A DNA stretch of 64,000 bases, taken from Chryseobacterium lathyri. Lineage in GTDB: Bacteria > Bacteroidota > Bacteroidia > Flavobacteriales > Weeksellaceae. Positions 1-64,000 of this stretch are shown here, piece after piece. A model generated the notes under the pieces. It saw only the letters and a list, made by a program, of their open reading frames with translations, was not told the origin of the DNA and searched no databases. The stretch covers positions 310,001 to 374,000 of the forward strand of contig NZ_QNFY01000002.1 in NCBI RefSeq assembly GCF_003290185.1. The letters are read 5' to 3'. Each line of letters opens with the position of its first letter. The first letter of the stretch is position 1. A program made the translations under genes and the position numbers.

Positions 1-1023
1 CCTATTGAAAGAGTAATACTGGACACCAGAAAAGAATTTCAGGAAAAAATGAATGATTTTCCATTTGATTTTTCCGAAGTTAAAGGTCAGGAAACAGCAA
101 AAAGAGCGATGGAAATAGCCGCTGCAGGTGGGCACAATATTATTCTCATTGGCCCTCCGGGAAGTGGAAAGACAATGCTTGCCAAAAGAGTACCGGGTAT
201 TCTTCCTCCATTAACCCTGAAAGAAGCTTTAGAAACAACAAAAATACATTCTGTAGCCGGTAAAATGGGCGCCGAAACGTCTCTCATGACTGTGAGACCC
301 TTTAGGTCGCCACATCACACCATTTCAGACGTTGCATTAGTAGGAGGAGGCAGTTATCCCCAGCCTGGAGAGATCTCGCTTGCACACAATGGCGTTTTGT
401 TTCTTGATGAGATGCCTGAGTTTAAAAGAACCGTTTTAGAAGTGATGAGACAGCCTCTTGAAGACCGTGAAGTAACAATTTCCAGAGCCCGGTTTACCGT
501 AAACTATCCTGCCAGCTTTATGCTGGTGGCTTCTATGAATCCAAGTCCCAGTGGTTTTTTTCCGGACGATCCGGGAAACACCTCATCCGTTTACGAAATG
601 CAGCGGTATATGAATAAACTTTCAGGTCCATTATTAGATAGAATAGATATTCATATAGAAGTACAGAAAGTTGAGTTTGAACAGCTGGCAGAGAAAAGAA
701 AAGGAGAAAAAAGTTCAGATATTCGGGAACGGGTACTTAAGGCACGTAACATTCAGAATGAACGCTATAAAAACCTAAATATCAGCTACAATGCTCAGAT
801 TGGTCCTAAGGAAATTGAAGCATTTTGTAGCTTGGATGAAACATCCCTGCATCTCATTAAGCTCGCTATGGAAAAGCTGAATCTTTCAGCAAGAGCTTAT
901 GACCGTATCCTGAAAGTGGCCCGAACTGCAGCCGACCTGGAGGGGGTTGAAAATATATTATCCCATCATATTTCAGAAGCCATACAGTACAGAAGTCTGG
1001 ACAGGGAATTTTGGAATGTGTAA
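1..1023 (+). CDS. comM: ComM/YifB family Mg-chelatase-like AAA+ ATPase, 3' part
   Basis: Partial gene: the frame is open from base 1, so the N-terminal Lon-like domain lies outside the window and the first visible ATG (49) is internal. The visible 340 residues hold the AAA+ core with Walker A GPPGSGKT, Walker [12 protein letters not shown], and the C-terminal Mg-chelatase-type region. The family (YifB/ComM) is a hexameric helicase that promotes branch migration during natural transformation, so the presence of dprA at 29.4-30.5 kb fits a transformation-capable lineage, though both are also found in non-competent species. The stop codon is followed by a gene-poor stretch with no clear terminator. 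Confidence 0.93.
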
Positions 1024-1437
1024 TCATGAAATTCTTAATATGGTTTCGTAAAATACATTCTGGCTTATTGAATGTTTCCTCCATTTTTGTTGATCAGGAA
1101 ATGCTATTTCTCCTGTTTTCTTGATTTGATTTTACTAGATTTTGGCTTAAATCACGTATTGTAATGCTTAAATCCCTGTTTGGAGAAAGTTTATGATTAT
1201 TTATTTCTTTATTTTAAATATTATGTTAAATTTGATTACCAAATTTTTAAAAATATTGCATTATGAAATAGAAATTAATAAACTGGATTTAAGTCAATCA
1301 ATTCTGACTAACAATAGGCAAAGAATGTATAGCATTTTTTGTAGCTAATATGTACTAGGCTGTTTTATACAGGCTTAAAGCTCTGCCATAATGCAGTTCA
1401 TCTGAAACTATTATCACCAAACAAAACAAAAACTAAT
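1024..1437. other. Gene-free AT-rich intergenic stretch
   Basis: Only short spurious open frames are present. A TAAATTTG at 1227-1234 matches the flavobacterial -7 element but has no TTG at the expected distance, and it would leave a leader of about 200 bases before the A-T-R gene at 1438. No hairpin terminator, tRNA or repeat was recognised. The length of the leader region could hold regulation of the synthetase gene, but nothing specific is visible. Confidence 0.5.
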
Positions 1438-4400
1438 ATGCCGAATACACTATCAACGCCGTCGGGGCAGCCCGCTGGTGTACCGATTCTTTTATCCTCT
1501 GAAGACAGAGAAAGACTTCTCAACGATTTCAACAAAACAAATTGGGACTATCATAAAGAAGAAACACTGGTCTCTCTTTTCAACAACCAGGCACTCCTTC
1601 ATCCCGAAAATCTTGCAGCTGTTTATCAGGACAGCTGGATCAGTTACCGTGAGCTCGATCAGAAAAGCAACCAACTTGCAAATGTACTGTTAGAGAAAGG
1701 AATACAAGAAGGAATGTTTGTCCCCGTATGGCTGGACCGTTCTCTCGAGTGGCTGGTTGCCATTCTGGGCATTTTGAAGACAGGAGCAGCTTATGTGCCT
1801 ATTGATCCTGCTTATCCTGTAAAACGTGTAGAATACATCCTTGCAGATACCTCAGCGGGAATACTTATTACAGATACTCAGCGGGGAAATTCACTGGTGA
1901 AAGGAATTAACGCTGAAATTTTTTATCTGGATAATGCAGAAAGCCTGTCACATTTACCTGCTGAACTGCCTGATCTTACTATATCTCAGGATACATTAGC
2001 CTATACCATCTATACATCCGGATCAACAGGCAACCCTAAAGGGGTCATGATTTCTCACCATAGTATTCAACATTTGGTTACATGGCACAACCAGTACTTT
2101 CATGTTGATGACACATCACACCTTACCCTTGTTGCCGGATTGGCATTCGACATCTCCGTATGGGAAACTTGGTCAGCGCTTATTGCCGGTGCCGTATTGT
2201 ATATTACCGGCAATGAAGATAGAGTAGAAGCTTCAGAGCTTGTGAATTTTTACCGTAGAAACAGCATTACCCATGGATTTGTCCCTTCTGTTCTTGCTCC
2301 TTCCGTTGTTGAAGAAACACGAAAGTATAATGACCTTGACCTTAAATATCTTTTCACAGGAGGAGAAAAACTTAAGCCTGTACTTACCAGCGAATTAAGT
2401 TATGAGTTAATTGATTATTACGGTCCTACCGAATGCACGGTTTATGCCACTTTCAAAAAAGTTAAAGATATGAATGGGCAATATGTTTCTTCAATAGGAA
2501 GGCCAATCGCCAATGCACAAGCTTACATTTTAGGAGAAAACAGCGAACTTTTGCCAGTAGGAGCCGTAGGAGAGCTACATATAGGAGGAAATCTTTTGGC
2601 TAAGGGTTATCTTAATAATGAAGAGCTCACATCTTCAAAATTCATTAACAGCCCATTCAGGGAGAACGAAAAGCTATACCGTACCGGTGATCTTGCCCGC
2701 TGGAAGTCAGATGGAGATATTGAATTTTTAGGAAGAATAGACAATCAGGTGAAAATTAGGGGCTTCCGTGTGGAATTGGGCGAAATTGAACGCTGCCTTG
2801 CCCGTTTGGAAGGAATACAGGAAGCAGCAGTCATTACAAAAGACCATGGAAATAATAAATATATTGTAGCCTTTGTCATAGTAAAGCCCGGTGCAAAAGC
2901 AGACGCTGCATGGGTAAGACAACAGCTGAAAGAAGAGCTGCCCGGTTATATGATTCCGGCTCAGATCATCAATGTTGATAAAATACCACTCACGGCCAAC
3001 GGAAAAACAGATGCCAATTTGTTAAAAGAACTCGCAGATAAAGAGGCAAAAGAACTGATTTCTACAGAACCTCCTACCAATGAAACCGAAAGAATTATAG
3101 CAGATATCTGGGCTGAAGAACTTGAGCGTCCGGTGATTAATATGACAGATAATTTCTTTGATATCGGTGGAAATTCACTCCTTGTCGCTATAGTTGCAAC
3201 CGCCCTGAATTCAAGATTGGATACCAAGGTTTATATGAGAGATATTTACCAGTTTCCGGTCCTTAGGCAGCTTGCCAATGAATTGATCACCAGAGCCAAT
3301 GAAGCCTGTGAAGCCATTCCGAAAGAAGATGTAGAGCCTTATGTAGCCCTTCAGCAGGATGTTTACCTGGCTCCGGAAACTGTTTTTGCAGGCGGTTTCG
3401 ATCCTAAACAACTGGAAAATCCTAAAACCATATTCCTGACCGGGGTTACCGGATTTGTCGGTATACATTTGCTTCAGGAACTTTTGGATACCACATCAGC
3501 AGATATTTACTGTCTGGTAAGGGCTCAGGATGAATTTCATGCAATGGAAAAAATTGACAGCTGCTATAAACAGTATCATATCGATAGAAAAGAAGAGCAG
3601 AAATCGAGAATCATACCTGTAATAGGAGATCTGTCCCTTCCGTTATTAGGGTTTTCTGAAGACCAGTTCAAAAAACTTGCAGGAATACTGGATCTTATTT
3701 ACCACTCTGGCAGCTCCGTTAATTTTATAGAACCTTATTCTTACATGAAAGCTCCGAACGTAGAAGGATTAAGAGAAATCATAAAACTTGCCGGTGCCGA
3801 AAGAACTAAGTGTCTTGCCCTGCTATCTACTATTTCGGTCTACAGTTGGGGACATGTTTTTACCGGGAAAACCGTGATGATGGAAAGCGATGATATTGCT
3901 CAGAACCTAATGTCTGTAAGTAAAGATATCGGGTATGTAAGAAGCAAATGGGTAATGGAGGCGGTTGCAGATCTTGCCGCTAAAGAAGGTCTTCCTTTAA
4001 TTACCTACCGTCTTGGCTATGCCATGTGCCACAGCGAAACGGGTGCCAGTGCTCCTTACCAGTGGTGGTCAGGTCTTGTGAAAAACTGTGTTGAATTTAA
4101 ATCTTATCCTTTACTTACTGAACTAAGAGAAGGTCTGATCACGGTAGACTATATGACCAGGTCCATGGCTCATATCACAAAAAATAAAGATGCGATTGGT
4201 AAAAAATTTAACCTGATCGCAAGACCGGAAACCAATCTTACCCTGGAAAGCTTCTTTAACCTCCTGAAGAAATATTATCCGCTTACTCTTGAAGGCCTTC
4301 CCTACAAAGAGTGGAGAAAACAGTGGGAAGATGACAGCCGGAACCGTTTGTATCCGCTTACCAGTCTGTTTAAGGATAATATGCATGAAGGGCTTTCTAC

Positions 4401-4539
4401 GGTAGAGCTTTATCAGAATACCTATATCTGGGACTGTTCCAATGTTATTCAGTTTTTGGAAGGATCTGGTATTGAGGAGCCTGCATTTGATAAGAAGATG
4501 CTGGATGCTTATCTCAAATATTTAGGAATTCCGGTGTAG
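1438..4539 (+). CDS. Stand-alone NRPS-like A-T-R enzyme (adenylation, carrier, thioester reductase)
   Basis: 1033 residues in three domains. Adenylation, about 20-530: A3 motif YTSGSTGNPKG (192-202), YGPTE (328-332), A8 RGFRVELGEIE (441-451), A10 lysine K523. Carrier protein, about 545-620: phosphopantetheine site DNFFDIGGNS with S580. Thioester reductase, about 660-1033: nucleotide-binding GVTGFVG (669-675), YxxxK at Y833/K837. By family, the acid is adenylated, loaded on the carrier arm and released by NADPH reduction as aldehyde or alcohol. There is no condensation domain, so the substrate is probably a single amino or other carboxylic acid. Aligning by eye to GrsA gives a specificity code near D-I-W-F-F-G-Y-V-Y-K, which I do not recognise. 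No phosphopantetheinyl transferase or tailoring gene is adjacent. The ATG start fits the usual A-domain N-terminus. Confidence 0.9.
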   Translation: MPNTLSTPSGQPAGVPILLSSEDRERLLNDFNKTNWDYHKEETLVSLFNNQALLHPENLAAVYQDSWISYRELDQKSNQLANVLLEKGIQEGMFVPVWLDRSLEWLVAILGILKTGAAYVPIDPAYPVKRVEYILADTSAGILITDTQRGNSLVKGINAEIFYLDNAESLSHLPAELPDLTISQDTLAYTIYTSGSTGNPKGVMISHHSIQHLVTWHNQYFHVDDTSHLTLVAGLAFDISVWETWSALIAGAVLYITGNEDRVEASELVNFYRRNSITHGFVPSVLAPSVVEETRKYNDLDLKYLFTGGEKLKPVLTSELSYELIDYYGPTECTVYATFKKVKDMNGQYVSSIGRPIANAQAYILGENSELLPVGAVGELHIGGNLLAKGYLNNEELTSSKFINSPFRENEKLYRTGDLARWKSDGDIEFLGRIDNQVKIRGFRVELGEIERCLARLEGIQEAAVITKDHGNNKYIVAFVIVKPGAKADAAWVRQQLKEELPGYMIPAQIINVDKIPLTANGKTDANLLKELADKEAKELISTEPPTNETERIIADIWAEELERPVINMTDNFFDIGGNSLLVAIVATALNSRLDTKVYMRDIYQFPVLRQLANELITRANEACEAIPKEDVEPYVALQQDVYLAPETVFAGGFDPKQLENPKTIFLTGVTGFVGIHLLQELLDTTSADIYCLVRAQDEFHAMEKIDSCYKQYHIDRKEEQKSRIIPVIGDLSLPLLGFSEDQFKKLAGILDLIYHSGSSVNFIEPYSYMKAPNVEGLREIIKLAGAERTKCLALLSTISVYSWGHVFTGKTVMMESDDIAQNLMSVSKDIGYVRSKWVMEAVADLAAKEGLPLITYRLGYAMCHSETGASAPYQWWSGLVKNCVEFKSYPLLTELREGLITVDYMTRSMAHITKNKDAIGKKFNLIARPETNLTLESFFNLLKKYYPLTLEGLPYKEWRKQWEDDSRNRLYPLTSLFKDNMHEGLSTVELYQNTYIWDCSNVIQFLEGSGIEEPAFDKKMLDAYLKYLGIPV

Positions 4540-4558
4540 AAATCTTTGAAATAATAGG

Positions 4559-4582
4559 GCCGGGATGTATGCCCGGCTTTAT
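4559..4582 (+). terminator. Rho-independent terminator after the A-T-R gene
   Basis: GCCGGG (4559-4564) pairs with CCCGGC (4572-4577) over a 7-base loop and is followed by a T-rich tract. It lies between two convergent genes and ends one base before the stop codon of the next one. Confidence 0.75.
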
Positions 4583-5059
4583 TTATATGCCCTTTTTTCC
4601 ACTCAAAATCATTTCAATCATCCTGATCTTTCTGGTTTCTCTGGTTTCAGGCTTTTTCGCTTCCTCTATCCAGCGGATGTATTCTTTCCGGTGAGTATAG
4701 CTCATTTTGTCGAACAGGTTCTTTGCATCGGGATTTTCATTAAAAACAACGGCGATGTCATTTGCAATTTCAACAATTCTTTCCTCCTGATCTTCAATAA
4801 GGCTTACAACAATCTCATCGCCAAATGTTTTCCCCAACTTCTTTCGGATTTCCTGGGTCAAGCCTAAAATATGACAGTCAGATTTCATTTTAGCAAGGCT
4901 TCCACGGTATTCGACCTTATTGTCAAATATTGCTTTAATTTTAACCTGTCCTTTTTTGCCAAACAGTTTTTCCGCAGAAAAAGGAAACTCTACAAAAGCA
5001 GCATTCAGATTACCATTCTGTTTTATAATTCCGGTAAATTCTATTTCTTTTTTCATCAT
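4583..5059 (-). CDS. DUF1905/YdeI (OmdA)-type protein
   Basis: 158 residues. The N-terminal half (about 5-85) has the DUF1905 small beta-barrel pattern (IEFTGIIKQNG, AAFVEFPF, GLTQEIRKKLGKTFGDEI). The C-terminal half (about 100-158) is the helical YdeI/OmdA tail with LFDKMSYTHRKEYIRWIEEA and ETRETRKIRMIEMI. Members of this fusion are annotated as bacteriocin-protection or OmpD-associated proteins after Salmonella YdeI, but the molecular role is not established. It is cytoplasmic (no signal peptide). It converges with the A-T-R gene and is separated from the S46 peptidase upstream by a strong terminator, so it is transcribed alone. Confidence 0.85.
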   Translation of the reverse strand: MMKKEIEFTGIIKQNGNLNAAFVEFPFSAEKLFGKKGQVKIKAIFDNKVEYRGSLAKMKSDCHILGLTQEIRKKLGKTFGDEIVVSLIEDQEERIVEIANDIAVVFNENPDAKNLFDKMSYTHRKEYIRWIEEAKKPETRETRKIRMIEMILSGKKGI

Positions 5060-5080
5060 AGGTATTTAAAATTCAAAAAT

Positions 5081-5111
5081 AAAAAAACCGTGAACGCAAA
5101 TTCACGGTTTT
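5081..5111 (-). terminator. Terminator of the S46 peptidase gene
   Basis: A perfect 11-bp stem, AAAACCGTGAA (5084-5094) with TTCACGGTTTT (5101-5111), 6-base loop. The A-run at 5081-5087 gives a T-tract on the minus strand. A TATTTTTG -7-like box for the downstream DUF1905 gene (5074-5081, minus strand) touches its base. Confidence 0.85.
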
Positions 5112-5131
5112 AAAAATTTATCAGAAAAAGA

Positions 5132-7342
5132 TTATTTTACCTTTTTTGTTTTCTTAGGCATTTGAGTAGTTCCTGAATTTTTAGACTTCGTATCAGGAGG
5201 TGTATTTTCTCCTCTTACAAGCTTTAATTCATCGATCAGCCTTCTTGCTCCTGCATATTTGTCGATTGTCCAAAGAACAAAACGTACGTCTACGTTAATT
5301 GTTTTCTGCCAGTCCTGTTCAAATACAATATCACCGCTTAATGCTTCGCTGTTTCCATCGAATGCAATACCGATAAGGTTTCCGTCTCCGTCAATAACAG
5401 GAGAACCTGAGTTACCACCTGTAATATCATTGTTAGAAAGGAAGTTTACAGGCATATATCCAGCAGCATCAGCATACTGTCCGAAATCCTTAAGATTATA
5501 AAGGTCGATCACTCTTTGAGGAAGATCGAATTCTTCATCACCTTTCTTGTATTTTCCTACAAGACCGGTCATATCAGTATAATAGTTGTCAGTAACTCCA
5601 AAGTAGTTTCTGTCATTTCTTACAGGAAGTTTATCTACTGTTCCGTAAGTTAATCTCATGGTAGAGTTAGCATCAGGATAGAATTTTTTCTCAGGCATAG
5701 CCTTCATTAATCCAGCTAAGAATAGACGGTTGTTCTTGTTGAAGTTATCGTCAACTTTAGAATACTTCTCCATGCTCATTTTCTGGTCAGCAACAATTCC
5801 GTTCGCGATTTTCCAAAGCGGATCAGCATCAAGTTTCAATGCATCTGGGTTTAATAAGAAATTCGTAGCAGAAGTCTTATTGGCAAAAATTGAAGAATAG
5901 GCTACATTAGAAAGAGTCTTAGAATCCAATCCTAAAATAGTAGCAGATGCCACCTCTTTATTGGTCACTCTTGATTGGTAAAGTCCAGCCATAGAAGCTA
6001 GCATTTCTCCCTCCAGAGAAGGATTGAAGTTTTCATAAGCTTCTTTGATTGCAGTTTCAGTTTTAGCTTTCATCGCTAATCTTCCTTGCATATCCTGAGC
6101 AGAATAAGCTTTAAGAACAGATCCTACCTGTAAAGCAAGAGTGATATATTTTGCATTTCTTGAGAACTGAGAAGCGTAGTTTCTTTCAACATTTCTGTCG
6201 GAGACCTGCTTGTAATAAGCGCCGATATCTTCTAAAATACCATCATATTCTGCGTTTCCTGGCAGTGCAGACCATTTTCTGTAAGTATCCTCAATCTTTT
6301 GTTTGTCGGCTATCGTTCCGTTTTTATCTACCGCATCAATAGTTCCCTGTCTGTTTTTCCAGTAGTTGGCTACAGAAGCATATTGAGACGCATAGTTAAG
6401 CTGAGTCGCTTTATCCTTGTCCATATACTTTTTCATAACATCCATAGCAAGCTTGGAAGCTTCCACCCAAGCCGGATAGTCTTTGTTTACCATCTGCTGA
6501 ATTCCGTAAGATGTAAGGTAACGGTTGGTTCTTCCAGGATATCCTAAGATCATAGAGAAATCTCCAGGTTTGATCCCTTTAAGAGAAACAGGAAGGAAAT
6601 GCTTAGGCTTCAAAGGAACATTGCTTGGTGCAAATTCTGCAGGGTTACCTGCTGCATCCCCGTATACTCTGAATACCGTGAAGTCAGCAGTATGTCTTGG
6701 CCATTCCCAGTTATCTGTATCACCTCCGAATTTACCCAATGATGAAGGTGGTGCACCTACCAATCTGATATCTTTATAATCCTGGTATACAAAATAGTAG
6801 AATTCATTTCCATTGAAGAAATCTCTTACCACTACTGTATATTTTCCGTTTTCAGAGTTTTCAGTCTGGATTGCTTTTGTTTCAGCATCAATAACTGCTT
6901 TTCTCTCTGCTCCGGTCATATTGTTGTTTAGCTTGGAAGTGATTCTCTGCGTAGCATCATCCATTCTAACTAAAAACCTTACATAAAGATCTTTTGCATT
7001 AAATTCGTCCTTCTGCTTCATAGCCCAGAATCCGTTTTTAAGATAATCTTTCTCCGGAGTAGAAGCGGCAGCTACGGCACCATAACCACAGTGGTGGTTA
7101 GTGAAAATAAGTCCTTTGTCAGAAACAATTTCCCCGGTACAAAAACCCCCGAAGCTTACGATAGCATCCTTTAAGCTTGAATTGTTTACTGAATAAATTT
7201 CTTCAGGTGTCAAATGCAGTCCCTCTTTTTGCATGTCGACCCCGTTAAGTCTTTTGATGAGCATTAACAGCCACATCCCCTCATCCGCCCTCATCTGAGC
7301 AAAGCCCAATAAGAAAGTGAACAGTAGAAATAGTCTTTTCAT
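5132..7342 (-). CDS. S46 family dipeptidyl peptidase, DPP7-like
   Basis: 736 residues from the ATG at 7342; an in-frame ATG at 7450 would put 36 unlikely residues before a clear signal peptide (MKRLFLLFTFLLGFAQMRA), so the inner start is preferred. Catalytic elements of the DPP7/DPP11 family are visible: His84 in FTNHHCGYGAV, the NWEWPRH block, and Ser645 in GGNSGSPVIDG. The residue 18 places after the serine is Gly663 (FDGN); in the family a Gly here goes with DPP7-type hydrophobic P1 preference, while DPP11 has Arg. The enzyme removes dipeptides from oligopeptides in the periplasm and would feed amino-acid catabolism. A Lys-rich tail ends the protein. Transcribed divergently from the META lipoprotein. 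Confidence 0.93.
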   Translation of the reverse strand: MKRLFLLFTFLLGFAQMRADEGMWLLMLIKRLNGVDMQKEGLHLTPEEIYSVNNSSLKDAIVSFGGFCTGEIVSDKGLIFTNHHCGYGAVAAASTPEKDYLKNGFWAMKQKDEFNAKDLYVRFLVRMDDATQRITSKLNNNMTGAERKAVIDAETKAIQTENSENGKYTVVVRDFFNGNEFYYFVYQDYKDIRLVGAPPSSLGKFGGDTDNWEWPRHTADFTVFRVYGDAAGNPAEFAPSNVPLKPKHFLPVSLKGIKPGDFSMILGYPGRTNRYLTSYGIQQMVNKDYPAWVEASKLAMDVMKKYMDKDKATQLNYASQYASVANYWKNRQGTIDAVDKNGTIADKQKIEDTYRKWSALPGNAEYDGILEDIGAYYKQVSDRNVERNYASQFSRNAKYITLALQVGSVLKAYSAQDMQGRLAMKAKTETAIKEAYENFNPSLEGEMLASMAGLYQSRVTNKEVASATILGLDSKTLSNVAYSSIFANKTSATNFLLNPDALKLDADPLWKIANGIVADQKMSMEKYSKVDDNFNKNNRLFLAGLMKAMPEKKFYPDANSTMRLTYGTVDKLPVRNDRNYFGVTDNYYTDMTGLVGKYKKGDEEFDLPQRVIDLYNLKDFGQYADAAGYMPVNFLSNNDITGGNSGSPVIDGDGNLIGIAFDGNSEALSGDIVFEQDWQKTINVDVRFVLWTIDKYAGARRLIDELKLVRGENTPPDTKSKNSGTTQMPKKTKKVK

Positions 7343-7428
7343 TTTATAAAATAATTTTTGTGTCGCTAATTTACTAATTTTTACGATATTCTGTCCCGGA
7401 ATGGTATGAAAATGGAAGGATAATCCCC

Positions 7429-7872
7429 ATGAAAAAAATACTTGTATCATTTTTTGCCATTTTGCTATTAGGAGCTGTGGTCAGCTGCTCTTCAGTCCCG
7501 CAAAAAAATCCGAGCCTTCAAAGACAGTGGATGCTTGTTTCTTTTGATCAATTTTCTAAATTTTCTAAAGAGGAATTAGTCAGAAATAAGGCAGAAATCA
7601 ACCTCACAGGCATAATGGAAAAAGGAAAAATAAAAGGAGGAGCCAATATGGGGTGCAACAGCATGTTCTTTACGTCAGAATTTAAAACTAATGGGAAAGT
7701 GAAGATCTCAGGAGTAGGGAGCACATTGAAGGCCTGTCAGAATATGGAACTGGAAAACGCTTTTATCCAGAAATTTGATAAAATGACCAATTATTCCATA
7801 GAAGGGCATTTCCTTACTTTATCCGATGACAATGGAAACTCTATGAAATTTTTGGCCGCAGATTGGGATTAA
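7429..7872 (+). CDS. META-domain (HslJ-like) lipoprotein
   Basis: 147 residues. A lipoprotein signal peptide ends in the lipobox VVSC (Cys20). The mature part matches the META/HslJ fold: WMLVSFDQF at the start, the GGANMGCNSM turn in the middle, then a long helix-like stretch (CQNMELENAFIQKFDKM) and LTLSDDNGNSMKFL. Heat-shock protein HslJ in Escherichia coli is linked to novobiocin resistance; the biochemical role of the family is unknown. The gene starts 86 bases from the divergent S46 peptidase. Confidence 0.82.
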   Translation: MKKILVSFFAILLLGAVVSCSSVPQKNPSLQRQWMLVSFDQFSKFSKEELVRNKAEINLTGIMEKGKIKGGANMGCNSMFFTSEFKTNGKVKISGVGSTLKACQNMELENAFIQKFDKMTNYSIEGHFLTLSDDNGNSMKFLAADWD

Positions 7873-7940
7873 GAATATGGTTTGAGTGATCAAGCTTAAA
7901 TTTTGAAGATTTTAAATAAACCATAGATCTGAAATATAAA

Positions 7941-7965
7941 AAGTCCGCGCTGGAGCGGACTTTTG
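7941..7965. terminator. Bidirectional terminator between convergent genes
   Basis: AAGTCCGC (7941-7948) pairs with GCGGACTT (7955-7962), 6-base loop, with A-run before and T-run after. It can serve both the META lipoprotein gene and the secreted-protein operon on the other strand. Confidence 0.85.
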
Positions 7966-7987
7966 CTTGAAATCTGGTTATGGGTTA

Positions 7988-8413
7988 TCAGTTTTTTGGA
8001 ATTGTTTTCTTTATTTCTTCTAAGGTCGCCGTATTGGGCAGACCTATGACATTACTATTTGTGTTCCTGGAATTCACGGTACTGGTTCGGGATGCCTGCC
8101 TGTTGGGAATAGAGGCTTTTATTTCTGCTAAAGTGGCCGTGTTAGGTAGTAATTTCCCCGAAGTATTGTTTGAATTGTATGGCTGGGATTTTACTTCCTG
8201 GCTTTTCGCTTCAAGACCCTGTTCTGAAGCCAATACGGATACGTTTTGCTTTTTAGGAGCATTTTCCTGAGACGCTTTTGCCAGCTGGGCTTCCCGTTCT
8301 CTGAGCTGTTTCACAATCTGGGCCTGATCTTCAGATTCAGAAGCTTTCTTATTTTCCTGAGCATAAACGGATACGCTTAATGCTAAAAATGCAGTGATAT
8401 ATAGTAATTTCAT
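7988..8413 (-). CDS. Small secreted protein with a duplicated LPNTATL-type motif
   Basis: 141 residues, family not recognised. A signal peptide (MKLLYITAFLALSVSVYAQ) is followed by a charged, probably coiled helix (about 25-50, DQAQIVKQLREREAQLAKA), a Ser/Asn/Gln-rich linker, and two copies of a 16-residue element: LPNTATLAEIKASIPN (89-104) and LPNTATLEEIKKTIPK (125-140), 36 residues apart. The gene is the last of a three-gene operon, six bases behind the repetitive 849-residue protein, so the products may act together at the cell surface. The two motifs look like linear binding or helix-capping elements; that is inference. Confidence 0.75.
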   Translation of the reverse strand: MKLLYITAFLALSVSVYAQENKKASESEDQAQIVKQLREREAQLAKASQENAPKKQNVSVLASEQGLEAKSQEVKSQPYNSNNTSGKLLPNTATLAEIKASIPNRQASRTSTVNSRNTNSNVIGLPNTATLEEIKKTIPKN

Positions 8414-8419
8414 GATAAT

Positions 8420-10969
8420 TTATTTAATATTAACCAATACCTGGATTTTTCCTGTTTCATTCTGATTGTAATCCTGGAGAGCCTTTCCGATCACCTGTCC
8501 TATTTTTACCTTTTTAGGATTGGCCTTCATGGCTGTTCCTGATTTTGATGACGTTACCAAAAGATCGCCTCTTTTAATTTTTCCGCCTTCCAGACATACT
8601 TTGGTCGGAATAACTCCAATCACACCCATTGGTACTTTACCGGAAATGTCAGAATCAATATGTTCTTCAGTAAGAAGTACTCCCGGTTTTGTCGCATATA
8701 CTCCTGCTACAAGTGTAGAATAAGGCTTAGAAGATCTTTCAACGGTTCGGTCCGTATCTGTAGAAATTACAAGAATATCCCCGGTTTCATACTCAGAAAT
8801 ACTCCCTTCCACATCAAAGACTTCGGCAACGTCTGCGCCACTACTTTGGGTACCGCCATTAAAAAAACCTTTTCCGGTTTTATCGATACGGGCTACGTTT
8901 ACTGAGGCACTTTGGAATACAGAAAGATTTCCCGACGGCCCCTGATGGTTGACAAGCAGGGTAGATCCGGTACCAGTTGTCGTTACATGAACCACCGGCT
9001 GCCCGTTGGCATTATTAAAGTTGGCGAATCTTCCTGCTTTACCCGTACCGAAATTAGGAATAAAGCCTGAAATTGCATTGCCATTTCCATCACATGATGC
9101 TTCCACACCATCGCCTGTACCTCCGGCATTGGCGGTAATACCATTCCCGCTGCCTTCTGTGATTGCCAATAAAGCCGGTCCACTGCCGCCTGCGTTAGAG
9201 GAATAAAATAAACCTCCATACCCTCCGGTACCTGAAGAAATACCATAAATACCGGCAGTTCCGAAATTAGCAAACTGCGAATTTACTTCCCCTTTCACGG
9301 CGGGAGAGGTACCCGTTACCTTGTCTACTTTAAAATTTCCAGCAGTACCATTACCTACTGTGGTTACCGTTATTACATCGCTTGTATTGGCATCATTAAA
9401 GATGTTAAATCTTCCTGCACGCCCGGTTGAAAAAGTAGGAACCCATGCATACAGAGCGTTTCCTGCTCCATCAATATTGGTTTCAACACCGTTTCCGTCC
9501 TTACCCGCGTTGGCGGTGATGGCATTTCCGTTCCCATCAGTTAAAGCAATTAATGCAGCGCCGTTTCCTGCAGGATTTGACGCATAAAATAACCCTGCAC
9601 GTCCTCCTGTTCCTGAGGAAACCCCAAAAATACCTGCTGCACCAAAGTTTCCGAAAATAGTATTCACTTCACCCCTTACTGCCGCTCCTACACTGTTTGT
9701 ATTATCAACTAAGAAAGAAGCTGCATTACCCTGGGTATTATCCGGAATATTTCCATTACCGTTGGTTTCTACCTCAAATACATTATTGATTTCGTTGGTG
9801 GCATTAAAATTTTCAAAACGTCCTGCACGTCCTTTACTGTTGTTTAATCCTACCTGTCCTAAAACTCCGACAGCCGTTCCGGTTGTGTTGGTCGCAACAA
9901 AACCCCTTACACCGTAACCTCCACCATCATTACGTCCTACTACAGCCCCGGCAATATCACTGGTTGTCCTGCCGACTACCGCTTCACCGGCTCCGTTATT
10001 ATCACCTATTATACCTGCAGAGGTCTGTGCACTTGTAATGCCGTGCAACGCGAATCCGGCACCTGTAGAACTGCGTACTCCGGCCCCGTTTCCGGTAGTG
10101 GTTACATTCACCACTGTTCCGTTTCCGACACTGGAAACATTGAGGGCGTTGTTATTATTGGCATTGTTGAATATTGATATACTTGCAGGGATTCCGTTAT
10201 TACTGGTTGCTGTAAGCCCGGTTCCTGTATTACTGTTGGCATATACTCCGGTTCCGTTGGCACTTGCATTTCCATAGACCCCTAATCCGTTAGGCGTAAC
10301 ACCGTAAACTCCCCAGCCGCTTCCATTCTGGCTTCCCCAGACACCAACTCCGAGCCCTCCGGTTCCATTGTTGATACCCCGGACACCACTGGAAAATCCG
10401 CCTGGTGCCACGTTGTTTACAATACCCCGAACTGAAGCAATGCTGGAAGTAGTTGTATTGTTGATGCCTTCCACGGAAGTTCCGTCTCCGTCATTGATCA
10501 GCGAAAATAGAGTAGATGCATTATTTATTGTATTGGTATAAGGAATTGTGAAACTTCCGCCTGTTCCGCCAGCAGACTTAGCGTACATAGCATAAGGTAC
10601 GCTTAATAGCTGGCTTGTTCCTGTTATCGTGTAATTGGTACCTCCGGCGGGATCGGTTTCTGTTTTCAGATAATAGTTCCCCGTTGGCCAGTCTATGGTA
10701 GAAAAAGTTCCCGAAAGCACGGTTCCTGTCCCTATTTCCATGCTGATAAGTCCATTGGCGTTTGTGTTTCCGGTCAGTCTTTCGGAATAGACCAGTGTTC
10801 CGGCAGGAGAGCCCTGCAGTACACTTACTTTAACAGCGATGCTTTGATTGATCAGCAGCTGACCGGATCCGTTTCTCATAATGGCCTGGTAGCTCATTTT
10901 TTCCGGAGCCTGGGCATGCCCTAAAAAGAGGCCGAGCATGATCCCCAGAGAAAGTAATATTTTTTTCAT
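8420..10969 (-). CDS. Large secreted Gly/Asn-rich repetitive protein
   Basis: 849 residues. Signal peptide (1-20); an N-terminal beta domain (21-135, APEKMSYQAIMRNGSG to LLSVPYAMYAKSAG) of the kind heading many Bacteroidota tail-fibre-like surface proteins; a low-complexity Gly/Asn/Thr/Val region (about 150-700); and a C-terminal domain (709-849, SSGADVAEVFDVEG, GDLLVTSSKSGTAMKA). The middle carries a degenerate long repeat marked by GRAGRFENFN (380), GRAGRFNIFN (516) and GKAGRFANFN (643), period about 127-136 residues. The C-terminal pattern recalls the terminal domain of phage and adhesin fibres (peptidase G2-like), which is a weak resemblance only. No type IX sorting domain is present here; it is on the neighbour upstream, whose stop is three bases away. 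The DNA looks more GC-rich than its surroundings because of Gly/Ala codons. Likely role: surface fibre or adhesin. Confidence 0.8.
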   Translation of the reverse strand: MKKILLSLGIMLGLFLGHAQAPEKMSYQAIMRNGSGQLLINQSIAVKVSVLQGSPAGTLVYSERLTGNTNANGLISMEIGTGTVLSGTFSTIDWPTGNYYLKTETDPAGGTNYTITGTSQLLSVPYAMYAKSAGGTGGSFTIPYTNTINNASTLFSLINDGDGTSVEGINNTTTSSIASVRGIVNNVAPGGFSSGVRGINNGTGGLGVGVWGSQNGSGWGVYGVTPNGLGVYGNASANGTGVYANSNTGTGLTATSNNGIPASISIFNNANNNNALNVSSVGNGTVVNVTTTGNGAGVRSSTGAGFALHGITSAQTSAGIIGDNNGAGEAVVGRTTSDIAGAVVGRNDGGGYGVRGFVATNTTGTAVGVLGQVGLNNSKGRAGRFENFNATNEINNVFEVETNGNGNIPDNTQGNAASFLVDNTNSVGAAVRGEVNTIFGNFGAAGIFGVSSGTGGRAGLFYASNPAGNGAALIALTDGNGNAITANAGKDGNGVETNIDGAGNALYAWVPTFSTGRAGRFNIFNDANTSDVITVTTVGNGTAGNFKVDKVTGTSPAVKGEVNSQFANFGTAGIYGISSGTGGYGGLFYSSNAGGSGPALLAITEGSGNGITANAGGTGDGVEASCDGNGNAISGFIPNFGTGKAGRFANFNNANGQPVVHVTTTGTGSTLLVNHQGPSGNLSVFQSASVNVARIDKTGKGFFNGGTQSSGADVAEVFDVEGSISEYETGDILVISTDTDRTVERSSKPYSTLVAGVYATKPGVLLTEEHIDSDISGKVPMGVIGVIPTKVCLEGGKIKRGDLLVTSSKSGTAMKANPKKVKIGQVIGKALQDYNQNETGKIQVLVNIK

Positions 10970-10972
10970 GGC

Positions 10973-11455
10973 TTATTTTTTTATGACTTTAAAGGTTTTT
11001 AAATTTTCTCCATTCTGATTGATTCTGATAATGTAAACCGCAGAAGGAAGAGAAGAAAGATTAAGTTCGGACTTTGGCTGTGAGATCACGTCCTTTATGA
11101 TCAGTTTGCCCTGAGCGTCGAACAGCTGATACTCCGATCCCTTATACGGAACAGAAGAAAAATCTATGTACAGATAATCTCTGGTAGGATTCGGATAGAG
11201 TAAAATGCCTTCTTGCTTTGTTGTGGTTTCGCTGGCAGAAAGTGTCGTGATTTCATAAGCCTGCTGTACGCCTTCCAACACCTGAGAGCCTGCTCCCTTG
11301 TACATATAAGCTATCTGACCGACACTGTAAGAAACCGAGCCGTTGCCTCCTGATGCATTTGTTCCTGTGGCCAGAACTGCCGATTGGGCACTCAAAATAC
11401 TGACGGAAAAGGTGAACAGAATGAGAAAGAAGCAGTGAATAGATGTTCTTTTCAT
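10973..11455 (-). CDS. T9SS type A sorting-domain protein
   Basis: 160 residues from the ATG at 11455, chosen because the signal peptide MKRTSIHCFFLILFTFSVSILSAQ begins there; an earlier ATG at 11491 adds only 12 polar residues. The C-terminal 75 residues are a type IX secretion sorting domain (ILLYPNPTRDYLYIDFSS, YQLFDAQGKLI, LNLSSLPSAVYIIRI, KTFKVIKK). The part before it (SAVLATGTNASGGNGSVSYSVGQIAYMYKG) is a short module typically found just ahead of such domains, so there is almost no separate cargo. First gene of the operon with the repetitive protein and the small motif protein. Confidence 0.88.
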   Translation of the reverse strand: MKRTSIHCFFLILFTFSVSILSAQSAVLATGTNASGGNGSVSYSVGQIAYMYKGAGSQVLEGVQQAYEITTLSASETTTKQEGILLYPNPTRDYLYIDFSSVPYKGSEYQLFDAQGKLIIKDVISQPKSELNLSSLPSAVYIIRINQNGENLKTFKVIKK

Positions 11456-11616
11456 GTTAAATATTTTTGTGGTTATTAATTGGTTATCCAAGTTTTCAAG
11501 AGAAAATTTGTGAACACTAAATTACCACATATCGCAACCGGATTGAAGGAAAATAGACTAACGGTCAAAAAAATCGACCAACGGCATTTTATAGTAAAAA
11601 TGTTGGTATTCAGTCG

Positions 11617-12324
11617 TTAATGGTTAAGGAAGGACAGACTTTCTTTGTAAGTTCTGCCTATGGGAAGCCTGATCTGATGGATCAGTTCTATTTCATGGCT
11701 GTTTTTTCCGCGGATGAAATGACGAGGTACGGCATAGCTGCGATGGATTCTTATAAAAGAATCGAAGAAGCTATTATGAAGGAGGTTTCCCAGGGAATCT
11801 AGAACACAGTGTTTCTTTTCATGCGTAACAAGCCGGGTATAGTCTTTTAAAGCTTCGAGGTAAAGAATATCGGTAAGTCTGACTTGAGAAATGTTACCGT
11901 TTTCTTTTATCTTAATACAGTTTTCACCGAGAATAGCATCAAAGCATTCGCATTTTTTTTTCATTTCAAAAAAATTGAAGACTTTTTCTATGGAATGCTG
12001 GAAACGTTCTGCTTTAAGGGGCTTTGTTACAAAATCCAGGGCATCAATTTCAAATGCTTCTGCTGCCAGCTCCGGTTGGGAACTTACGAAGATGCAGACG
12101 GGAATCTTATAGGCCAGTTTCCTGAATTCCAATCCGCTCATTCCGCTAAGCCTAGTTTCGCAGATCAACAGGTCGATTGGGAATTCCAGATGGGGAACTG
12201 CCTTTTCCGTCGAATTAAAAGACGCAACAATCTCTATATTATCGTACTGCCTGACATGATGCTGGAGAACCAGTCTGTCCAGTTCATCATCATCAATAAT
12301 CATACATTTAATATGGGAATTCAT
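11617..12324 (-). CDS. LytTR-family response regulator with Glu at the phosphorylation site
   Basis: 235 residues. Receiver domain (about 5-120) with the acidic pocket DDD at 11-13, and the switch Lys in FVTKPL. The position of the phosphoacceptor aspartate is Glu56 (DLLICETRLSGMSGLEF, where relatives have LD); the codon is GAA. LytTR DNA-binding domain (about 135-230: LTDILYLEALKDYTRLV, FIRIHRSYAV, LPIGRTYKESL). Asp-to-Glu often mimics the phosphorylated state, so the protein may be constitutively active or regulated otherwise. No histidine kinase is next to it. It lies directly upstream of, and on the same strand as, the secreted repetitive operon and could regulate it. Confidence 0.9.
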   Translation of the reverse strand: MNSHIKCMIIDDDELDRLVLQHHVRQYDNIEIVASFNSTEKAVPHLEFPIDLLICETRLSGMSGLEFRKLAYKIPVCIFVSSQPELAAEAFEIDALDFVTKPLKAERFQHSIEKVFNFFEMKKKCECFDAILGENCIKIKENGNISQVRLTDILYLEALKDYTRLVTHEKKHCVLDSLGNLLHNSFFDSFIRIHRSYAVPRHFIRGKNSHEIELIHQIRLPIGRTYKESLSFLNH

Positions 12325-12527
12325 GATCTTGGTGTTAGTTTTTACAATATTTGTAATTTTAATGGATTATTAATTACAAATCAGCGTTATAAAGGTATTA
12401 ATTTTTTACAAATGAATGATATTATAAACTTAAATTAACATTAAAAAAGAAGGAAATTTAAAAAATGATTTTGTTTTTTTTCCTGAAATTGGTATCTTGT
12501 AAAAATCATAAACATAGACAGAAATTA

Positions 12528-13754
12528 ATGCTAGATAAGAAACAACATAATTACGAGAGAGCAGTTTTGGTGGGGGTTATTACCCAAAATCAGGATGAAG
12601 ATAAGCTAACGGAATATATGGATGAACTTGAGTTTTTAGCCTTCACAGCAGGTGCAACGGTTCAAAAACGTTTTACTCAAAAATTAACTCAACCGGATTC
12701 TAAAACCTTTATTGGAAGCGGAAAAGCACAGGAAATAAAAGAATATGTAAAAGAAAACGAGATAGGAACCATTATTTTCGATGATGAATTGTCTCCTTCT
12801 CAGCTTAAAAATCTCGAAAGAGAAATAGAGGTGAAAATTCTTGACAGAACCAACCTTATCCTTGATATTTTTGCACAGAGAGCACAGACTTCCTACGCAA
12901 GAACACAAGTAGAATTGGCACAATATCAATATCTTTTACCACGTCTGACAAGAATGTGGACTCACCTTGAACGTCAGAAAGGAGGAATCGGGATGAGAGG
13001 TCCCGGGGAAACAGAGATTGAAACTGACCGCCGTATCATCCGTGACAGAATTTCCCTGTTAAAAGATAAACTGAAAACCATCGACAGGCAAATGGCTACC
13101 CAGCGTAACAACCGCGGAAAGGTGGTACGTGCTGCTTTGGTGGGATATACCAATGTTGGAAAATCTACGCTGATGAATGCGCTTTCCAAATCTGAGGTTT
13201 TTGCAGAAAATAAATTGTTTGCAACCTTAGACACAACGGTAAGAAAGGTGGTTATTGGTAATTTACCGTTTTTGCTTACTGATACGGTAGGATTCATCAG
13301 AAAGCTTCCTACGCAGCTTGTGGAATCTTTTAAATCTACGCTGGATGAGGTGCGTGAAGCAGATCTGCTTATTCATGTGGTAGATATTTCCCATGAAAGC
13401 TTTGAAGATCAGGTAGAATCTGTTAATCAGACGTTAATGGAGATCAATGCCCATCAGAAGCCTATGATCATGGTCTTTAATAAAATTGATGACTTCAGTT
13501 ACGATAAAAAAGATGAGGATGATCTTACGCCGTCTACAAAAAAGAATGTTTCTCTGGAGGAGTGGAAAAAAACATGGATGGCTAAATCTAAGTATCCGAC
13601 AGTATTTATTTCTGCGCTGACGAAAGAAAATTTCCCGGAAATGAAGAAAATGATCTACGATGAGGTGATGAAGATCCATATCTCCAGATTCCCATACAAT
13701 GATTTCCTTTTCGAGTATTTTGACAACGATGAGGAAGAAGAAAACAACGATTAA
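12528..13754 (+). CDS. hflX: Ribosome-associated GTPase HflX
   Basis: 408 residues from the ATG at 12528; an upstream in-frame ATG (12465) would add a hydrophobic tail not seen in the family. N-terminal HflX domain with the KTFIGSGKAQEI block, then the conserved linker GGIGMRGPGETEIETDRR, then the G domain: P-loop GYTNVGKST (206-214), G3 DTVGFIRKLP, G4 NKID. HflX splits stalled 70S ribosomes under stress. The C-terminus is acidic. The stop codon overlaps the start of the following DUF4919 gene by one base (TAATG), so the two are co-transcribed. Confidence 0.96.
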   Translation: MLDKKQHNYERAVLVGVITQNQDEDKLTEYMDELEFLAFTAGATVQKRFTQKLTQPDSKTFIGSGKAQEIKEYVKENEIGTIIFDDELSPSQLKNLEREIEVKILDRTNLILDIFAQRAQTSYARTQVELAQYQYLLPRLTRMWTHLERQKGGIGMRGPGETEIETDRRIIRDRISLLKDKLKTIDRQMATQRNNRGKVVRAALVGYTNVGKSTLMNALSKSEVFAENKLFATLDTTVRKVVIGNLPFLLTDTVGFIRKLPTQLVESFKSTLDEVREADLLIHVVDISHESFEDQVESVNQTLMEINAHQKPMIMVFNKIDDFSYDKKDEDDLTPSTKKNVSLEEWKKTWMAKSKYPTVFISALTKENFPEMKKMIYDEVMKIHISRFPYNDFLFEYFDNDEEEENND

Positions 13755-14386
13755 TGAAATATCACTTTTTCCTGTTATTGATTTTCTTTTCTGTTTTTGG
13801 TTTCAGCCAGAAATCAGAAATTGATTTGAAAAATATTGAGAAGAATCTTAAAAATCCGGATTCTCCCTACAATTATGAAAAGCTGATTTTTAAATATAAA
13901 GGATATCCTAAATCCCTGGATAGTATTGAAGCTCAGTATCTTTATTACGGCCGAAATTTCAGGGATGATAAAGTTTCATCGAGTGATGAAAGTTTCAAGA
14001 GTCTTACAGATGCTTTTAAACAAAGTAATTTCGATGAATGCATCAGGCTGGGCAAAGTCCTCTACGGTAAAGATCCTACCAATCTGGATATACTTCTGGT
14101 TCTTCTGAGAGCTTATGATTTCCGAAAAGACGGAAATAATTTTGTACATCATCTGAGCCAGTTCAGATTGCTTACCGGAGGGATAAAGAATTCCGGTAAC
14201 GGGACCTCTGAAAAAACAGCCTATTTAGTCAACTCTGTAGGAGATGAATATATCCTGCTTAATATTCTGAATATCGGAAAAGACTATACAAGGGCATCAC
14301 AGCCGGCCAAAGACGGAACATTTGATATCTGGGAAAAAGACGGGCGCAAGCTCTATATTAAAATACTTTATTCAGACCTTAATTAA
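13754..14386 (+). CDS. DUF4919 secreted protein (copy 1)
   Basis: 210 residues. Signal peptide MKYHFFLLLIFFSVFGFSQ; mature protein with the DUF4919 pattern (NYEKLIFKYKGYPKSLDSIEAQYLYYG, helical TPR-like middle, then GNGTSEKTAYLVNSVGDEY). About 35 percent of positions look shared by eye with copy 2 at 15702, on the other side of the antiporter gene. Function unknown; exported. Starts on the last base of hflX. Confidence 0.83.
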   Translation: MKYHFFLLLIFFSVFGFSQKSEIDLKNIEKNLKNPDSPYNYEKLIFKYKGYPKSLDSIEAQYLYYGRNFRDDKVSSSDESFKSLTDAFKQSNFDECIRLGKVLYGKDPTNLDILLVLLRAYDFRKDGNNFVHHLSQFRLLTGGIKNSGNGTSEKTAYLVNSVGDEYILLNILNIGKDYTRASQPAKDGTFDIWEKDGRKLYIKILYSDLN

Positions 14387-14399
14387 AAAAAACACTTTA

Positions 14400-15683
14400 G
14401 TGGAGTTATATTATTCATTTTCAGCCTTAATAGTATTAGCATCAATTTTTGCCTATCTCAATTACAGATTTCTGAAGCTTCCCAGCACCATCGGGATTAT
14501 GGTCATTGCCATTGTAGTTTCTATTTTTCTGGTAATGTTTGGAGAGACAGTGCTTCCGAGAACTTTTGGGCATCTTAATAAGTTAATGAACAGTATAGAC
14601 TTTACAGAAGTTCTGATGGGCGCAATGCTTAATTTCCTTCTCTTTGCGGGAGGGATCCATATTAATATTAACGATCTTAAGGAGCAGTTCAGGCCGGTCT
14701 TGATATTTTCTACGGCCGGAGTGGTTATTTCCACATTTGTAGTGGGATTCGGGATGTTTTATTTACTGCCTTTTTTAGGGATTCATCTCCCGTTTATCTA
14801 TTGTTTGCTTTTTGGTGCACTTATTTCGCCTACTGACCCGGTGGCTGTTTTAAGTATTCTGAAACAGGCCAATGTGTCCAAATCTCTGGAAACTAAAGTG
14901 GCTGGAGAATCTCTTTTCAATGATGGTATGGCCGTAGTGGTGTTTACAGTCGTTATGCAGCTTGCCATCGGGAAAGAAGTAGATCTGGGTGTCGAAAGTA
15001 TAGGATTACTTCTGATGAAAGAAGCCGGCGGAGGAATTCTGCTTGGTGTTTTGCTGGGGTGGATCACTTCCAGGCTGATGCGTGAGGTGGACGACTATAT
15101 TATTTCTGTTCTGGTAACGCTTTCCGTAGTAATGGGAGGCTATCTTGTTGCAAGACAGATGCATATTTCCGGACCTCTGACGATGGTTGCCGCAGGTTTA
15201 TTCATGGGTAATTTTAATGTAAGGTTCAAAATGAAATCCATTACCCAGGATTACCTCATCAAATTCTGGGAGCTGATCGACGAAATTCTTAATGCTGTTC
15301 TATTCCTGTTCATCGGTTTTGAACTACTGATGATCAAGGATTTAAAGCACTTTATGGTTCCTGGTTTACTGGCAATTGCAGTCGTTTTAATTGCCCGTTT
15401 CATTTCGATCTGGGTACCTACGAAATTTATGTCCCTGCGAACAAGATTTAGTCCGCAAACGGTAAAAGTTCTCGTCTGGGGAGGAATCCGGGGCGGAGTT
15501 TCCATAGCATTAGCCATGTCTATTCCAAAAAGCGAATACAGCGAAATTATATTAAGTATCACTTACTGTGTAGTTGTGTTCTCGATTATCGTTCAGGGAC
15601 TTACCATTGCAAAAGTAGCCAATCCGAAAGCCATTGCAAAAGAAGAGGAAGCGCAGGGTATTGTGACAGATGAGCATGCTTAA
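14400..15683 (+). CDS. CPA1-type Na+/H+ antiporter
   Basis: 427 residues from a GTG at 14400, 13 bases after the DUF4919 stop; the frame is open further upstream but only inside the preceding gene, so this start is inferred. About 12 membrane segments. The conserved core is visible: GALISPTDPVAVLSIL (broken helix with the Asp of the ion site), GESLFNDGMAVVVF (second Asp), and WGGIRGGVSIALAMSIP. CPA1 proteins exchange cytoplasmic H+ for Na+ or run the reverse at alkaline pH. The two DUF4919 genes flank it in one apparent operon with hflX. Confidence 0.92.
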   Translation: MELYYSFSALIVLASIFAYLNYRFLKLPSTIGIMVIAIVVSIFLVMFGETVLPRTFGHLNKLMNSIDFTEVLMGAMLNFLLFAGGIHININDLKEQFRPVLIFSTAGVVISTFVVGFGMFYLLPFLGIHLPFIYCLLFGALISPTDPVAVLSILKQANVSKSLETKVAGESLFNDGMAVVVFTVVMQLAIGKEVDLGVESIGLLLMKEAGGGILLGVLLGWITSRLMREVDDYIISVLVTLSVVMGGYLVARQMHISGPLTMVAAGLFMGNFNVRFKMKSITQDYLIKFWELIDEILNAVLFLFIGFELLMIKDLKHFMVPGLLAIAVVLIARFISIWVPTKFMSLRTRFSPQTVKVLVWGGIRGGVSIALAMSIPKSEYSEIILSITYCVVVFSIIVQGLTIAKVANPKAIAKEEEAQGIVTDEHA

Positions 15684-15701
15684 TTAAAAACACGAATTGA
15701 G

Positions 15702-16373
15702 ATGAATAAATTATTTCAAATTATTTTTATTCTGTGCTTTGGTTTATACTTTTCTCAGGTCAATGTTGAGGAGATTAAAAAGAACGTGGCTGAAAATCCA
15801 CAGAAGTATTATTATGATGTTGTAGAGATTTTCAAAAGAGATCCTAAAAGCCTGAATCAGGAGCAGCTTAATTATGTTTACTATGGAAATAATTATGTCG
15901 ATTATGGATACAAAAGGATTCAGTTTAATGAACAATTAAACGAAATTACAAAATTTACAGGAAGGAAAATATCTCCTAAAAAAGTTTCAGAAGTTTTAGA
16001 AAAAGCAATGTCTCTTTATCAGAAAAATCCTCTCAATAAGGAACTCCTTACAGATTTATCAAATTTATATAAAAAGACAGGAAATCTTGTAAAAAGTGAA
16101 TTGTATTCCACCCAGCTGCAGCTTTTATACAGAACAATAAGTAATAGTGGTACCGGAAAATTAGATAATTCTCCTATTGTGGTTACTAATTTTTCAGATC
16201 AATGGTATGCAGTTGAAAATTTTTCAGGAATTTTTTCACGAGGTTTAGATTTTGATACAAAGGTTTTACCTGATGGTTCTTGGCTCAATATATTTAAAAA
16301 TGGCACTCATTTATTTTTCGTAAAGACAGTACATCATAAAGATTTGTATAAAGATGAAGAACAATATAATTAA
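15702..16373 (+). CDS. DUF4919 secreted protein (copy 2)
   Basis: 223 residues. Signal peptide MNKLFQIIFILCFGLYFSQ, then the same plan as copy 1 at 13754: FKRDPKSLNQEQLNYVYYGNNY, helical middle (about 75-130), SNSGTGKLDNSPIVVTN near residue 150, beta-rich end. Its last 20 bases overlap the start of the AlkD-like gene, so translation is probably coupled. Function unknown. Confidence 0.82.
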   Translation: MNKLFQIIFILCFGLYFSQVNVEEIKKNVAENPQKYYYDVVEIFKRDPKSLNQEQLNYVYYGNNYVDYGYKRIQFNEQLNEITKFTGRKISPKKVSEVLEKAMSLYQKNPLNKELLTDLSNLYKKTGNLVKSELYSTQLQLLYRTISNSGTGKLDNSPIVVTNFSDQWYAVENFSGIFSRGLDFDTKVLPDGSWLNIFKNGTHLFFVKTVHHKDLYKDEEQYN

Positions 16374-17076
16374 AGAAATAGAAGAAGCATTAGCAGTTTT
16401 GTCCATTCCCGAAAAAGCTGAATTCTTCCCGAGGTTCTTCAAAACAGGAAAAGGAGAATATGGTGAGGGAGATCTGTTTTTAGGTGTGAAAGTACCGGAT
16501 CAGAGATCTGTTGCTAAAGAATATTACTCAAAGATAAGCCTGCAGGACCTCAGTGTTCTGTTATCTTCAAAATATCATGAGCACAGGCTAACTGCACTCT
16601 TCATGCTGATCTCTAAATTTGAAAAAACAAAGGATAAGACTGTGAAAGAAGAAATTGTCCAGTTTTATCTGGATCATCTTCCGCATGTCAATAACTGGGA
16701 TCTGGTGGATTCAAGCTGCTACAAAATTTTAGGGAGATATGCTTTTGAAAACGGAAAGGAAGAACTGTTGAGAAATCTTTCGGATTCTGAAGAAATGTGG
16801 CATAAGAGAATTGCTGTAGTAGGTACAATGCATTATGTGAAAAAGGGTTCTTTTGAATTGACTAAAGAATTTGTGACCAAAAACCTTAAACATACTCATG
16901 ACCTGATGCATAAGGCAAACGGATGGCTGCTTAGAGAAATGGGTCAGAAAAATGAAATAGAGCTCATCAGCTTCCTGAATAAACATTATCAGAAAATGCC
17001 GAGAACCTGTCTGAGATATGCCATTGAAAAGTTGGATGAGGAAGTAAGACAGGATTATTTGAAAGGCAGAATTTGA
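16354..17076 (+). CDS. DNA alkylation repair protein, AlkD-like
   Basis: 240 residues made of HEAT-like helical repeats, no signal peptide. Recognised by FLGVKVPDQRSVAKEY near residue 45, the HEHRLTALFMLISKF repeat, NNWDLVDSSCYKILGRY around 120-135 (W and D of the AlkD active region), and RIAVVGTMHYVKKG. AlkD excises N3- and N7-alkylated purines without base flipping. The start codon lies 20 bases inside the DUF4919 gene. Last gene of the hflX transcription unit; no hairpin terminator was seen behind it. Confidence 0.9.
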   Translation: MKNNIIKEIEEALAVLSIPEKAEFFPRFFKTGKGEYGEGDLFLGVKVPDQRSVAKEYYSKISLQDLSVLLSSKYHEHRLTALFMLISKFEKTKDKTVKEEIVQFYLDHLPHVNNWDLVDSSCYKILGRYAFENGKEELLRNLSDSEEMWHKRIAVVGTMHYVKKGSFELTKEFVTKNLKHTHDLMHKANGWLLREMGQKNEIELISFLNKHYQKMPRTCLRYAIEKLDEEVRQDYLKGRI

Positions 17077-17136
17077 AAAAATGGCTGTTTTCAGTGAAAT
17101 AACAGAGTCCATAAAGTATTTTCAAACGGAATTGAG

Positions 17137-17144
17137 TAGTTTTG
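17137..17144 (+). promoter_or_regulatory. TAnnTTTG -7-like element before 17162
   Basis: TAGTTTTG, 17 bases before the start codon at 17162. No TTG is found at the usual upstream distance, so this is a partial match to the flavobacterial promoter consensus. Confidence 0.4.
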
Positions 17145-17161
17145 TGTTTTAAAACTCAATT

Positions 17162-17830
17162 ATGAAAAATTTTCTGAAGCTTTTTTTACTGCTTTTTCCT
17201 TTATTATTGCTGACAAGTTGTTTTGATATTTTGGATAAAGTGAATGTCAAAGCCGACGGAACAGGAGAGTATACCATTATTCTGAATGCCAGCAAAAGCA
17301 AAACAAGGCTGGCTTCCATTTCTAAAATGGAGACAATTAACGGAAAAAAAGTTCCTAAAAAAAGTGAAATTGAAAATAAAATCAATGAAGCGGCCAGAAT
17401 TTTTAAAGCAACTCCGGGGATCAGCAATGTAAAAACTTCAATGGATTTTGATAACTACATCATCAAGCTGAGCTGTAATTTTAAAAAGATTGAAAATATC
17501 AATGCAGGGCTGGAGCAGCTGAAAGCCAAAAATATCCTTGGTAAAATGATTCCTACCCAAATTTACAGTCAGAATCTTCAGAAAAAATTATTGACCAGAA
17601 ACAAAGTCAATACTTTCAAGGAGGACTACGACAAAATGGGAAAGGCAGATAAAGAAATCTTCAATAATGCCCGATATACCTCTGTAATGCAGTTTGAAAA
17701 TGCCGTAAAATCCCAGACGAACAACGCATATCTGTTGGCTCCGAATAAGAAAGCATTAAAATTGGAAGCGGATATTCTAGACCTGATCTTTCAAAAAAAA
17801 CAATTACAAAACACGATATTATTTCAATAA
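17162..17830 (+). CDS. Hypothetical lipoprotein heading an envelope operon
   Basis: 222 residues, family not recognised. Lipoprotein signal peptide with lipobox LTSC (Cys20). The start (FDILDKVNVKADGTGEYTIILN) is a beta pattern seen in several flavobacterial lipoproteins, followed by a long charged alpha/beta part. Sixteen bases separate it from the next gene, and the three genes 17162-21104 run together, suggesting joint function in the periplasm or at the outer membrane. The protein is rich in Lys and Asn, like its neighbours. Confidence 0.75.
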   Translation: MKNFLKLFLLLFPLLLLTSCFDILDKVNVKADGTGEYTIILNASKSKTRLASISKMETINGKKVPKKSEIENKINEAARIFKATPGISNVKTSMDFDNYIIKLSCNFKKIENINAGLEQLKAKNILGKMIPTQIYSQNLQKKLLTRNKVNTFKEDYDKMGKADKEIFNNARYTSVMQFENAVKSQTNNAYLLAPNKKALKLEADILDLIFQKKQLQNTILFQ

Positions 17831-17846
17831 ATATTAACACTCAACC

Positions 17847-19868
17847 ATGAAATCTCTATTATTAAAAACACAAATAATCACTTTCGTACTTTTTGGTTTT
17901 ATGCTCCTTTTTTCGCAAAAAAGCATGAAACTTCCTACTGATGCTGTATTTTATATGGAAATCAACGGGAAACAGCTGAACCAGAAAATCAACTGGCAAA
18001 AGCTTAATCCTTTACTACATGAATTAAGCAAAAAAAGCAAAGAAAAATCTTCGTGGAATGATTATTCCAAGACGGGCATTAAATATGATGCCACCCAATA
18101 TCATTATGCCAGTTTTAATGATTCGATACAGACGTATACCACTCATTTTATTGTAGATAACAAAGAAAAGTTCCAGGAATTCATCAATTCTACCAAGAAA
18201 AAAGGATTGGAGATCTCAAAGAAAAAGAATTATTCTTATGTGGATGTAGATGATCATATTTTTGTTGCCTGGAATAATGACCGTGCTGTTTTGAGTATGG
18301 TAAACTATACCAAACCGTATAAAGATACCTGGTCTTCTAGTATTGTACTGGATAGTGCTGCAACCGCTGCAGACAGTGTGGCTGTTGCTGTGGACAGCGC
18401 TTATACCATAGAACCGGAAAAGCCTTTCGATTATAAGGAAGAAATAATAAGTCTGAAACAAGATATTAAATATTTAAAAGACAATATCAGGGAGAATAAC
18501 AAGGAAATTACCAGAATTCAGAAAGATATCAAGTACCTGGAAAAGAATCACAAATATCCTAAGGAAAATGTAGATACCCAGCATTCTGAAGGTGAAACTG
18601 AAGTGTATCCAAAAGAAGAGGAATATGCAGAAGCTGAAATAGATTCGGCATACCAGAAAGAACTGGATTCTGTGCGTATTGAAAACTTCAAGATTGTAAA
18701 GAAAATTGCGGAAGAGCGTTTCGACCAATACTTCAGCTCAAACTTAGAAATTGAAGTTCCGAAAGCCATGCTTACGTTCAGAGATCCTAATTCCGATGCC
18801 TATGTTTATACAGATTACGGAAGAATGGTCAATGATGGGGTTTATGGAAAAATGATGGAGCGTTTTAAATTTGGACAGTTTTTAAGAAATGCATACGATT
18901 CAAACTCCTATTACAATTTGTATTTTGACAAAGATAAAGTAAAGCTTGTCAATAATTATCAGCATAAAAATCCGGAAATACAGAAAACCATTTCCTCTGT
19001 TTATAAAGGAAAGAAAAACAAAAAGCTGGCAGCACTGATCAACGAAAAAAGCATTGGTTACTATGTAATTAACGTCAACGGAGCCAAGTCTTTTGATATG
19101 ATGTATGACCTTCTTCAGGATACCGGAGACGGCGAATATAAAAAAGAAATGGAGCTGATGATGGAAACCATGAAAATTGTTCTGGATGAAGAAGCCATCA
19201 CTAAAATAGCCCCGGGAAACGGAATCTTTGTTCTGAATGAATTAAAGTCCAAAAAAGTAGACTATACCGATTACGAATATGATGATGATTACAATGAAAA
19301 AGAAGTAAAGAAAACCAAAGAAGTGGCCGTTCCCAATTTTACCTTTGCTTTTGCAACAGAAAACGAAGGCTATTGGAACCGTGTTTTTAACGTATTGTCC
19401 ACCAATAAGCATTTGTCTAAGAAATTCTCAAAAACCGGAAATATATACTCTTTTAAGGATGAGAAAGGCGACGGATATATGGATCAGCTGTACTTCGTTG
19501 TAAAAGAAGGTATCGTTTATCTTACGAGTTCTACAGAAAATCTTACCCCTCAAGGCCAGTCCGATACCTCAAAGCAATGGGCAAAAGATTCTTCCAAATA
19601 TCCTTTATCCGGAAGATTGGATGTTCAGAAACTTTTAATTGGTTTGGAAAAAGAATTTAAAACTCCTTCGGAAAGAAAATCATTGGATCTTTTCAGAAAA
19701 AATGTGGGTGAAATGTATTATAAAACAGAGGTGAAAGGAGAAAGCGTAGAAACGGAAATAGACTACAATATTAAAAATTCTTCAGAAAACAGCTTAATGT
19801 ACTTCTTTGACCTGTTCGATGAGATCTTTAAAATGAATGAAGAAGAAAAAAAGCCTCAAATATTATAA
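17847..19868 (+). CDS. Large exported protein, DUF4836-like, function unknown
   Basis: 673 residues. N-terminal signal peptide or anchor (MKSLLLKTQIITFVLFGFMLLFSQ), then a repeated alpha/beta plan beginning KLPTDAVFYMEINGKQLN. Residues about 195-235 form a predicted coiled coil (EEIISLKQDIKYLKDNIREN and following); an acidic Glu/Asp/Tyr stretch follows. The opening motif (potential of a protein to act as X in 'P-D-A-V-F-x-M-x-I-N-G-K') recurs in the next gene as VPENADVVILIDVKRL, so the two are related. I would compare it with DUF4836 but cannot confirm that. The stop codon directly abuts the next start (19868/19869). Confidence 0.7.
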   Translation: MKSLLLKTQIITFVLFGFMLLFSQKSMKLPTDAVFYMEINGKQLNQKINWQKLNPLLHELSKKSKEKSSWNDYSKTGIKYDATQYHYASFNDSIQTYTTHFIVDNKEKFQEFINSTKKKGLEISKKKNYSYVDVDDHIFVAWNNDRAVLSMVNYTKPYKDTWSSSIVLDSAATAADSVAVAVDSAYTIEPEKPFDYKEEIISLKQDIKYLKDNIRENNKEITRIQKDIKYLEKNHKYPKENVDTQHSEGETEVYPKEEEYAEAEIDSAYQKELDSVRIENFKIVKKIAEERFDQYFSSNLEIEVPKAMLTFRDPNSDAYVYTDYGRMVNDGVYGKMMERFKFGQFLRNAYDSNSYYNLYFDKDKVKLVNNYQHKNPEIQKTISSVYKGKKNKKLAALINEKSIGYYVINVNGAKSFDMMYDLLQDTGDGEYKKEMELMMETMKIVLDEEAITKIAPGNGIFVLNELKSKKVDYTDYEYDDDYNEKEVKKTKEVAVPNFTFAFATENEGYWNRVFNVLSTNKHLSKKFSKTGNIYSFKDEKGDGYMDQLYFVVKEGIVYLTSSTENLTPQGQSDTSKQWAKDSSKYPLSGRLDVQKLLIGLEKEFKTPSERKSLDLFRKNVGEMYYKTEVKGESVETEIDYNIKNSSENSLMYFFDLFDEIFKMNEEEKKPQIL

Positions 19869-21104
19869 ATGAAGAAGAAAAAAATTATTGTCCCGTTAAC
19901 CCTTTTACTCGCTGCTGCGCTCTATTTTGTATTTTTCTATAAAAACAAAACATTAAAATTTGTTCCTGAAAATGCAGATGTCGTTATTTTGATCGATGTA
20001 AAAAGATTAACAGGGCAATATATTTCAAGCTTCATTGCCCATCCCTCAAAATGGACAGAGAGTAAAAAGAAAGATAAAAAAACGATTTCATTAAAGGATT
20101 CAGGAATCAAAACCCCGGATTTTTTGCAGATTTTCCATTTCAAGGGCACCAGATTCTCAGAATGGTACAGTGTGGTTGAATTAAAAGACCCACAAAAATT
20201 CTTGACTTATTTAAAGAATCATCAGTTTATCAGCAAAGGAAAAAACGTCTTTCAAAAAGATCAGATTTTTGTAAGAATAGAAGACGAAAACGGATTCATA
20301 GGAAGTTCCGCTTCAGGTTTTGAAAATATTAGCCAGCAGCTTCATTCCTCCGAAAAAAGGACACTGAATGCAGATGAGTTGATCAATAATGCTTTAGGAA
20401 GTGTTTCTTTCATTTCAGGAAAAACAATTCAGAATTTTTCCATTGAATTAAAATCCGATGAAATTGAAATAAAAAACACATCGGAAACCGGATCTTTAGC
20501 TTCCATTGTGGAAGATCTTCAGAAGAAAAATCATTTTTTAGAGATAGAGCTGGATGGCCGTAATGTGAAGAATTACGCTCGTCTTTTTGATAAAACGATC
20601 GCGGATTCTGCCCAAATCAGTTATTTTAAAGCAACTGCTGATCTCGAGCAGGTGAATGATACCATCATCAGCTACGGCTACGACGATAATTTTAATGAAA
20701 TAGAGAAAAAGACCTTTCAGAAAATTATTCAGCCTAATTATGTGATCAATCTTCAAAGTTCTTCTCCTGAAAGGACATGGGCATATTTTCAGCATCAAAA
20801 ATGGCTCAATGCCCAGGATCAGTTTACTGCGATCCCTTTTCAGCCTAATCAGATAGAGAGAAGGGAAGGAAATTTTATCATAAAATCTACCAGAAAACCG
20901 ATCGTGTTATCCCCAAAGCTCAAAGAAAACTATATCTTCGTCAGAAACAGTCCGATGCTGATCTCTTCATTAAGTATTTTCTCACCAGCAGAGAAAAAAA
21001 TACTTTCTGATATAGACTATATTTTTTACGGGAATAAAGCAAACGGTTATTGGCTGAAAATCAAAGCGAAGAAGGCAGAGCTACCATTAATTTTAAGATG
21101 GTAG
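19869..21104 (+). CDS. Membrane-anchored protein related to the upstream exported protein
   Basis: 411 residues, unknown function. One N-terminal membrane segment (about 7-24) after a Lys-rich start, typical of an inner-membrane anchor with a periplasmic body. The body begins KFVPENADVVILIDVKRLTG, like the preceding protein, and also shares a YGYDDNFNEIEKKTFQKI segment that parallels the YDDDYNEKEVKKTKE of the larger protein. Directly adjacent to the upstream stop codon, so translational coupling is likely. Probably one of a paired periplasmic system with 17847-19868. Confidence 0.7.
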   Translation: MKKKKIIVPLTLLLAAALYFVFFYKNKTLKFVPENADVVILIDVKRLTGQYISSFIAHPSKWTESKKKDKKTISLKDSGIKTPDFLQIFHFKGTRFSEWYSVVELKDPQKFLTYLKNHQFISKGKNVFQKDQIFVRIEDENGFIGSSASGFENISQQLHSSEKRTLNADELINNALGSVSFISGKTIQNFSIELKSDEIEIKNTSETGSLASIVEDLQKKNHFLEIELDGRNVKNYARLFDKTIADSAQISYFKATADLEQVNDTIISYGYDDNFNEIEKKTFQKIIQPNYVINLQSSSPERTWAYFQHQKWLNAQDQFTAIPFQPNQIERREGNFIIKSTRKPIVLSPKLKENYIFVRNSPMLISSLSIFSPAEKKILSDIDYIFYGNKANGYWLKIKAKKAELPLILRW

Positions 21105-21138
21105 GAATCTATAATCCTAAAAAACTGACTGATTATTA

Positions 21139-21477
21139 ATGACTTTATCTGACACTGTATTACTTAAAACATTCACACACTACTTTTTACATTTGGTTTT
21201 TCCGGTTTTTATAGCCCTTATCTTTTTCCGCAAAAACTGGAAGAAAGCTTATCTTATTATGTTGGCTACCATGCTCGTAGATCTGGACCATATTTTTGCC
21301 AATCCTGTTTTTGATCCGTCAAGAAATAGTATAGGTTTTCACATTTTACATTCTTATTATGCTATTGCGGTGTATTTTTTGCTGCTCTTTTTTAAAGGTA
21401 ATATCAGAATTGTAGGCATAGGTCTTTTGTTTCATATGCTGACAGATTTTCTGGATTTTAACCTGTGGATGCACTAA
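21139..21477 (+). CDS. DUF6122 membrane protein
   Basis: 112 residues with about four membrane helices. Conserved polar motifs lie at helix ends: FTHYFLHLVFP, LVDLDHIFANPVFDPSRNS, FHILHSYY and HMLTDFLDF. This His/Asp spacing resembles the YdjM-type membrane-bound metal-dependent hydrolases, so a metal site is plausible; catalysis is unproven. The stop codon is followed at once by an interspersed repeat (copy A). Confidence 0.82.
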   Translation: MTLSDTVLLKTFTHYFLHLVFPVFIALIFFRKNWKKAYLIMLATMLVDLDHIFANPVFDPSRNSIGFHILHSYYAIAVYFLLLFFKGNIRIVGIGLLFHMLTDFLDFNLWMH

Positions 21478-21576
21478 GAGGAAGGAAAGTGGAAGAGAGA
21501 GGCTGGAAGTTAAGGAGGTAGTGGTCATCCTTTTTGACCTCAATAACTTCGCGCTTCCAACTTCAGACTTCTTACG
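21478..21576 (+). repeat. Interspersed repeat, copy A
   Basis: About 100 bases starting immediately after the DUF6122 stop. Left arm GAGAGAGGCTGGAAGTTA (21495-21512) and right arm with CAATAACTTC (21541-21550) and CTTCCAACTTCAGACTTCTTA (up to 21574) are imperfectly complementary, so the transcript can fold. The same arms recur in copies B and C. No coding potential. The middle is shorter than in the other two copies. Confidence 0.65.
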
Positions 21577-21653
21577 TATTAGATTAAAATATGATTAATA
21601 TTTTCTTTTGATATTTCAAATTTCATAGATTTTTTGTATTTTGTAGACACTTT

Positions 21654-22724
21654 ATGAGATTGAAAGAATTTTTACATTATACGTATATTTTCCCTGTCCT
21701 TGCTGTAGGGTATTACTTTTCCGGACTGATGGGAACCGGAATTTTATATGATGTTCTTGCAGGAATCCTGCTTACCGGAAGTGTCTTATCCGCAGTACAT
21801 CACGCAGAAGTGGTGGCTCATAAAGTAGGGGAGCCTTTTGGAACAATTATTCTGGCACTCTGTATCACCATTATTGAAGTTGCGCTCATCATCTCGCTGA
21901 TGGTCGCCGGCGGAGATCAGGCGATCACGCTGGCCAGAGATACCGTTTTTGCTGCCGTAATGATTATTCTTAACGGAATTCTGGGAATTTGTATCCTTAT
22001 AGGTGGCGTAAAATATCATGAACAGTTTTTTGCAAGAACTTCAGCTACGACCTATCTGGTAAGTATTGTTTCAATTCTTGTTCTTACCCTTGTCCTTCCC
22101 AACTTTACCTCAAGTGTCAACGGACCTTTCTACAACGAAGCACAACTTATTTTTATTTCCATTGCCTGTCTCGTGATCTACGGAATTTTCCTGATGGTAC
22201 AGACCGTACGCCACAGAAGCTATTTTATTGTTCCTGATGAGCATCCGGAAGAACATTATATTCCGTCGTTGAAAAAGACACTTATAAGCTTTGTTTTTCT
22301 GGTAGTTTGTCTGGTAATTGTTGTGTTGATGGCCAAAGGGCTTTCCGGAACCATCGAAGGAATGGTACAAAGTATCGGCGCTCCGAAATCTTTGGTAGGG
22401 GTAATTATTGCAGGGGTTGTACTTCTTCCTGAGGGAGTGGCTGCCATACGTGCGGCAAGAAGCAACCAAATACAGTCCAGCTTAAATTTGGCATTAGGAT
22501 CTGCTTTGGCAAGTATTGGCTTAACAATTCCGGCTGTATCTACCGTTTGTATCGTCTATGACATACCGTTGGTATTGGGGCTCGATAAAAAGGATATTAT
22601 CCTGCTGTCGTTATCTGTATTTATTGTAATGCTTTCCTTAAGCCGTGGAAAAACGAATATTCTGTACGGAACTGTTTTATTGGTGAATCTCGCAGCTTAT
22701 ATTTTTACGGTTATCGTCCCATAA
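21654..22724 (+). CDS. chaA: ChaA-type calcium/cation:proton antiporter
   Basis: 356 residues with about 11 membrane helices. The first alpha repeat is clear: HHAEVVAHKVGEPFGTIILA followed by TIIEVALIISLMVAGG and LARDTVFAAVMIILNGI; the second contains GVIIAGVVLLPEGVAAIRAA and SLNLALGSALASIGLTIPAV. These are the inverted-repeat Glu/Asn motifs of the Ca2+:cation antiporter superfamily, and the wording GEPFGTIILALCITIIEVAL is characteristic of ChaA. The protein would export Ca2+ or Na+/K+ at high pH or salt. Monocistronic, convergent with the globin gene. Confidence 0.92.
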   Translation: MRLKEFLHYTYIFPVLAVGYYFSGLMGTGILYDVLAGILLTGSVLSAVHHAEVVAHKVGEPFGTIILALCITIIEVALIISLMVAGGDQAITLARDTVFAAVMIILNGILGICILIGGVKYHEQFFARTSATTYLVSIVSILVLTLVLPNFTSSVNGPFYNEAQLIFISIACLVIYGIFLMVQTVRHRSYFIVPDEHPEEHYIPSLKKTLISFVFLVVCLVIVVLMAKGLSGTIEGMVQSIGAPKSLVGVIIAGVVLLPEGVAAIRAARSNQIQSSLNLALGSALASIGLTIPAVSTVCIVYDIPLVLGLDKKDIILLSLSVFIVMLSLSRGKTNILYGTVLLVNLAAYIFTVIVP

Positions 22725-22762
22725 TCAATTTTCACCTCCAAACGCTCTGATTCTCGACCGTG

Positions 22763-23143
22763 TCACAGTCTCCTGGCGAGTTCCATTTTATAAGCCATCA
22801 GCCTGGCGATATTTTCAGATTTGTAAATGGCCATATCTGCATTTTCCCCGGCAAAATTCTCTTCAATGGTCTCTTTCCAAAGCTTCAGCCACTGATCAAA
22901 GTGTCTCTGCTCCATAGACTGAATTTCATTGATTGGAAAATGAACAGCCATAGGATTTCCTTTATAGCTCATCTGTCCAAAAAGAATAGACTCCCAGAAT
23001 GAATACATTTTCGGAAGGTGCTTGTCCCAGTCTACTTTGGCTACATCATTAAAGAAAAAACCAATCGTTTCATCTTTAACGACTTTGGCATAAAATGAAT
23101 TGACAAGATGCTCAATATCCTCTCTTGATTCCAGTTTTTTCAT
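22763..23143 (-). CDS. Group III truncated haemoglobin
   Basis: 126 residues. Tyr18 in NSFYAKV is the B10 tyrosine and His81 in EQRHFDQWLKLW is the proximal F8 haem ligand; FWESILFGQMSYKGNP is the group III E-helix/pre-F region. Such globins bind O2, NO or peroxide; a physiological role is not settled. The gene is divergent from the KirBac gene, with its promoter within 40 bases of the start, which implies a very short or no leader. Confidence 0.92.
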   Translation of the reverse strand: MKKLESREDIEHLVNSFYAKVVKDETIGFFFNDVAKVDWDKHLPKMYSFWESILFGQMSYKGNPMAVHFPINEIQSMEQRHFDQWLKLWKETIEENFAGENADMAIYKSENIARLMAYKMELARRL

Positions 23144-23147
23144 AGTT

Positions 23148-23180
23148 CAAATGTACTGCAAAATCAAATTAAAAAATCAA
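23148..23180 (-). promoter_or_regulatory. Promoter of the truncated haemoglobin gene
   Basis: On the minus strand TTG (23180-23178), 22 bases, then TACATTTG (23155-23148) fits the flavobacterial TTG-N(17-23)-TAnnTTTG promoter. The -7 box ends only five bases before the start codon, so the message may be leaderless. Confidence 0.6.
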
Positions 23181-23188
23181 TCAGCAGC

Positions 23189-23223
23189 TTGATAAATTTC
23201 ATGAAAACAATATTTTATCTTTG
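23189..23223 (+). promoter_or_regulatory. Likely promoter of the KirBac-ykgJ unit
   Basis: TTG (23189-23191) and TATCTTTG (23216-23223) with 24 bases between, one more than the usual range. The -7 box is a perfect consensus, followed by CA as is common. It stands back to back with the globin promoter. Confidence 0.5.
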
Positions 23224-23294
23224 CATTGTAAAAGGGGAGAATGGGTAAAAGTGAATTTGCTCATTTGCAGTTACCTCAACAAATAAAATAATAT

Positions 23295-24266
23295 ATGGCT
23301 AGAGGCTTCAGACAGAAAATCCGTCAGAAAAATACTGAAAACAGTGGCTTTGGTAGCAATGCTTCCGGCAGATTCATCAATAAGGACGGGCTTCCGAATG
23401 TAAAACGGAGAGGCGTGAATGTATTCAATAGGCTTAGCTGGTATCATACCATGCTGAACCTGTCTACTTTCCGTTTCTTATCCTATCTGGTGATTGCTTA
23501 TGTCCTGATTAATCTTGTATTCGCAATGATTTATTATCTTATTGGGGTAGAGCATCTTACCGGAATTGATAAAAGCGATCCACTGAACGAGTTCATTGAT
23601 GTATTTTTCTTCAGCTCGCAGACCTTTACCACAGTAGGATATGGGAGGATTGCTCCTGTAGGCTTTATGGCAAGCTTGGTGGCTACTTTTGAAGCCTTTC
23701 TGGGATTGCTTACCTTTGCTATTGCAACTGGGCTTTTTTACGGAAGATTTTCAAGGCCGAGAGCTTACCTCCGGTTTTCAGATATAGCCGTTATTGCTCC
23801 GTTTAAAGAATCAAGGGCTTTAATGTTCAGGCTGGCTCCTTATAAAAATAATGCTCTGACGGATGCTGATGTTATTGTTTCAGCGGCTATTGAAGTGATC
23901 GAAGAGGGAACTCCGAAAAGTAATTTTTATTCTTTAAAGACCCATCTGAGCAAAATCAATACTTTGGCGCTAAACTGGACCGTTGTGCATGAGATCAAGG
24001 AAGATTCGCCGTTTTACGGGTTTTCTGAAGAAGATTTTAAGAACACGGATATTGAGATCATTGTTCAGGTCCGCGCATTTGATGAAGTCTTTTCCAATAC
24101 AGTGGTCCAGAGATCTTCCTATGTGTCGGCAGAAATTGTTTACGGAGCAAGATTTACCCTGATGTATTATCCGGACAATAATGATCTTACAACAATATTG
24201 GACCTTGATAAAATTAATGACCATCAAAAAGCAGATCTTCCGCCTATAGCAGGAGATAAAGAATAA
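23295..24266 (+). CDS. Inward-rectifier K+ channel, KirBac type
   Basis: 323 residues. Slide helix and first membrane helix (about 55-85), pore loop with selectivity filter TTVGYG (TVGYG at 113-117), second helix (about 125-149), then a 170-residue cytoplasmic immunoglobulin-like gating domain (SRPRAYLRFSDIAVIAPFKE to YGARFTLMYYPDNND). The family is lipid- and pH-gated. The stop TAA is followed directly by the ATG of the YkgJ-family gene, so the two are co-translated. Confidence 0.94.
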   Translation: MARGFRQKIRQKNTENSGFGSNASGRFINKDGLPNVKRRGVNVFNRLSWYHTMLNLSTFRFLSYLVIAYVLINLVFAMIYYLIGVEHLTGIDKSDPLNEFIDVFFFSSQTFTTVGYGRIAPVGFMASLVATFEAFLGLLTFAIATGLFYGRFSRPRAYLRFSDIAVIAPFKESRALMFRLAPYKNNALTDADVIVSAAIEVIEEGTPKSNFYSLKTHLSKINTLALNWTVVHEIKEDSPFYGFSEEDFKNTDIEIIVQVRAFDEVFSNTVVQRSSYVSAEIVYGARFTLMYYPDNNDLTTILDLDKINDHQKADLPPIAGDKE

Positions 24267-24755
24267 ATGAATTTAGACTTCTATAAAAAGCAGGCTTTAC
24301 AAAAGCAGAAAGAGCATAAAAAATTTCTGGACGGACTGAAAAAGAAACCGCCCAAGAATCTTGATTATATTGTTCAGGAAACCCATGATGAAGTCTTTGA
24401 TGAAGTGAATTGCCTTCAGTGCGCTAATTGCTGTAAAACAACCGGACCTTTATATACGGAAAAAGACATAGAGCGTATTTCAAAACATCTGCGAATGAAG
24501 CAGGCTGATTTTGAAGCTAAGTTTTTAAGGGTGGATGAAGATAATGATAAGGTACTCCAGAATCTTCCCTGCTTTTTCCTTAATAATGACAATACCTGCT
24601 CCATCTATGAAGTAAGGCCCAAAGCCTGCCGGGAATATCCGCACACAGACCGTAAAAAGATCTACCAGATCAATAATTTAATGCTGAAAAACACCGTCAT
24701 ATGTCCGGCTGCATTTGAGTTTGTGGAAAAAATGATGAAGAATATTGCAAAGTAA
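24267..24755 (+). CDS. YkgJ-family cysteine cluster protein
   Basis: 162 residues, cytoplasmic. Cysteines arranged as CLQCANCC (about 50-57), PCFFLNNDNTCSIYEVRPKAC (about 101-121) and ICPAAFEF near the end fit the YkgJ/CxxCxxCC family thought to bind zinc or an Fe-S cluster. Role unknown. Zero-base spacing to the KirBac gene is notable, as nothing known joins these families. Confidence 0.9.
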   Translation: MNLDFYKKQALQKQKEHKKFLDGLKKKPPKNLDYIVQETHDEVFDEVNCLQCANCCKTTGPLYTEKDIERISKHLRMKQADFEAKFLRVDEDNDKVLQNLPCFFLNNDNTCSIYEVRPKACREYPHTDRKKIYQINNLMLKNTVICPAAFEFVEKMMKNIAK

Positions 24756-24870
24756 ACCTTCTGTTGTAAAATATCTTAAATAATGATAAAGTACGTTAAA
24801 TAAGAACTTTACACATAATTTAATAAAAAGAGTGTCGTTTAAGTTAAACAATCATTTAAAATATTACATT

Positions 24871-25206
24871 ATGAAAAAATTAGTTTTAACTGCAGCGTTT
24901 ACTTTAGTCGGTGTAATCGCAGTATCGGCACAAACACAGACACAACCACAAAAACCAGCCGATACGTCTAATAACCAGACCACTCAGACTCAACAGCAGA
25001 ACACCCAGACAAGTACTACTACTGATGCCAGTGCTCAACCACAAAATACCACAGCAACGGCTACGGTAGATGCAGCAGCAACTCCGGCTGCCACAGCTGA
25101 TGCTACGGCAACAGTAAGTGCAGAAACAGCAACAGATGCTACGAAACCTTCAGAAACAACTAAAGCAGAAAGAAAAGCTAAGAAAAAAGCAAAGTCATCT
25201 AAGTAG
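24871..25206 (+). CDS. Secreted Gln/Thr/Ala-rich low-complexity protein
   Basis: 111 residues from the ATG at 24871, chosen because it starts the signal peptide MKKLVLTAAFTLVGVIAVSAQ (the in-frame ATG-less extension from 24832 is unlikely). The mature part is repetitive: alternating Thr-Gln (TQTQPQ, NNQTTQTQQQN), then Ala-Thr (ATATVDAAATPAATADATAT), and ends in a Lys-rich tail (KAERKAKKKAKSSK). No fold is predicted; such tails may bind nucleic acid or acidic polymers, which is guesswork. Followed by a good terminator. Confidence 0.75.
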   Translation: MKKLVLTAAFTLVGVIAVSAQTQTQPQKPADTSNNQTTQTQQQNTQTSTTTDASAQPQNTTATATVDAAATPAATADATATVSAETATDATKPSETTKAERKAKKKAKSSK

Positions 25207-25230
25207 TAATATTGAGCAAAGTAGAAAGGG

Positions 25231-25262
25231 AATCCTGGGACAAATGTCTCAGGATTTTTTTG
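25231..25262 (+). terminator. Terminator after the low-complexity protein gene
   Basis: AATCCTGGGA (25231-25240) pairs with TCTCAGGATT (25247-25256) with one G-T pair, 6-base loop, followed by a run of T. Confidence 0.85.
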
Positions 25263-25358
25263 TTATCCATTAATTGAAGTAATCAACCCGTATATTATTT
25301 ACGTATATTTCAGATGTAATTATAGATCCGGATCATTCGGGCCAAGCTGATTTATTCA

Positions 25359-26099
25359 ATGAAAAGATTAAACCCTTCCCTTAAGCATCACTTACTGATA
25401 GGAGCTTTCCTGAGTATGTGGCTTTTCATTTTTGCTTTTTTTATCAGACCGTTTGACGACGGAACCATTAGTTTTAAGGTATGGATTATTATTAGTATTG
25501 GATTTAGCATCATTGCATTTCTGTGTTATGGGGTTATTGCTTTGCTGCAGAAAAAGGTTTACGGGAAACTGGCAAAATGGAACATTGGGTTTGAATTAAT
25601 AAGCATTGTTTTTTTTCAATTTCTTTTTTGGATAGGCACATATTGTTTTTATAAGAGCCCTATTTTGAATGGAGGATATGGGTTTATCAAATTTTTAGAG
25701 ACCATCATTCTTAAATCAGCTTTGATTTCAACGCCCATCATAGTTTTGGCAAGAATATATGTAGTTTCATTAATTCCTGCACAGGATGACACCATCATCA
25801 TTAGGGGAGACAATAAGCTGGATATTTTAAAAATTAAAAGGGATGAGCTGATTTGTGTTTCCAATGCTCAGAATTATGTTGAGATTTTCTTTGTAGAAGG
25901 AAATGAAGTTAAGGTAAAACTCATTCGCAGCACGCTTAAAAAGATTCAGAATGATTTTGATTTTTTGATTCAGGTTCATCGTTCACACCTCATCAATCCT
26001 TCTCATTTTAAGGCCTGGAAAAATGCGGATACCATTTCGCTTACTCAAATTGAACTTCCTGTCTCTAAAAATTACAGAGAACATTTGTTGTCCTTATAA
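25359..26099 (+). CDS. Membrane-anchored LytTR transcription regulator
   Basis: 246 residues. Four hydrophobic helices (about 10-33, 40-64, 76-98, 110-136) precede a LytTR DNA-binding domain (about 148-246: DELICVSNAQNYVEIFFVEG, KLIRSTLKKIQNDF, LIQVHRSHLINPSHF, LPVSKNYREHLLSL). There is no receiver domain. This layout is common in Bacteroidota and implies sensing in the membrane with direct DNA control. It is separated by 100 bases from the amidohydrolase gene on the same strand, a possible target. Confidence 0.88.
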   Translation: MKRLNPSLKHHLLIGAFLSMWLFIFAFFIRPFDDGTISFKVWIIISIGFSIIAFLCYGVIALLQKKVYGKLAKWNIGFELISIVFFQFLFWIGTYCFYKSPILNGGYGFIKFLETIILKSALISTPIIVLARIYVVSLIPAQDDTIIIRGDNKLDILKIKRDELICVSNAQNYVEIFFVEGNEVKVKLIRSTLKKIQNDFDFLIQVHRSHLINPSHFKAWKNADTISLTQIELPVSKNYREHLLSL

Positions 26100-26203
26100 T
26101 TTCCGTACCTAAAACCGCGTATTTCATCCCTAATCCTTCATATCACCTTGTTGAACGGTGTTTTTGTTTTTATTTTGCCTTCCAGATTAAGAATAAATAT
26201 TGT

Positions 26204-27730
26204 ATGAAAAAGCTTTGGATCAGGAGAATTGTATGGTTATCTGCAATAGGATTGTGCATGATGGGCTGTATTTTTTTATGGGCAGATCATGAACTCAATA
26301 AAGTCCTGGGTAAATCTACCCGGGTTATTAACTTTTCTTCATTTATTAAGCCATCACCATTAGTACAAATTAGAAATGTTAATGTCCTTTCAGAAGATTG
26401 TACTCATTTTATTAAAAATCAGAATGTCCTTATGAAAGATGGACTCATTCTTCAGCTTGACGCCAATCAACCCGTGAATAAGGAAGCTACCCTCATTGAC
26501 GGTACAGGAAAGTATCTTATTCCGGGTCTTGTGGACAGCCATGTTCATGTAAAAGAAAGTAAAAATGATTTGTTTTTGTATCTGACGAATGGGGTTACCT
26601 ACATCAGGGAAATGGCCGGGAATCCGGAGATTTTAGAATGGCGGAAATCAATACGGAAAAACGGTTTGGGGCCGAGGATGTTTGTTGCTTCACCACCTAT
26701 ATTTAGTGAGGCTGGTCTGGCGGGTTATTATTATGGATGGACAAGACAGTCCGTCAATTATTCCAATAAAAAAGATGCGGAAAAAGCCATAAAGGAAATA
26801 AAGGAGCAGGGCTATGATGCCATCAAAATGTACGGTTTTGTGAATCCGGAAATGTTTAAAACAACAATAGAGAGGGCTAAAGAAAATAAGATACCGGTTA
26901 TTGGGCACATACCGTTGGTTGATTTAGAAACCTTTTCTCACTCAGGACAGCAGGAAGTCGCTCATATTGAAGAGATAACCGTTAAAACAATTGATGAATT
27001 CGGAAAATCAATTTCTAAAAATCCCGAAGAATATCTCCGTTTTTTAAAAACACGGTCACATCAGATCGCCAAAAAACTAAAAGAAAATAAGATAAGTGTT
27101 ACTTCAACCGTTTGGTTGTGCAAAAGCTTTTTAGCCCAGCGGTTTGACTTAAAATCTAAGCTTAAAGCAATAGAATTAAAATATGCTAATCCCAAAATTA
27201 TTGAAGGAACGCCATTGTACAAAATGGGCTGGTTACCCGGTAAAAATGGCTATGAATATGATGGAAAAGATACACCTGAAGCAAAAAAAATATCACTGAC
27301 GTTTTGGAAGACCTATGTGGAAGCGATTCACATCATGACCAAAGCATTGGTAGATCATCATGTCCCTGTTATGGCCGGAACTGATGCTAATGTTGCCACG
27401 GTTGTTCCCGGGTTTGCTCTTCACGATGAATTAGAGTCTTTATCTCAATCCGGAATGACCAATTCACAGGCCATCTATTCTGCTACGGCGGAGCCTGGTG
27501 AATGGATGAAAAGCAAGACCGGGAAGATAAAAGCAGGCTACTATTCAGATTTGGTGCTCCTTTCTAAAAATCCATTGGAAGATATCAGAAATACAAAGGC
27601 TATCGAGTATGTGTTTTTTAATAAACATGTAATTGGTAAAGCTCAAATTAAAATGATTCTGAAAGCTATCGAAGATGGCAACAATGAAAACAGGAATATA
27701 GAAATTGATGAATACCTGAAAATCCATTAA
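26204..27730 (+). CDS. Amidohydrolase (imidazolonepropionase/prolidase-like)
   Basis: 508 residues. An N-terminal membrane segment (about 10-27, WLSAIGLCMMGCIFLW; MMGC could be a lipobox) exports or anchors it. The TIM-barrel metal site is visible: HxH at His113/His115 (GLVDSHVHVKE), VIGHIPLV, EVAHIEE, and the Asp in MAGTDANVAT. Composite-domain strands occur at both ends (LIDGTGKYLIPG; KTGKIKAGYYSDLVLL). Such enzymes cleave cyclic amides or peptides; the substrate is not evident. It lies behind the membrane LytTR gene. Confidence 0.88.
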   Translation: MKKLWIRRIVWLSAIGLCMMGCIFLWADHELNKVLGKSTRVINFSSFIKPSPLVQIRNVNVLSEDCTHFIKNQNVLMKDGLILQLDANQPVNKEATLIDGTGKYLIPGLVDSHVHVKESKNDLFLYLTNGVTYIREMAGNPEILEWRKSIRKNGLGPRMFVASPPIFSEAGLAGYYYGWTRQSVNYSNKKDAEKAIKEIKEQGYDAIKMYGFVNPEMFKTTIERAKENKIPVIGHIPLVDLETFSHSGQQEVAHIEEITVKTIDEFGKSISKNPEEYLRFLKTRSHQIAKKLKENKISVTSTVWLCKSFLAQRFDLKSKLKAIELKYANPKIIEGTPLYKMGWLPGKNGYEYDGKDTPEAKKISLTFWKTYVEAIHIMTKALVDHHVPVMAGTDANVATVVPGFALHDELESLSQSGMTNSQAIYSATAEPGEWMKSKTGKIKAGYYSDLVLLSKNPLEDIRNTKAIEYVFFNKHVIGKAQIKMILKAIEDGNNENRNIEIDEYLKIH

Positions 27731-27762
27731 TGTTTTAATTTTTTACATCTGATACAATAAAA

Positions 27763-27789
27763 AAAGCGCTGTAACATGTACTGCGCTTT
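27763..27789. terminator. Hairpin behind the amidohydrolase gene
   Basis: AAAGCGC (27763-27769) pairs with GCGCTTT (27783-27789), 13-base loop. The A-run in front gives a T-tract only on the minus strand; the plus-strand tail is interrupted. It may act for either convergent gene. Confidence 0.55.
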
Positions 27790-27839
27790 CTCCTTTCACT
27801 TTTTACTTTTTTCCCATTATCCCGGGAACAGGCTATATC

Positions 27840-27868
27840 AAAAAAGGCTGGGAATTTTCCCAACCTTT
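27840..27868 (-). terminator. gdhA terminator
   Basis: AAAGGCTGGGAA (27843-27854) pairs with TTCCCAACCTTT (27857-27868), one G-T pair. Minus-strand T-tract from the A-run 27840-27845. Nearly the same hairpin recurs at 63006. Confidence 0.85.
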
Positions 27869-27876
27869 ATTTATTT

Positions 27877-29235
27877 TTATACCACTCCCTGAGCCAGCAT
27901 TGCTTCCGCAACTTTCACGAAGCCGGCAATATTTGCCCCTTTCACGTAGTTTACGTAGCCATCTTCATCTTTTCCGTAGTCTCTGCAAGCTTTGTGGATT
28001 CCGATCATAATTTCCTTCAGTCTTGCATCAACCTCTTCAGATGTCCAGTTAAGACGGATAGAGTTCTGCGTCATCTCAAGACCTGAGGTAGCAACACCTC
28101 CGGCATTGGAAGCCTTACCAGGCGAGAACAATATTTTATTATCCAAGAAATAGTTGATGGCGTCTAAAGTAGAAGGCATGTTTGCGGCTTCAGTAACGCA
28201 AAGGCATCCGTTTTCTACCAAAACTTTAGCATCTTCAAGATCCAATTCGTTTTGGGTTGCAGAAGGAAATGCTACATCACATTTCACTTCCCAAGGACGT
28301 TTTCCTGCGTGGAATTCAGCAGAAGGATATTTCTTAGCATAATCTTCAGCTCTGTTGTTACCGGAAGATCTAAGTTCTAATAAATAATCGATTTTTTCTC
28401 CGCTGATACCGTCTTTATCATAGATATAACCGTCCGGGCCAGAAATTGTTACCACTTTAGCATCAAGCTCAGTTGCCTTTTTGATTACTCCCCAGGCTAC
28501 GTTACCAAAACCTGATACACTTACCGTTTTATCCTTGAAAGTCTCGTTGATTGTTTTAAGCATCTGCTCCGCGAAGTATACCACACCGTATCCCGTAGCT
28601 TCAGGACGGATAAGTGAACCTCCGTAAGCAAGACCTTTCCCTGTAAGGACTCCTGTAAATTCGTTTCTTATTTTTTTGTATTGTCCAAAAAGATATCCAA
28701 TTTCTCTTGCTCCTACACCAATGTCTCCTGCAGGTACATCTGTTTCAGGACCGATATGCTTGCATAGCTCAGTCATGAAAGCCTGGCAGAAACGCATTAC
28801 TTCCATATCAGATTTTCCTTGCGGATCGAAATCCGAACCTCCTTTACCTCCTCCCATTGGAAGAGTCGTCAGTGAGTTTTTAAATACCTGCTCGAAAGCT
28901 AAAAATTTAAGAACTGAAAGGTTTACAGTAGGATGGAAACGGATTCCCCCTTTGTATGGTCCGATCGCAGAGTTCATCTGGATTCTGAAACCTCTGTTTA
29001 CCTGGATCTCTCCTTTGTCATCAACCCATGGAACTCTGAAGATAATGATTCTTTCAGCTTCAGCCATTCTCTCCAGCAGCTTCATTCCTGTATATTCCTT
29101 CTTGGTCATAATAAACGGAATTACAGTCACAGCTACTTCCTTTACGGCTTGTAAAAACTCTGGCTCATTAGGATTTTTTGCTTCAATCTTGGCAATAAAC
29201 TCCTGGATTTTCTGGTCAATATTATATTGTTCCAT
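27877..29235 (-). CDS. gdhA: NADP-specific glutamate dehydrogenase
   Basis: 452 residues, the size of the hexameric NADP enzyme. Substrate and catalytic region: NRGFRIQMNSAIGPYKGGIR and LPMGGGKGGSDFDPQGKS with the catalytic Lys; GDIGVGAREIGYLFGQY; Rossmann dinucleotide motif SGFGNVAWGV. It makes glutamate from 2-oxoglutarate and ammonium with NADPH. Preceded by a consensus promoter and followed by a strong terminator, so monocistronic. Confidence 0.97.
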   Translation of the reverse strand: MEQYNIDQKIQEFIAKIEAKNPNEPEFLQAVKEVAVTVIPFIMTKKEYTGMKLLERMAEAERIIIFRVPWVDDKGEIQVNRGFRIQMNSAIGPYKGGIRFHPTVNLSVLKFLAFEQVFKNSLTTLPMGGGKGGSDFDPQGKSDMEVMRFCQAFMTELCKHIGPETDVPAGDIGVGAREIGYLFGQYKKIRNEFTGVLTGKGLAYGGSLIRPEATGYGVVYFAEQMLKTINETFKDKTVSVSGFGNVAWGVIKKATELDAKVVTISGPDGYIYDKDGISGEKIDYLLELRSSGNNRAEDYAKKYPSAEFHAGKRPWEVKCDVAFPSATQNELDLEDAKVLVENGCLCVTEAANMPSTLDAINYFLDNKILFSPGKASNAGGVATSGLEMTQNSIRLNWTSEEVDARLKEIMIGIHKACRDYGKDEDGYVNYVKGANIAGFVKVAEAMLAQGVV

Positions 29236-29261
29236 ATATTAGGGTTGAATATTATTGTCAA

Positions 29262-29291
29262 CAAATTTAATTTTTTTTTCAAGATTCACAA
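29262..29291 (-). promoter_or_regulatory. gdhA promoter (TTG-N19-TAAATTTG)
   Basis: Minus strand TTG (29291-29289), 19 bases, TAAATTTG (29269-29262): an exact match to the Bacteroidota promoter. The predicted leader is about 20 bases. Confidence 0.8.
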
Positions 29292-29425
29292 TACTGTATT
29301 TCAACATTGTTAAAAATTAAATAATAATGTTTCGAAATATTATTAAATTGATAATTTGTGATCAAATTTTATTAAAAATTAAAAGTTACGTCTCAAATAA
29401 TGCAATATTAAGAAATCGTTAATTC

Positions 29426-30535
29426 TCAAATTGCTAGGAATTGCCTCCCGGAAAATGATTTTACTTTCCCCAAAAGCTCCAATTCTAAAATTATAGGAAG
29501 AATTTTATAAGACGGGACCGAAATCATCTGTGCAAGATCGTCCAGAGATACCTGAGGGTGGGCTTTTATTGACTGATATATGCTTTCCTGACTGTCAGTA
29601 AGTTGTATATCTGTTTCACTATAGGGAAACAGTTCTGCGACTTTCTCTTTTGAATGATTAAGTCCAACTGAATCTATGAGACTCTTAACGGTGGAAATGG
29701 ATGCAGCTTTATTCTGGAAAATCAGCTGGTTACACCCTTGGCTGTATAGATCCGTAATCTTTCCGGGAAGGGCGAAAACTTCACGGTTATAGTCGTTGGC
29801 AAAAGATGCAGTACTTATTGACCCGCCACCAAATCCAGTTTCTACTACTATCGTTGAAGGAGAAATTCCGGCTATGATTCTGTTTCTTTGAATGAAATTT
29901 TCCCGGTCCGGTTTTCGTGAAGAATTAAATTCTGTTACTAAAGTACCACCTTCCTGCAGGATTTTTTCAGACAGTTTCCTGTTTTTTGGAGGGTACAGCG
30001 TATGAAAGCCATGAGCAAGAACGGCCATGGTAGGGATTTTAAACTGAATAGACTGCTCATGAACCTCTTTATCAATACCAAGAGCTAATCCACTGACGGA
30101 TATATATTTAGATGACTTTGATGCTTCGAAGAAATCTCCGATGAACTCCTTGCCGTAAGAAGTCATATTCCGTGTTCCTACAATGCTGATCTTCTGTAAG
30201 GAATCGTCAAAATTTCCTTTTTGATAGAGAATTGCAGGAGCATCATCGCATTCATTAAGCAGATAAGGAAGCTCTTTAAGATGTCGCAGCCTGATTTGGA
30301 TATTGTTCTTTTCGCAGAATTTAATCTCGTTTTCTGCAAATTTCAGATATTCTTCATTTCCGATATCGGCTACAGTCTTTTTTCCTACGCCATCTGTTTT
30401 GCTGAATTCTCTTTTTGCCTTCTTCCAAACTTCTCCAGCACTTCCAAAGGTCCGGATAAGTTTTTGAAAATTAATGTCTCCTATCAGGCTGCATTCGCGT
30501 AGGGCGATTGCATACAGATGCTCTTCAGTGATCAT
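29426..30535 (-). CDS. dprA: DNA-processing protein DprA
   Basis: 369 residues. N-terminal helix-hairpin-helix/SAM-like part (about 1-80), then the Rossmann-like core: IVGTRNMTSYGKEF, SGLALGIDKEVHEQ, LAHGFHTLYPPKNR, GTLVTEF, ENFIQRNRIIAG, VVETGFGGGSIST, and a C-terminal winged-helix (about 310-369). DprA loads RecA onto incoming single-stranded DNA in transformation. A TACATTTG -7 box (30556-30549) precedes the start with no matching TTG. Confidence 0.95.
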   Translation of the reverse strand: MITEEHLYAIALRECSLIGDINFQKLIRTFGSAGEVWKKAKREFSKTDGVGKKTVADIGNEEYLKFAENEIKFCEKNNIQIRLRHLKELPYLLNECDDAPAILYQKGNFDDSLQKISIVGTRNMTSYGKEFIGDFFEASKSSKYISVSGLALGIDKEVHEQSIQFKIPTMAVLAHGFHTLYPPKNRKLSEKILQEGGTLVTEFNSSRKPDRENFIQRNRIIAGISPSTIVVETGFGGGSISTASFANDYNREVFALPGKITDLYSQGCNQLIFQNKAASISTVKSLIDSVGLNHSKEKVAELFPYSETDIQLTDSQESIYQSIKAHPQVSLDDLAQMISVPSYKILPIILELELLGKVKSFSGRQFLAI

Positions 30536-30548
30536 GTGTGTTTTTTTT

Positions 30549-30556
30549 CAAATGTA
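30549..30556 (-). promoter_or_regulatory. -7-like element before dprA
   Basis: TACATTTG on the minus strand, 13 bases before the dprA start; the -33 TTG is missing. Confidence 0.4.
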
Positions 30557-30583
30557 ATAAAATAACCTGAGTTGAATATTGTC

Positions 30584-30747
30584 AGGAAGCCTGAAGTTTG
30601 AACAGGAAAGTTATTGATTACCTAATGAATAGCCACAGGCCAGTTTTTATTACTTTTTTAATAGAGCTCACCAGAACTTTCGATAACTTTCAGAAATACT
30701 AAGTCTAATAGTAACTTCCAACCTCCCTCTCCGAGCTTCCAGTTCCA
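30584..30747 (-). repeat. Interspersed repeat, copy B
   Basis: On the minus strand this copy begins three bases after the rhomboid stop codon and reads GGTTGGAAGTTACTATTAG (30729-30711) and further, matching copy C (GCCGGAAGTTACTAGTAG) closely over about 45 bases. The far arm (30617-30584) reads AATAACTTTCCTGTTC then AAACTTCAGGCTTCC. About 160 bases, no coding potential. Confidence 0.65.
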
Positions 30748-30749
30748 TT

Positions 30750-31517
30750 TTATTTTTTTCTTAATTCATCCAGATGATCCCAGATATCATCTCTTTTTTT
30801 ATAAGGCAGTTCCATAAAGTCCTCCGGATGATTTTCTTTGTACTCCTGCCATAGTTTATCGTCTTTTTCGCTGTAATAGTTTGGGAATTCCCAGATATAT
30901 TTCTTTTTCTTGTCGCCCACATTTTTAAAGGCAAAAGCGATAATACTCCCCACAACAGCTCCTGAAAGGTGGGCCTGCCAAGATATTTTACTCGGTTCCT
31001 GAAGATTGTAGAATAATTCCTCCGGAAACATACCCCAGATTAAACTGCCGTAATACAGAACTACAAGCAGCGAGATAGTAAGAAGTTTCATATTCCATTT
31101 GAAAACTCCGCTGAAGAAGAGGAAGAAGGCAAGGACATATACTACACCGCTGGCTCCAATGGTACAGGTATACATATAATCGCCGGTGAGGATATCTATT
31201 GGTGGTAGCAGCCATACCAGCAATCCTGTAGCCAGCCAGCCGATAATAAAGACCTTGTTGGCGACTAAAGGGTAGAACTGGTATAAAAGAAACAGAAGAA
31301 CAGCTACCGGGATAGAATTGCTTATGATATGATCAATATTTCCATGCAGAAGGGGGGACGTAACGATTCCCAGTAAGCCTTCCGGCAATAGAGGTATTAT
31401 GGCTCCAAAGCAGCTTTGAAAAAAGCCCTGCATCTGCAGAAAGTAGCCGAACCACATGGCCGAAAGCATCAGCAAGGGGGTTATAACAGCTCTTTTGGAA
31501 ATTATATTTTTAAACAT
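30750..31517 (-). CDS. Rhomboid intramembrane serine protease
   Basis: 255 residues with six membrane helices. Catalytic dyad: Ser123 in TIGASGVVY and His183 in WQAHLSGAVVGS; HGNIDHIISN (58-67) supplies the conserved His/Asn of helix 2. A charged C-terminal cytoplasmic tail (about 200-255) is Trp-, Tyr- and Asp-rich (WEFPNYYSEKDDKLWQEYKE) and unusual in length. Rhomboids cut membrane proteins within the bilayer; the substrate is unknown. Confidence 0.93.
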   Translation of the reverse strand: MFKNIISKRAVITPLLMLSAMWFGYFLQMQGFFQSCFGAIIPLLPEGLLGIVTSPLLHGNIDHIISNSIPVAVLLFLLYQFYPLVANKVFIIGWLATGLLVWLLPPIDILTGDYMYTCTIGASGVVYVLAFFLFFSGVFKWNMKLLTISLLVVLYYGSLIWGMFPEELFYNLQEPSKISWQAHLSGAVVGSIIAFAFKNVGDKKKKYIWEFPNYYSEKDDKLWQEYKENHPEDFMELPYKKRDDIWDHLDELRKK

Positions 31518-31741
31518 GTCGATGGTACGTCAAATCAAAAGCCAATGATAAATTTCGGAAATTTTGTCGATGTATTTCAACGAGTAGTGTTTATTTTAAG
31601 ACAAAAGGTTTGTATTTTAATATTCTAAACCTAATATTTTGACATTGAATGTATTAAACTGGCCTGTTTTTGGATGTTGAAGAGATTTTAATTTGTTTAA
31701 GGCTTTTTTAGGCCAATATTCACGTTTAAAAATTATATTAA

Positions 31742-31749
31742 TATTTTTG
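31742..31749 (+). promoter_or_regulatory. -7 element of the first DUF3078 gene
   Basis: TATTTTTG, 21 bases before the start codon, within a block (AAAATTATATTAATATTTTTG) also kept before the second DUF3078 gene. No TTG at the exact -33 place. Confidence 0.5.
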
Positions 31750-31770
31750 TAATGAAAATCATGTAAAATA

Positions 31771-32697
31771 ATGAAGAAGTTTTTATTGATTCTTTCCTTT
31801 TCTATGGGGATTTATGCAAGTGCACAAGAAGAATTGAAAAAAGATTCAGTAGTCGTAGATACGGTAAAATACTGGTCGGTACTAGGGAAAAATACTCTGA
31901 TGATCAATCAGGCTGCTTTTTCAAACTGGGTTGGTGGAGGAGCCAACAATGTGGGATGGCTGGCCGGAGTAAATTACAATATAACTTATGAAAAAGATAA
32001 TGACCTCTGGGAAAATATTATTGCCCTGGATTATGGACAGAATGATACTAAGGGGCTTGGCGTAAGGAAAACACAGGATGTAATGAATGTTTCCACCAAT
32101 TATGGGCGGAAATTCTCGAATAGCTGGTATTTTTCTGCAGGGGCGGGATTACAGTCACAATTTTATAAAGGATATGAAGACGGGAATAACCCGGCGGCTA
32201 AAAAAATATCCAATTTTATGGCTCCCGGTTATCTGAACCTCGGTATGGGTATCACGTACAGGCCTAATGACAATCTTACGGTAACCATGCGTCCTATCAA
32301 CGCCAGATGGACTTTCGTTCTGGATAAAGACTTGCAGTTTGCAGGAAGTTATGGTTTGAAAAATGACGGAGATACTTCACTTTTGCAGTTCGGTTTTCTG
32401 GGAACAGCTTTATACAAAGTAAAACTGATGGAGAATATTAATATAACCAATACTGCCTCTGTATTCTCCAATTATCTGGACCATCCGGAACGGTTGGTTC
32501 TTGCTTATGGAGCTGTTGTAAACTTCAAAGTCAATAAATTCATATCATCTAATGTCACATTGGATCTGCTGTACGATCATAACCAGATCCAGAAAACGCA
32601 GCTGAAGCAAACGCTTGGGATTGGATTTGCCTATACTCTGAATAATGGTGTAAAACGCTCTGACCGTAAAGACAGTCAGTGGTGGATAAAAAAATAG
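31771..32697 (+). CDS. DUF3078 outer-membrane-associated protein (copy 1)
   Basis: 308 residues, signal peptide MKKFLLILSFSMGIYASAQ. The rest is beta-rich with the DUF3078 signature SVLGKNTLMINQAAFSNWVG and GGANNVGWLAGVNYN; alternating aromatic strands suggest a beta-barrel or surface beta-sandwich. Highly similar along its length to the next gene, so this is a recent tandem duplication. Function unknown. Confidence 0.88.
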   Translation: MKKFLLILSFSMGIYASAQEELKKDSVVVDTVKYWSVLGKNTLMINQAAFSNWVGGGANNVGWLAGVNYNITYEKDNDLWENIIALDYGQNDTKGLGVRKTQDVMNVSTNYGRKFSNSWYFSAGAGLQSQFYKGYEDGNNPAAKKISNFMAPGYLNLGMGITYRPNDNLTVTMRPINARWTFVLDKDLQFAGSYGLKNDGDTSLLQFGFLGTALYKVKLMENINITNTASVFSNYLDHPERLVLAYGAVVNFKVNKFISSNVTLDLLYDHNQIQKTQLKQTLGIGFAYTLNNGVKRSDRKDSQWWIKK

Positions 32698-32719
32698 ATT
32701 ATTAAATTCATTCAATAGG

Positions 32720-32748
32720 AAAGCGCTTCAATATGAGGCGCTTTTTTT
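32720..32748 (+). terminator. Terminator between the DUF3078 copies
   Basis: AAAGCGCTTCA (32720-32730) pairs with TGAGGCGCTTT (32734-32744), followed by T-run. Copies are therefore transcribed separately. Confidence 0.85.
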
Positions 32749-32896
32749 GCAGAAAAATATAATTTTAAGTAGAGATAAGTTCATTTTTGCTTTTCACGTC
32801 TATTTCCAAGATGTATTTTGCTGTTTTCTAATGCAATAAATACTAATTTAATATTTCAAATAGGAGTGATTAGTTTTTTAACAAAAATTATATGTA

Positions 32897-32904
32897 TATT
32901 TTTG
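32897..32904 (+). promoter_or_regulatory. -7 element of the second DUF3078 gene
   Basis: TATTTTTG, 18 bases before the start codon, inside a block nearly identical to that before copy 1 (compare 31730-31760). Confidence 0.5.
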
Positions 32905-32922
32905 TAACGAAAATCCTTATCT

Positions 32923-33843
32923 ATGAAAAAACTTTTATTGGCCGTTTCCATTTCTGCCGGAATCACCACAATGGCTCAGGAAGTCAGAACTGATGCTGCT
33001 AAAACAGATACCGTAAAAGCGTGGTCTGTCCAGGGACAAAATACATTAATGCTCAATCAGGCTGCATTCTCAAACTGGGTTGGTGGAGGAGCCAACAATG
33101 TCGGATGGCTTGCCGGAGTTAATTATAACCTTACTTATGAAAAAGGGAAGGATCTCTGGGAAAATATCATCATCCTGGGATACGGGCAGAATAACACAAA
33201 AGGCATCGGAACCAGAAAAACACAGGATGTGATTAATCTGTCAACCAATTACGGACGTGAGTTTGCCAAGAACTGGTATCTTTCAGGAGGTATAGGCCTT
33301 CAGACGCAATTTGCCGGAGGTTATGAAGACGGAAATAATCCTGATGCCAAAAAGATCTCCAATTTTATGGCTCCGGGATATCTCAATATTGGTGCCGGTG
33401 TTACCTATCGACCCAATGACAACTTTACCATGACACTTCGCCCTGCCAATGCAAGATGGACATTTGTATTGGACGAAGATCTCCAGACCGCAGGAACTTA
33501 TGGACTTAAGAATGACGGAGATTCTTCTCTGTTCCAGTTCGGTTTCCTGGGTACGGCTATCTATAAGATCAAGATCATGGAGAATATTAACCTGACCAAT
33601 ACAGCGTCAGTATTTTCAAACTATCTTGACCATCCTGATCATCTGGTCCTTGGGTACAGCGGAATCCTTAATATGAAGATCAACAAGTTTATTTCGACGA
33701 ATATTACGCTGGATCTGTTATATGACCACAACCAAATCCAAAAAACGCAGCTTAAGCAGACTTTAGGAGTAGGATTTGCGTATAATATCGATAATGGAAA
33801 GAAACGTTCCGATAAGAAAGATAATCAGTCCTGGCTGAAATAA
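32923..33843 (+). CDS. DUF3078 outer-membrane-associated protein (copy 2)
   Basis: 306 residues, signal peptide MKKLLLAVSISAGITTMAQ. It repeats copy 1 with about three quarters of positions the same by eye, e.g. LMLNQAAFSNWVGGGANNVG and DHNQIQKTQLKQTLGVGFAY. Differences concentrate in the first 30 mature residues and the last ten. It has its own promoter-like box, and the interspersed repeat (copy C) starts ten bases after the stop. Confidence 0.88.
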   Translation: MKKLLLAVSISAGITTMAQEVRTDAAKTDTVKAWSVQGQNTLMLNQAAFSNWVGGGANNVGWLAGVNYNLTYEKGKDLWENIIILGYGQNNTKGIGTRKTQDVINLSTNYGREFAKNWYLSGGIGLQTQFAGGYEDGNNPDAKKISNFMAPGYLNIGAGVTYRPNDNFTMTLRPANARWTFVLDEDLQTAGTYGLKNDGDSSLFQFGFLGTAIYKIKIMENINLTNTASVFSNYLDHPDHLVLGYSGILNMKINKFISTNITLDLLYDHNQIQKTQLKQTLGVGFAYNIDNGKKRSDKKDNQSWLK

Positions 33844-33853
33844 ATAAGACGGT

Positions 33854-33997
33854 AGGAAGACAAAGGAGGGAAGCCGGAAGTTACTAGTAGGCTTATAGTT
33901 TCTGACAATATAATAAATGAATTATCTCTTGAAAAGAACAAGAGCTTAGATTCGACTTGAATAACCTCCATCTTCAAGCTTCAAACTCTCATCTTAC
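33854..33997 (+). repeat. Interspersed repeat, copy C
   Basis: Left arm GGAGGGAAGCCGGAAGTTACT (33866-33886) continues into TAGGCTTATAGTTTCTGACAATA; right arm GACTTGAATAACCTCC (33954-33969) and CTTCAAACTCTCATCTTA. Matches copy B on the other strand and copy A at the ends. Sits just behind the DUF3078 stop, in front of a terminator. Confidence 0.65.
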
Positions 33998-34003
33998 CTA
34001 ATA

Positions 34004-34033
34004 AAAAAGCACTTCGGTTCGAAGTGCTTTTTG
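34004..34033. terminator. Bidirectional terminator, DUF3078 / suf cluster
   Basis: AAAGCACTTCG (34006-34016) pairs with CGAAGTGCTTT (34020-34030); A-run in front and T-run behind, so it can end transcription from both sides. Confidence 0.88.
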
Positions 34034-34052
34034 GTATCAATTTATATTAGTC

Positions 34053-35360
34053 TTAAAATTCTATATCAACCTGAAGCTTTTCAGCTAAAAGTTTTGAGAT
34101 TTTTTCTTTAAGCGGTTCAATGTCGATGTTCTGCATGGCATCATTGGCAAAAGCATATAAAAGCAATGCCTGAGCTTCTTTCTTGGAAATTCCTCTTGCT
34201 CTTAAATAAAATAATGCATCTTCATTAAGCTGGCCTACTGTACAGCCGTGAGAACATTTCACATCATCTGCGAAGATCTCCAATTGAGGTTTGGTATCAA
34301 TGGTTGCTCCTTCACTTAGCAATACATTATTGTTCTGCTGATAGGCATTGGTTTTCTGGGCAATTTTATCTACGAAAACCTTTCCGTTGAAAACACCGTG
34401 CGCATTTCCGTCGAAAATACCTTTATAGTTCTGGTAGCTTTCACAGTTCGGGAAATTATGGTGAACTGCTGTATGGTGGTCCACCAGCTGATCTTTTCCA
34501 ATAATCGTAATCCCGTTCATAAACGAATTGATATTGCTTCCGTTATGAATGAAATCCAGGTTGTTTCTTACCAGTTTTCCTCCGAAAGAGAAAGTATTTA
34601 CAGTAGTTAAACTGTCTTTTTCCTGTCTTGCAAAAGTGCTGTCGATCAGATAAGATGTATTGTTGTCATTCTGAAGCTTATGCCAGTCTGCTTTTGCATT
34701 GGGATACGTAAAGATTTCCGTCACAGAATTCGTCAGTACATACGTACTGTCAAAATTATGGTGACTTTCTATAACCTCAACTTTTGCTCCTTCTTCTACA
34801 ATCAGTAAGTTTCTTGTATTGTAGAATGTGTTTTCTTCCTGATTTTGAGAGATGTAGAAAATATGGATCGGTTTTTCGATCACTACATTTTTCGGAACTT
34901 TTAGGAAGAAACCATATTTGCAATAGGCAAGATTTAAGTTCGTAAAAGCAGTGTCTTTAGAAGCAATGGTATTGAAATACCTATCAAATACTTCCTTATG
35001 TTTTTCATCATTCAACGCATAGTTGAATGAAAGAAATTCTACATTCTCAATAGAAACTTTTGAAAGTTCTTTATGAAGTTTACCATTTACAAAAACGATC
35101 CAGTCAAAATTCTCTTCACCTAAATGCAGCTGATCCAGCTGTTCTTTGGTAATATTATGACTTTCCTTAGGGAAAAAATTATAGTTTTTCTCTGTGATCT
35201 CTTTGATGCTGGTATATTTATATTCTTCGTCTTTTTTTGTCGGAAAACCTAAGTTTTCGAAATTCTGAAGAGCAGTTTTTCTATCTTCATCCAGAAATCT
35301 GTGACGAAGGCTCTCCAAAAATTCACCGTGATTGTCAATAATCTGATCGTATAAAGCCAT
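34053..35360 (-). CDS. sufD: Fe-S assembly scaffold subunit SufD
   Basis: 435 residues from the ATG at 35360 (MALYDQIIDN, the usual family start); an upstream in-frame ATG at 35381 adds seven residues. Beta-helix core of the SufBD family and the C-terminal block DDVKCSHGCTVGQLNEDALFYLRARGI with Cys/His that binds the nascent cluster. SufB2D-C2 assembles [4Fe-4S] clusters in the cytoplasm. Last gene of the cluster; sufS and sufE do not follow in the window. Confidence 0.95.
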   Translation of the reverse strand: MALYDQIIDNHGEFLESLRHRFLDEDRKTALQNFENLGFPTKKDEEYKYTSIKEITEKNYNFFPKESHNITKEQLDQLHLGEENFDWIVFVNGKLHKELSKVSIENVEFLSFNYALNDEKHKEVFDRYFNTIASKDTAFTNLNLAYCKYGFFLKVPKNVVIEKPIHIFYISQNQEENTFYNTRNLLIVEEGAKVEVIESHHNFDSTYVLTNSVTEIFTYPNAKADWHKLQNDNNTSYLIDSTFARQEKDSLTTVNTFSFGGKLVRNNLDFIHNGSNINSFMNGITIIGKDQLVDHHTAVHHNFPNCESYQNYKGIFDGNAHGVFNGKVFVDKIAQKTNAYQQNNNVLLSEGATIDTKPQLEIFADDVKCSHGCTVGQLNEDALFYLRARGISKKEAQALLLYAFANDAMQNIDIEPLKEKISKLLAEKLQVDIEF

Positions 35361-35476
35361 TACTGATATTTCGGCCATCACACCTTATTTTATATATTTG
35401 AAATAATACTATTTACTGCGGTTTTTCCGCATCTTCAGAAAGGATTGATAAAATCCCTGCTGAAAAGAGTTGCTTC

Positions 35477-36220
35477 TTAGTTAAGAAGCCAATCGTACCC
35501 TTTTTCTTCAAGTTCTAAAGCAAGAGATTTATCACCGGTTTTGATGATTTTTCCATTGGCAAGAACGTGAACAAAGTCAGGCTGGATATAGTTAAGCAAT
35601 CTCTGATAGTGAGTGATCAGAAGAACTGCATTTCCTTCGTTTTTAAAAGTGTTTACACCGTCTGCAACAATTCTTAATGCATCAATGTCTAATCCTGAAT
35701 CTGTTTCATCAAGGATAGCCAGTTTAGGATTAAGCATCATCATCTGGAAGATCTCATTTCTTTTCTTTTCACCTCCGGAGAAACCTTCGTTCAGTGATCT
35801 TGAAAGGAAATCTTTTTTTATACCTAATTGTTCGGATTTTTCACGGATAAGGGCAAGCATTTCTTTTGCCGGCATTTCCTCCAGTCCGTTTGCTTTTCTT
35901 GTTTCGTTTAAAGCAGCTTTAATGAAGTTCGTTACAGAAACTCCCGGAATTTCCACTGGATACTGGAAAGAAAGGAAGATCCCCTTATGCGCTCTGTCTT
36001 CAGGAGCATCTTCGCCGATGTTTTCTCCCTGAAAAAGAATTTCACCTTCCGTTACCTCATACTCCTCTTTTCCTGCAATCACAGAAGAAAGAGTAGATTT
36101 TCCAGCTCCGTTAGGTCCCATGATGGCATGAACTTCTCCCGGTTTTATTTCAAGATTAATACCTTTTAAAATTTCTGCGCCATCTTCAATTTTGGCGTGC
36201 AAGTTTTTTATTTCTAACAT
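35477..36220 (-). CDS. sufC: Fe-S assembly ATPase SufC
   Basis: 247 residues of an ABC-type ATPase without membrane domain: Walker [11 protein letters not shown]-loop FQYP, signature [11 protein letters not shown], Walker [14 protein letters not shown]-loop ITHYQRLL. It drives conformational change of SufBD. Between SufD (116 bases downstream) and the inserted acetyltransferase gene (18 bases upstream). Confidence 0.96.
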
Positions 36221-36238
36221 TTTTATTTGCTAAACAAA

Positions 36239-36742
36239 TTATTTTTGAATTCTATATACTAAACTTTCAGGCTGACCGGGAACATCATTAAGCTTTCCTA
36301 TACGTATCATACCTGCCTTTTCCAAAACTTTAACAGAAGCTATATTGTCAGGACGAACAATTCCAAATATCTCTTCTTTACTGATACTGGTAAATCCAAA
36401 TTCTATAGCTTTCTTTGTGAACTCTGTTGCATATCCTTTTCCCCATGCTTCAACAGCAAAGCGATATCCGAGATTTAGTTTTTCTTCCTCTCCATACATT
36501 TTATAGCTCAAGCCTCCAAAGCCAATAATACTCTTGTTTTCTTTTGCTATAATGGTCCAGCCTCCAAAATTATATTGATCCCAATGTTCCTGCATTCTTT
36601 TGAATGTACCTTCTGCTTTTTCAATGTTCATTGGTCCACTTGGGTTATACAGATTGGTCTGTGGATCTCTGTTAATTTCAAAAAACCTTTCAAAATCATC
36701 ATTTTCAGGTTTTCTTAAAATTAGGTTTTCTGTAGTTTCCAT
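36239..36742 (-). CDS. GNAT N-acetyltransferase inside the suf cluster
   Basis: 167 residues from METTENLILR (36742); an earlier start at 36805 would overlap sufB and is less likely. RimJ/RimL-type fold: TTENLILRKPENDD, FGGWTIIAKE, LGYRFAVEAWGKGYATEFTK (acetyl-CoA binding), GIVRPDNIASVKVLEKAGM. Such enzymes acetylate N-termini or small amines. Placed between sufB and sufC with seven bases to sufB, so it is co-transcribed with iron-sulfur assembly although no link is known. Confidence 0.88.
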   Translation of the reverse strand: METTENLILRKPENDDFERFFEINRDPQTNLYNPSGPMNIEKAEGTFKRMQEHWDQYNFGGWTIIAKENKSIIGFGGLSYKMYGEEEKLNLGYRFAVEAWGKGYATEFTKKAIEFGFTSISKEEIFGIVRPDNIASVKVLEKAGMIRIGKLNDVPGQPESLVYRIQK

Positions 36743-36749
36743 CCTCAAA

Positions 36750-38198
36750 TTATCCAACAGAACCCTCAAGAGAAATCTCCAATAATTTCTGAGCCTCAAT
36801 TGCAAATTCCATTGGAAGCTTATTCAATACTTCTTTACTGAAACCATTTACAATCAATGCAATAGCTCTTTCTGTATCAATACCCCTCTGGTTGCAGTAG
36901 AAGATCTGATCTTCTCCAATTTTTGAAGTAGTAGCTTCATGTTCCAGCTGGGCAGTAGGATCTTTGATTTCAATATAAGGGAAGGTATGCGCACCGCATT
37001 CATTACCCATCAACAGGGAATCACACTGGGAGAAGTTTCTTGCTCCTTTTGCTGAAGGCATTACTTTTACCAGTCCTCTGTATGAATTCTGAGATTTTCC
37101 TGCAGAAATACCTTTTGAAATGATCGTAGATCTGGTATTTTTCCCAATGTGGATCATTTTTGTTCCCGTATCTGCATATTGGTGATTGTTGGTTACTGCA
37201 ATAGAGTAGAACTCACCAATAGAATTGTCTCCTTTCAGGATACAAGACGGATATTTCCATGTTACGGCAGAACCTGTTTCAACCTGCGTCCAGGAGATTT
37301 TTGCATTTTTCTCGCAAAGTCCTCTTTTTGTTACAAAATTGAACACCCCGCCTTTTCCTTCTTCATTACCCGGATACCAGTTTTGAACAGTGGAATATTT
37401 AATTTCGGCATTATCCATTGCAATCAATTCAACAACAGCTGCGTGAAGCTGGTTTTCGTCTCTTGATGGGGCAGTACAGCCTTCAAGGTAAGATACATAA
37501 CTTCCTTCGTCAGCAATCACAAGCGTTCTTTCGAACTGGCCTGTTCCCGCCTGGTTGATACGGAAATAGGTTGAAAGCTCCATCGGGCATCTTACACCTT
37601 TTGGAATATAGCAGAAACTTCCGTCAGAAAATACTGCGGAATTCAGTGCTGAATAAAAATTATCTCCTCTTGGAACTACTTTTCCAAGGTATTTTCTTAC
37701 TAGATCAGGATGGTTTTTAATAGCTTCTGAAATAGAACAGAAAATAATTCCTTTTTCCATTAAGGTATCCTGGAAAGTGGTTTTCACAGAAACGGAATCC
37801 ATTACGATGTCTACTGCAACTCCTGAAAGTCTTTTTTGTTCTTCGATATTGATTCCTAATTTTGCAAAAGTGGCCAACAATTCGGGATCTACCTCATCTA
37901 AGCTCTCCAATTCTGGTTTCGCTTTCGGTGCGGCATAATATTTAATAGCCTGAAAATCAGGTTTTTCATATTTAATATTTGCCCAGGTAGGCTCTGCCAT
38001 TTTCAGCCAGATTCTGAAAGACTCCAGACGCCATTCTGTCATCCATTCCGGCTCCTCTTTTTTCGCGGAGATCGCACGGACAATATCTTCGTTTAAACCG
38101 ATTGGAAACTCTTCATAATCGATCTTCGTTTCCCACCCGAATTCATATTTTTTATTTTCTAGATCGACTCTTAAATCGTCTTCAGTATATTTACTCAT
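36750..38198 (-). CDS. sufB: Fe-S assembly scaffold protein SufB
   Basis: 482 residues, full length. Family blocks: [72 protein letters not shown], and [14 protein letters not shown] near the end. SufB carries the cluster on the SufBCD complex. A 70-base gap separates it from the carrier gene upstream. Confidence 0.97.
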
Positions 38199-38270
38199 TG
38201 TTTTTTTAATTTCAGATATTAGACTTAAAATCTCAGAAACAGGTCTGATATCCAGTGTCTAATGTCTTTT

Positions 38271-38600
38271 CTATAAAGAAAAACTCTCTCCACAACCACA
38301 CGTTCTGGATGCATTAGGATTGTTAAAAACAAACCCCTTTCCGTTTAATCCTCCTGAGTATTCAAGAGTTGTTCCTGCTAAATAGAGGATAGATTTTTTA
38401 TCTACAACAATTTTGATTTCATTATCTTCAAAAACCTGATCTGCATCTGTTTTTTTATTGTCGAAACCCAAAACATATTCTAAACCAGAGCATCCTCCAC
38501 TTTTTACCCCTACTCTTATATAATCCTCAGCAGCGTTGAAACCATCCTCTGTCATCAGCTGAATGGCTTTTGCTTTTGCTTGATCTGATACTTTTATCAT
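38271..38600 (-). CDS. A-type Fe-S carrier (SufA/IscA/ErpA family)
   Basis: 109 residues. The three cluster-binding cysteines are Cys37 (KSGGCSGLEY) and Cys101/Cys103 (RTCGCGESF). A-type carriers move [4Fe-4S] clusters to apoproteins. First gene of the suf cluster. Which of SufA, IscA or ErpA it corresponds to cannot be decided from this alone. Confidence 0.94.
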   Translation of the reverse strand: MIKVSDQAKAKAIQLMTEDGFNAAEDYIRVGVKSGGCSGLEYVLGFDNKKTDADQVFEDNEIKIVVDKKSILYLAGTTLEYSGGLNGKGFVFNNPNASRTCGCGESFSL

Positions 38601-38628
38601 TGTATTTATTTAGAATGATTTAATTATG

Positions 38629-38636
38629 CAAAAATA
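38629..38636 (-). promoter_or_regulatory. -7-like element before the suf cluster
   Basis: TATTTTTG on the minus strand (followed by CA), 29 bases before the carrier gene start; no TTG at the exact distance. Confidence 0.45.
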
Positions 38637-38699
38637 CGTACAATAATTAGGAAATAAAAATCCGGAATTTTATTTTATCGATTTTTATTATTGATGGCT

Positions 38700-38707
38700 T
38701 AACTTTG
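38700..38707 (+). promoter_or_regulatory. -7-like element before the GLPGLI gene
   Basis: TAACTTTG, 39 bases before the start codon; -33 not found. Confidence 0.35.
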
Positions 38708-38745
38708 TTAACCTTTTGAAATCCAAACAATAAATTTATTCTATA

Positions 38746-39588
38746 ATGAAAAAAATTGGCATCATTGCTTTAGCGCTGTTTATGCAGCATATTTCTGCAC
38801 AGAACAACCGGTTTGTATATCAGGTTACCATGAAACCGGATGCAGAAAATAAAAGCGATATTAAAACTGAAAATGCATATTTAGATATTTCCGCCGAAAA
38901 GTCTCTTTTTTATTCTGAAAACAGATACAAGAGAGATTCTATCCTGCAGAAAGCTTTCCAGGGTGGAGGAGGCAGAGGCTCAGTAAGCAGAGAGCAGATG
39001 GAAGGAGTAAGAACCAATATCAATTATTCTGTAGAAAAAGATAAGGCCAGCCAAAAGACCTACTTTAAGGACAGAATAGGCAGAGACGTCTACGTTTATG
39101 AGGAAGACCGTCCTTTGAACTGGAAAATGTCTTCTGAAACAACGAAGATAGGAGATTATAAAGTTCAGAAAGCAACAACGGATTTTGCCGGAAGAACATG
39201 GACGGCCTGGTTTACTACAGATCTGCCTTATCAGGATGGACCGTATAAGTTTGGAGGGCTTCCTGGGCTGATTGTGAAAGCAGAGGATGATAAAGGTGAT
39301 TATTCTTTTGATTTAATGAAGAATTATAAAATTGCTGAAATCGTAACTTTGAGCCAGTTTGGAAATACTTTGAAAGTAAAAAGATCGGATTACCTGAAAC
39401 AGCAGGAAAAATTTAAAACAGATCCGATGTCATTCATGCAGAGTGGCGGTGGAGGAGGCTTTCCTGCGCCACCGAGAGCTGGCGGAGGAAGAGGTGGAAA
39501 TCAGAATCCAGCTGATATGAGGAAGAGAATGGAAGAGAGAGTGAAAGAGGAAGCGAAGAAAAACAGCAACCCGATTGAACTGCAATAA
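38746..39588 (+). CDS. GLPGLI family protein
   Basis: 280 residues, signal peptide MKKIGIIALALFMQHISAQ. The family motif is present as GPYKFGGLPGLIVKAED (about 165-182); two Gly-rich stretches (GGGGRGSVSRE near 75; GGGGGFPAPPRAGGGRGGNQ near 235) are unusual additions. The protein is exported; the family is common in Flavobacteriia and has no known function. Confidence 0.92.
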   Translation: MKKIGIIALALFMQHISAQNNRFVYQVTMKPDAENKSDIKTENAYLDISAEKSLFYSENRYKRDSILQKAFQGGGGRGSVSREQMEGVRTNINYSVEKDKASQKTYFKDRIGRDVYVYEEDRPLNWKMSSETTKIGDYKVQKATTDFAGRTWTAWFTTDLPYQDGPYKFGGLPGLIVKAEDDKGDYSFDLMKNYKIAEIVTLSQFGNTLKVKRSDYLKQQEKFKTDPMSFMQSGGGGGFPAPPRAGGGRGGNQNPADMRKRMEERVKEEAKKNSNPIELQ

Positions 39589-39594
39589 AAAAAT

Positions 39595-39623
39595 AACCCC
39601 TGGAGAATTTCTTCAGGGGTTTA
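39595..39623. terminator. Terminator overlapping the end of the next gene
   Basis: AACCCCTG (39595-39602) pairs with CAGGGGTT (39614-39621). The right arm is formed by the last codons and stop of the convergent 39613 gene. Confidence 0.75.
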
Positions 39624-39921
39624 ATTTTATATGTGTTTTTTCCAAAATTATCTTATTGTAATACATTAATTCTGGTATAGCTACACAATTTTTATTAATA
39701 ATATGGATGTTATTTTTCGTAAGTAGTGCTTTGTTATTTTCAGACAATGGGAGCGTGCCAAAATGATAATATTTCATTCTCTTTTTGATATAATCATTTA
39801 TAGCAATTTTCTTCATATTTAAAAAGAGGGCATCATTTTTTTGAATGCTATAATATTCAGCCGCTGGAATATTAATACATAAAAAGATTGCAATAATAAT
39901 GTTGAAGCTTTTATTTTTCAT
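39613..39921 (-). CDS. Small exported protein, unknown
   Basis: 102 residues from the ATG at 39921; nine residues from an earlier alternative start (39948) precede the signal peptide MKNKSFNIIIAIFLCINIPA and are unlikely. The mature part is Lys/Asn/Ile-rich with a single Cys and no recognised fold. The gene is strikingly AT-rich. It follows the double-glycine peptide gene on the same strand, but a strong terminator lies between them. An immunity or accessory role is possible but unsupported. Confidence 0.65.
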   Translation of the reverse strand: MKNKSFNIIIAIFLCINIPAAEYYSIQKNDALFLNMKKIAINDYIKKRMKYYHFGTLPLSENNKALLTKNNIHIINKNCVAIPELMYYNKIILEKTHIKLNP

Positions 39922-39936
39922 TGTGTAGAATTGAAA

Positions 39937-39971
39937 CGAAAAAATCAAGGCTTTAAGCCTTGATTTTTTCG
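39937..39971. terminator. Perfect 17-bp palindromic terminator
   Basis: Bases 39937-39953 are the exact complement of 39955-39971 with a single central base. The stem ends in A and T runs, so it works in either direction; it closes the peptide gene at 39979. Confidence 0.88.
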
Positions 39972-39978
39972 TTTTTTA

Positions 39979-40176
39979 TTATAAATGATCAGGGCAATAC
40001 ATAAAATTGTGAGCAAATGTTTCTAGTTTCTGAATCCACAAAGCTGAAGCTCCGGGTCTTCTATCTTCGACATTATACGAGTGGCATGGTGTATGTCTCA
40101 TTCCTCCACCAATATTTTTCATTACATCTTTAGAAAGTTTAATAGCCTTGTTTTCGAAATTTCTTGTTTTTTTCAT
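39979..40176 (-). CDS. Double-glycine leader peptide, bacteriocin/RiPP-precursor-like
   Basis: 65 residues. The N-terminus fits the LSxxELxxIxGG leader used by peptidase-containing ABC exporters: L14-S15 ... M19 ... I22-G23-G24-G25, cut expected after Gly25. The predicted 40-residue core (26-65) has exactly two cysteines, Cys31 and Cys61, four histidines and an Arg/Pro-rich middle (VEDRRPGAS). Many Chryseobacterium genomes carry such 'bacteriocin-like' leader peptides. No modification enzyme or exporter is close by in the window. The core could form one disulfide loop. ATG start preceded by an AT-rich leader without Shine-Dalgarno. Confidence 0.72.
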   Translation of the reverse strand: MKKTRNFENKAIKLSKDVMKNIGGGMRHTPCHSYNVEDRRPGASALWIQKLETFAHNFMYCPDHL

Positions 40177-40235
40177 TGAAATATATTTTTATATTGTAGA
40201 TTACTAATATAAGAAAAGTTGTTTATAACAACAAA

Positions 40236-41093
40236 TTACTTTAAAAGTTGGTTAAAAGTATCTCCCTGTTTGATGTCTCCGGTATTATATCCTTTCATAA
40301 ACCATTCTTTACGCTGGGCGGATGATCCATGGGTAAAGCTTTCCTGATTTACATAGCCTTGGGATCTTTTTTGAATGTTATCATCACCAACAGCTTGGGC
40401 TGCATCTATGGCAGATTGTATATCGCCCGGTTCAAGAATACCTTTTGTATCATTTGTTCTTTTTGCCCAAACACCAGCATAAAAATCTGCCTGAAGTTCG
40501 GTGGCAACAGAAACTCTGTTCATTTCTGCCTCAGAATATCTTCCGCTTCTTCTCAGTTGGTCTACCTTTTGTGTGGTTCCAAGAAGAGTCTGCACGTGAT
40601 GTCCTACTTCATGAGCTAAAACATAAGCAACAGTAAATTCAGTTACTTTGGCTCCAAATCTTTGTTGAAGCTCATTAAAAAAGCTCATATCCATATAGAT
40701 TTTCTGGTCTGCAGGGCAATAAAACGGCCCCATGGCAGATTGAGCTGTTCCGCATCCGGATTGTGTGGTTTCTTCAAAAAGAACAATCCCCGGCTTTGTA
40801 TATGTCATTCCATTTTCTTTAAAGATCTGGTCCCAGGTAACGATGTTCCATTTACCCATCATATCAACCATTTCTCCAATTTTGTTTTCTTGGGCAGTAA
40901 GTTCCCGTTGTTGTTCGTTTCCGGAAGATTGTACACTGCCGGAGTTCAAAATCCCTGATGGATCACCTCCCAAAAAGAAAATAATCGCAGCTACAATTAA
41001 AGTTCCAAGTCCTCCACCTACAATCATACCTCCGCTGCCCCCAGAGCCACGGCGGTCGTCTACGTTCCCGCCTCTATCGTCTGTCCATTTCAT
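40236..41093 (-). CDS. Neutral zinc metallopeptidase, YpfJ/KPN_02809 family
   Basis: 285 residues. Gly-rich N-terminus, one membrane segment (about 22-42), then the conserved family block with zincin motif HEVGHH (161-166) and TELQADFYAGVWA downstream giving the third ligand. The family includes human-linked YpfJ homologues of unknown substrate. The active site should face the periplasm. Divergent from the lipoprotein gene at 41170. Confidence 0.92.
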   Translation of the reverse strand: MKWTDDRGGNVDDRRGSGGSGGMIVGGGLGTLIVAAIIFFLGGDPSGILNSGSVQSSGNEQQRELTAQENKIGEMVDMMGKWNIVTWDQIFKENGMTYTKPGIVLFEETTQSGCGTAQSAMGPFYCPADQKIYMDMSFFNELQQRFGAKVTEFTVAYVLAHEVGHHVQTLLGTTQKVDQLRRSGRYSEAEMNRVSVATELQADFYAGVWAKRTNDTKGILEPGDIQSAIDAAQAVGDDNIQKRSQGYVNQESFTHGSSAQRKEWFMKGYNTGDIKQGDTFNQLLK

Positions 41094-41143
41094 AATAAAA
41101 ATTTTTGTCCTGTAAATTTAAAATAATATCATTACTAAATTAC

Positions 41144-41151
41144 TACTTTTG
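41144..41151 (+). promoter_or_regulatory. -7-like element before 41170
   Basis: TACTTTTG, 18 bases before the GTG start of the lipoprotein gene; no -33 TTG at the usual distance. Confidence 0.4.
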
Positions 41152-41169
41152 TGAAAAATTACAGCCGAC

Positions 41170-41490
41170 GTGAAAAAAATTAAACTTTGCCTGTTATCAG
41201 TTGGGATCATGGCATTTACAGCATGTAAAAAAGAAAAAGAAGATGAAGTAAATAGTGTAGATAAGACTGGCTCTATTGAAACAGTACTTTCTGTTGAGCA
41301 CCTGGATACTGCGGATGTTCTTATTACGAAACACAAGATATGGAAAGATAAAAAGCTTTTTAAAGAGATCGTTAAAAAAGATACTATTCCTAGTTTGGGT
41401 GATACCCTTGTTGGCGGCGAAGACAATGACGGCAATGATCATATTGCCAAAACGAAAAAAGACTATGAATTTTTTATAACGGTTCAATAA
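41170..41490 (+). CDS. Small lipoprotein, GTG start
   Basis: 106 residues. GTG start (41170) gives a lipoprotein signal peptide with lipobox FTAC (Cys19). The mature protein is charged (KKEKEDEVNSVDKTG, KKLFKEIVKKDT) with no recognised fold. Its stop codon TAA overlaps the ATG of the next gene by one base. With the two following genes it forms a tight operon. Confidence 0.75.
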   Translation: MKKIKLCLLSVGIMAFTACKKEKEDEVNSVDKTGSIETVLSVEHLDTADVLITKHKIWKDKKLFKEIVKKDTIPSLGDTLVGGEDNDGNDHIAKTKKDYEFFITVQ

Positions 41491-41816
41491 TGAAAAAGTC
41501 AAGTTCTATAAAATTACTTTTCGTAACGGGTGTATTGGCTGCCTGTTCCCAGGAGAAGCCTAAAGAGAAAGCCGAAAAGAAAGTCTATATGAGGTCCGAC
41601 ACTACAGCTTCTTACACGAGGAGTCATGGTTTTTTGACGGGAGTCCTTCTTTATCATGCGTTCAGACCGTATGGTGCTTATAGCTATGGATCTTATCAGA
41701 AGGCCGGTTATTACAGTGATGCGATAAGCAGCAAATCCAATATCGGAAGAAATAATTTCAAAGGAAATGTAGTAAGAGGGCAATTGGGAAGAAGCGGTTT
41801 CAGTGCATCATCATAA
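41490..41816 (+). CDS. YgiB-like (DUF1190-like) lipoprotein
   Basis: 108 residues, lipobox LAAC (Cys19). Mature part short and Tyr/Gly/Ser-rich (GFLTGVLLYHAFRPYGAYSY, QLGRSGFSASS). In Escherichia coli the lipoprotein YgiB is encoded next to the ATP-grasp protein YgiC; this gene has the same place and a similar Gly/Ser/Arg tail, so I suggest an analogue, with modest confidence. Three bases separate it from the ATP-grasp gene. Confidence 0.6.
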   Translation: MKKSSSIKLLFVTGVLAACSQEKPKEKAEKKVYMRSDTTASYTRSHGFLTGVLLYHAFRPYGAYSYGSYQKAGYYSDAISSKSNIGRNNFKGNVVRGQLGRSGFSASS

Positions 41817-41819
41817 AAT

Positions 41820-42947
41820 ATGGAAAGAATTCAATCACAGTTCAGAAAAAACTGGCAGCATAAACTAGAGAATCTTGGTTTCGGGTATCACTCCCTGGAT
41901 GGCCTTTATTGGGATGAAAGTCATTATTACCAGTTTAGCGCAGAAGAAATTAATACAATAGAAAAGGCTACTGCAGAACTCTGGCAGATGTGCCTGGAGG
42001 CGGTGGATCATATCATTGAAAAAAAACTTTGGGAAAAGTTCAATATTCCTGACTGGTTCCGGAATTATATCGTTACAAGCTGGGAAGAAGATCATCCTTC
42101 TATTTATGGAAGATTTGATTTTGGTTTTGACGGAAAAAATTTAAAGCTGCTGGAATTTAATGCTGACACGCCGACTTCACTATATGAAGGTTCGGTGATA
42201 CAATGGTACTGGCTTCAGGAGCTGTTTCCTTATAAAGATCAGTTTAATTCCATTCATGAGAAACTGGTAGATTACTGGAAGCATCTTAAAAATTACATGA
42301 ACCCACATCATATTTATTTTGCTTCTCTTACCAATATTGAAGATGTTACCAATGTGGAATACATGCGTGACTGTGCTTCTCAGGCAGGATTCGATACGGA
42401 ATTTATTCCTATTCAGGATATTGGCTGGGCTGAGGATATCTCTGAATTCATTGCAGCTGACCGGTCGATCATGGAATATATTTTCAAGCTTTATCCTTAC
42501 GAATGGATTCTTGCAGACGGTTTTGGAGAAAAACTTGTAAAAAACGGTTTCCGATCGCAATGGATTGAGCCTGCATGGAAAATTTTACTTTCATCCAAGG
42601 CTCTTCTTCCGATCCTTTGGGAGATGTATCCCAATCATCCTTACCTGTTGGAATCTTATTTTGAACCGAAACATCTGAAAGATTTTGCTAAAAAGCCTGT
42701 TTATTCCAGAGAGGGAGCCAATGTAATTTTGTATAAAAATAATATTCCTGTCGAGGAAAATGATGGTGTATATGGTAAAGAAGGTTTTATTTACCAGCAA
42801 TTATTTGATCTCCCCAATTTTGATGGCAATTATCCGGTGATTGGCAGCTGGGTAATAGGGCAGGAGCCTGCCGGTATCGGGATCAGGGAAAGTGTTCACC
42901 TGATCACCAATAACCAGAGCCGTTTTGTTCCTCACCTTATCGGTTAA
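41820..42947 (+). CDS. Glutathionylspermidine-synthase-like ATP-grasp ligase
   Basis: 375 residues, the size of the synthetase half only (YgiC/YjfC type); the N-terminal amidase of full GspS is absent. Family motifs: SIYGRFDFGFDG, LLEFNADTPTSLYE (about 110-123), and the end GQEPAGIGIRESVHLITNNQS. The ATP-grasp fold joins a carboxylate to an amine with ATP; in YgiC and YjfC the substrate is unknown. Ends inside the convergent LtaS-like gene by 11 bases. Confidence 0.9.
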   Translation: MERIQSQFRKNWQHKLENLGFGYHSLDGLYWDESHYYQFSAEEINTIEKATAELWQMCLEAVDHIIEKKLWEKFNIPDWFRNYIVTSWEEDHPSIYGRFDFGFDGKNLKLLEFNADTPTSLYEGSVIQWYWLQELFPYKDQFNSIHEKLVDYWKHLKNYMNPHHIYFASLTNIEDVTNVEYMRDCASQAGFDTEFIPIQDIGWAEDISEFIAADRSIMEYIFKLYPYEWILADGFGEKLVKNGFRSQWIEPAWKILLSSKALLPILWEMYPNHPYLLESYFEPKHLKDFAKKPVYSREGANVILYKNNIPVEENDGVYGKEGFIYQQLFDLPNFDGNYPVIGSWVIGQEPAGIGIRESVHLITNNQSRFVPHLIG

Positions 42948-45015
42948 GTTTCTTTTCTTTAAGCCAGAATGATGTAGACTGATAGGCGGAAATAGCATCA
43001 TTAACGAGTTTCTGCTCAGGCTTCTTGATCAGCTTTTCATCATAATAGAGTTTGAATTCAGGGGCAAGGCTGCTGGATTCAAGCTGTAAAGAATACTGTT
43101 TTACTTTTTTAACCGGTGAAATGATTGTTAAATGTCCATCTTTTACCAAACCGAGGTCCTGATAAGTGGCTATATAAGCTTTTGGCTGGAATTCTTTTTT
43201 GAAGACATCCTGACCAAGGAATTTGGATTTATAGTTAAAATTCAGCAGTCCGAAAAGGGTAGGCATAATATCTATCTGAGACATCAGCTTATCAAACTTC
43301 TGAGGCTGGATAAAGTCTTCTGAAAAAATCATCGCCGGAATTCTGTATTTGTCCATAGGAAGTTCTGTTTTCCCTGCACTGGATGCGCAATGATCGGCAA
43401 TGATCACGAAGACCGTGTTTTTGTACCAGTCCTGTTTTTTAGCCATTTCAAAGAACATTCTAAGTGAATAATCAGTGTATTTTACCCCTCCGTCACGGGA
43501 TTTTGCTGTTCCTGGAATATCAATCCTTCCATCTGGATACGTAAAAGGCCTGTGGTTGGAAACCGTCATCCAATGATTGAAAAAAGGTTTGCCGGATTTG
43601 GCCTCAGCATTCATGGTCTGAATTGCTTTTTTAGCCATATCTTCATCGGCAACGCCCCAGACATTGGCAAAGGTGATTTCTTCGGGTTTAAAATTGTTTC
43701 TGTCAACAATATCATAACCGTTTCCGGCAAAGAAGTCCTGCATATTATCGAAATAGCTGTAACCTCCGTACAGGAATTTCACATCATATCCTTTGGATTT
43801 GAATACACTTCCTGTTGTAAATTTATTTTTATTGTCATCTCTTTTTATAACACTTTCCCCTGCAGTGGGAGGAATGCACAATGTTAAAGCTTCAAGTCCC
43901 CTTACGGTTCTGTTTCCGGTGGCATAAAGATTGGTAAACATGATCGAGCGGTCTGCCAGGCTGTCCAGGAAAGGAGTAATCTTTAAAGTACCCCCATAAT
44001 GTTCCATAAAATCGGCGGATAAGCTTTCTATAGAGATGAGAACTACATTTTTCTTAAGTTCCGGCTGCTCTGAAATTATATTTCTTGACAACACAGGTTC
44101 CGAATACTGGCTTAAAAAGTTCTTTTCTGCTTCCTGTTGTCCTATTTGCGGATAAAACTGAAAATAATCCAGCTCGTTGTGGGTGAAGGCCCAGTAGAAT
44201 TTGGGAAGACCATTGCTTTCGATCTCATCAGCAAAAACATTGTCTGAACGGATCTGCATTAAAGAAGATACTCCTAAAATACTGAGGCTGGCCATAACAA
44301 TAAAAGTTCCCAGTAATACCATTTTTTGCTTAAAATCGGGCAGTTCCAGCAGCTCATCTTTTGTTTTTTTATAGATGAACCATGTAATGGCTAAAGTAAC
44401 AATAAGAATTGCAGAAAACAGGGGAACAACCGGATAGCTTTCCATGATGTTTCCAATGACCTCATTGGTGTATATCAAATAATCTACCGCAATGAAGTTA
44501 TAGCGTACCCCGAACTCATTATAGAAAAAGTATTCACTTACAGCGTTAAAGATAATGAGAAGAACGTACAGCAACAGTGTGATGAAATACAGAACATTCC
44601 GGATCCTGATCCTTTTTGAAGGGAGAAAAAGCATCAAACCAAATAAAATGGTTTTGAGTCCTACAAAAGCTAAGGCGACTTCTGATATAGAGCCTCCATA
44701 CTGGTTGAAAATATTATTCGGAATGAGCAGAATGTATAGAAAAAACAGTACTAAAACTCCAAAAATAATATATCCATACGGCTTATTATATTTTGAATTG
44801 GATAGAAATAAAAAGTAAACGGCCAATAATGTACTGGCTAAAATAAAAACAAAAATATCATTCAACAGGCCGATTGACAGGACTTTTATGATCTCAAAAA
44901 ATCCGAAAGTGGCCGTAGTGATTGGATGAAATAAAAACACGATCCGTACAATAAGCGAAATGATAAGATAGAAAATCCCTAAATATAAGAATGGTTTTAT
45001 TTTACTTGAAAACAT
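42937..45015 (-). CDS. LtaS-like phosphotransferase (sulfatase superfamily)
   Basis: 692 residues. Five membrane helices in the first 250 residues, then an extracytoplasmic alkaline-phosphatase fold. Metal and nucleophile residues: Glu330 in VVLISIESLSADF, Thr370 in GNRTVRG, HWMTVSNHRPF, IIADHCAS. LtaS proteins transfer phosphoglycerol or phosphoethanolamine to lipids or glycans; in Gram-negatives the acceptor is often a lipid A or membrane glycan. A TATCTTTG box (45043-45036) lies 21 bases before the start. Confidence 0.92.
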   Translation of the reverse strand: MFSSKIKPFLYLGIFYLIISLIVRIVFLFHPITTATFGFFEIIKVLSIGLLNDIFVFILASTLLAVYFLFLSNSKYNKPYGYIIFGVLVLFFLYILLIPNNIFNQYGGSISEVALAFVGLKTILFGLMLFLPSKRIRIRNVLYFITLLLYVLLIIFNAVSEYFFYNEFGVRYNFIAVDYLIYTNEVIGNIMESYPVVPLFSAILIVTLAITWFIYKKTKDELLELPDFKQKMVLLGTFIVMASLSILGVSSLMQIRSDNVFADEIESNGLPKFYWAFTHNELDYFQFYPQIGQQEAEKNFLSQYSEPVLSRNIISEQPELKKNVVLISIESLSADFMEHYGGTLKITPFLDSLADRSIMFTNLYATGNRTVRGLEALTLCIPPTAGESVIKRDDNKNKFTTGSVFKSKGYDVKFLYGGYSYFDNMQDFFAGNGYDIVDRNNFKPEEITFANVWGVADEDMAKKAIQTMNAEAKSGKPFFNHWMTVSNHRPFTYPDGRIDIPGTAKSRDGGVKYTDYSLRMFFEMAKKQDWYKNTVFVIIADHCASSAGKTELPMDKYRIPAMIFSEDFIQPQKFDKLMSQIDIMPTLFGLLNFNYKSKFLGQDVFKKEFQPKAYIATYQDLGLVKDGHLTIISPVKKVKQYSLQLESSSLAPEFKLYYDEKLIKKPEQKLVNDAISAYQSTSFWLKEKKLNR

Positions 45016-45035
45016 GTACGTTAGATTAATTTCCG

Positions 45036-45043
45036 CAAAGATA
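45036..45043 (-). promoter_or_regulatory. -7-like element before the LtaS-like gene
   Basis: TATCTTTG on the minus strand, 20 bases before the start; no -33 TTG. Confidence 0.4.
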
Positions 45044-45182
45044 GTTTTTGTATATAACTTTTAATGAAAAAAAATGGAAACATGCTATTTCTTATCATTT
45101 TTTTGAATTATTAATGAAGATTTAACGTATTATGTAGTGAATGATTGGTAATATAAAAAGTAATGGTACGCTGAATATCAAT

Positions 45183-45208
45183 AAAAAAGGACTATTAAAA
45201 ATAGTCCT
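45183..45208 (-). terminator. ribH terminator
   Basis: AGGACTATT (45188-45196) pairs with AATAGTCCT (45200-45208); T-tract on the minus strand from the A-run at 45183-45188. Confidence 0.85.
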
Positions 45209-45233
45209 GTATATTGTTAAGATGTATTAAAGA

Positions 45234-45752
45234 TTAAGAATGCCCGAAACCGATGTTTCCTTTTTTATCAGAAAGATTCTTTTTAAAATCGATCATTCTC
45301 AAAGCGGTTACAGCTGCTTCTACACCTTTATTTCCTAGGTCTCCACCGCTTCTGGCAATGGACTGTTCTTTATTATCATCGGTCAGAACGCAGAAAATAG
45401 TAGGAGTGTCCGTTAAGACATTGCAGTCTTTAATTCCCTGTGCCACTGCTGAACAAACAAAATCAAAGTGAGGGGTTTCGCCGCGGATTACACACCCGAT
45501 AGCAATTACTGCGTCGTATTTTCTTTCTTTGCAGAGCTGCATGCTTGCATAGTTGAGCTCAAAAGCACCCGGAACCGGAAAAAGCTTAATGTTTTCTGGT
45601 TTTACCCCTTCTTTTTCTAAGATTTCAAGGGCTGCATCACGAAGATTGTAGGTTACAAAATCATTCCACTCAGAAAAAACAATGCCGATAGAAAAATCTT
45701 CGGCATTTGTTATATGAAGTGGCTTGTAATCGGAAAGATTAACTGTTGCCAT
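45234..45752 (-). CDS. ribH: 6,7-dimethyl-8-ribityllumazine synthase
   Basis: 172 residues. Lumazine synthase pattern: GIVFSEWNDFVTYNLRDAAL, FPVPGAFELNYASMQL, IAIGCVIRGETPHFDFVCSA (catalytic His of the family), GVLTDDNKEQS-type end FCVLTDDNKEQSIARSGG, NKGVEAAVTALRM. It joins the pyrimidine intermediate with dihydroxybutanone phosphate in riboflavin synthesis. Co-transcribed with the TPR gene, three bases apart. Confidence 0.97.
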   Translation of the reverse strand: MATVNLSDYKPLHITNAEDFSIGIVFSEWNDFVTYNLRDAALEILEKEGVKPENIKLFPVPGAFELNYASMQLCKERKYDAVIAIGCVIRGETPHFDFVCSAVAQGIKDCNVLTDTPTIFCVLTDDNKEQSIARSGGDLGNKGVEAAVTALRMIDFKKNLSDKKGNIGFGHS

Positions 45753-45755
45753 TTT

Positions 45756-46463
45756 TTAAAAGTATTTAGTCATTTCAATATAAGAGTCAGACATTCCGTT
45801 ATCATAGTCCTGATACTTCTCGTCAATTGCAGAGAAATATTTTTTAGCTTCTGCATTTTTCTTCAATCCTAATGCTACAATACCTGCTTTTCTTGTGAAA
45901 TAGTAAGTGGTATAAGGATCATCAGAAGCAGTTGAAGCTTTGTCTAATAAGGAAAGAGCTTCATCGTTTTTGTTAAGACCTGATTTTGCATCTGCCATAG
46001 CACCGAATTTCAATGCCATTAATGTTTTGTTGTCAGATGAAAATTTATCTAAAAGATCGTAAGCTTCCTGGAATTTTCCTTCTTTGAATTTTAATAAACC
46101 TGCATTATAAGCAGAAAGTTCACCAACCTTCGTGTTCGAATATTCATTATATGTTCCTATAAAACCTGGATTAGCTGCAGATTTTCCGCCTAAAGCTTCT
46201 TTATCTTTCCCTTCTGTCTGTTTTTTCTGAGCAGCGAGGAAACTTTTTACAGCTTCAACGTTCTTAGGAGCTACTACAAACTGTTTGTAAGCAAAGAATC
46301 CTAAAACACCCAAAACCAGTACCCCGAATACAATACCCAACTGCTTGGAGTATTTCTCAAGGAATCTTTCAGTGTTTAAAGCTTCTCTGTCAAGGTCTTT
46401 GAAGAACTCAACCGTTTCTTTACCTTCTTGCTCATTTGGAGCATTCTTTCCCAATTTTGCCAT
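45756..46463 (-). CDS. Membrane-anchored TPR protein (YfgM-like)
   Basis: 235 residues. Cytoplasmic N-terminus, one membrane helix (about 43-62, LGIVFGVLVLGVLGFFAYKQ), then three or four tetratricopeptide repeats (AYNAGLLKFKEGKFQEAYDL, GLNKNDEALSLLDKAS). YfgM-like proteins interact with the Sec translocon and periplasmic chaperones. Forms a two-gene unit with ribH under a consensus promoter. Confidence 0.88.
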   Translation of the reverse strand: MAKLGKNAPNEQEGKETVEFFKDLDREALNTERFLEKYSKQLGIVFGVLVLGVLGFFAYKQFVVAPKNVEAVKSFLAAQKKQTEGKDKEALGGKSAANPGFIGTYNEYSNTKVGELSAYNAGLLKFKEGKFQEAYDLLDKFSSDNKTLMALKFGAMADAKSGLNKNDEALSLLDKASTASDDPYTTYYFTRKAGIVALGLKKNAEAKKYFSAIDEKYQDYDNGMSDSYIEMTKYF

Positions 46464-46484
46464 AAATTTTTAAAAATTGAAATG

Positions 46485-46514
46485 CAAATTTAATTGTTTC
46501 TGAATGATTTACAA
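46485..46514 (-). promoter_or_regulatory. Promoter of the TPR-ribH unit (TTG-N19-TAAATTTG)
   Basis: Minus strand TTG (46514-46512), 19 bases, TAAATTTG (46492-46485), exact. Leader about 18 bases. Confidence 0.8.
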
Positions 46515-46550
46515 AATACTTTGTGAGTATTATTGTTATTCCCGGAAAAA

Positions 46551-47615
46551 TTATTCTGTTTTATTATAAAATTTCAATCTGAAGATTTTATATTTTGTCC
46601 TTTTTTCTTTTGGTAAATGGATCTGTGAGATGGTGAAATATAAATTTCCGGCCTTATCGAAGGCAAAAGAATCCGGCCATTTTATTTCCGGGTCGCTGAT
46701 GATTTCTGATAAAATTCTGTTTTTATCAATTCTGCTGATGGCATTTTTCTCTAAACTGCTTAGATACAAATTTCCCTTTTTGTCAAATATGATTCCATCA
46801 TTGGCCGTACTTTCTGCATATTTTTCTACTGTTGCCTGAAGTGAACCATCGGGGAGATTTTTATTCAGTAGCGATGATATCGGTATTCTGTATATGTTTT
46901 TGCCCATAAGTGCGCAGTAATAGAGGTGTTTTTTATCAGGATCTATCGCAATTCCGTCAGAATGTACCGGATGTTTTCTTTCATATCCTTCTATTACTAT
47001 TTTATCTACTTCTGCAAGTGTGGAATGGTGATTGGAAAGTACTCTCCTTACATCAGCAGTTATCATATCCAAAATCACAATTCCGCCAACCTGCGAATCG
47101 GTAAAATAAACGGAGTGATTTTGATTATCAATCCTGAAGTCATTTAAATAAGCCTTTGGGCTGATCTTCTCAACAGATAATGTATATTTTACTTTTAGAT
47201 TATTATTTCGTAGATCAAAGCAATATAAAAAGGCTCCTTGGGTTGCATCTGTCTTTAAGTCATATCCCGTGTCTAAAATCCACAGCTGGTTAAGTTCGTC
47301 AATGTAAACACTTTGGACACAGATAAACTGATTTTTGCTGCCTGCATTTTCATTCCATCGGTTCCATGCTGCATCCGGAAACGGGATGGTTTTTCCGTTA
47401 ATGATTTCTGCCACTGAAACGGGAGTGTCTGCAGACCATCTTGGAAAACTCACAAAAACACGATTGTTCTTTGAAATGGCAATTCCTGTCCATTGGTTTT
47501 TGCTTTCTGCAAAAAGACTCATATGAACTTTTGGTGAAATGGGACTAGTGTTTTTTTTCTGGCAGCCCACTGCTGCATGTATAAATAATACAAAAACAAG
47601 GATTATATTTTTCAT
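46551..47615 (-). CDS. Yellow/MRJP-type (L-dopachrome tautomerase-related) lipoprotein
   Basis: 354 residues. Lipobox AVGC (Cys18). Six-bladed beta-propeller of the major-royal-jelly/yellow family: VFVSFPRWSADTPVSVAEI, QSVYIDELNQLWILDTG, LNDFRIDNQNHSVYFTDS, HSDGIAIDPDKKHLYYCAL, STANDGIIFDKKGNLYLSS, KWPDSFAFDKAGNLYFT. Bacterial members are surface or periplasmic and of unknown activity. No partner gene in the same operon. Confidence 0.9.
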   Translation of the reverse strand: MKNIILVFVLFIHAAVGCQKKNTSPISPKVHMSLFAESKNQWTGIAISKNNRVFVSFPRWSADTPVSVAEIINGKTIPFPDAAWNRWNENAGSKNQFICVQSVYIDELNQLWILDTGYDLKTDATQGAFLYCFDLRNNNLKVKYTLSVEKISPKAYLNDFRIDNQNHSVYFTDSQVGGIVILDMITADVRRVLSNHHSTLAEVDKIVIEGYERKHPVHSDGIAIDPDKKHLYYCALMGKNIYRIPISSLLNKNLPDGSLQATVEKYAESTANDGIIFDKKGNLYLSSLEKNAISRIDKNRILSEIISDPEIKWPDSFAFDKAGNLYFTISQIHLPKEKRTKYKIFRLKFYNKTE

Positions 47616-47647
47616 GGAGAAGATATTTATGTAAATAATTGAAGGTA

Positions 47648-48280
47648 CTATATGCCTGTAAAAGCCATTTTTATTGCTAATGCCATTAAAATACCGGCAA
47701 TGGCCCAGTTCTGGACCTTTATCAGTTTTGGATTTTTACTCAGCCTTATCTTTGATTTCGAGGCGCTGAAAATAATCAGAGAATTTATTAAAAGACTGAT
47801 TGTAATAAAGAAGGAGCCCAAAAGTAAAAACTGATGTCCTATGTCTCCGGATTTCGGATCCAGGAACTGTGAAAATACAGAAACAAAAAACAATGCCACT
47901 TTAGGGTTTGAAATGGTGGTTAGCAAACCTATGACAAATAATTTTTGCGGCTTATCTTTTATCAAACCTTTGTGTGATTTTGTGCTGTCAAAAGAAGGGA
48001 CTCGTACGGCCTGATAAGCAAGATAAATCAAGTATAGGGCACCGGATAGCTTTAGTATATGAAACAATAAAGGAAATGTAAAAAGTGCGGTTGAAAGTCC
48101 GAATGAGGATAACAGGATGTAAAAAAGATCACCTGTAACAATTCCAAGCAGAGAAATCATTCCTGCTTTTTGCCCTTGCAGTAAGGAGCGGGAAATCAGA
48201 TACAGCATTGTCGGGCCTGGAATAATGATCAGCACTATAACAGACAATGAAAAATAAATAAGTTGAGTAATCGGTAACAT
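47648..48280 (-). CDS. LysE family amino-acid exporter
   Basis: 210 residues from the ATG at 48280 (MLPITQLIYFSLSVIVLIII), preferred over an upstream start at 48313. Six membrane helices with LysE/RhtB signatures: PGPTMLYLISRSLLQGQKAG, GDLFYILLSSFG, LIYLAYQAVR, NPKVALFFVSVFSQF. RhtB-type exporters export homoserine, threonine and similar. It follows the Crp-like regulator on the same strand. Confidence 0.9.
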   Translation of the reverse strand: MLPITQLIYFSLSVIVLIIIPGPTMLYLISRSLLQGQKAGMISLLGIVTGDLFYILLSSFGLSTALFTFPLLFHILKLSGALYLIYLAYQAVRVPSFDSTKSHKGLIKDKPQKLFVIGLLTTISNPKVALFFVSVFSQFLDPKSGDIGHQFLLLGSFFITISLLINSLIIFSASKSKIRLSKNPKLIKVQNWAIAGILMALAIKMAFTGI

Positions 48281-48373
48281 GTATAAACTAAATTGTATTA
48301 AAATTGAATACAAAGATCAGTTTATAGCATTGCAGGTAAAAGGAGCAAAGTCACAATTATTTTGTGATGTATC

Positions 48374-48964
48374 TCACAATCTGGAATTTAAACGGCTTAA
48401 AGATTCTCTTGAAACTCCCAGATAGGAAGCAATTATGGTTTTTGATACCCGTTGAAAAAGATCCGGGTACTGTGAAAGAAGAATTTCGTAGCGTTCTTTT
48501 ATATTATTTGACAGAAAGGAAAGCATCCTTTTTTGTAAGGCAACAAATCCGCTATTCGCTTTTTTCCTGAAAAAATATTCTACTTTCTGCAGTTCAGAAC
48601 AAAGCTTTTCCCGGTTTTCGTAGGACAGGCAATATAATTCGGAGTCTTCCAGGCAGTCAACATTTACAATAGCCTGTGTTTGGGTAAAGTAAGCCTGATA
48701 ATCGGTGATCCACCAGTTTTCCATTGCAAACTGAATGATATGCTCTTTTTCTTTCTCATCTATAAAGGTTGCTTTCAGTAATCCTTTTTTTACCCAGTAG
48801 GAATGATGTACATGATCGCCGGTCTGTATAAGAAACTGATGTTTTTTTAATTTTTTTACAGTGAAGTAAGAAAGTATGGACGCAAATTCTTCATCAGTTA
48901 AATGAATGAGTTCTTCAAAATGCGCCCTCAGTTCTTGTGCATCGGAAATTTTGATTGAACTCAT
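48374..48964 (-). CDS. Crp/Fnr family regulator (copy 1)
   Basis: 196 residues. Cyclic-nucleotide-binding-like beta barrel (about 30-120) followed by a short C-terminal part with the HTH end SKTIIASYLGVSRESLSRL. The nucleotide-contacting Arg/Ser motif of true Crp is not evident (ENWWITDYQAYFTQT), as usual for this Bacteroidota subgroup. Eighteen bases downstream of apt, 93 bases upstream of lysE. Confidence 0.88.
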   Translation of the reverse strand: MSSIKISDAQELRAHFEELIHLTDEEFASILSYFTVKKLKKHQFLIQTGDHVHHSYWVKKGLLKATFIDEKEKEHIIQFAMENWWITDYQAYFTQTQAIVNVDCLEDSELYCLSYENREKLCSELQKVEYFFRKKANSGFVALQKRMLSFLSNNIKERYEILLSQYPDLFQRVSKTIIASYLGVSRESLSRLNSRL

Positions 48965-48981
48965 ATTTTCCTGATTATCAT

Positions 48982-49518
48982 TTAGAATTCTAAAATATGA
49001 TAGATCTCGGCATTGAACTTTTTCAGTTTTTCATCCCCGTTCAAACCTTTCAGACCAATAAGGAAACTGAATTGCGAAACAGTTGCCCCTTGTTTTTCCA
49101 CAAGTTTTGCTGCAGCTTCTGTAGTTCCTCCTGTAGCCAATAAATCGTCATGGATCAGAATTCTTTGTCCCGGCTTTATCTGCCCTTCACGGGTTTCGAT
49201 GACAGCACTTCCATATTCCAGGTCATAATTTTCTGAAATAATGGGTGGCGGTAGCTTCCCTGCTTTTCTGATTAAAATGAAAGGGACTTCCAATGCTACT
49301 GCAATGGCAATTCCGAACAGGTAGCCTCTGCTTTCTATTCCGCATACGGCATCTATTTTTCCTTTGCTGAAAGCAACAAGGTCTGCAATGACTTCTTCAT
49401 ATAGCTTTGGATTCAGGAAAATAGGTGAAATATCCTTGAACTGAATTCCCGGGATAGGAAAATCAGGAACATTTTCAATAGTTTCTTCCAGTTTTTTAAT
49501 CAGTTCTTGTGAAGCCAT
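48982..49518 (-). CDS. apt: Adenine phosphoribosyltransferase
   Basis: 178 residues. PRPP-binding loop RILIHDDLLATGGTTEAA, IESRGYLFG and FPIPGIQFKDISPIF match Apt. Makes AMP from adenine and PRPP. Three bases after the lipoprotein gene and directly before the Crp-like gene. Confidence 0.96.
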   Translation of the reverse strand: MASQELIKKLEETIENVPDFPIPGIQFKDISPIFLNPKLYEEVIADLVAFSKGKIDAVCGIESRGYLFGIAIAVALEVPFILIRKAGKLPPPIISENYDLEYGSAVIETREGQIKPGQRILIHDDLLATGGTTEAAAKLVEKQGATVSQFSFLIGLKGLNGDEKLKKFNAEIYHILEF

Positions 49519-49521
49519 TAA

Positions 49522-50721
49522 TTATGGGTTTATTTTATAGCTGGAAATTTTCCAGTCTCCGTTTACATTTTTAAGTCCGAAAGTTACCTTTAAAGAAGTG
49601 GTTTTCCCGTTCTTGTCTGTAACATCGTATGTTGCATTTACACTTGCTCCGTTGGCCGTAGTACCATTGGTGGTAATGTTTTTAACACTTACGTTTTTCA
49701 CTGATCCGAAACCTGAAGTAGGGTTGGAGAACGATTCATAGCTTCCCCAGCTAGGGTTGCTTGACGTTTCATAGGCTGCCTTAAGGTTTTGTGAGCTTAC
49801 ACTGTTTAAGAATTTGCTTACTGTACTTTTTGGATCTGCTGCCGGCTGTTTAGGAGCAGCTGGGGTTGTAGTAGTAGCATTTGGATCTGTAGGTGTTGTA
49901 GGTGTAGCTGTGGGATTGTTTGGGTCGATTACAGCATTAGGATCCTGTGTTACAGAAGTTGAGTCCGTTTTAGGCACAGCGGGAACTTTTAAGGCAGATG
50001 CATTGACATCGAGTCCAATCTTAGACATTTTGAATGTCTTTGCTGTGGTTTTTACTGAAACGGTAATATCTATTTTATTGTCTACCACTTTAGCTGCAGG
50101 AATTGAAGAGAATTTTAGATTGAATCCTTTAAAATTATTATCCTGCATCAGGTTTTTCGCGGTAGAAAGTTTTACTCCATTACTGAATACTTCCAAAGTA
50201 GCTTCGAGTCCGGCTCCGGTAAATGAAACAGGGTTTCCTGAACCATCTACAAGTCTAGGTACGATCTGAATGGCCGTTGGTGCTCCGGATCCGTCATCGC
50301 CGGTTGGTCTGGTGATAATGCTAAGTGAGCTTGCTTTTACATCATTCGCATCGGTTTCTTTGGCTTTATCGTCTCCAAAGATATTCATTTCTCCAAGAGA
50401 AGGTGGGGATGTGCTGGCCCATTCAATTCCGTTTTTCTGTGCAACTTCATCGGCCAACGCAAGAATTTCAGGGACTTTTTTTCCGTCGATAAGCTTTCCA
50501 AGGGCTTTAAGTTCCTCTACATCACCTTCTGCCTCTACACCAAACGTCTTTAGGATATAAAGCGCTTCATTGAACTTGATTTGTTTAATGGTTGAAAGAC
50601 TGGAAGTCATGTCATTGATACTTGACTGCAGCGTTTTAGTATTCGTAGCATCTACATGATCCTTCTTGCATGCCGTAAATAGCAACAGACTGAGAACAAG
50701 TAGAAAAGAAAACTTTTTCAT
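49522..50721 (-). CDS. Lipoprotein, DUF6694-like N-terminus, NTF2-like end
   Basis: 399 residues. Lipobox FTAC (Cys18). N-terminal third (DATNTKTLQSSINDMTSSLS) resembles DUF6694 lipoproteins; then a beta domain (about 130-235), a Pro/Thr-rich linker (about 255-300) and a C-terminal part (about 300-399) resembling an NTF2/DUF4878-type fold (SKFLNSVSSQNLKAAYETSS ... GDWKISSYKIN). Exported; function unknown. First gene of the apt operon. Confidence 0.72.
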   Translation of the reverse strand: MKKFSFLLVLSLLLFTACKKDHVDATNTKTLQSSINDMTSSLSTIKQIKFNEALYILKTFGVEAEGDVEELKALGKLIDGKKVPEILALADEVAQKNGIEWASTSPPSLGEMNIFGDDKAKETDANDVKASSLSIITRPTGDDGSGAPTAIQIVPRLVDGSGNPVSFTGAGLEATLEVFSNGVKLSTAKNLMQDNNFKGFNLKFSSIPAAKVVDNKIDITVSVKTTAKTFKMSKIGLDVNASALKVPAVPKTDSTSVTQDPNAVIDPNNPTATPTTPTDPNATTTTPAAPKQPAADPKSTVSKFLNSVSSQNLKAAYETSSNPSWGSYESFSNPTSGFGSVKNVSVKNITTNGTTANGASVNATYDVTDKNGKTTSLKVTFGLKNVNGDWKISSYKINP

Positions 50722-50970
50722 TTTATTTTGTTTATTGCAAATTTAATAAAACCTTTATTAATAGTGAGTTTTTATTTTTGTTTTGTGTTTTTAGGGAACA
50801 AAAGTAATTGATCATTAAAGTTTTTAATAAGGGAATGGTGAAATACCCGGATCATCCGGAACAGACTTTATGTGGTTTAAGTTATTATTGGGCAGTATTA
50901 AATTGAATGATAATGAGAACTTTCAATAATCAATGACTCTTGTTTTTTGAAAAAATATTTTTTGGAATTT
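50722..50970. other. Intergenic region
   Basis: Contains only a TAAATTTG -7-like box on the minus strand (50745-50738), 16 bases before the lipoprotein start, without -33. Nothing else recognised. Confidence 0.4.
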
Positions 50971-51783
50971 CTATAGCTCTATAACATGAGGTTTCATGCC
51001 TGGATCATGATTGGCAATGGCTTCTATACAAGTTGGTTTTTCACTTTCACTTTTAATCCACTTTAATGAGCTTACCACTTTATGCTTATTTACCTGGACA
51101 CCGGGTAAAATCATTTGTTCCCATGATTTTTTTGCATAACCAACATCACTAGCTAAGAGTACAAAATTTTCTTTATTTTTTATTATAGTCGAGGCAAGTC
51201 CCATTGTGTGGCCTGGTGTAGAAACAAATACTACTGTCCCGTCATCAAACAAATCGTAAGACAACCCTTCCGGCCCTATTCCTGTCTTGTTAAAGTTAAA
51301 TAATTCAAAATCAACATCCTCCCACATACTTTTCACGTATCGCATTGATCTGTCTTGGGTTTCTTTCCATTCTAAATCACTTACCAGAATCTTTTTAGCG
51401 TCTTTTACCAGTTTTATGCCGCTTACATGGTCAGCGTGCATATGGCTCAGTACTAAATAATCAATATCGGAGGTTTTATACCCTAATTTTTCTAATTGCT
51501 CATTTATAGCATCACCATCCGGTAATAAGGCTCTGCTTACAGAATATTGCAGAAATCCGAGATGCTCTTTTTGATGGTTTCTAACATCAGAATGCCATCC
51601 CGTATCTATCAGGACAAGACCCTTTGGATGTTCTATTAGGTAAACTGAAACAGGAAGCCAGACCTGATGCTTTTTGCTTCTAAATAATCCGGTATAGGCT
51701 AAAGGATTAATGCTGTTTTCGTGAAAAGGGAGTGAGCTGTCTACTCTTACCTGCCCGCAATGTAATAGGTGTACCTTGATCAT
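50971..51783 (-). CDS. Metallo-beta-lactamase-fold hydrolase, AHL-lactonase-like
   Basis: 270 residues, no signal peptide. Zinc motif HMHADHVSG (114-122) and later His residues (STPGHTMGLAS, ATPGHT-like) and IANHDPG. The start MIKVHLLHCGQVRVDSSLPF and the text LVLIDTGWHS match the N-acyl-homoserine lactonase branch of the superfamily, so a quorum-quenching or lactone activity is possible. Upstream on the same strand lies a Crp-like regulator with 69 bases between. Confidence 0.86.
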   Translation of the reverse strand: MIKVHLLHCGQVRVDSSLPFHENSINPLAYTGLFRSKKHQVWLPVSVYLIEHPKGLVLIDTGWHSDVRNHQKEHLGFLQYSVSRALLPDGDAINEQLEKLGYKTSDIDYLVLSHMHADHVSGIKLVKDAKKILVSDLEWKETQDRSMRYVKSMWEDVDFELFNFNKTGIGPEGLSYDLFDDGTVVFVSTPGHTMGLASTIIKNKENFVLLASDVGYAKKSWEQMILPGVQVNKHKVVSSLKWIKSESEKPTCIEAIANHDPGMKPHVIEL

Positions 51784-51852
51784 TATGAATTTATTTTTGG
51801 GTAAATTTATAATGACTTTTGGATAAGATTTTTGATTGAAATCAAAAGCGGG

Positions 51853-52413
51853 TTATTTTTTATTCCTCAATCTACTTAATGTCTCTTGCGTCATTCCCAG
51901 GTAAGAGGCGATATTTCCCAATGGTACATCTGAAAGATTATCGGGCATTTCGAGTAGGAAAGTTTCATATCTTTCTTTTGGCGTTTGAAATTTAAGGTTG
52001 TAAATCCGGTCATTTGATTTTTTGATATAGTCAATCATTCCGCGATAAATGAATTCCTGCATGGGTGCATTATTGCTGATAATATTGATCCACTGTTCAT
52101 AGTCAATCATCGCAACCTTTGTTTCCGATAAAGCTTCAATTCCGAACTTACAGATATTATGATAAAAAATACTCTCAATGGGAAGCCCTATCATATTTTC
52201 CTGCAAGAAGTATAAAGTTACGTCTTTCTCTTTTTTATTATAAAATACTCGTGCTATGCCCTGTTCAATAAAATAAAGCTGTTTGGAAGTATTTTCAATA
52301 CTCAGAATTAATTCTTTCTTAGGGATTTTTTTTCTACGTATACATTTTGCCAATTCTTTTGCCTCTATGTCATTCAATAAGTTCTTTGATTCAAAAAAAT
52401 CTACAATGTTCAT
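51853..52413 (-). CDS. Crp/Fnr family regulator (copy 2)
   Basis: 186 residues, same layout as the copy at 48374: beta-barrel (about 25-115) and HTH end (VPLGNIASYLGMTQETLSRL). Only moderately similar to copy 1. Likely controls the MBL-fold gene behind it. Confidence 0.87.
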   Translation of the reverse strand: MNIVDFFESKNLLNDIEAKELAKCIRRKKIPKKELILSIENTSKQLYFIEQGIARVFYNKKEKDVTLYFLQENMIGLPIESIFYHNICKFGIEALSETKVAMIDYEQWINIISNNAPMQEFIYRGMIDYIKKSNDRIYNLKFQTPKERYETFLLEMPDNLSDVPLGNIASYLGMTQETLSRLRNKK

Positions 52414-52649
52414 GTTTGTAAGGTATAATGGTTGTAAAATTTCATTAAAGTCCCAGCAGTTTGCGGAGTAGCGGAATGAAAAGCCAGAACTTTCAATTAT
52501 TTACTACCGTAAGTAAAACAGTGAGGGTTTACTAAATTACAAAAACAAAAGTACACACTAGATGATTTTTTTTGCTTAACCAGCACTTTTACTGAACTGT
52601 TTGATGAAAACCATCTTTTGTGTATCATGCTTTTTATTTTTTGATTCCC

Positions 52650-53663
52650 CTATTTCTTATTCTGCTGTTCTTTCAAATCATCTTTGAAAAAAGAGCTAAA
52701 AATAGTCTGCATATTTGGAAAAGAAGGCTCCTGCCAGTATTGGGTTTTATAGTTACTGTTTTCTTTATCAAATTTCACTTTTTCTATATAATCATCGTTA
52801 CTGAAATTAAGTTCTGATGGATAAAAATTATTGTAGAGAATGATCTGGTTATAATCAGGTTCACTTTTATGCTTAAGTTTTACAAAAGCCACCTCATTGT
52901 ATTCAAGGAAATCTTTGAGGCTTTTTTCTGATCCTTTTTCGAAAGACATATTGAGGATTGTTCTGATATCAAAAAACCTGAACCCAAATAGAGAAAACTC
53001 CTTTTCCTGGAGTGCAGCACCTGTTACCTCGATCTGATCCCTGCGGTCACCTTTTAATTCTTTGATGGTATTTCTTTTGGTTTTGTATTCTTCGGGATTT
53101 CCGACATTTTTGAGTTTCGGAAGCTGTAAGGAATTGCCGTAATCCCATGTTGAAGTTTCTTTCTTCTCATTTTTGGCTTGTAATCTGAAGACTCTATACT
53201 GCTCAACATTTGTACTTTTCAGTTTTTTGGTTTTATTGTCAAAAATATAAGTGACAATTCCATCTGTATAGCTGTTAAGTTTATTGTTCACCGTTACATA
53301 GGCATTAAAATTTCCTTTGATCATAATATATTTTGCCGGCTTCGTGTTCTTGATGACCACAGTTTCTATTTCCTTAACCTGATCATTGATTTTAATAACA
53401 TCCTGATTGAGTTCCGAAAAAGTGAGAAGGGCGACGGGAAAATTATTATAAACCAATTGAAATTTTTCCTGAGCAGGCGATATTGCCTGTTTATCAATTT
53501 TACCGTCAATATCAGAAAAAGCAAGAATGCTTCCGTCTTTTCCGAAGACTGAAACTTTAGGCAGAGGTTTGTTCGTCTGTTCGGAAACGAACGTTATGGA
53601 TTGCGCCTGAATAAGGCTAAATAAAAAAATGAACAGGGCGAATAGGTGATAACGTCTTTTCAT
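52650..53663 (-). CDS. Exported protein, carboxypeptidase-regulatory-like start
   Basis: 337 residues, signal peptide MKRRYHLFALFIFLFSLIQAQ. The first 80 residues (ITFVSEQTNKPLPKVSVFGKDG ... FSDIDGKI) resemble the beta-sandwich that begins many Bacteroidota outer-membrane proteins; the rest (about 100-330) is unrecognised and rich in Lys and Asn. It stands alone, behind the act operon terminator. Confidence 0.7.
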   Translation of the reverse strand: MKRRYHLFALFIFLFSLIQAQSITFVSEQTNKPLPKVSVFGKDGSILAFSDIDGKIDKQAISPAQEKFQLVYNNFPVALLTFSELNQDVIKINDQVKEIETVVIKNTKPAKYIMIKGNFNAYVTVNNKLNSYTDGIVTYIFDNKTKKLKSTNVEQYRVFRLQAKNEKKETSTWDYGNSLQLPKLKNVGNPEEYKTKRNTIKELKGDRRDQIEVTGAALQEKEFSLFGFRFFDIRTILNMSFEKGSEKSLKDFLEYNEVAFVKLKHKSEPDYNQIILYNNFYPSELNFSNDDYIEKVKFDKENSNYKTQYWQEPSFPNMQTIFSSFFKDDLKEQQNKK

Positions 53664-53773
53664 AGTGATAATTTGTTTATGGTTTACTGAAATAATTCAT
53701 CGATCTTTATTATGAAGACCCCAAAAATTCAAAATGGTTGCCTGAACAGCTTAAAATATTCACTTGTGTGCAT

Positions 53774-53807
53774 AAAAAAAGACTGATCATTATAATCAGT
53801 CTTTTTT
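53774..53807 (-). terminator. Terminator of the act operon
   Basis: GACTGAT (53781-53787) pairs with ATCAGTC (53795-53801), flanked by an A-run before and a T-run after; ends the minus-strand operon behind actF. Confidence 0.85.
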
Positions 53808-53829
53808 ATTTTATTTCTGTTACAAGTCC

Positions 53830-55161
53830 TTAGAAAGGATACTCATAAATTTCAGATTCATGTAAGAATGGGTTTCCTGTAGGAATTAACTTTAATTTAG
53901 ATAAAGCTGATAGTACAGTAAACATAAATAATCCTGCTACAAATAGAACAGCTCCTGCTATTAATAGGAATACTTCAGGATTTTTCCAGTAAGGTCCTAC
54001 CGTTCCAGGCATTACCATATTGAAGTAATCTAAAAGGTGACCTAGAATAACCACTACAGCCATAGTTGTTACTACTTTGTAGTTCCTCTTGATGCTGCTG
54101 CTTACTAATACCAATAAAGGTAATAAGAAGTTGATGATCAACATTGGTAAGAACGTAGGTCCATAGTGCTGGAATCTTCCAAAGAAGTAGTTAACTTCTT
54201 CCGGAACGTTCGCATACCAGTAAAGCATAAACTGAGCAAACCATGTATATGTCCAAAGCATACTTGTAGCGAAAAGGAATACTCCTAAATCGTGTAAGTG
54301 ATTGTCATTGAACTGAGGTAAGAATCCGTTTTTCTTCAGGTAAACACTTAGAAGGATAATCACAGCGATTCCACTTGAAAGGCAGCTCACCATTGAATAC
54401 CAGATATACATTGTAGAATACCAGTGTGGATCAATAGACATCAACCAGTCCCAAGCCCAAGCTGCAGAAGCAAATCCGAAGAATGCAATATATCCTACTG
54501 CCCATCTGTAAAGCATCTGATAATCTACTTTAGATTTAGTCTCATCTACTTTCTTAGACTGAGCTTTAAGTTTCCATGCAAAGAAAGAAGCACCTACTAC
54601 ATAAATGATCGTTCTGATAGCATAGAAAGGAATGTTTAAGAATCTTTTCTTTTCGAAAAGGATCACATCGAAATGTGCAGAATTAGGATCTGTCAATTCG
54701 GGATCCATCCAGTGGAATAAATGGCCATTGTGAGTGATATTCAATATCATCATAATAACCAGAATGGCACCACCATATGGGATATAAGAAGCAATAGCTT
54801 CCATTACTCTTGTAATAATAATAGGCCAACCTGCATGTGCAGCATGCTGAATACAGTAGAAAAACAATACAGCACAACTAACTCCAAAGAAAAAGACAGC
54901 TACAAAATGCAGCGATGCAAGAGGCTGGTTGTGAACCTGAAGCTCTGCGTGCTCTAAATGAGACGCATGGTCCTGAGGTCCTACCATTTCACTTGAGTGT
55001 GTAGGGGCAGTATGACCGGCAGAATGAACCGCTTCCATCATGTGCTCTATTTTCTCAGTAGTCATTCCTTTATTCATAAAGAAACCGATAGCAAATAGAA
55101 CTAAACCTACAACAAGAAGGATTATAGAAGTTGATTTTAATTTTGGTGAAAAACTATACAT
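53830..55161 (-). CDS. actF: Alternative complex III subunit ActF (quinone-binding, NrfD-like)
   Basis: 443 residues with about ten membrane helices and a His-rich loop (HMMEAVHSAGHTAPTHSSEM) in the first 70 residues. It is the smaller of the two NrfD-type subunits that form the quinol sites with ActC. Last gene of the operon, eight bases after actE. Confidence 0.93.
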   Translation of the reverse strand: MYSFSPKLKSTSIILLVVGLVLFAIGFFMNKGMTTEKIEHMMEAVHSAGHTAPTHSSEMVGPQDHASHLEHAELQVHNQPLASLHFVAVFFFGVSCAVLFFYCIQHAAHAGWPIIITRVMEAIASYIPYGGAILVIMMILNITHNGHLFHWMDPELTDPNSAHFDVILFEKKRFLNIPFYAIRTIIYVVGASFFAWKLKAQSKKVDETKSKVDYQMLYRWAVGYIAFFGFASAAWAWDWLMSIDPHWYSTMYIWYSMVSCLSSGIAVIILLSVYLKKNGFLPQFNDNHLHDLGVFLFATSMLWTYTWFAQFMLYWYANVPEEVNYFFGRFQHYGPTFLPMLIINFLLPLLVLVSSSIKRNYKVVTTMAVVVILGHLLDYFNMVMPGTVGPYWKNPEVFLLIAGAVLFVAGLFMFTVLSALSKLKLIPTGNPFLHESEIYEYPF

Positions 55162-55169
55162 TTCTTTTC

Positions 55170-55871
55170 TTATTTTTTAGTTGCGGTAGTAGTCTCTGTT
55201 GTTGCGGCCGCTGGTGTAGCTGTAGCCGTTGTAGCTGCTGCAGGTGCTGCTGCTCCTTTTTTGAAGGCACTCATCACATACATTGCCACTCTCCATCTGT
55301 CACCAGGGTTAAGCTGGCCAGCATAAGATCCCATTGCATTTCTACCGTTAGTTAATACATAATGAACAGATCCTACAGTAATTTCTCTGTCAGCATAGTT
55401 GGGTACACCAGAGAAAGCTCCGCTTTGTACAATTGGACCTTGCCCATCTCCACCAGTTCCGTGGCAGGCTGCACAAGTATGATCAAACAGCATTTTTCCT
55501 CTTTCAATATCTTTAGCTGCATTAGCTGGATTAAGAGGTGATGTTGTCATTGTTTTGGAGGCGTCATAACCTGCATTATATTCATCTGCATTTTTAGGCA
55601 GAAGACTTTCTTCAAAAATCCCGTCTTTATTTTGAGCGACACTTCCTTCTACAGGAGAAAGACCTGTTGCACCATTATTTTTTACAAATGCAGGGATTTC
55701 ATTTTCATGATCTGAATAAGCATCCTGAGCTTTCATCAATGGATCGTAAGCTACCGGAAAGTACATATCAGGAAAATATACCAATGGTGTATTTTCTTTT
55801 GGTCCGCAAGAATTAAGTAAAACCGTTGTTAAACCTAAAACAGCTGTAATTTTTAATACATTCTTTTTCAT
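55170..55871 (-). CDS. actE: Alternative complex III subunit ActE, lipidated monohaem cytochrome c
   Basis: 233 residues. Lipobox LNSC (Cys22), then a 100-residue linker and one cytochrome c domain with haem site CAACH (133-137) and Met ligand region NAMGSYAGQ. The C-terminal 35 residues are Ala/Thr-rich (low complexity). It probably hands electrons to soluble cytochrome or oxidase. One base behind actD. Confidence 0.94.
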   Translation of the reverse strand: MKKNVLKITAVLGLTTVLLNSCGPKENTPLVYFPDMYFPVAYDPLMKAQDAYSDHENEIPAFVKNNGATGLSPVEGSVAQNKDGIFEESLLPKNADEYNAGYDASKTMTTSPLNPANAAKDIERGKMLFDHTCAACHGTGGDGQGPIVQSGAFSGVPNYADREITVGSVHYVLTNGRNAMGSYAGQLNPGDRWRVAMYVMSAFKKGAAAPAAATTATATPAAATTETTTATKK

Positions 55872-55872
55872 T

Positions 55873-56394
55873 TTAAGTATCTTTAACAGTTATTTCTTCA
55901 ACCCCGGTTTCAATCAGCAACTGTTTTACAGACTCTACGTCATCAGTTACAAATTCCATCATGAATTTATCATCAGTAGTTCTTGGATCAGGATTCTGAG
56001 CCGGAGCTCCCGGATACATTTTGTTTCTAACAAGGAATGTTAGAGACATCATGTGAGCTGCACAGAATACCATTAATTCAAACATTGGAACCACAAATGC
56101 AGGCATGTTGTGTGCCCAGTCAAAAGCAGGTTTACCACCAATATTTTGAGGCCAGTCATGATTCATCACATACCATGTTACAGTAGCACCGATGGTAACA
56201 CCGTAAAGAGCATAGAAGAAAGCAGCATCAGAAATTCTGGTTTTCTTTAACCCTAAAGCTTTATCAAGTCCGTGAACCGGGAATGGAGTATAAACTTCGT
56301 TTATCGCAATCCCTTTATCGTTGAATGCTTTAACGCCGTTCATCAAATCGTCGTCGTCAGCATAAAGTCCGTATACAATTTTAGTGGTGCTCAT
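55873..56394 (-). CDS. actD: Alternative complex III subunit ActD (DUF3341)
   Basis: 173 residues from MSTTKIVYGLYADDDDLMNG (56394); an upstream start at 56421 is inside actC. Two membrane helices (about 60-80 and 100-122) with the DUF3341 motif MFELMVFCAAHMMSL. Overlaps actC by 14 bases. Confidence 0.93.
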   Translation of the reverse strand: MSTTKIVYGLYADDDDLMNGVKAFNDKGIAINEVYTPFPVHGLDKALGLKKTRISDAAFFYALYGVTIGATVTWYVMNHDWPQNIGGKPAFDWAHNMPAFVVPMFELMVFCAAHMMSLTFLVRNKMYPGAPAQNPDPRTTDDKFMMEFVTDDVESVKQLLIETGVEEITVKDT

Positions 56395-57778
56395 CTCCTT
56401 CTTTTGCTTTATAAGTTTCACCTGAAATTTTCAGAATCGATTTTAATTCAGCCTGTGCAATTACAGGGAACGTTCTTGCGTATAGTAAGAATAATACAGA
56501 GAAGAATCCGATTGTTCCTAAATATACACCCACATCAATGATCGTTGGCTTAAACATAGTCCAAGATCCTGGTAAGTAATCTCTAGAAAGGTTGATAACG
56601 ATGATATCGAAACGCTCGAACCACATACCAATATTGATGATCAATGCAACGATGAAAGTCCAGATAATGTTCGTTCTCAGTCTCTTGAACCAGAATGAAG
56701 CAGGAATGATCAAGTTACAAGTAATCAATGCCCAGAAAGCCCACCAGTAAGGTCCAACAGCAGCACCAGGAGAAAGATAAGTAAAATCTTCAAATCTGGA
56801 TCCTGAGTACCATCCAATGAAGTATTCAGTAGCATAAGCTACCGTTACCATACCCCCTGTAAGGATAATTACAATGTTCATAATTTCAATATGATACATT
56901 GTGATGTATTCTTCAAGGTGACATACTTTTCTGGCAACCAGCAACAGGGTCTGTACCATTGCGAATCCTGAGAAGATTGCACCGGCAACGAAGTAAGGAG
57001 GGTAGATCGTAGAGTGCCATCCTTTAATAACCGAAGTTGCGAAGTCAAAAGATACCGTGGTGTGTACCGAGAATACAAGTGGAGTTGCCAAACCTGCAAG
57101 AACCAAAGAAAGTTCTTCGAATCTCTGCCAGTGTTTTGCTTTACCACCCCAACCGAAAGCCAGGAATGTATAAATTTTTCTTGTCCAAGGAGTTTTTGCT
57201 CTATCTCTGATCATTGCAAAGTCAGGGATTAGTCCCATGAACCAGAATACAGTTGATACTGAGAAATACGTGGAGATTGCAAATACGTCCCAAAGTAGAG
57301 GAGAGTTGAAGTTCCCCCAAAGAGAACCAAACTGGTTAGGTAATGGGAATACCCAGTATCCTACCCAAACTCTACCCATGTGGATTACAGGGAAGATGGC
57401 CGCCTGTACAACCGCAAAGATCGTCATTGCCTCTGCAGATCTGTTTACAGACATTCTCCAACGCTGTCTAAATAATAATAATACTGCGGAGATTAGGGTT
57501 CCGGCGTGACCGATACCTACCCACCATACGAAGTTGGTAATATCCCAACCCCAGTTAATAGTTCTGTTAAGCCCCCATGCTCCAATACCTGTTCCGATAG
57601 TATAAGCGATACAGCCAAATCCGTAGATGAATAGAACTAAGGCTGCATATAGTGAAATCCACCATAGTTTACCTGCTCTTTCTTCGATAGGTCGTGCAAT
57701 ATCTTCTGTGATATCGTGATAAGTTTTGTGACCAATAATTAGAGGTTCCCTTATCGGAGCTTCGTAATGTCCTGACAT
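56381..57778 (-). CDS. actC: Alternative complex III subunit ActC (NrfD-like)
   Basis: 465 residues, about ten membrane helices, polysulfide-reductase NrfD type (GIGHAGTLISAVLLLFRQRW, GHIGRVWVGYWVF-type HMGRVWVGYWVF, IDVGVYLGTIGFF). It forms the main quinol site and, in the known structures, contains the proton-pathway residues. 25 bases behind actB. Confidence 0.95.
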   Translation of the reverse strand: MSGHYEAPIREPLIIGHKTYHDITEDIARPIEERAGKLWWISLYAALVLFIYGFGCIAYTIGTGIGAWGLNRTINWGWDITNFVWWVGIGHAGTLISAVLLLFRQRWRMSVNRSAEAMTIFAVVQAAIFPVIHMGRVWVGYWVFPLPNQFGSLWGNFNSPLLWDVFAISTYFSVSTVFWFMGLIPDFAMIRDRAKTPWTRKIYTFLAFGWGGKAKHWQRFEELSLVLAGLATPLVFSVHTTVSFDFATSVIKGWHSTIYPPYFVAGAIFSGFAMVQTLLLVARKVCHLEEYITMYHIEIMNIVIILTGGMVTVAYATEYFIGWYSGSRFEDFTYLSPGAAVGPYWWAFWALITCNLIIPASFWFKRLRTNIIWTFIVALIINIGMWFERFDIIVINLSRDYLPGSWTMFKPTIIDVGVYLGTIGFFSVLFLLYARTFPVIAQAELKSILKISGETYKAKEGDEHH

Positions 57779-57803
57779 TTTTTACCTATTTATTATTTAA
57801 ACT

Positions 57804-60800
57804 TTATTTTTCTACTCTGTTTCTTACTTTAGTGTGATAGAACACATTTGGTTTTGTGCCAATCTCTTCAAGTAAATAATATCTTCTGTTGCTGGAGTAT
57901 AATTCTCTCACTTCAGATTCTTTGTCATTCATGTCTCCAAACGTCATTGCTCCGGTAGAACAAGCAGCAGCACAAGCACAAGAATTTTTGAATTCGTTGT
58001 CTGTTACTTTTCTGTTTTCTCTCTTAGCAGCTAAGATTGTAGCTTGAGTTTCCTGGATACACATTGAACATTTCTCCATTACCCCTCTCGTTCTTACCAC
58101 AACATCCGGGTTAAGTACCATTCTTCCAAGATCGTTGTTCATGTTGAAATCGAACTTGTCATTCAGGTTATACGTAAACCAGTTGAAACGTCTTACTTTA
58201 TAAGGACAGTTGTTAGCACAATATCTTGTACCGATACATCTGTTATAAGCCATATGGTTCTGACCTTGCTTACCGTGTGAAGTAGCCGCTACCGGACATA
58301 CAGTTTCACAAGGAGCATGGTTACAGTGCTGACACATTACCGGCTGGAAGATTACATCTGGATTGTCTGCAGGGTGGTTGAGTGCACCTCCGTCTCCGAA
58401 TGCCGTACCATACAATTCTGGTACTGCCATTCCTTCTTTCAATCCTTCGTATACTTCTACTTTCTGTCTTGAAGAATAGTAACGGTCAATTCTTAACCAA
58501 TACATATCTCTGGACATTCTGATCTCTTCTTTACCTACTACAGGAACGTTGTTTTCTGCCTGACAAGCAATGATACATGCTCCACAACCCGTACAAGAGT
58601 TTAAGTCGATTGATAGGTTGAAGTGAGGTCCGTCCGTATCATCGAAAGCATCCCAAAGGTCAATCTTTCTTGCCGGAAGAGCTCCGCTGATGGTGTGATA
58701 TTCCAAAGGCTTGTTCCATCCTTTGTGCTCATCATCAAATGCTACGTTTAAGAATTCTGCCAAAGGAACTTCCTTGGCGATTTCGTAACGTCCCATTAAT
58801 GTATTCTGAAGCTGGATACCTGCAAATTCGTGGTCTTCTCCAGTTTTTTCGATCTTAACTCCTGAAACAGTTAAGTTAGAACCGTCAAATAATGGATAAG
58901 CGTTTACCCCAGTATCAGCAGTTGTTCCTGAGTCTTTTTTACCGTATCCAAGCGCAAGACCTACAGATCCTTCTGCCTGTCCCGGTTGAATGAATACAGG
59001 AACATCTTTTATTGTTACTCCGTTTACAGTAAGGTTTACGATAGAACCGTCCAGCTGCATTCTTGCATTAAGGTCGTTTTCAATCGCGAATTTTTCTGCA
59101 TCTTTAGGAGAAATTGTTAAATAGTTATCCCAAGACATTCTTGTGATAGGATCCGGTAATTCCTGAAGCCAAGGGTTGTTAGCCTGAGTACCGTCACCCA
59201 TTGAAGGCTTGGTGTATAATACTAATTCTAATTCGGAAGCTTTGAAGTTTCCTAGTTCAGCAATAGCCTGGGCAGCATTTCCTCCGGCGTAAGATAATGC
59301 AGTTGCATTATTTGAAGTCGTGATACCGTTATATAGGGCTTTATTGAAAGAAGTAGCTCCTAAGATAGAGGCAGAACTGGCTTTCAGATAGTCATAATAA
59401 TTATTGGCAGTATTGTTCTTCCCGTTTTTCCAAACCAGTAAAGATTCTTCAATCTGTCTTGATTTGTAGATTTTCTGGATGGTTGGCTGCATTAATGAAT
59501 ATACTCCTGTCTGAGGTTCAATATCACCCCAAGATTCTAACCAGTTAGCTACAGGAATTACAGCTTTCGCTGCTTTGTACATTTCATTTTTCTTATCAGC
59601 TACAGCTACTACACAAGCAACTTTAGCTAAGGATTTTTTGAAATCTTCTCCTTTTGGATGGGAGTAGATAGGGTCTACGTTGTTTGCAATCAATACGCCA
59701 ACCTGACCTGCATTTATCCATCCTAAGAATTCCTGGTATCTTGCTTTATCAAATTCTTTAAGGAAGTTAGCTTTACCTGTGAAAGCTACTGAACCTAATT
59801 TTTGGTTGATTAAGTGTGCTAAAACCTGTGCTCCTTTAGAACCGTCGGCAAAAACAACAGCTTTGCTGCCTTTTGCTTGAAGTTCTTTTGCAATTTCAGA
59901 AGCAGTCTTATCAGAAGTACCACCACCTACGATTGCGTTGTAAACTTCCACTAAAGTTTTATTGACAAGGCTTGGCTTTAATCTAACTCTTTCATCTGCA
60001 TTAGCACCAGTCAATGACATGTTGGATTCCACCTGAATGTGTCTCAACATGTTTGGTCCCGGTTTTCTTGCTGCTGCATAAGAAGTTTCTAAGCTTGAAG
60101 CGTTATAATCTCCTAAGAAATCTGCCTGGAAAGAAACAACCAATTCTGAACCTTTAAGGTCATAAACCGGTAATGCTCTCTGTCCGAATACCTCCTGAGC
60201 TGCATCTAAAGCCGCAGCGTGAGGATAAGCATCATACGTTACAAGTTCAGCAGTCGGATATTTAGCTTTGAACTCAGCAAATAACTTTTTGAAAGTAGGA
60301 GAAGGGAAAGAGTGTGACAAAAGCACAATCTTTTTACCTGCTGCATTGGCATCTGCCAGACCTTTAAGGATAAAACTGTCTACTTTATCGAAAGTTTCAT
60401 CTTTACCGTCCAGTTTAGGCTGTTTTACTTTATCATTATCATAAAGAGAAAGTACACTTGCCTGAGCTCTTGCGTTGGTTTTTCCTAAATCTCCTGCTGC
60501 CGGGTTCGGATCTATTTTGATAGGTCTTCCTTCACGGGTCTTTACTAAAACGCTGGCGAAGTCGAATCCGTCAAAATAAGTTGAAGCGTAATAATTCGGA
60601 ACCCCCGGAATAATATCGTGTGGTTTTACCACGTAAGGAATCGTTTTGATCACCGGAGCTTCACAGGCAGCCAATGTTACGGCTGCTGTAGAGAATCCTA
60701 ATATTTTTAAGAAATCTCTTCTTGAAGTACTGGATCCGTTCTGTTCAGCATCTCCAAGGAAATCTTCTACCGGAATTTCTTCCTGAAACTCTTTCTGAGC

Positions 60801-60869
60801 CAGCTTATTGTTCAAAGCCGGATCTTTAAGTTCATGAATACTTCTAAATTGTATTTTGTTTGAAGCCAT
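57804..60869 (-). CDS. actB: Alternative complex III subunit ActB (MopB-like + Fe-S)
   Basis: 1021 residues. Twin-arginine motif SRRDFLKILGF (Arg50/51) followed by Cys69 in TLAACEAP. Molybdopterin-oxidoreductase-like domain (about 75-720) which in this complex binds no molybdenum cofactor, then four Fe-S motifs: CTGCGACIIACQ, CQHCNHAPCETVCP, CIGTRYCANNCP, and CSMCIQ with CACAAAC. This chain carries electrons from the quinol site to the cytochrome subunits. Confidence 0.96.
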   Translation of the reverse strand: MASNKIQFRSIHELKDPALNNKLAQKEFQEEIPVEDFLGDAEQNGSSTSRRDFLKILGFSTAAVTLAACEAPVIKTIPYVVKPHDIIPGVPNYYASTYFDGFDFASVLVKTREGRPIKIDPNPAAGDLGKTNARAQASVLSLYDNDKVKQPKLDGKDETFDKVDSFILKGLADANAAGKKIVLLSHSFPSPTFKKLFAEFKAKYPTAELVTYDAYPHAAALDAAQEVFGQRALPVYDLKGSELVVSFQADFLGDYNASSLETSYAAARKPGPNMLRHIQVESNMSLTGANADERVRLKPSLVNKTLVEVYNAIVGGGTSDKTASEIAKELQAKGSKAVVFADGSKGAQVLAHLINQKLGSVAFTGKANFLKEFDKARYQEFLGWINAGQVGVLIANNVDPIYSHPKGEDFKKSLAKVACVVAVADKKNEMYKAAKAVIPVANWLESWGDIEPQTGVYSLMQPTIQKIYKSRQIEESLLVWKNGKNNTANNYYDYLKASSASILGATSFNKALYNGITTSNNATALSYAGGNAAQAIAELGNFKASELELVLYTKPSMGDGTQANNPWLQELPDPITRMSWDNYLTISPKDAEKFAIENDLNARMQLDGSIVNLTVNGVTIKDVPVFIQPGQAEGSVGLALGYGKKDSGTTADTGVNAYPLFDGSNLTVSGVKIEKTGEDHEFAGIQLQNTLMGRYEIAKEVPLAEFLNVAFDDEHKGWNKPLEYHTISGALPARKIDLWDAFDDTDGPHFNLSIDLNSCTGCGACIIACQAENNVPVVGKEEIRMSRDMYWLRIDRYYSSRQKVEVYEGLKEGMAVPELYGTAFGDGGALNHPADNPDVIFQPVMCQHCNHAPCETVCPVAATSHGKQGQNHMAYNRCIGTRYCANNCPYKVRRFNWFTYNLNDKFDFNMNNDLGRMVLNPDVVVRTRGVMEKCSMCIQETQATILAAKRENRKVTDNEFKNSCACAAACSTGAMTFGDMNDKESEVRELYSSNRRYYLLEEIGTKPNVFYHTKVRNRVEK

Positions 60870-60892
60870 TTATACTTCTAATTTTTTAGTTA

Positions 60893-62254
60893 TTAATAAT
60901 GACATTTACCACACTCAAGACCTCCAATTGCATCTACAGTGATCTTACCGCCATCCTGAGGATATTGTTTTTTCAACTTGTCATGTAGATTCTTGAAGTA
61001 TTCTTTATTATAACCGTTGTTCATATCAACCTCAGTAGTTCTGTGGCACTCGATACACCATCCCATCGTGAAGTCATTAGCCATCTGAACAACATTCATT
61101 GTATCAATTTTTCCGTGACAAGCTTTACATACAACATCAATTTTGTTGTTTGGATTCTTTTTATTGAAAGAATTGATGATCGCCTGCTCACCCGCTACTA
61201 CGTGCTGAGAGTGGTTGAAGTACACGAAGTCTGGCATGTTGTGAATTCTAGTCCATTCAACTGGCTGTGTTTTTCCAGTGTACTGCTGTTTTGCAGGATC
61301 CCAGCCTGTAGCTGCATAGATCTTCTGGATCTCACCGTCGTAGAATGCTTTATCTTTTCCTGGCTCCATGTAGTGATCTGCGTTATACTCAGAAATTGTT
61401 CTGTGACAGTTCATACACACGTTCATGGAAGGAATTTCAGATACTTTTCCGTATTTGGCACTGGAGTGACACAACTGACAGTCAATTTTCTGTTCTCCTG
61501 CGTGAATTTTGTGAGAGAAGTAGATAGGCTGTTCCGGCTTATATCCTTTGTAAACCCCGATCCACATGATCCAGTTCCAAACTCCATAAGCGGCCAGAAG
61601 GGCAAGGATACCCAGTACTGCTTTACCGATGTAGTGGTATTTCTCGTAGATTTCGCTGAAAGATTTAACTCTTGTTTCGTTAAGGCCGGCTAAGTCTTCA
61701 GATTGACCTAATTTAACCAATTGTCTCAGTTTAATTAAGATCCAAACTAATAAACCTGCTATTGCAATAAGCGAAATAATAACAACGCTTGTGGTTGTTT
61801 TGTCTGCCGATGCTGCAGCTGCTCCGTCTGTTGCAGGCGCTTTGGCGTCAGTTTTTGCTGGCTCGGGAGCCGGAGGATTAGTTGTAAACGCTAAAATGTC
61901 GTCAATATCCTTATCTGTAAGATTTGGAAACTGTAACATTTCGGTTTTGTTGTACTTTTCAAAAATCTCATTGGCGTATTTATCCCCAGAAGCTCTAAGA
62001 GCTTTGTTGTCTTTGATCCACTTGTGAAGCCAATCTTTGTCTACACCACCTTCTGTCTTTACTCGCTCTACAACCCCTTTTAAAGGAGGTCCTATTACTT
62101 GTTTATCCAGCGCGTGACATGCCGTACAATTCGCTTTGAAAAGTTTTTCGCCGTTTTTAGGATCGCCGTCTTGCCCGTAAATTGAAGCACTGGTTGATAG
62201 CAATAAGCCTATCGCGATCAACGTTTGTTTATAATGCTTTCTCCAACTAATCAT
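60893..62254 (-). CDS. actA: Alternative complex III subunit ActA, hexahaem cytochrome c
   Basis: 453 residues. Signal peptide; N-terminal cytochrome c domain with haem site CTACH (43-47); Ala/Pro linker; two membrane helices (about 157-176, 211-232); then the ActA pentahaem part with CQLCH, CMNCH, CKACH, CIECH and CGKCH. The extra monohaem domain in front of the pentahaem part is seen in some Bacteroidota. First gene of the operon, promoter-like TATTTTTG at 62306-62299. Confidence 0.94.
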   Translation of the reverse strand: MISWRKHYKQTLIAIGLLLSTSASIYGQDGDPKNGEKLFKANCTACHALDKQVIGPPLKGVVERVKTEGGVDKDWLHKWIKDNKALRASGDKYANEIFEKYNKTEMLQFPNLTDKDIDDILAFTTNPPAPEPAKTDAKAPATDGAAAASADKTTTSVVIISLIAIAGLLVWILIKLRQLVKLGQSEDLAGLNETRVKSFSEIYEKYHYIGKAVLGILALLAAYGVWNWIMWIGVYKGYKPEQPIYFSHKIHAGEQKIDCQLCHSSAKYGKVSEIPSMNVCMNCHRTISEYNADHYMEPGKDKAFYDGEIQKIYAATGWDPAKQQYTGKTQPVEWTRIHNMPDFVYFNHSQHVVAGEQAIINSFNKKNPNNKIDVVCKACHGKIDTMNVVQMANDFTMGWCIECHRTTEVDMNNGYNKEYFKNLHDKLKKQYPQDGGKITVDAIGGLECGKCHY

Positions 62255-62298
62255 TTAAATTATCTTATGTTAGTAAAATATTGAACCAATCAATTCGG

Positions 62299-62306
62299 CA
62301 AAAATA
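62299..62306 (-). promoter_or_regulatory. -7-like element before the act operon
   Basis: TATTTTTG on the minus strand, 45 bases before actA; -33 not clear. Confidence 0.4.
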
Positions 62307-62390
62307 ATATTTTTAACAGGAATTTAACGGTATATGGAAAAGGGAAAATATCATTTACGTTTAATTTGTATTGATTCTAAATAGTGTTGT

Positions 62391-62421
62391 TTGGTATAAT
62401 TTTTTAATTTTAATAGATTTG
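62391..62421 (+). promoter_or_regulatory. Promoter of the SPOR gene (TTG-N20-TAGATTTG)
   Basis: TTG (62391-62393), 20 bases, TAGATTTG (62414-62421). Leader about ten bases. Confidence 0.72.
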
Positions 62422-62436
62422 CAGAAACAAGTTTAA

Positions 62437-62985
62437 ATGAGAAATTTAATCAAAATATTTTCAATATTATCTTTATTTGGGTTTTATAGTGTTGAAGCCC
62501 AACAGGTTGTTCAGAAAGATACTCTTGCCGGAACAGAGCTGATTATGACTATGGATTCCAAAGTAAGCACTGCTTTGGGGGGAATTGAAGACAAATGTTC
62601 AAGGACTGCAGGTGGTCCTTCGGTGAGAGAAAATAATACAGACAGTGGAATTGTGACGAGTCCAAGGCCTCCAAAAATTTATGTTCCGAGCAGAGAACTG
62701 AGCAATGCGGAAATTTGTCGTAAGAATCCAAGGATTTTAGGATTTAAGATCCAGATCACAACGGTGAAAAGTAACGAAGAGGCTAACGAAGTGAAATCTT
62801 ATTTCAGAAAAAGATTCCCGAACCTAAAAGTGGAAACGGATGCTTCTTTAAGACCGAATTATAAAATTCTGGCAGGAAGTTATTTTACGAAACAAAGTGC
62901 AGCTTCAGACCTGTCAAAAATACGAGAATACTTCAAATCGGCCATCGCTGTACAATACAGAATTTTCTGTTCTGAAGCAAGATAA
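62437..62985 (+). CDS. Exported SPOR-domain protein
   Basis: 182 residues. Signal peptide MRNLIKIFSILSLFGFYSVEAQ, a Ser/Pro-rich linker, then a SPOR domain (about 108-180: GFKIQITTVKSNEEANEVKS, FPNLKVETDASLRPNYKILA, SYFTKQSAASDLSKIREYF). SPOR domains bind denuded peptidoglycan glycans. Divergent from the act operon. Confidence 0.9.
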   Translation: MRNLIKIFSILSLFGFYSVEAQQVVQKDTLAGTELIMTMDSKVSTALGGIEDKCSRTAGGPSVRENNTDSGIVTSPRPPKIYVPSRELSNAEICRKNPRILGFKIQITTVKSNEEANEVKSYFRKRFPNLKVETDASLRPNYKILAGSYFTKQSAASDLSKIREYFKSAIAVQYRIFCSEAR

Positions 62986-63005
62986 CGGAGATGAGATAAC
63001 AAACT

Positions 63006-63033
63006 AAAGCTGGGAATTTTCCCGGCTTTTTTT
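63006..63033 (+). terminator. Terminator of the SPOR gene
   Basis: AAAGCTGGGAA (63006-63016) pairs with TTCCCGGCTTT (63019-63029), one G-T pair, followed by a T-run. Very similar to the gdhA terminator. Confidence 0.85.
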
Positions 63034-64000
63034 ATTGGTAATAAGTATCTAAAAACTGGAAGAAATCAGACATTCTGAACAGGTTATTAGTCAGTAAAAA
63101 AGCAAATAGAATAACCAGTGTCAACACTAAAAATGATAAAATTTTTGGTTTCGTTCTGTAAGCGTAAAAAAGCCATCCCAAAAGCAGCGGATAGACAAAA
63201 ATAAAATGCCCCGCGTAGATATAAGAAGTATGGAGTCCGAATCGCATAATGCAGTGAATCAGAATGTCAAACATGAATGAAATGGCAATAATCTGTACCA
63301 GTTTATTCTTAAAATTTTTAAAATAACTCCATAAAATAAGGGCGAGCAATATTATGATAAAAGCATAACAGAAAAAGGATGAATAGGGCTCCATTAAAAG
63401 GCCTTTGAAATTAAATCCTTTCATATTATGCTTATCCGTCGTCATAAAACTGGGAAACAGAATACTGCCCCCGAAAAAATAAGAAAGCATCATGTCCCAG
63501 TCCGGAATGGATTCTACATTGGAGAACTTTTCATACTGCTGGTTGGTTTTGGAGAAGATATTTTCATATTTAAAATCTATTCTGAGCAAGTAAAGAAATG
63601 CAAAGCACACCGTGGCAAGTGCAACACGGAAAACTGCGTTTCCAAATTTTTTCCAGCTTCTGAAAACATCCTTTTCAAATAAAACGGGAATAAAAACTTT
63701 AGCCAGATTGGTGATGGTAATACCTCCAATGGTAATTCCGGCAAGCGTTAAGGCGGGTCCGGGTATCTTTTCTTCTTTTCTGAGTTTTACGGCTGCATAA
63801 TAATTGTAAATACATAGCAACAGCAAGGTGTAGGTGAAATTCTCCGGAGTAAAAGAAAGAATAATACTTGTAGAAAAAAATCCAAAAAACAAAACAAGCA
63901 GTAAGGTGATCTTTAATGGAAGTCTGATGATATTATTTAGGTACTTAAAAATCTGAACGATGCATAAGCTTATGGCTATATTGCTAAGCCATGCCAGGGT
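63032..64000 (-). CDS. Polytopic membrane protein, partial (5' end outside)
   Basis: Open through the right edge of the window, so the N-terminus is missing; at least 322 residues are visible. About eight membrane helices with Lys/Arg loops and Phe-rich segments (FNFKGLLMEPYSSFFCYA, MRFGLHTSYIYAGHFIFVYP). The arrangement is like lipid-linked glycosyltransferases of the GT-C type or the uncharacterised DUF6080 family; I cannot decide which. Convergent with the SPOR gene. Confidence 0.65.
   Translation of the reverse strand, partial: TLAWLSNIAISLCIVQIFKYLNNIIRLPLKITLLLVLFFGFFSTSIILSFTPENFTYTLLLLCIYNYYAAVKLRKEEKIPGPALTLAGITIGGITITNLAKVFIPVLFEKDVFRSWKKFGNAVFRVALATVCFAFLYLLRIDFKYENIFSKTNQQYEKFSNVESIPDWDMMLSYFFGGSILFPSFMTTDKHNMKGFNFKGLLMEPYSSFFCYAFIIILLALILWSYFKNFKNKLVQIIAISFMFDILIHCIMRFGLHTSYIYAGHFIFVYPLLLGWLFYAYRTKPKILSFLVLTLVILFAFLLTNNLFRMSDFFQFLDTYYQ

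Follow-up and report, generated by a model that had tools for sequence, protein, structure and literature searches.

Gene, Precursor, and Orthologues

The locus studied here raises the question of whether a short reading frame lying just behind the metallopeptidase gene ypfJ is a gene and, if it is, why its family carries the likeness of the start of that metallopeptidase behind an export-type leader. The window (the whole stretch of 64,000 nucleotides that was analysed) contains this frame at 39979..40176 on the minus strand. It encodes a peptide of 65 aa, MKKTRNFENKAIKLSKDVMKNIGGGMRHTPCHSYNVEDRRPGASALWIQKLETFAHNFMYCPDHL, with an ATG start and a stop codon at 39979-39981; the initial annotation had given the same coordinates and start codon without the strand, and both were confirmed. 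The leader (residues 1-25; 40102..40176, minus strand) is GGG-terminated, with the run at residues 23-25. The pattern LSxxELxxIxGG, previously assigned to residues 14-25, was recovered as a pattern in LSKDVMKNIGGG, but not with its exact E and L, in place of which V and M were found. The core after G25 (residues 26-65; 39982..40101, minus strand) comprises 40 residues with exactly two cysteines, as had been described. These are C31 and C61 (core positions 6 and 36), and both align in register with the cysteines of two phage-borne homologues; a Cys6-Cys36 disulfide could close the mature core into a loop. The core contains 4 acidic and 4 basic residues, histidines not counted. A low-confidence structure prediction of the peptide (pLDDT of 63.8) placed helices at residues 16-20 and 46-60.

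The gene located 59 bp upstream encodes YpfJ, a membrane protease of the neutral zinc metallopeptidase type with 285 aa (40236..41093, minus strand); it matched PF04228 (Zn_peptidase, E 1.8e-95) and scored 354.6 bits with NF050010, for which the cut-off is 250. Given the 59-bp gap and the shared strand, the peptide gene probably forms the end of a unit with ypfJ. Directly after the peptide stop codon there is a palindrome of 20 pairs with a loop of 3 (39933..39975, minus strand). It had been reported as a perfect palindromic terminator; the palindrome is present, but its perfection is not, as 19 pairs are Watson-Crick and one is G-T. The terminator scanner called it terminator-like for the plus strand alone; in the direction of the peptide gene, the inner G+C-rich stem is followed by a T-run that still falls within the outer stem. 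The palindrome may also serve ypfJ, which is on the same strand across the 59-bp gap.

C. culicis and Chryseobacterium sp. CH21 carry, in the corresponding position, orthologues that share 89% identity with the window peptide, and the copies of all three are intact. Comparison of the window with C. culicis by NG86 gave dN/dS values of 0.049/1.49 over the full peptide and 0.021/2.26 over the core, with dS saturated. Being far below 1, they indicate strong purifying selection on the core. In the compared C. lathyri genome the copy has decayed, with the leader gone, a stop codon replacing the first cysteine, and no palindrome beside the remnant; the C. elymi copy has a disrupted leader and a frameshift. 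The site is empty in three further genomes (G146, G154, and G048), where a 102-aa protein gene follows ypfJ after 45 bp and the peptide is missing. The initial annotation had held that absence from close relatives with intact neighbours would speak against the gene. Such absence was observed in part (two decayed copies and three empty sites), yet purifying selection acts on the copies that remain intact in three species. The decayed and empty sites therefore mark the peptide gene as accessory, and purifying selection on three intact orthologues suits an accessory peptide.

The decay in two sister species and the lack of any match in NCBIfam and Pfam might raise the suspicion that the frame is a pseudogene or an ORF that arose by chance, its leader being equally fortuitous. 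This explanation is exceedingly improbable, since the frame is intact and under strong purifying selection in three species and has homologues in 12 genomes and one phage contig; the dN/dS values and the orthologues rule out a chance ORF. The window ORF is a real double-glycine-leader gene.

Leader Class and Exporters

The window peptide matched no NCBIfam or Pfam family at E<=10, in a scan in which the HMMER filters drop most weak matches. NF047798 (leader_Chryseo, "bacteriocin-like protein") describes the same double-glycine leader type; this model covers an 18-residue leader and is silent on the core. A search of the own genome with it at E<=1 did not pick up the window leader, which is longer, and returned 48 other matches, 29 of them above the cut-off (two of the 29 only with in-frame neighbours). 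The expectation that many genes of the same genome share such leaders was thus borne out. Among relatives that share the core type of the window peptide, three (L012, L014, and L015) exceeded the NF047798 cut-off, with 32-35 against 23.5 bits. The window leader itself is, as far as its sequence goes, atypical, and its spaced hydrophobic pattern before the double glycine was judged by eye.

Five loci of the genome gave a Peptidase_C39 match, one of them with an internal stop and one above the cut-off only with its neighbours. The two exporters scanned (L125 and L127) have the full set of C39, ABC_membrane, and ABC_tran domains, and an HlyD-type gene and GG peptides adjoin L125. No C39 exporter was present within the window, and the nearest on the same contig is ~104 kb away, in agreement with the earlier proposal that the peptide would use an exporter encoded elsewhere. 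Export of the window peptide by such a C39 exporter appears plausible on these sequence grounds. A C39 exporter-like ORF was also noted beside a radical SAM gene (PF04055) and a 74-aa GG-motif ORF (L126, G000:C2:242000-249000), which is a possible RiPP cluster of the own genome. Graspetides of the chryseoviridin type are known from Chryseobacterium (PMC8939145).

Among the known peptide models, NF038163 (bactofencin A, a cationic bacteriocin) gave no match to the window peptide and a weak one to the C. culicis orthologue (16.5 bits, E 0.0078, over the leader and the first core residues), below its cut-off of 35. The relatives' scores against RiPP models were likewise under the cut-offs (TIGR04497, 19 against 32 bits; TIGR04149, at most 14.8 against 25 bits). 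The closest described analogues are the bacteroidetocins (class IIf; PMC6671954), which resemble the window peptide in the GG leader and in mature size (~42 against 40 residues). They have a double-glycine peptidase ABC exporter in Bacteroidota and no obvious immunity gene, which is a further likeness. They are described there with four cysteines, and with a thiol oxidoreductase and a transporter in one region, whereas the window peptide has two cysteines; neither a transporter nor a thiol oxidoreductase was recognised among its scanned neighbours. The bacteroidetocins also differ in that the core of the window peptide family begins like a host protease tail.

Two further groups of leader-bearing genes were observed. 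In G151, four same-strand small peptide genes with such leaders, the YpfJ-tail type included, lie together (L087:4563-6080). A second leader-bearing family with the core QxWxAxTxCGxxATTTQ...YC behind GG or AG occurs in six Chryseobacterium genomes (L094 and L096-L100). A common scaffold with these peptides was rejected, because only L094 itself scored accordingly (2/3000 shuffles as high) and the other five did not.

Similarity of the Core to the YpfJ N-Terminus

The initial annotation had missed that the N-terminal half of the family core resembles the YpfJ tail and that relatives are phage-borne. Right after the GG, the start of the family's core resembles the tail motif M[KR]W..DR..NVEDRR of YpfJ. 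In the window, the corresponding parts are residues 26-42 of the peptide, MRHTPCHSYNVEDRRPG (40051..40101, minus strand), and the first 17 codons of ypfJ, MKWTDDRGGNVDDRRGS (41043..41093, minus strand). In a profile-profile comparison, the peptide profile A4 aligned with the YpfJ tail with a probability of 97.6 and an E-value of 2.7e-12, core residue 1 corresponding to Met1 of YpfJ; against the whole of YpfJ, only residues 1-16 aligned (E 2.7e-7). The profile A1, built from eight peptides only, was searched in 173 Chryseobacterium genomes with at most 37 candidates scored per genome. Its positions ~26-41 matched the start of a frame of 281-325 aa in at least 97 genomes. All six such frames compared with PF04228 coordinates (G035, G089, G102, G103, G113, and G144) had the same start, and phmmer identified the frames of 14 of 14 such loci, drawn from the genus and family searches, as YpfJ (E 1e-135 or better). 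When the mimic cores were scored with a YpfJ-tail model, 10 of 11 stood above all 2000 self-shuffles and that of G151 above all but one; the score of L094, the sole related non-mimic tested, was equalled by 929 of 2000 shuffles. The best single case is G035, whose peptide, MKWTDDRCGNVIDRRRG, and own YpfJ, MKWTDDRSGNVEDRRGL, are encoded 494 bp apart.

The tail itself is, judging from the sequences, ancient. YpfJ of E. coli begins with MRWQGRRESDNVEDRR, and a cloning primer for the Klebsiella protein (KPN_02809, PF04228) encodes MRWQGRR (PMC3269727). It is this N-terminal tail that the family's first ~16 core residues match; the window peptide differs from YpfJ in having a leader, two cysteines, and another C-terminal half, and no catalytic (HExxH) domain. 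PF04228 was found in 172 of 173 Chryseobacterium genomes and in four of 14 control genomes, all four of other phyla. Since PF04228 is widespread and the peptides were found in one genus only, the peptides would have taken the piece from YpfJ. The structure of YpfJ was predicted with a pLDDT of 41.8, too low for the model to be of use. An insertion mutation of Yersinia ypfJ is reported to have left psaA expression unaffected (PMC8407435). When the ypfJ genes of L003 and L090 were compared with that of the window, two diverged YpfJ types (IGEMVDMM and IREFV.M forms) were seen at one syntenic position in different species, which suggests replacement.

Taken alone, the window peptide appears weakly YpfJ-like, and the case for tail similarity rests on the family. 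The window core scored 11.5 bits with the YpfJ-tail model and none of 2000 shuffles was as high, but the model found only YpfJ, and not the window peptide, in the own genome at E<=10. In pairwise comparison, the score of the window core with its own YpfJ (31) was reached by two of 81 unrelated N-termini, while those of G035, G114, and G111 with their own YpfJ were reached by none of the 81. The window peptide is 89% identical to its orthologues, 55% to the phage copy L101, and 34-47% to five others. At residues identical to those of YpfJ, the codons were also identical to ypfJ at 2/7 in the window, 3/8 and 2/9 in the orthologues, 2/11 in G114, 8/13 in G035, and 6/7 in G111.

These data bear on the possibility that the peptide is an ordinary class II-type, bacteriocin-like GG peptide and that its similarity to YpfJ is a functionless relic left by an earlier fusion at ypfJ. 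The diverged window codons, the weak likeness of the window core alone, the many GG peptides of the genome, and the position of the gene between ypfJ and the 102-aa protein gene would all be consistent with a relic, as would the incomplete NVxDRR part in G111 and in the decayed G010 copy, both outside the nine-member alignment. The relic nevertheless seems to us rather doubtful, as all nine aligned members, phage and non-adjacent loci included, keep the N, D, R, G, and A of NVxDxRxGA unchanged despite the codon divergence, and the genes take three placements around ypfJ. A general tendency of GG peptides to capture the N-termini of neighbours gave no signal when 26 GG ORFs of the own genome, found by pattern, were compared with ORFs of at least 80 aa in the same ~3-kb loci.

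Distribution and Placement

At E<=1e-10, the family comprised 13 loci, namely 12 of 173 Chryseobacterium genomes and the metagenomic phage contig L101. The genomes are G000 (the window), G023, G122, G062 and G032 (both decayed), G114, G035, G111, G113, G151, G017, and G010. Three of the 13 copies are decayed, namely those of the compared C. lathyri genome, C. elymi, and G010, the last having its leader broken by a stop codon. G130 and weaker matches (E 1.6e-8 and above) were, among those read, leader-sharing peptides without the tail, or YpfJ. In three wider samples, in each of which part of the candidates was scored per genome, the best match outside the genus had an E-value of 7.5e-6 (family sample, 320 genomes, 173 of them of the genus), the four matches at E<=1e-7 were all from this genus (order sample, 395 genomes), and the single match was the own genome (phylum sample, 296 genomes). 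In the plasmid collection, the window peptide had no match and the G114 peptide had one chance match in Streptomyces.

The peptide gene flanks ypfJ at eight of the 13 loci, in three arrangements: co-directional and downstream of ypfJ (G114 and the five loci of the window clade), divergent and upstream (G035), and co-directional and upstream (G111, where the contig ends just past the peptide). At the other five it is not beside ypfJ, which lies on another contig in G151, G017, and G010 and ~0.76 Mb away in G113; within the 20-kb stretch of L101, no ypfJ was found. A pattern scan of ~1.5 kb around 14 other ypfJ loci, with YpfJ confirmed, revealed a GG ORF at none of the 14, so GG peptides as such show no clustering around ypfJ.

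Such placements invite the explanation that the peptide acts within its own cell as a YpfJ regulator or substrate, binding YpfJ or its partner before or after export and tuning the protease, with the GG leader serving for delivery to the periplasm only. The co-directional genes with a 59-bp gap in the window, the adjacency at eight of 13 loci, and the tail similarity point in this direction, and MntS, a small protein from another protein's N-terminal segment, offers a precedent. We consider it unlikely: five of the 13 copies are not beside ypfJ and two are in phage sequence, the G035 copy is divergently oriented, and 172 of the 173 Chryseobacterium genomes have PF04228 against 12 that have the peptide.

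The neighbours of the window peptide include a gene for a 102-aa protein with a signal-like N-terminus (39613..39921, minus strand), a GLPGLI gene, Fe-S assembly genes, a glutathionylspermidine synthase-family gene, and a sulfatase-family gene. The 102-aa protein had no Pfam match and its 94-aa part none in NCBIfam; neither it nor the two small lipoprotein-like ORFs near the window peptide matched a family over the cut-off. It was found in five of 173 genomes at E<=1e-5, not in C. culicis or CH21, and adjoins ypfJ in the three genomes without the peptide. Since it directly follows ypfJ there, its gene probably predates the peptide insertion, and its candidacy as an immunity protein was weakened by the same observation and by the failure to find it in C. 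culicis or CH21. The glutathionylspermidine synthase-family gene (GSP_synth, PF03738, preATP-grasp) lies 1.6 kb from the peptide; homologues were present near ypfJ in seven of 14 peptide-free ypfJ loci of ~3 kb, and the gene therefore has no specific tie to the peptide. The analysis identified no immunity gene for the peptide, and PADLOC found no defence system.

Phage-Borne Copies

The copy in G113 (L091) lies among phage ORFs in a chromosome-sized contig, and the same ORFs recur in the IMG/VR record L102, the phage genes of which include a terminase (phrog_38, 3e-89) and a DNA methyltransferase. Terminase and portal genes are also present on the 45.7-kb metagenomic phage contig from which the L101 locus comes, and the L101 peptide shares the NVEDRRPGAS segment and the ending with the window peptide. 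Five viral scans returned only these two phage contigs, and INPHARED, searched with three peptides as queries, gave no match.

Near both phage copies there is a small cysteine-containing lipoprotein-like ORF (L101:10558-10941; L102:10269-10610), without a PHROG match, which possibly, as a guess, mediates superinfection exclusion. Its family was found in 10 of 173 genomes (L116-L124 included) and in the L101 contig, amid small ORFs whose phage-like nature was judged by eye and not by PHROGs. In the nine genomes besides G113, no GG ORF was flagged in the lipoprotein stretches (~3.3 kb), and none of the chromosomal peptide loci examined has the lipoprotein. The lipoprotein thus occurs elsewhere without the peptide, which weakens its candidacy as a dedicated immunity partner.

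The peptide could, with these copies in mind, be a phage-derived gene of lysogenic conversion, acting in superinfection exclusion or as a lysogeny signal, that has moved to the chromosome beside ypfJ. A prophage copy (L091) and a phage-contig copy (L101), each near a small lipoprotein gene, argue for such an origin. Its probability appears low in view of the lipoprotein's independent occurrence in nine genomes and its lack at the chromosomal copies examined, together with only two phage contigs in the viral scans and none in INPHARED.

Proposed Role of the Peptide

The explanation that we prefer, and regard as about evenly balanced, is an accessory exported peptide of bacteriocin or signal type that exploits mimicry of the YpfJ tail; its export, disulfide, target, and activity are what we infer. 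The peptide would be a mobile accessory member of the double-glycine-leader peptides of Chryseobacterium and its phages. A precursor of 65 residues, probably made from a transcript shared with ypfJ, would be cut after the GG and exported by a C39 peptidase-containing ABC exporter encoded elsewhere. The mature 40-mer would present the copy of the YpfJ N-terminal tail first and the predicted helix last, possibly looped through its two cysteines, and would most likely target related cells in the manner of a bacteriocin or a signal. Retention of its YpfJ-like half may be explained by competition for, or docking onto, the binding partner of the YpfJ tail. The order of tail, hydrophobic stretch, and catalytic domain with conserved cysteines suggests that the YpfJ tail should be cytoplasmic, and how an exported copy would meet its partner is thus the main gap in the mimicry proposal.

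Small peptides that derive from or mimic the N-terminal segments of other proteins are known in MntS and in the plasmid-borne pheromone-mimic peptides of Enterococcus. These are not homologous to the window peptide and follow other routes; here, a protease tail would be the part copied, and relatives are phage-borne. Among open-licence PMC papers, none was found on a peptide copying the YpfJ tail. Peptides with GG leaders are familiar, and the aspect that appears new is a protease-tail-like core that is under selection, recurrent beside ypfJ, and phage-borne. It may tentatively be proposed, though we would not count on it, that chromosomes and phages of Chryseobacterium carry exported peptides forming a class that uses YpfJ-tail mimicry as a weapon or a signal, with the tail as a functional docking motif conserved between phyla and the peptide as a ligand exploiting that motif. 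If the action of the peptide depends on the copied motif, this would represent a new principle for bacteriocin- or signal-type peptides, in which the N-terminus of a host protein is borrowed behind an export leader. On the same condition, the peptide would give a handle on what the tail of YpfJ, a protein that ranges from Chryseobacterium to E. coli, does.
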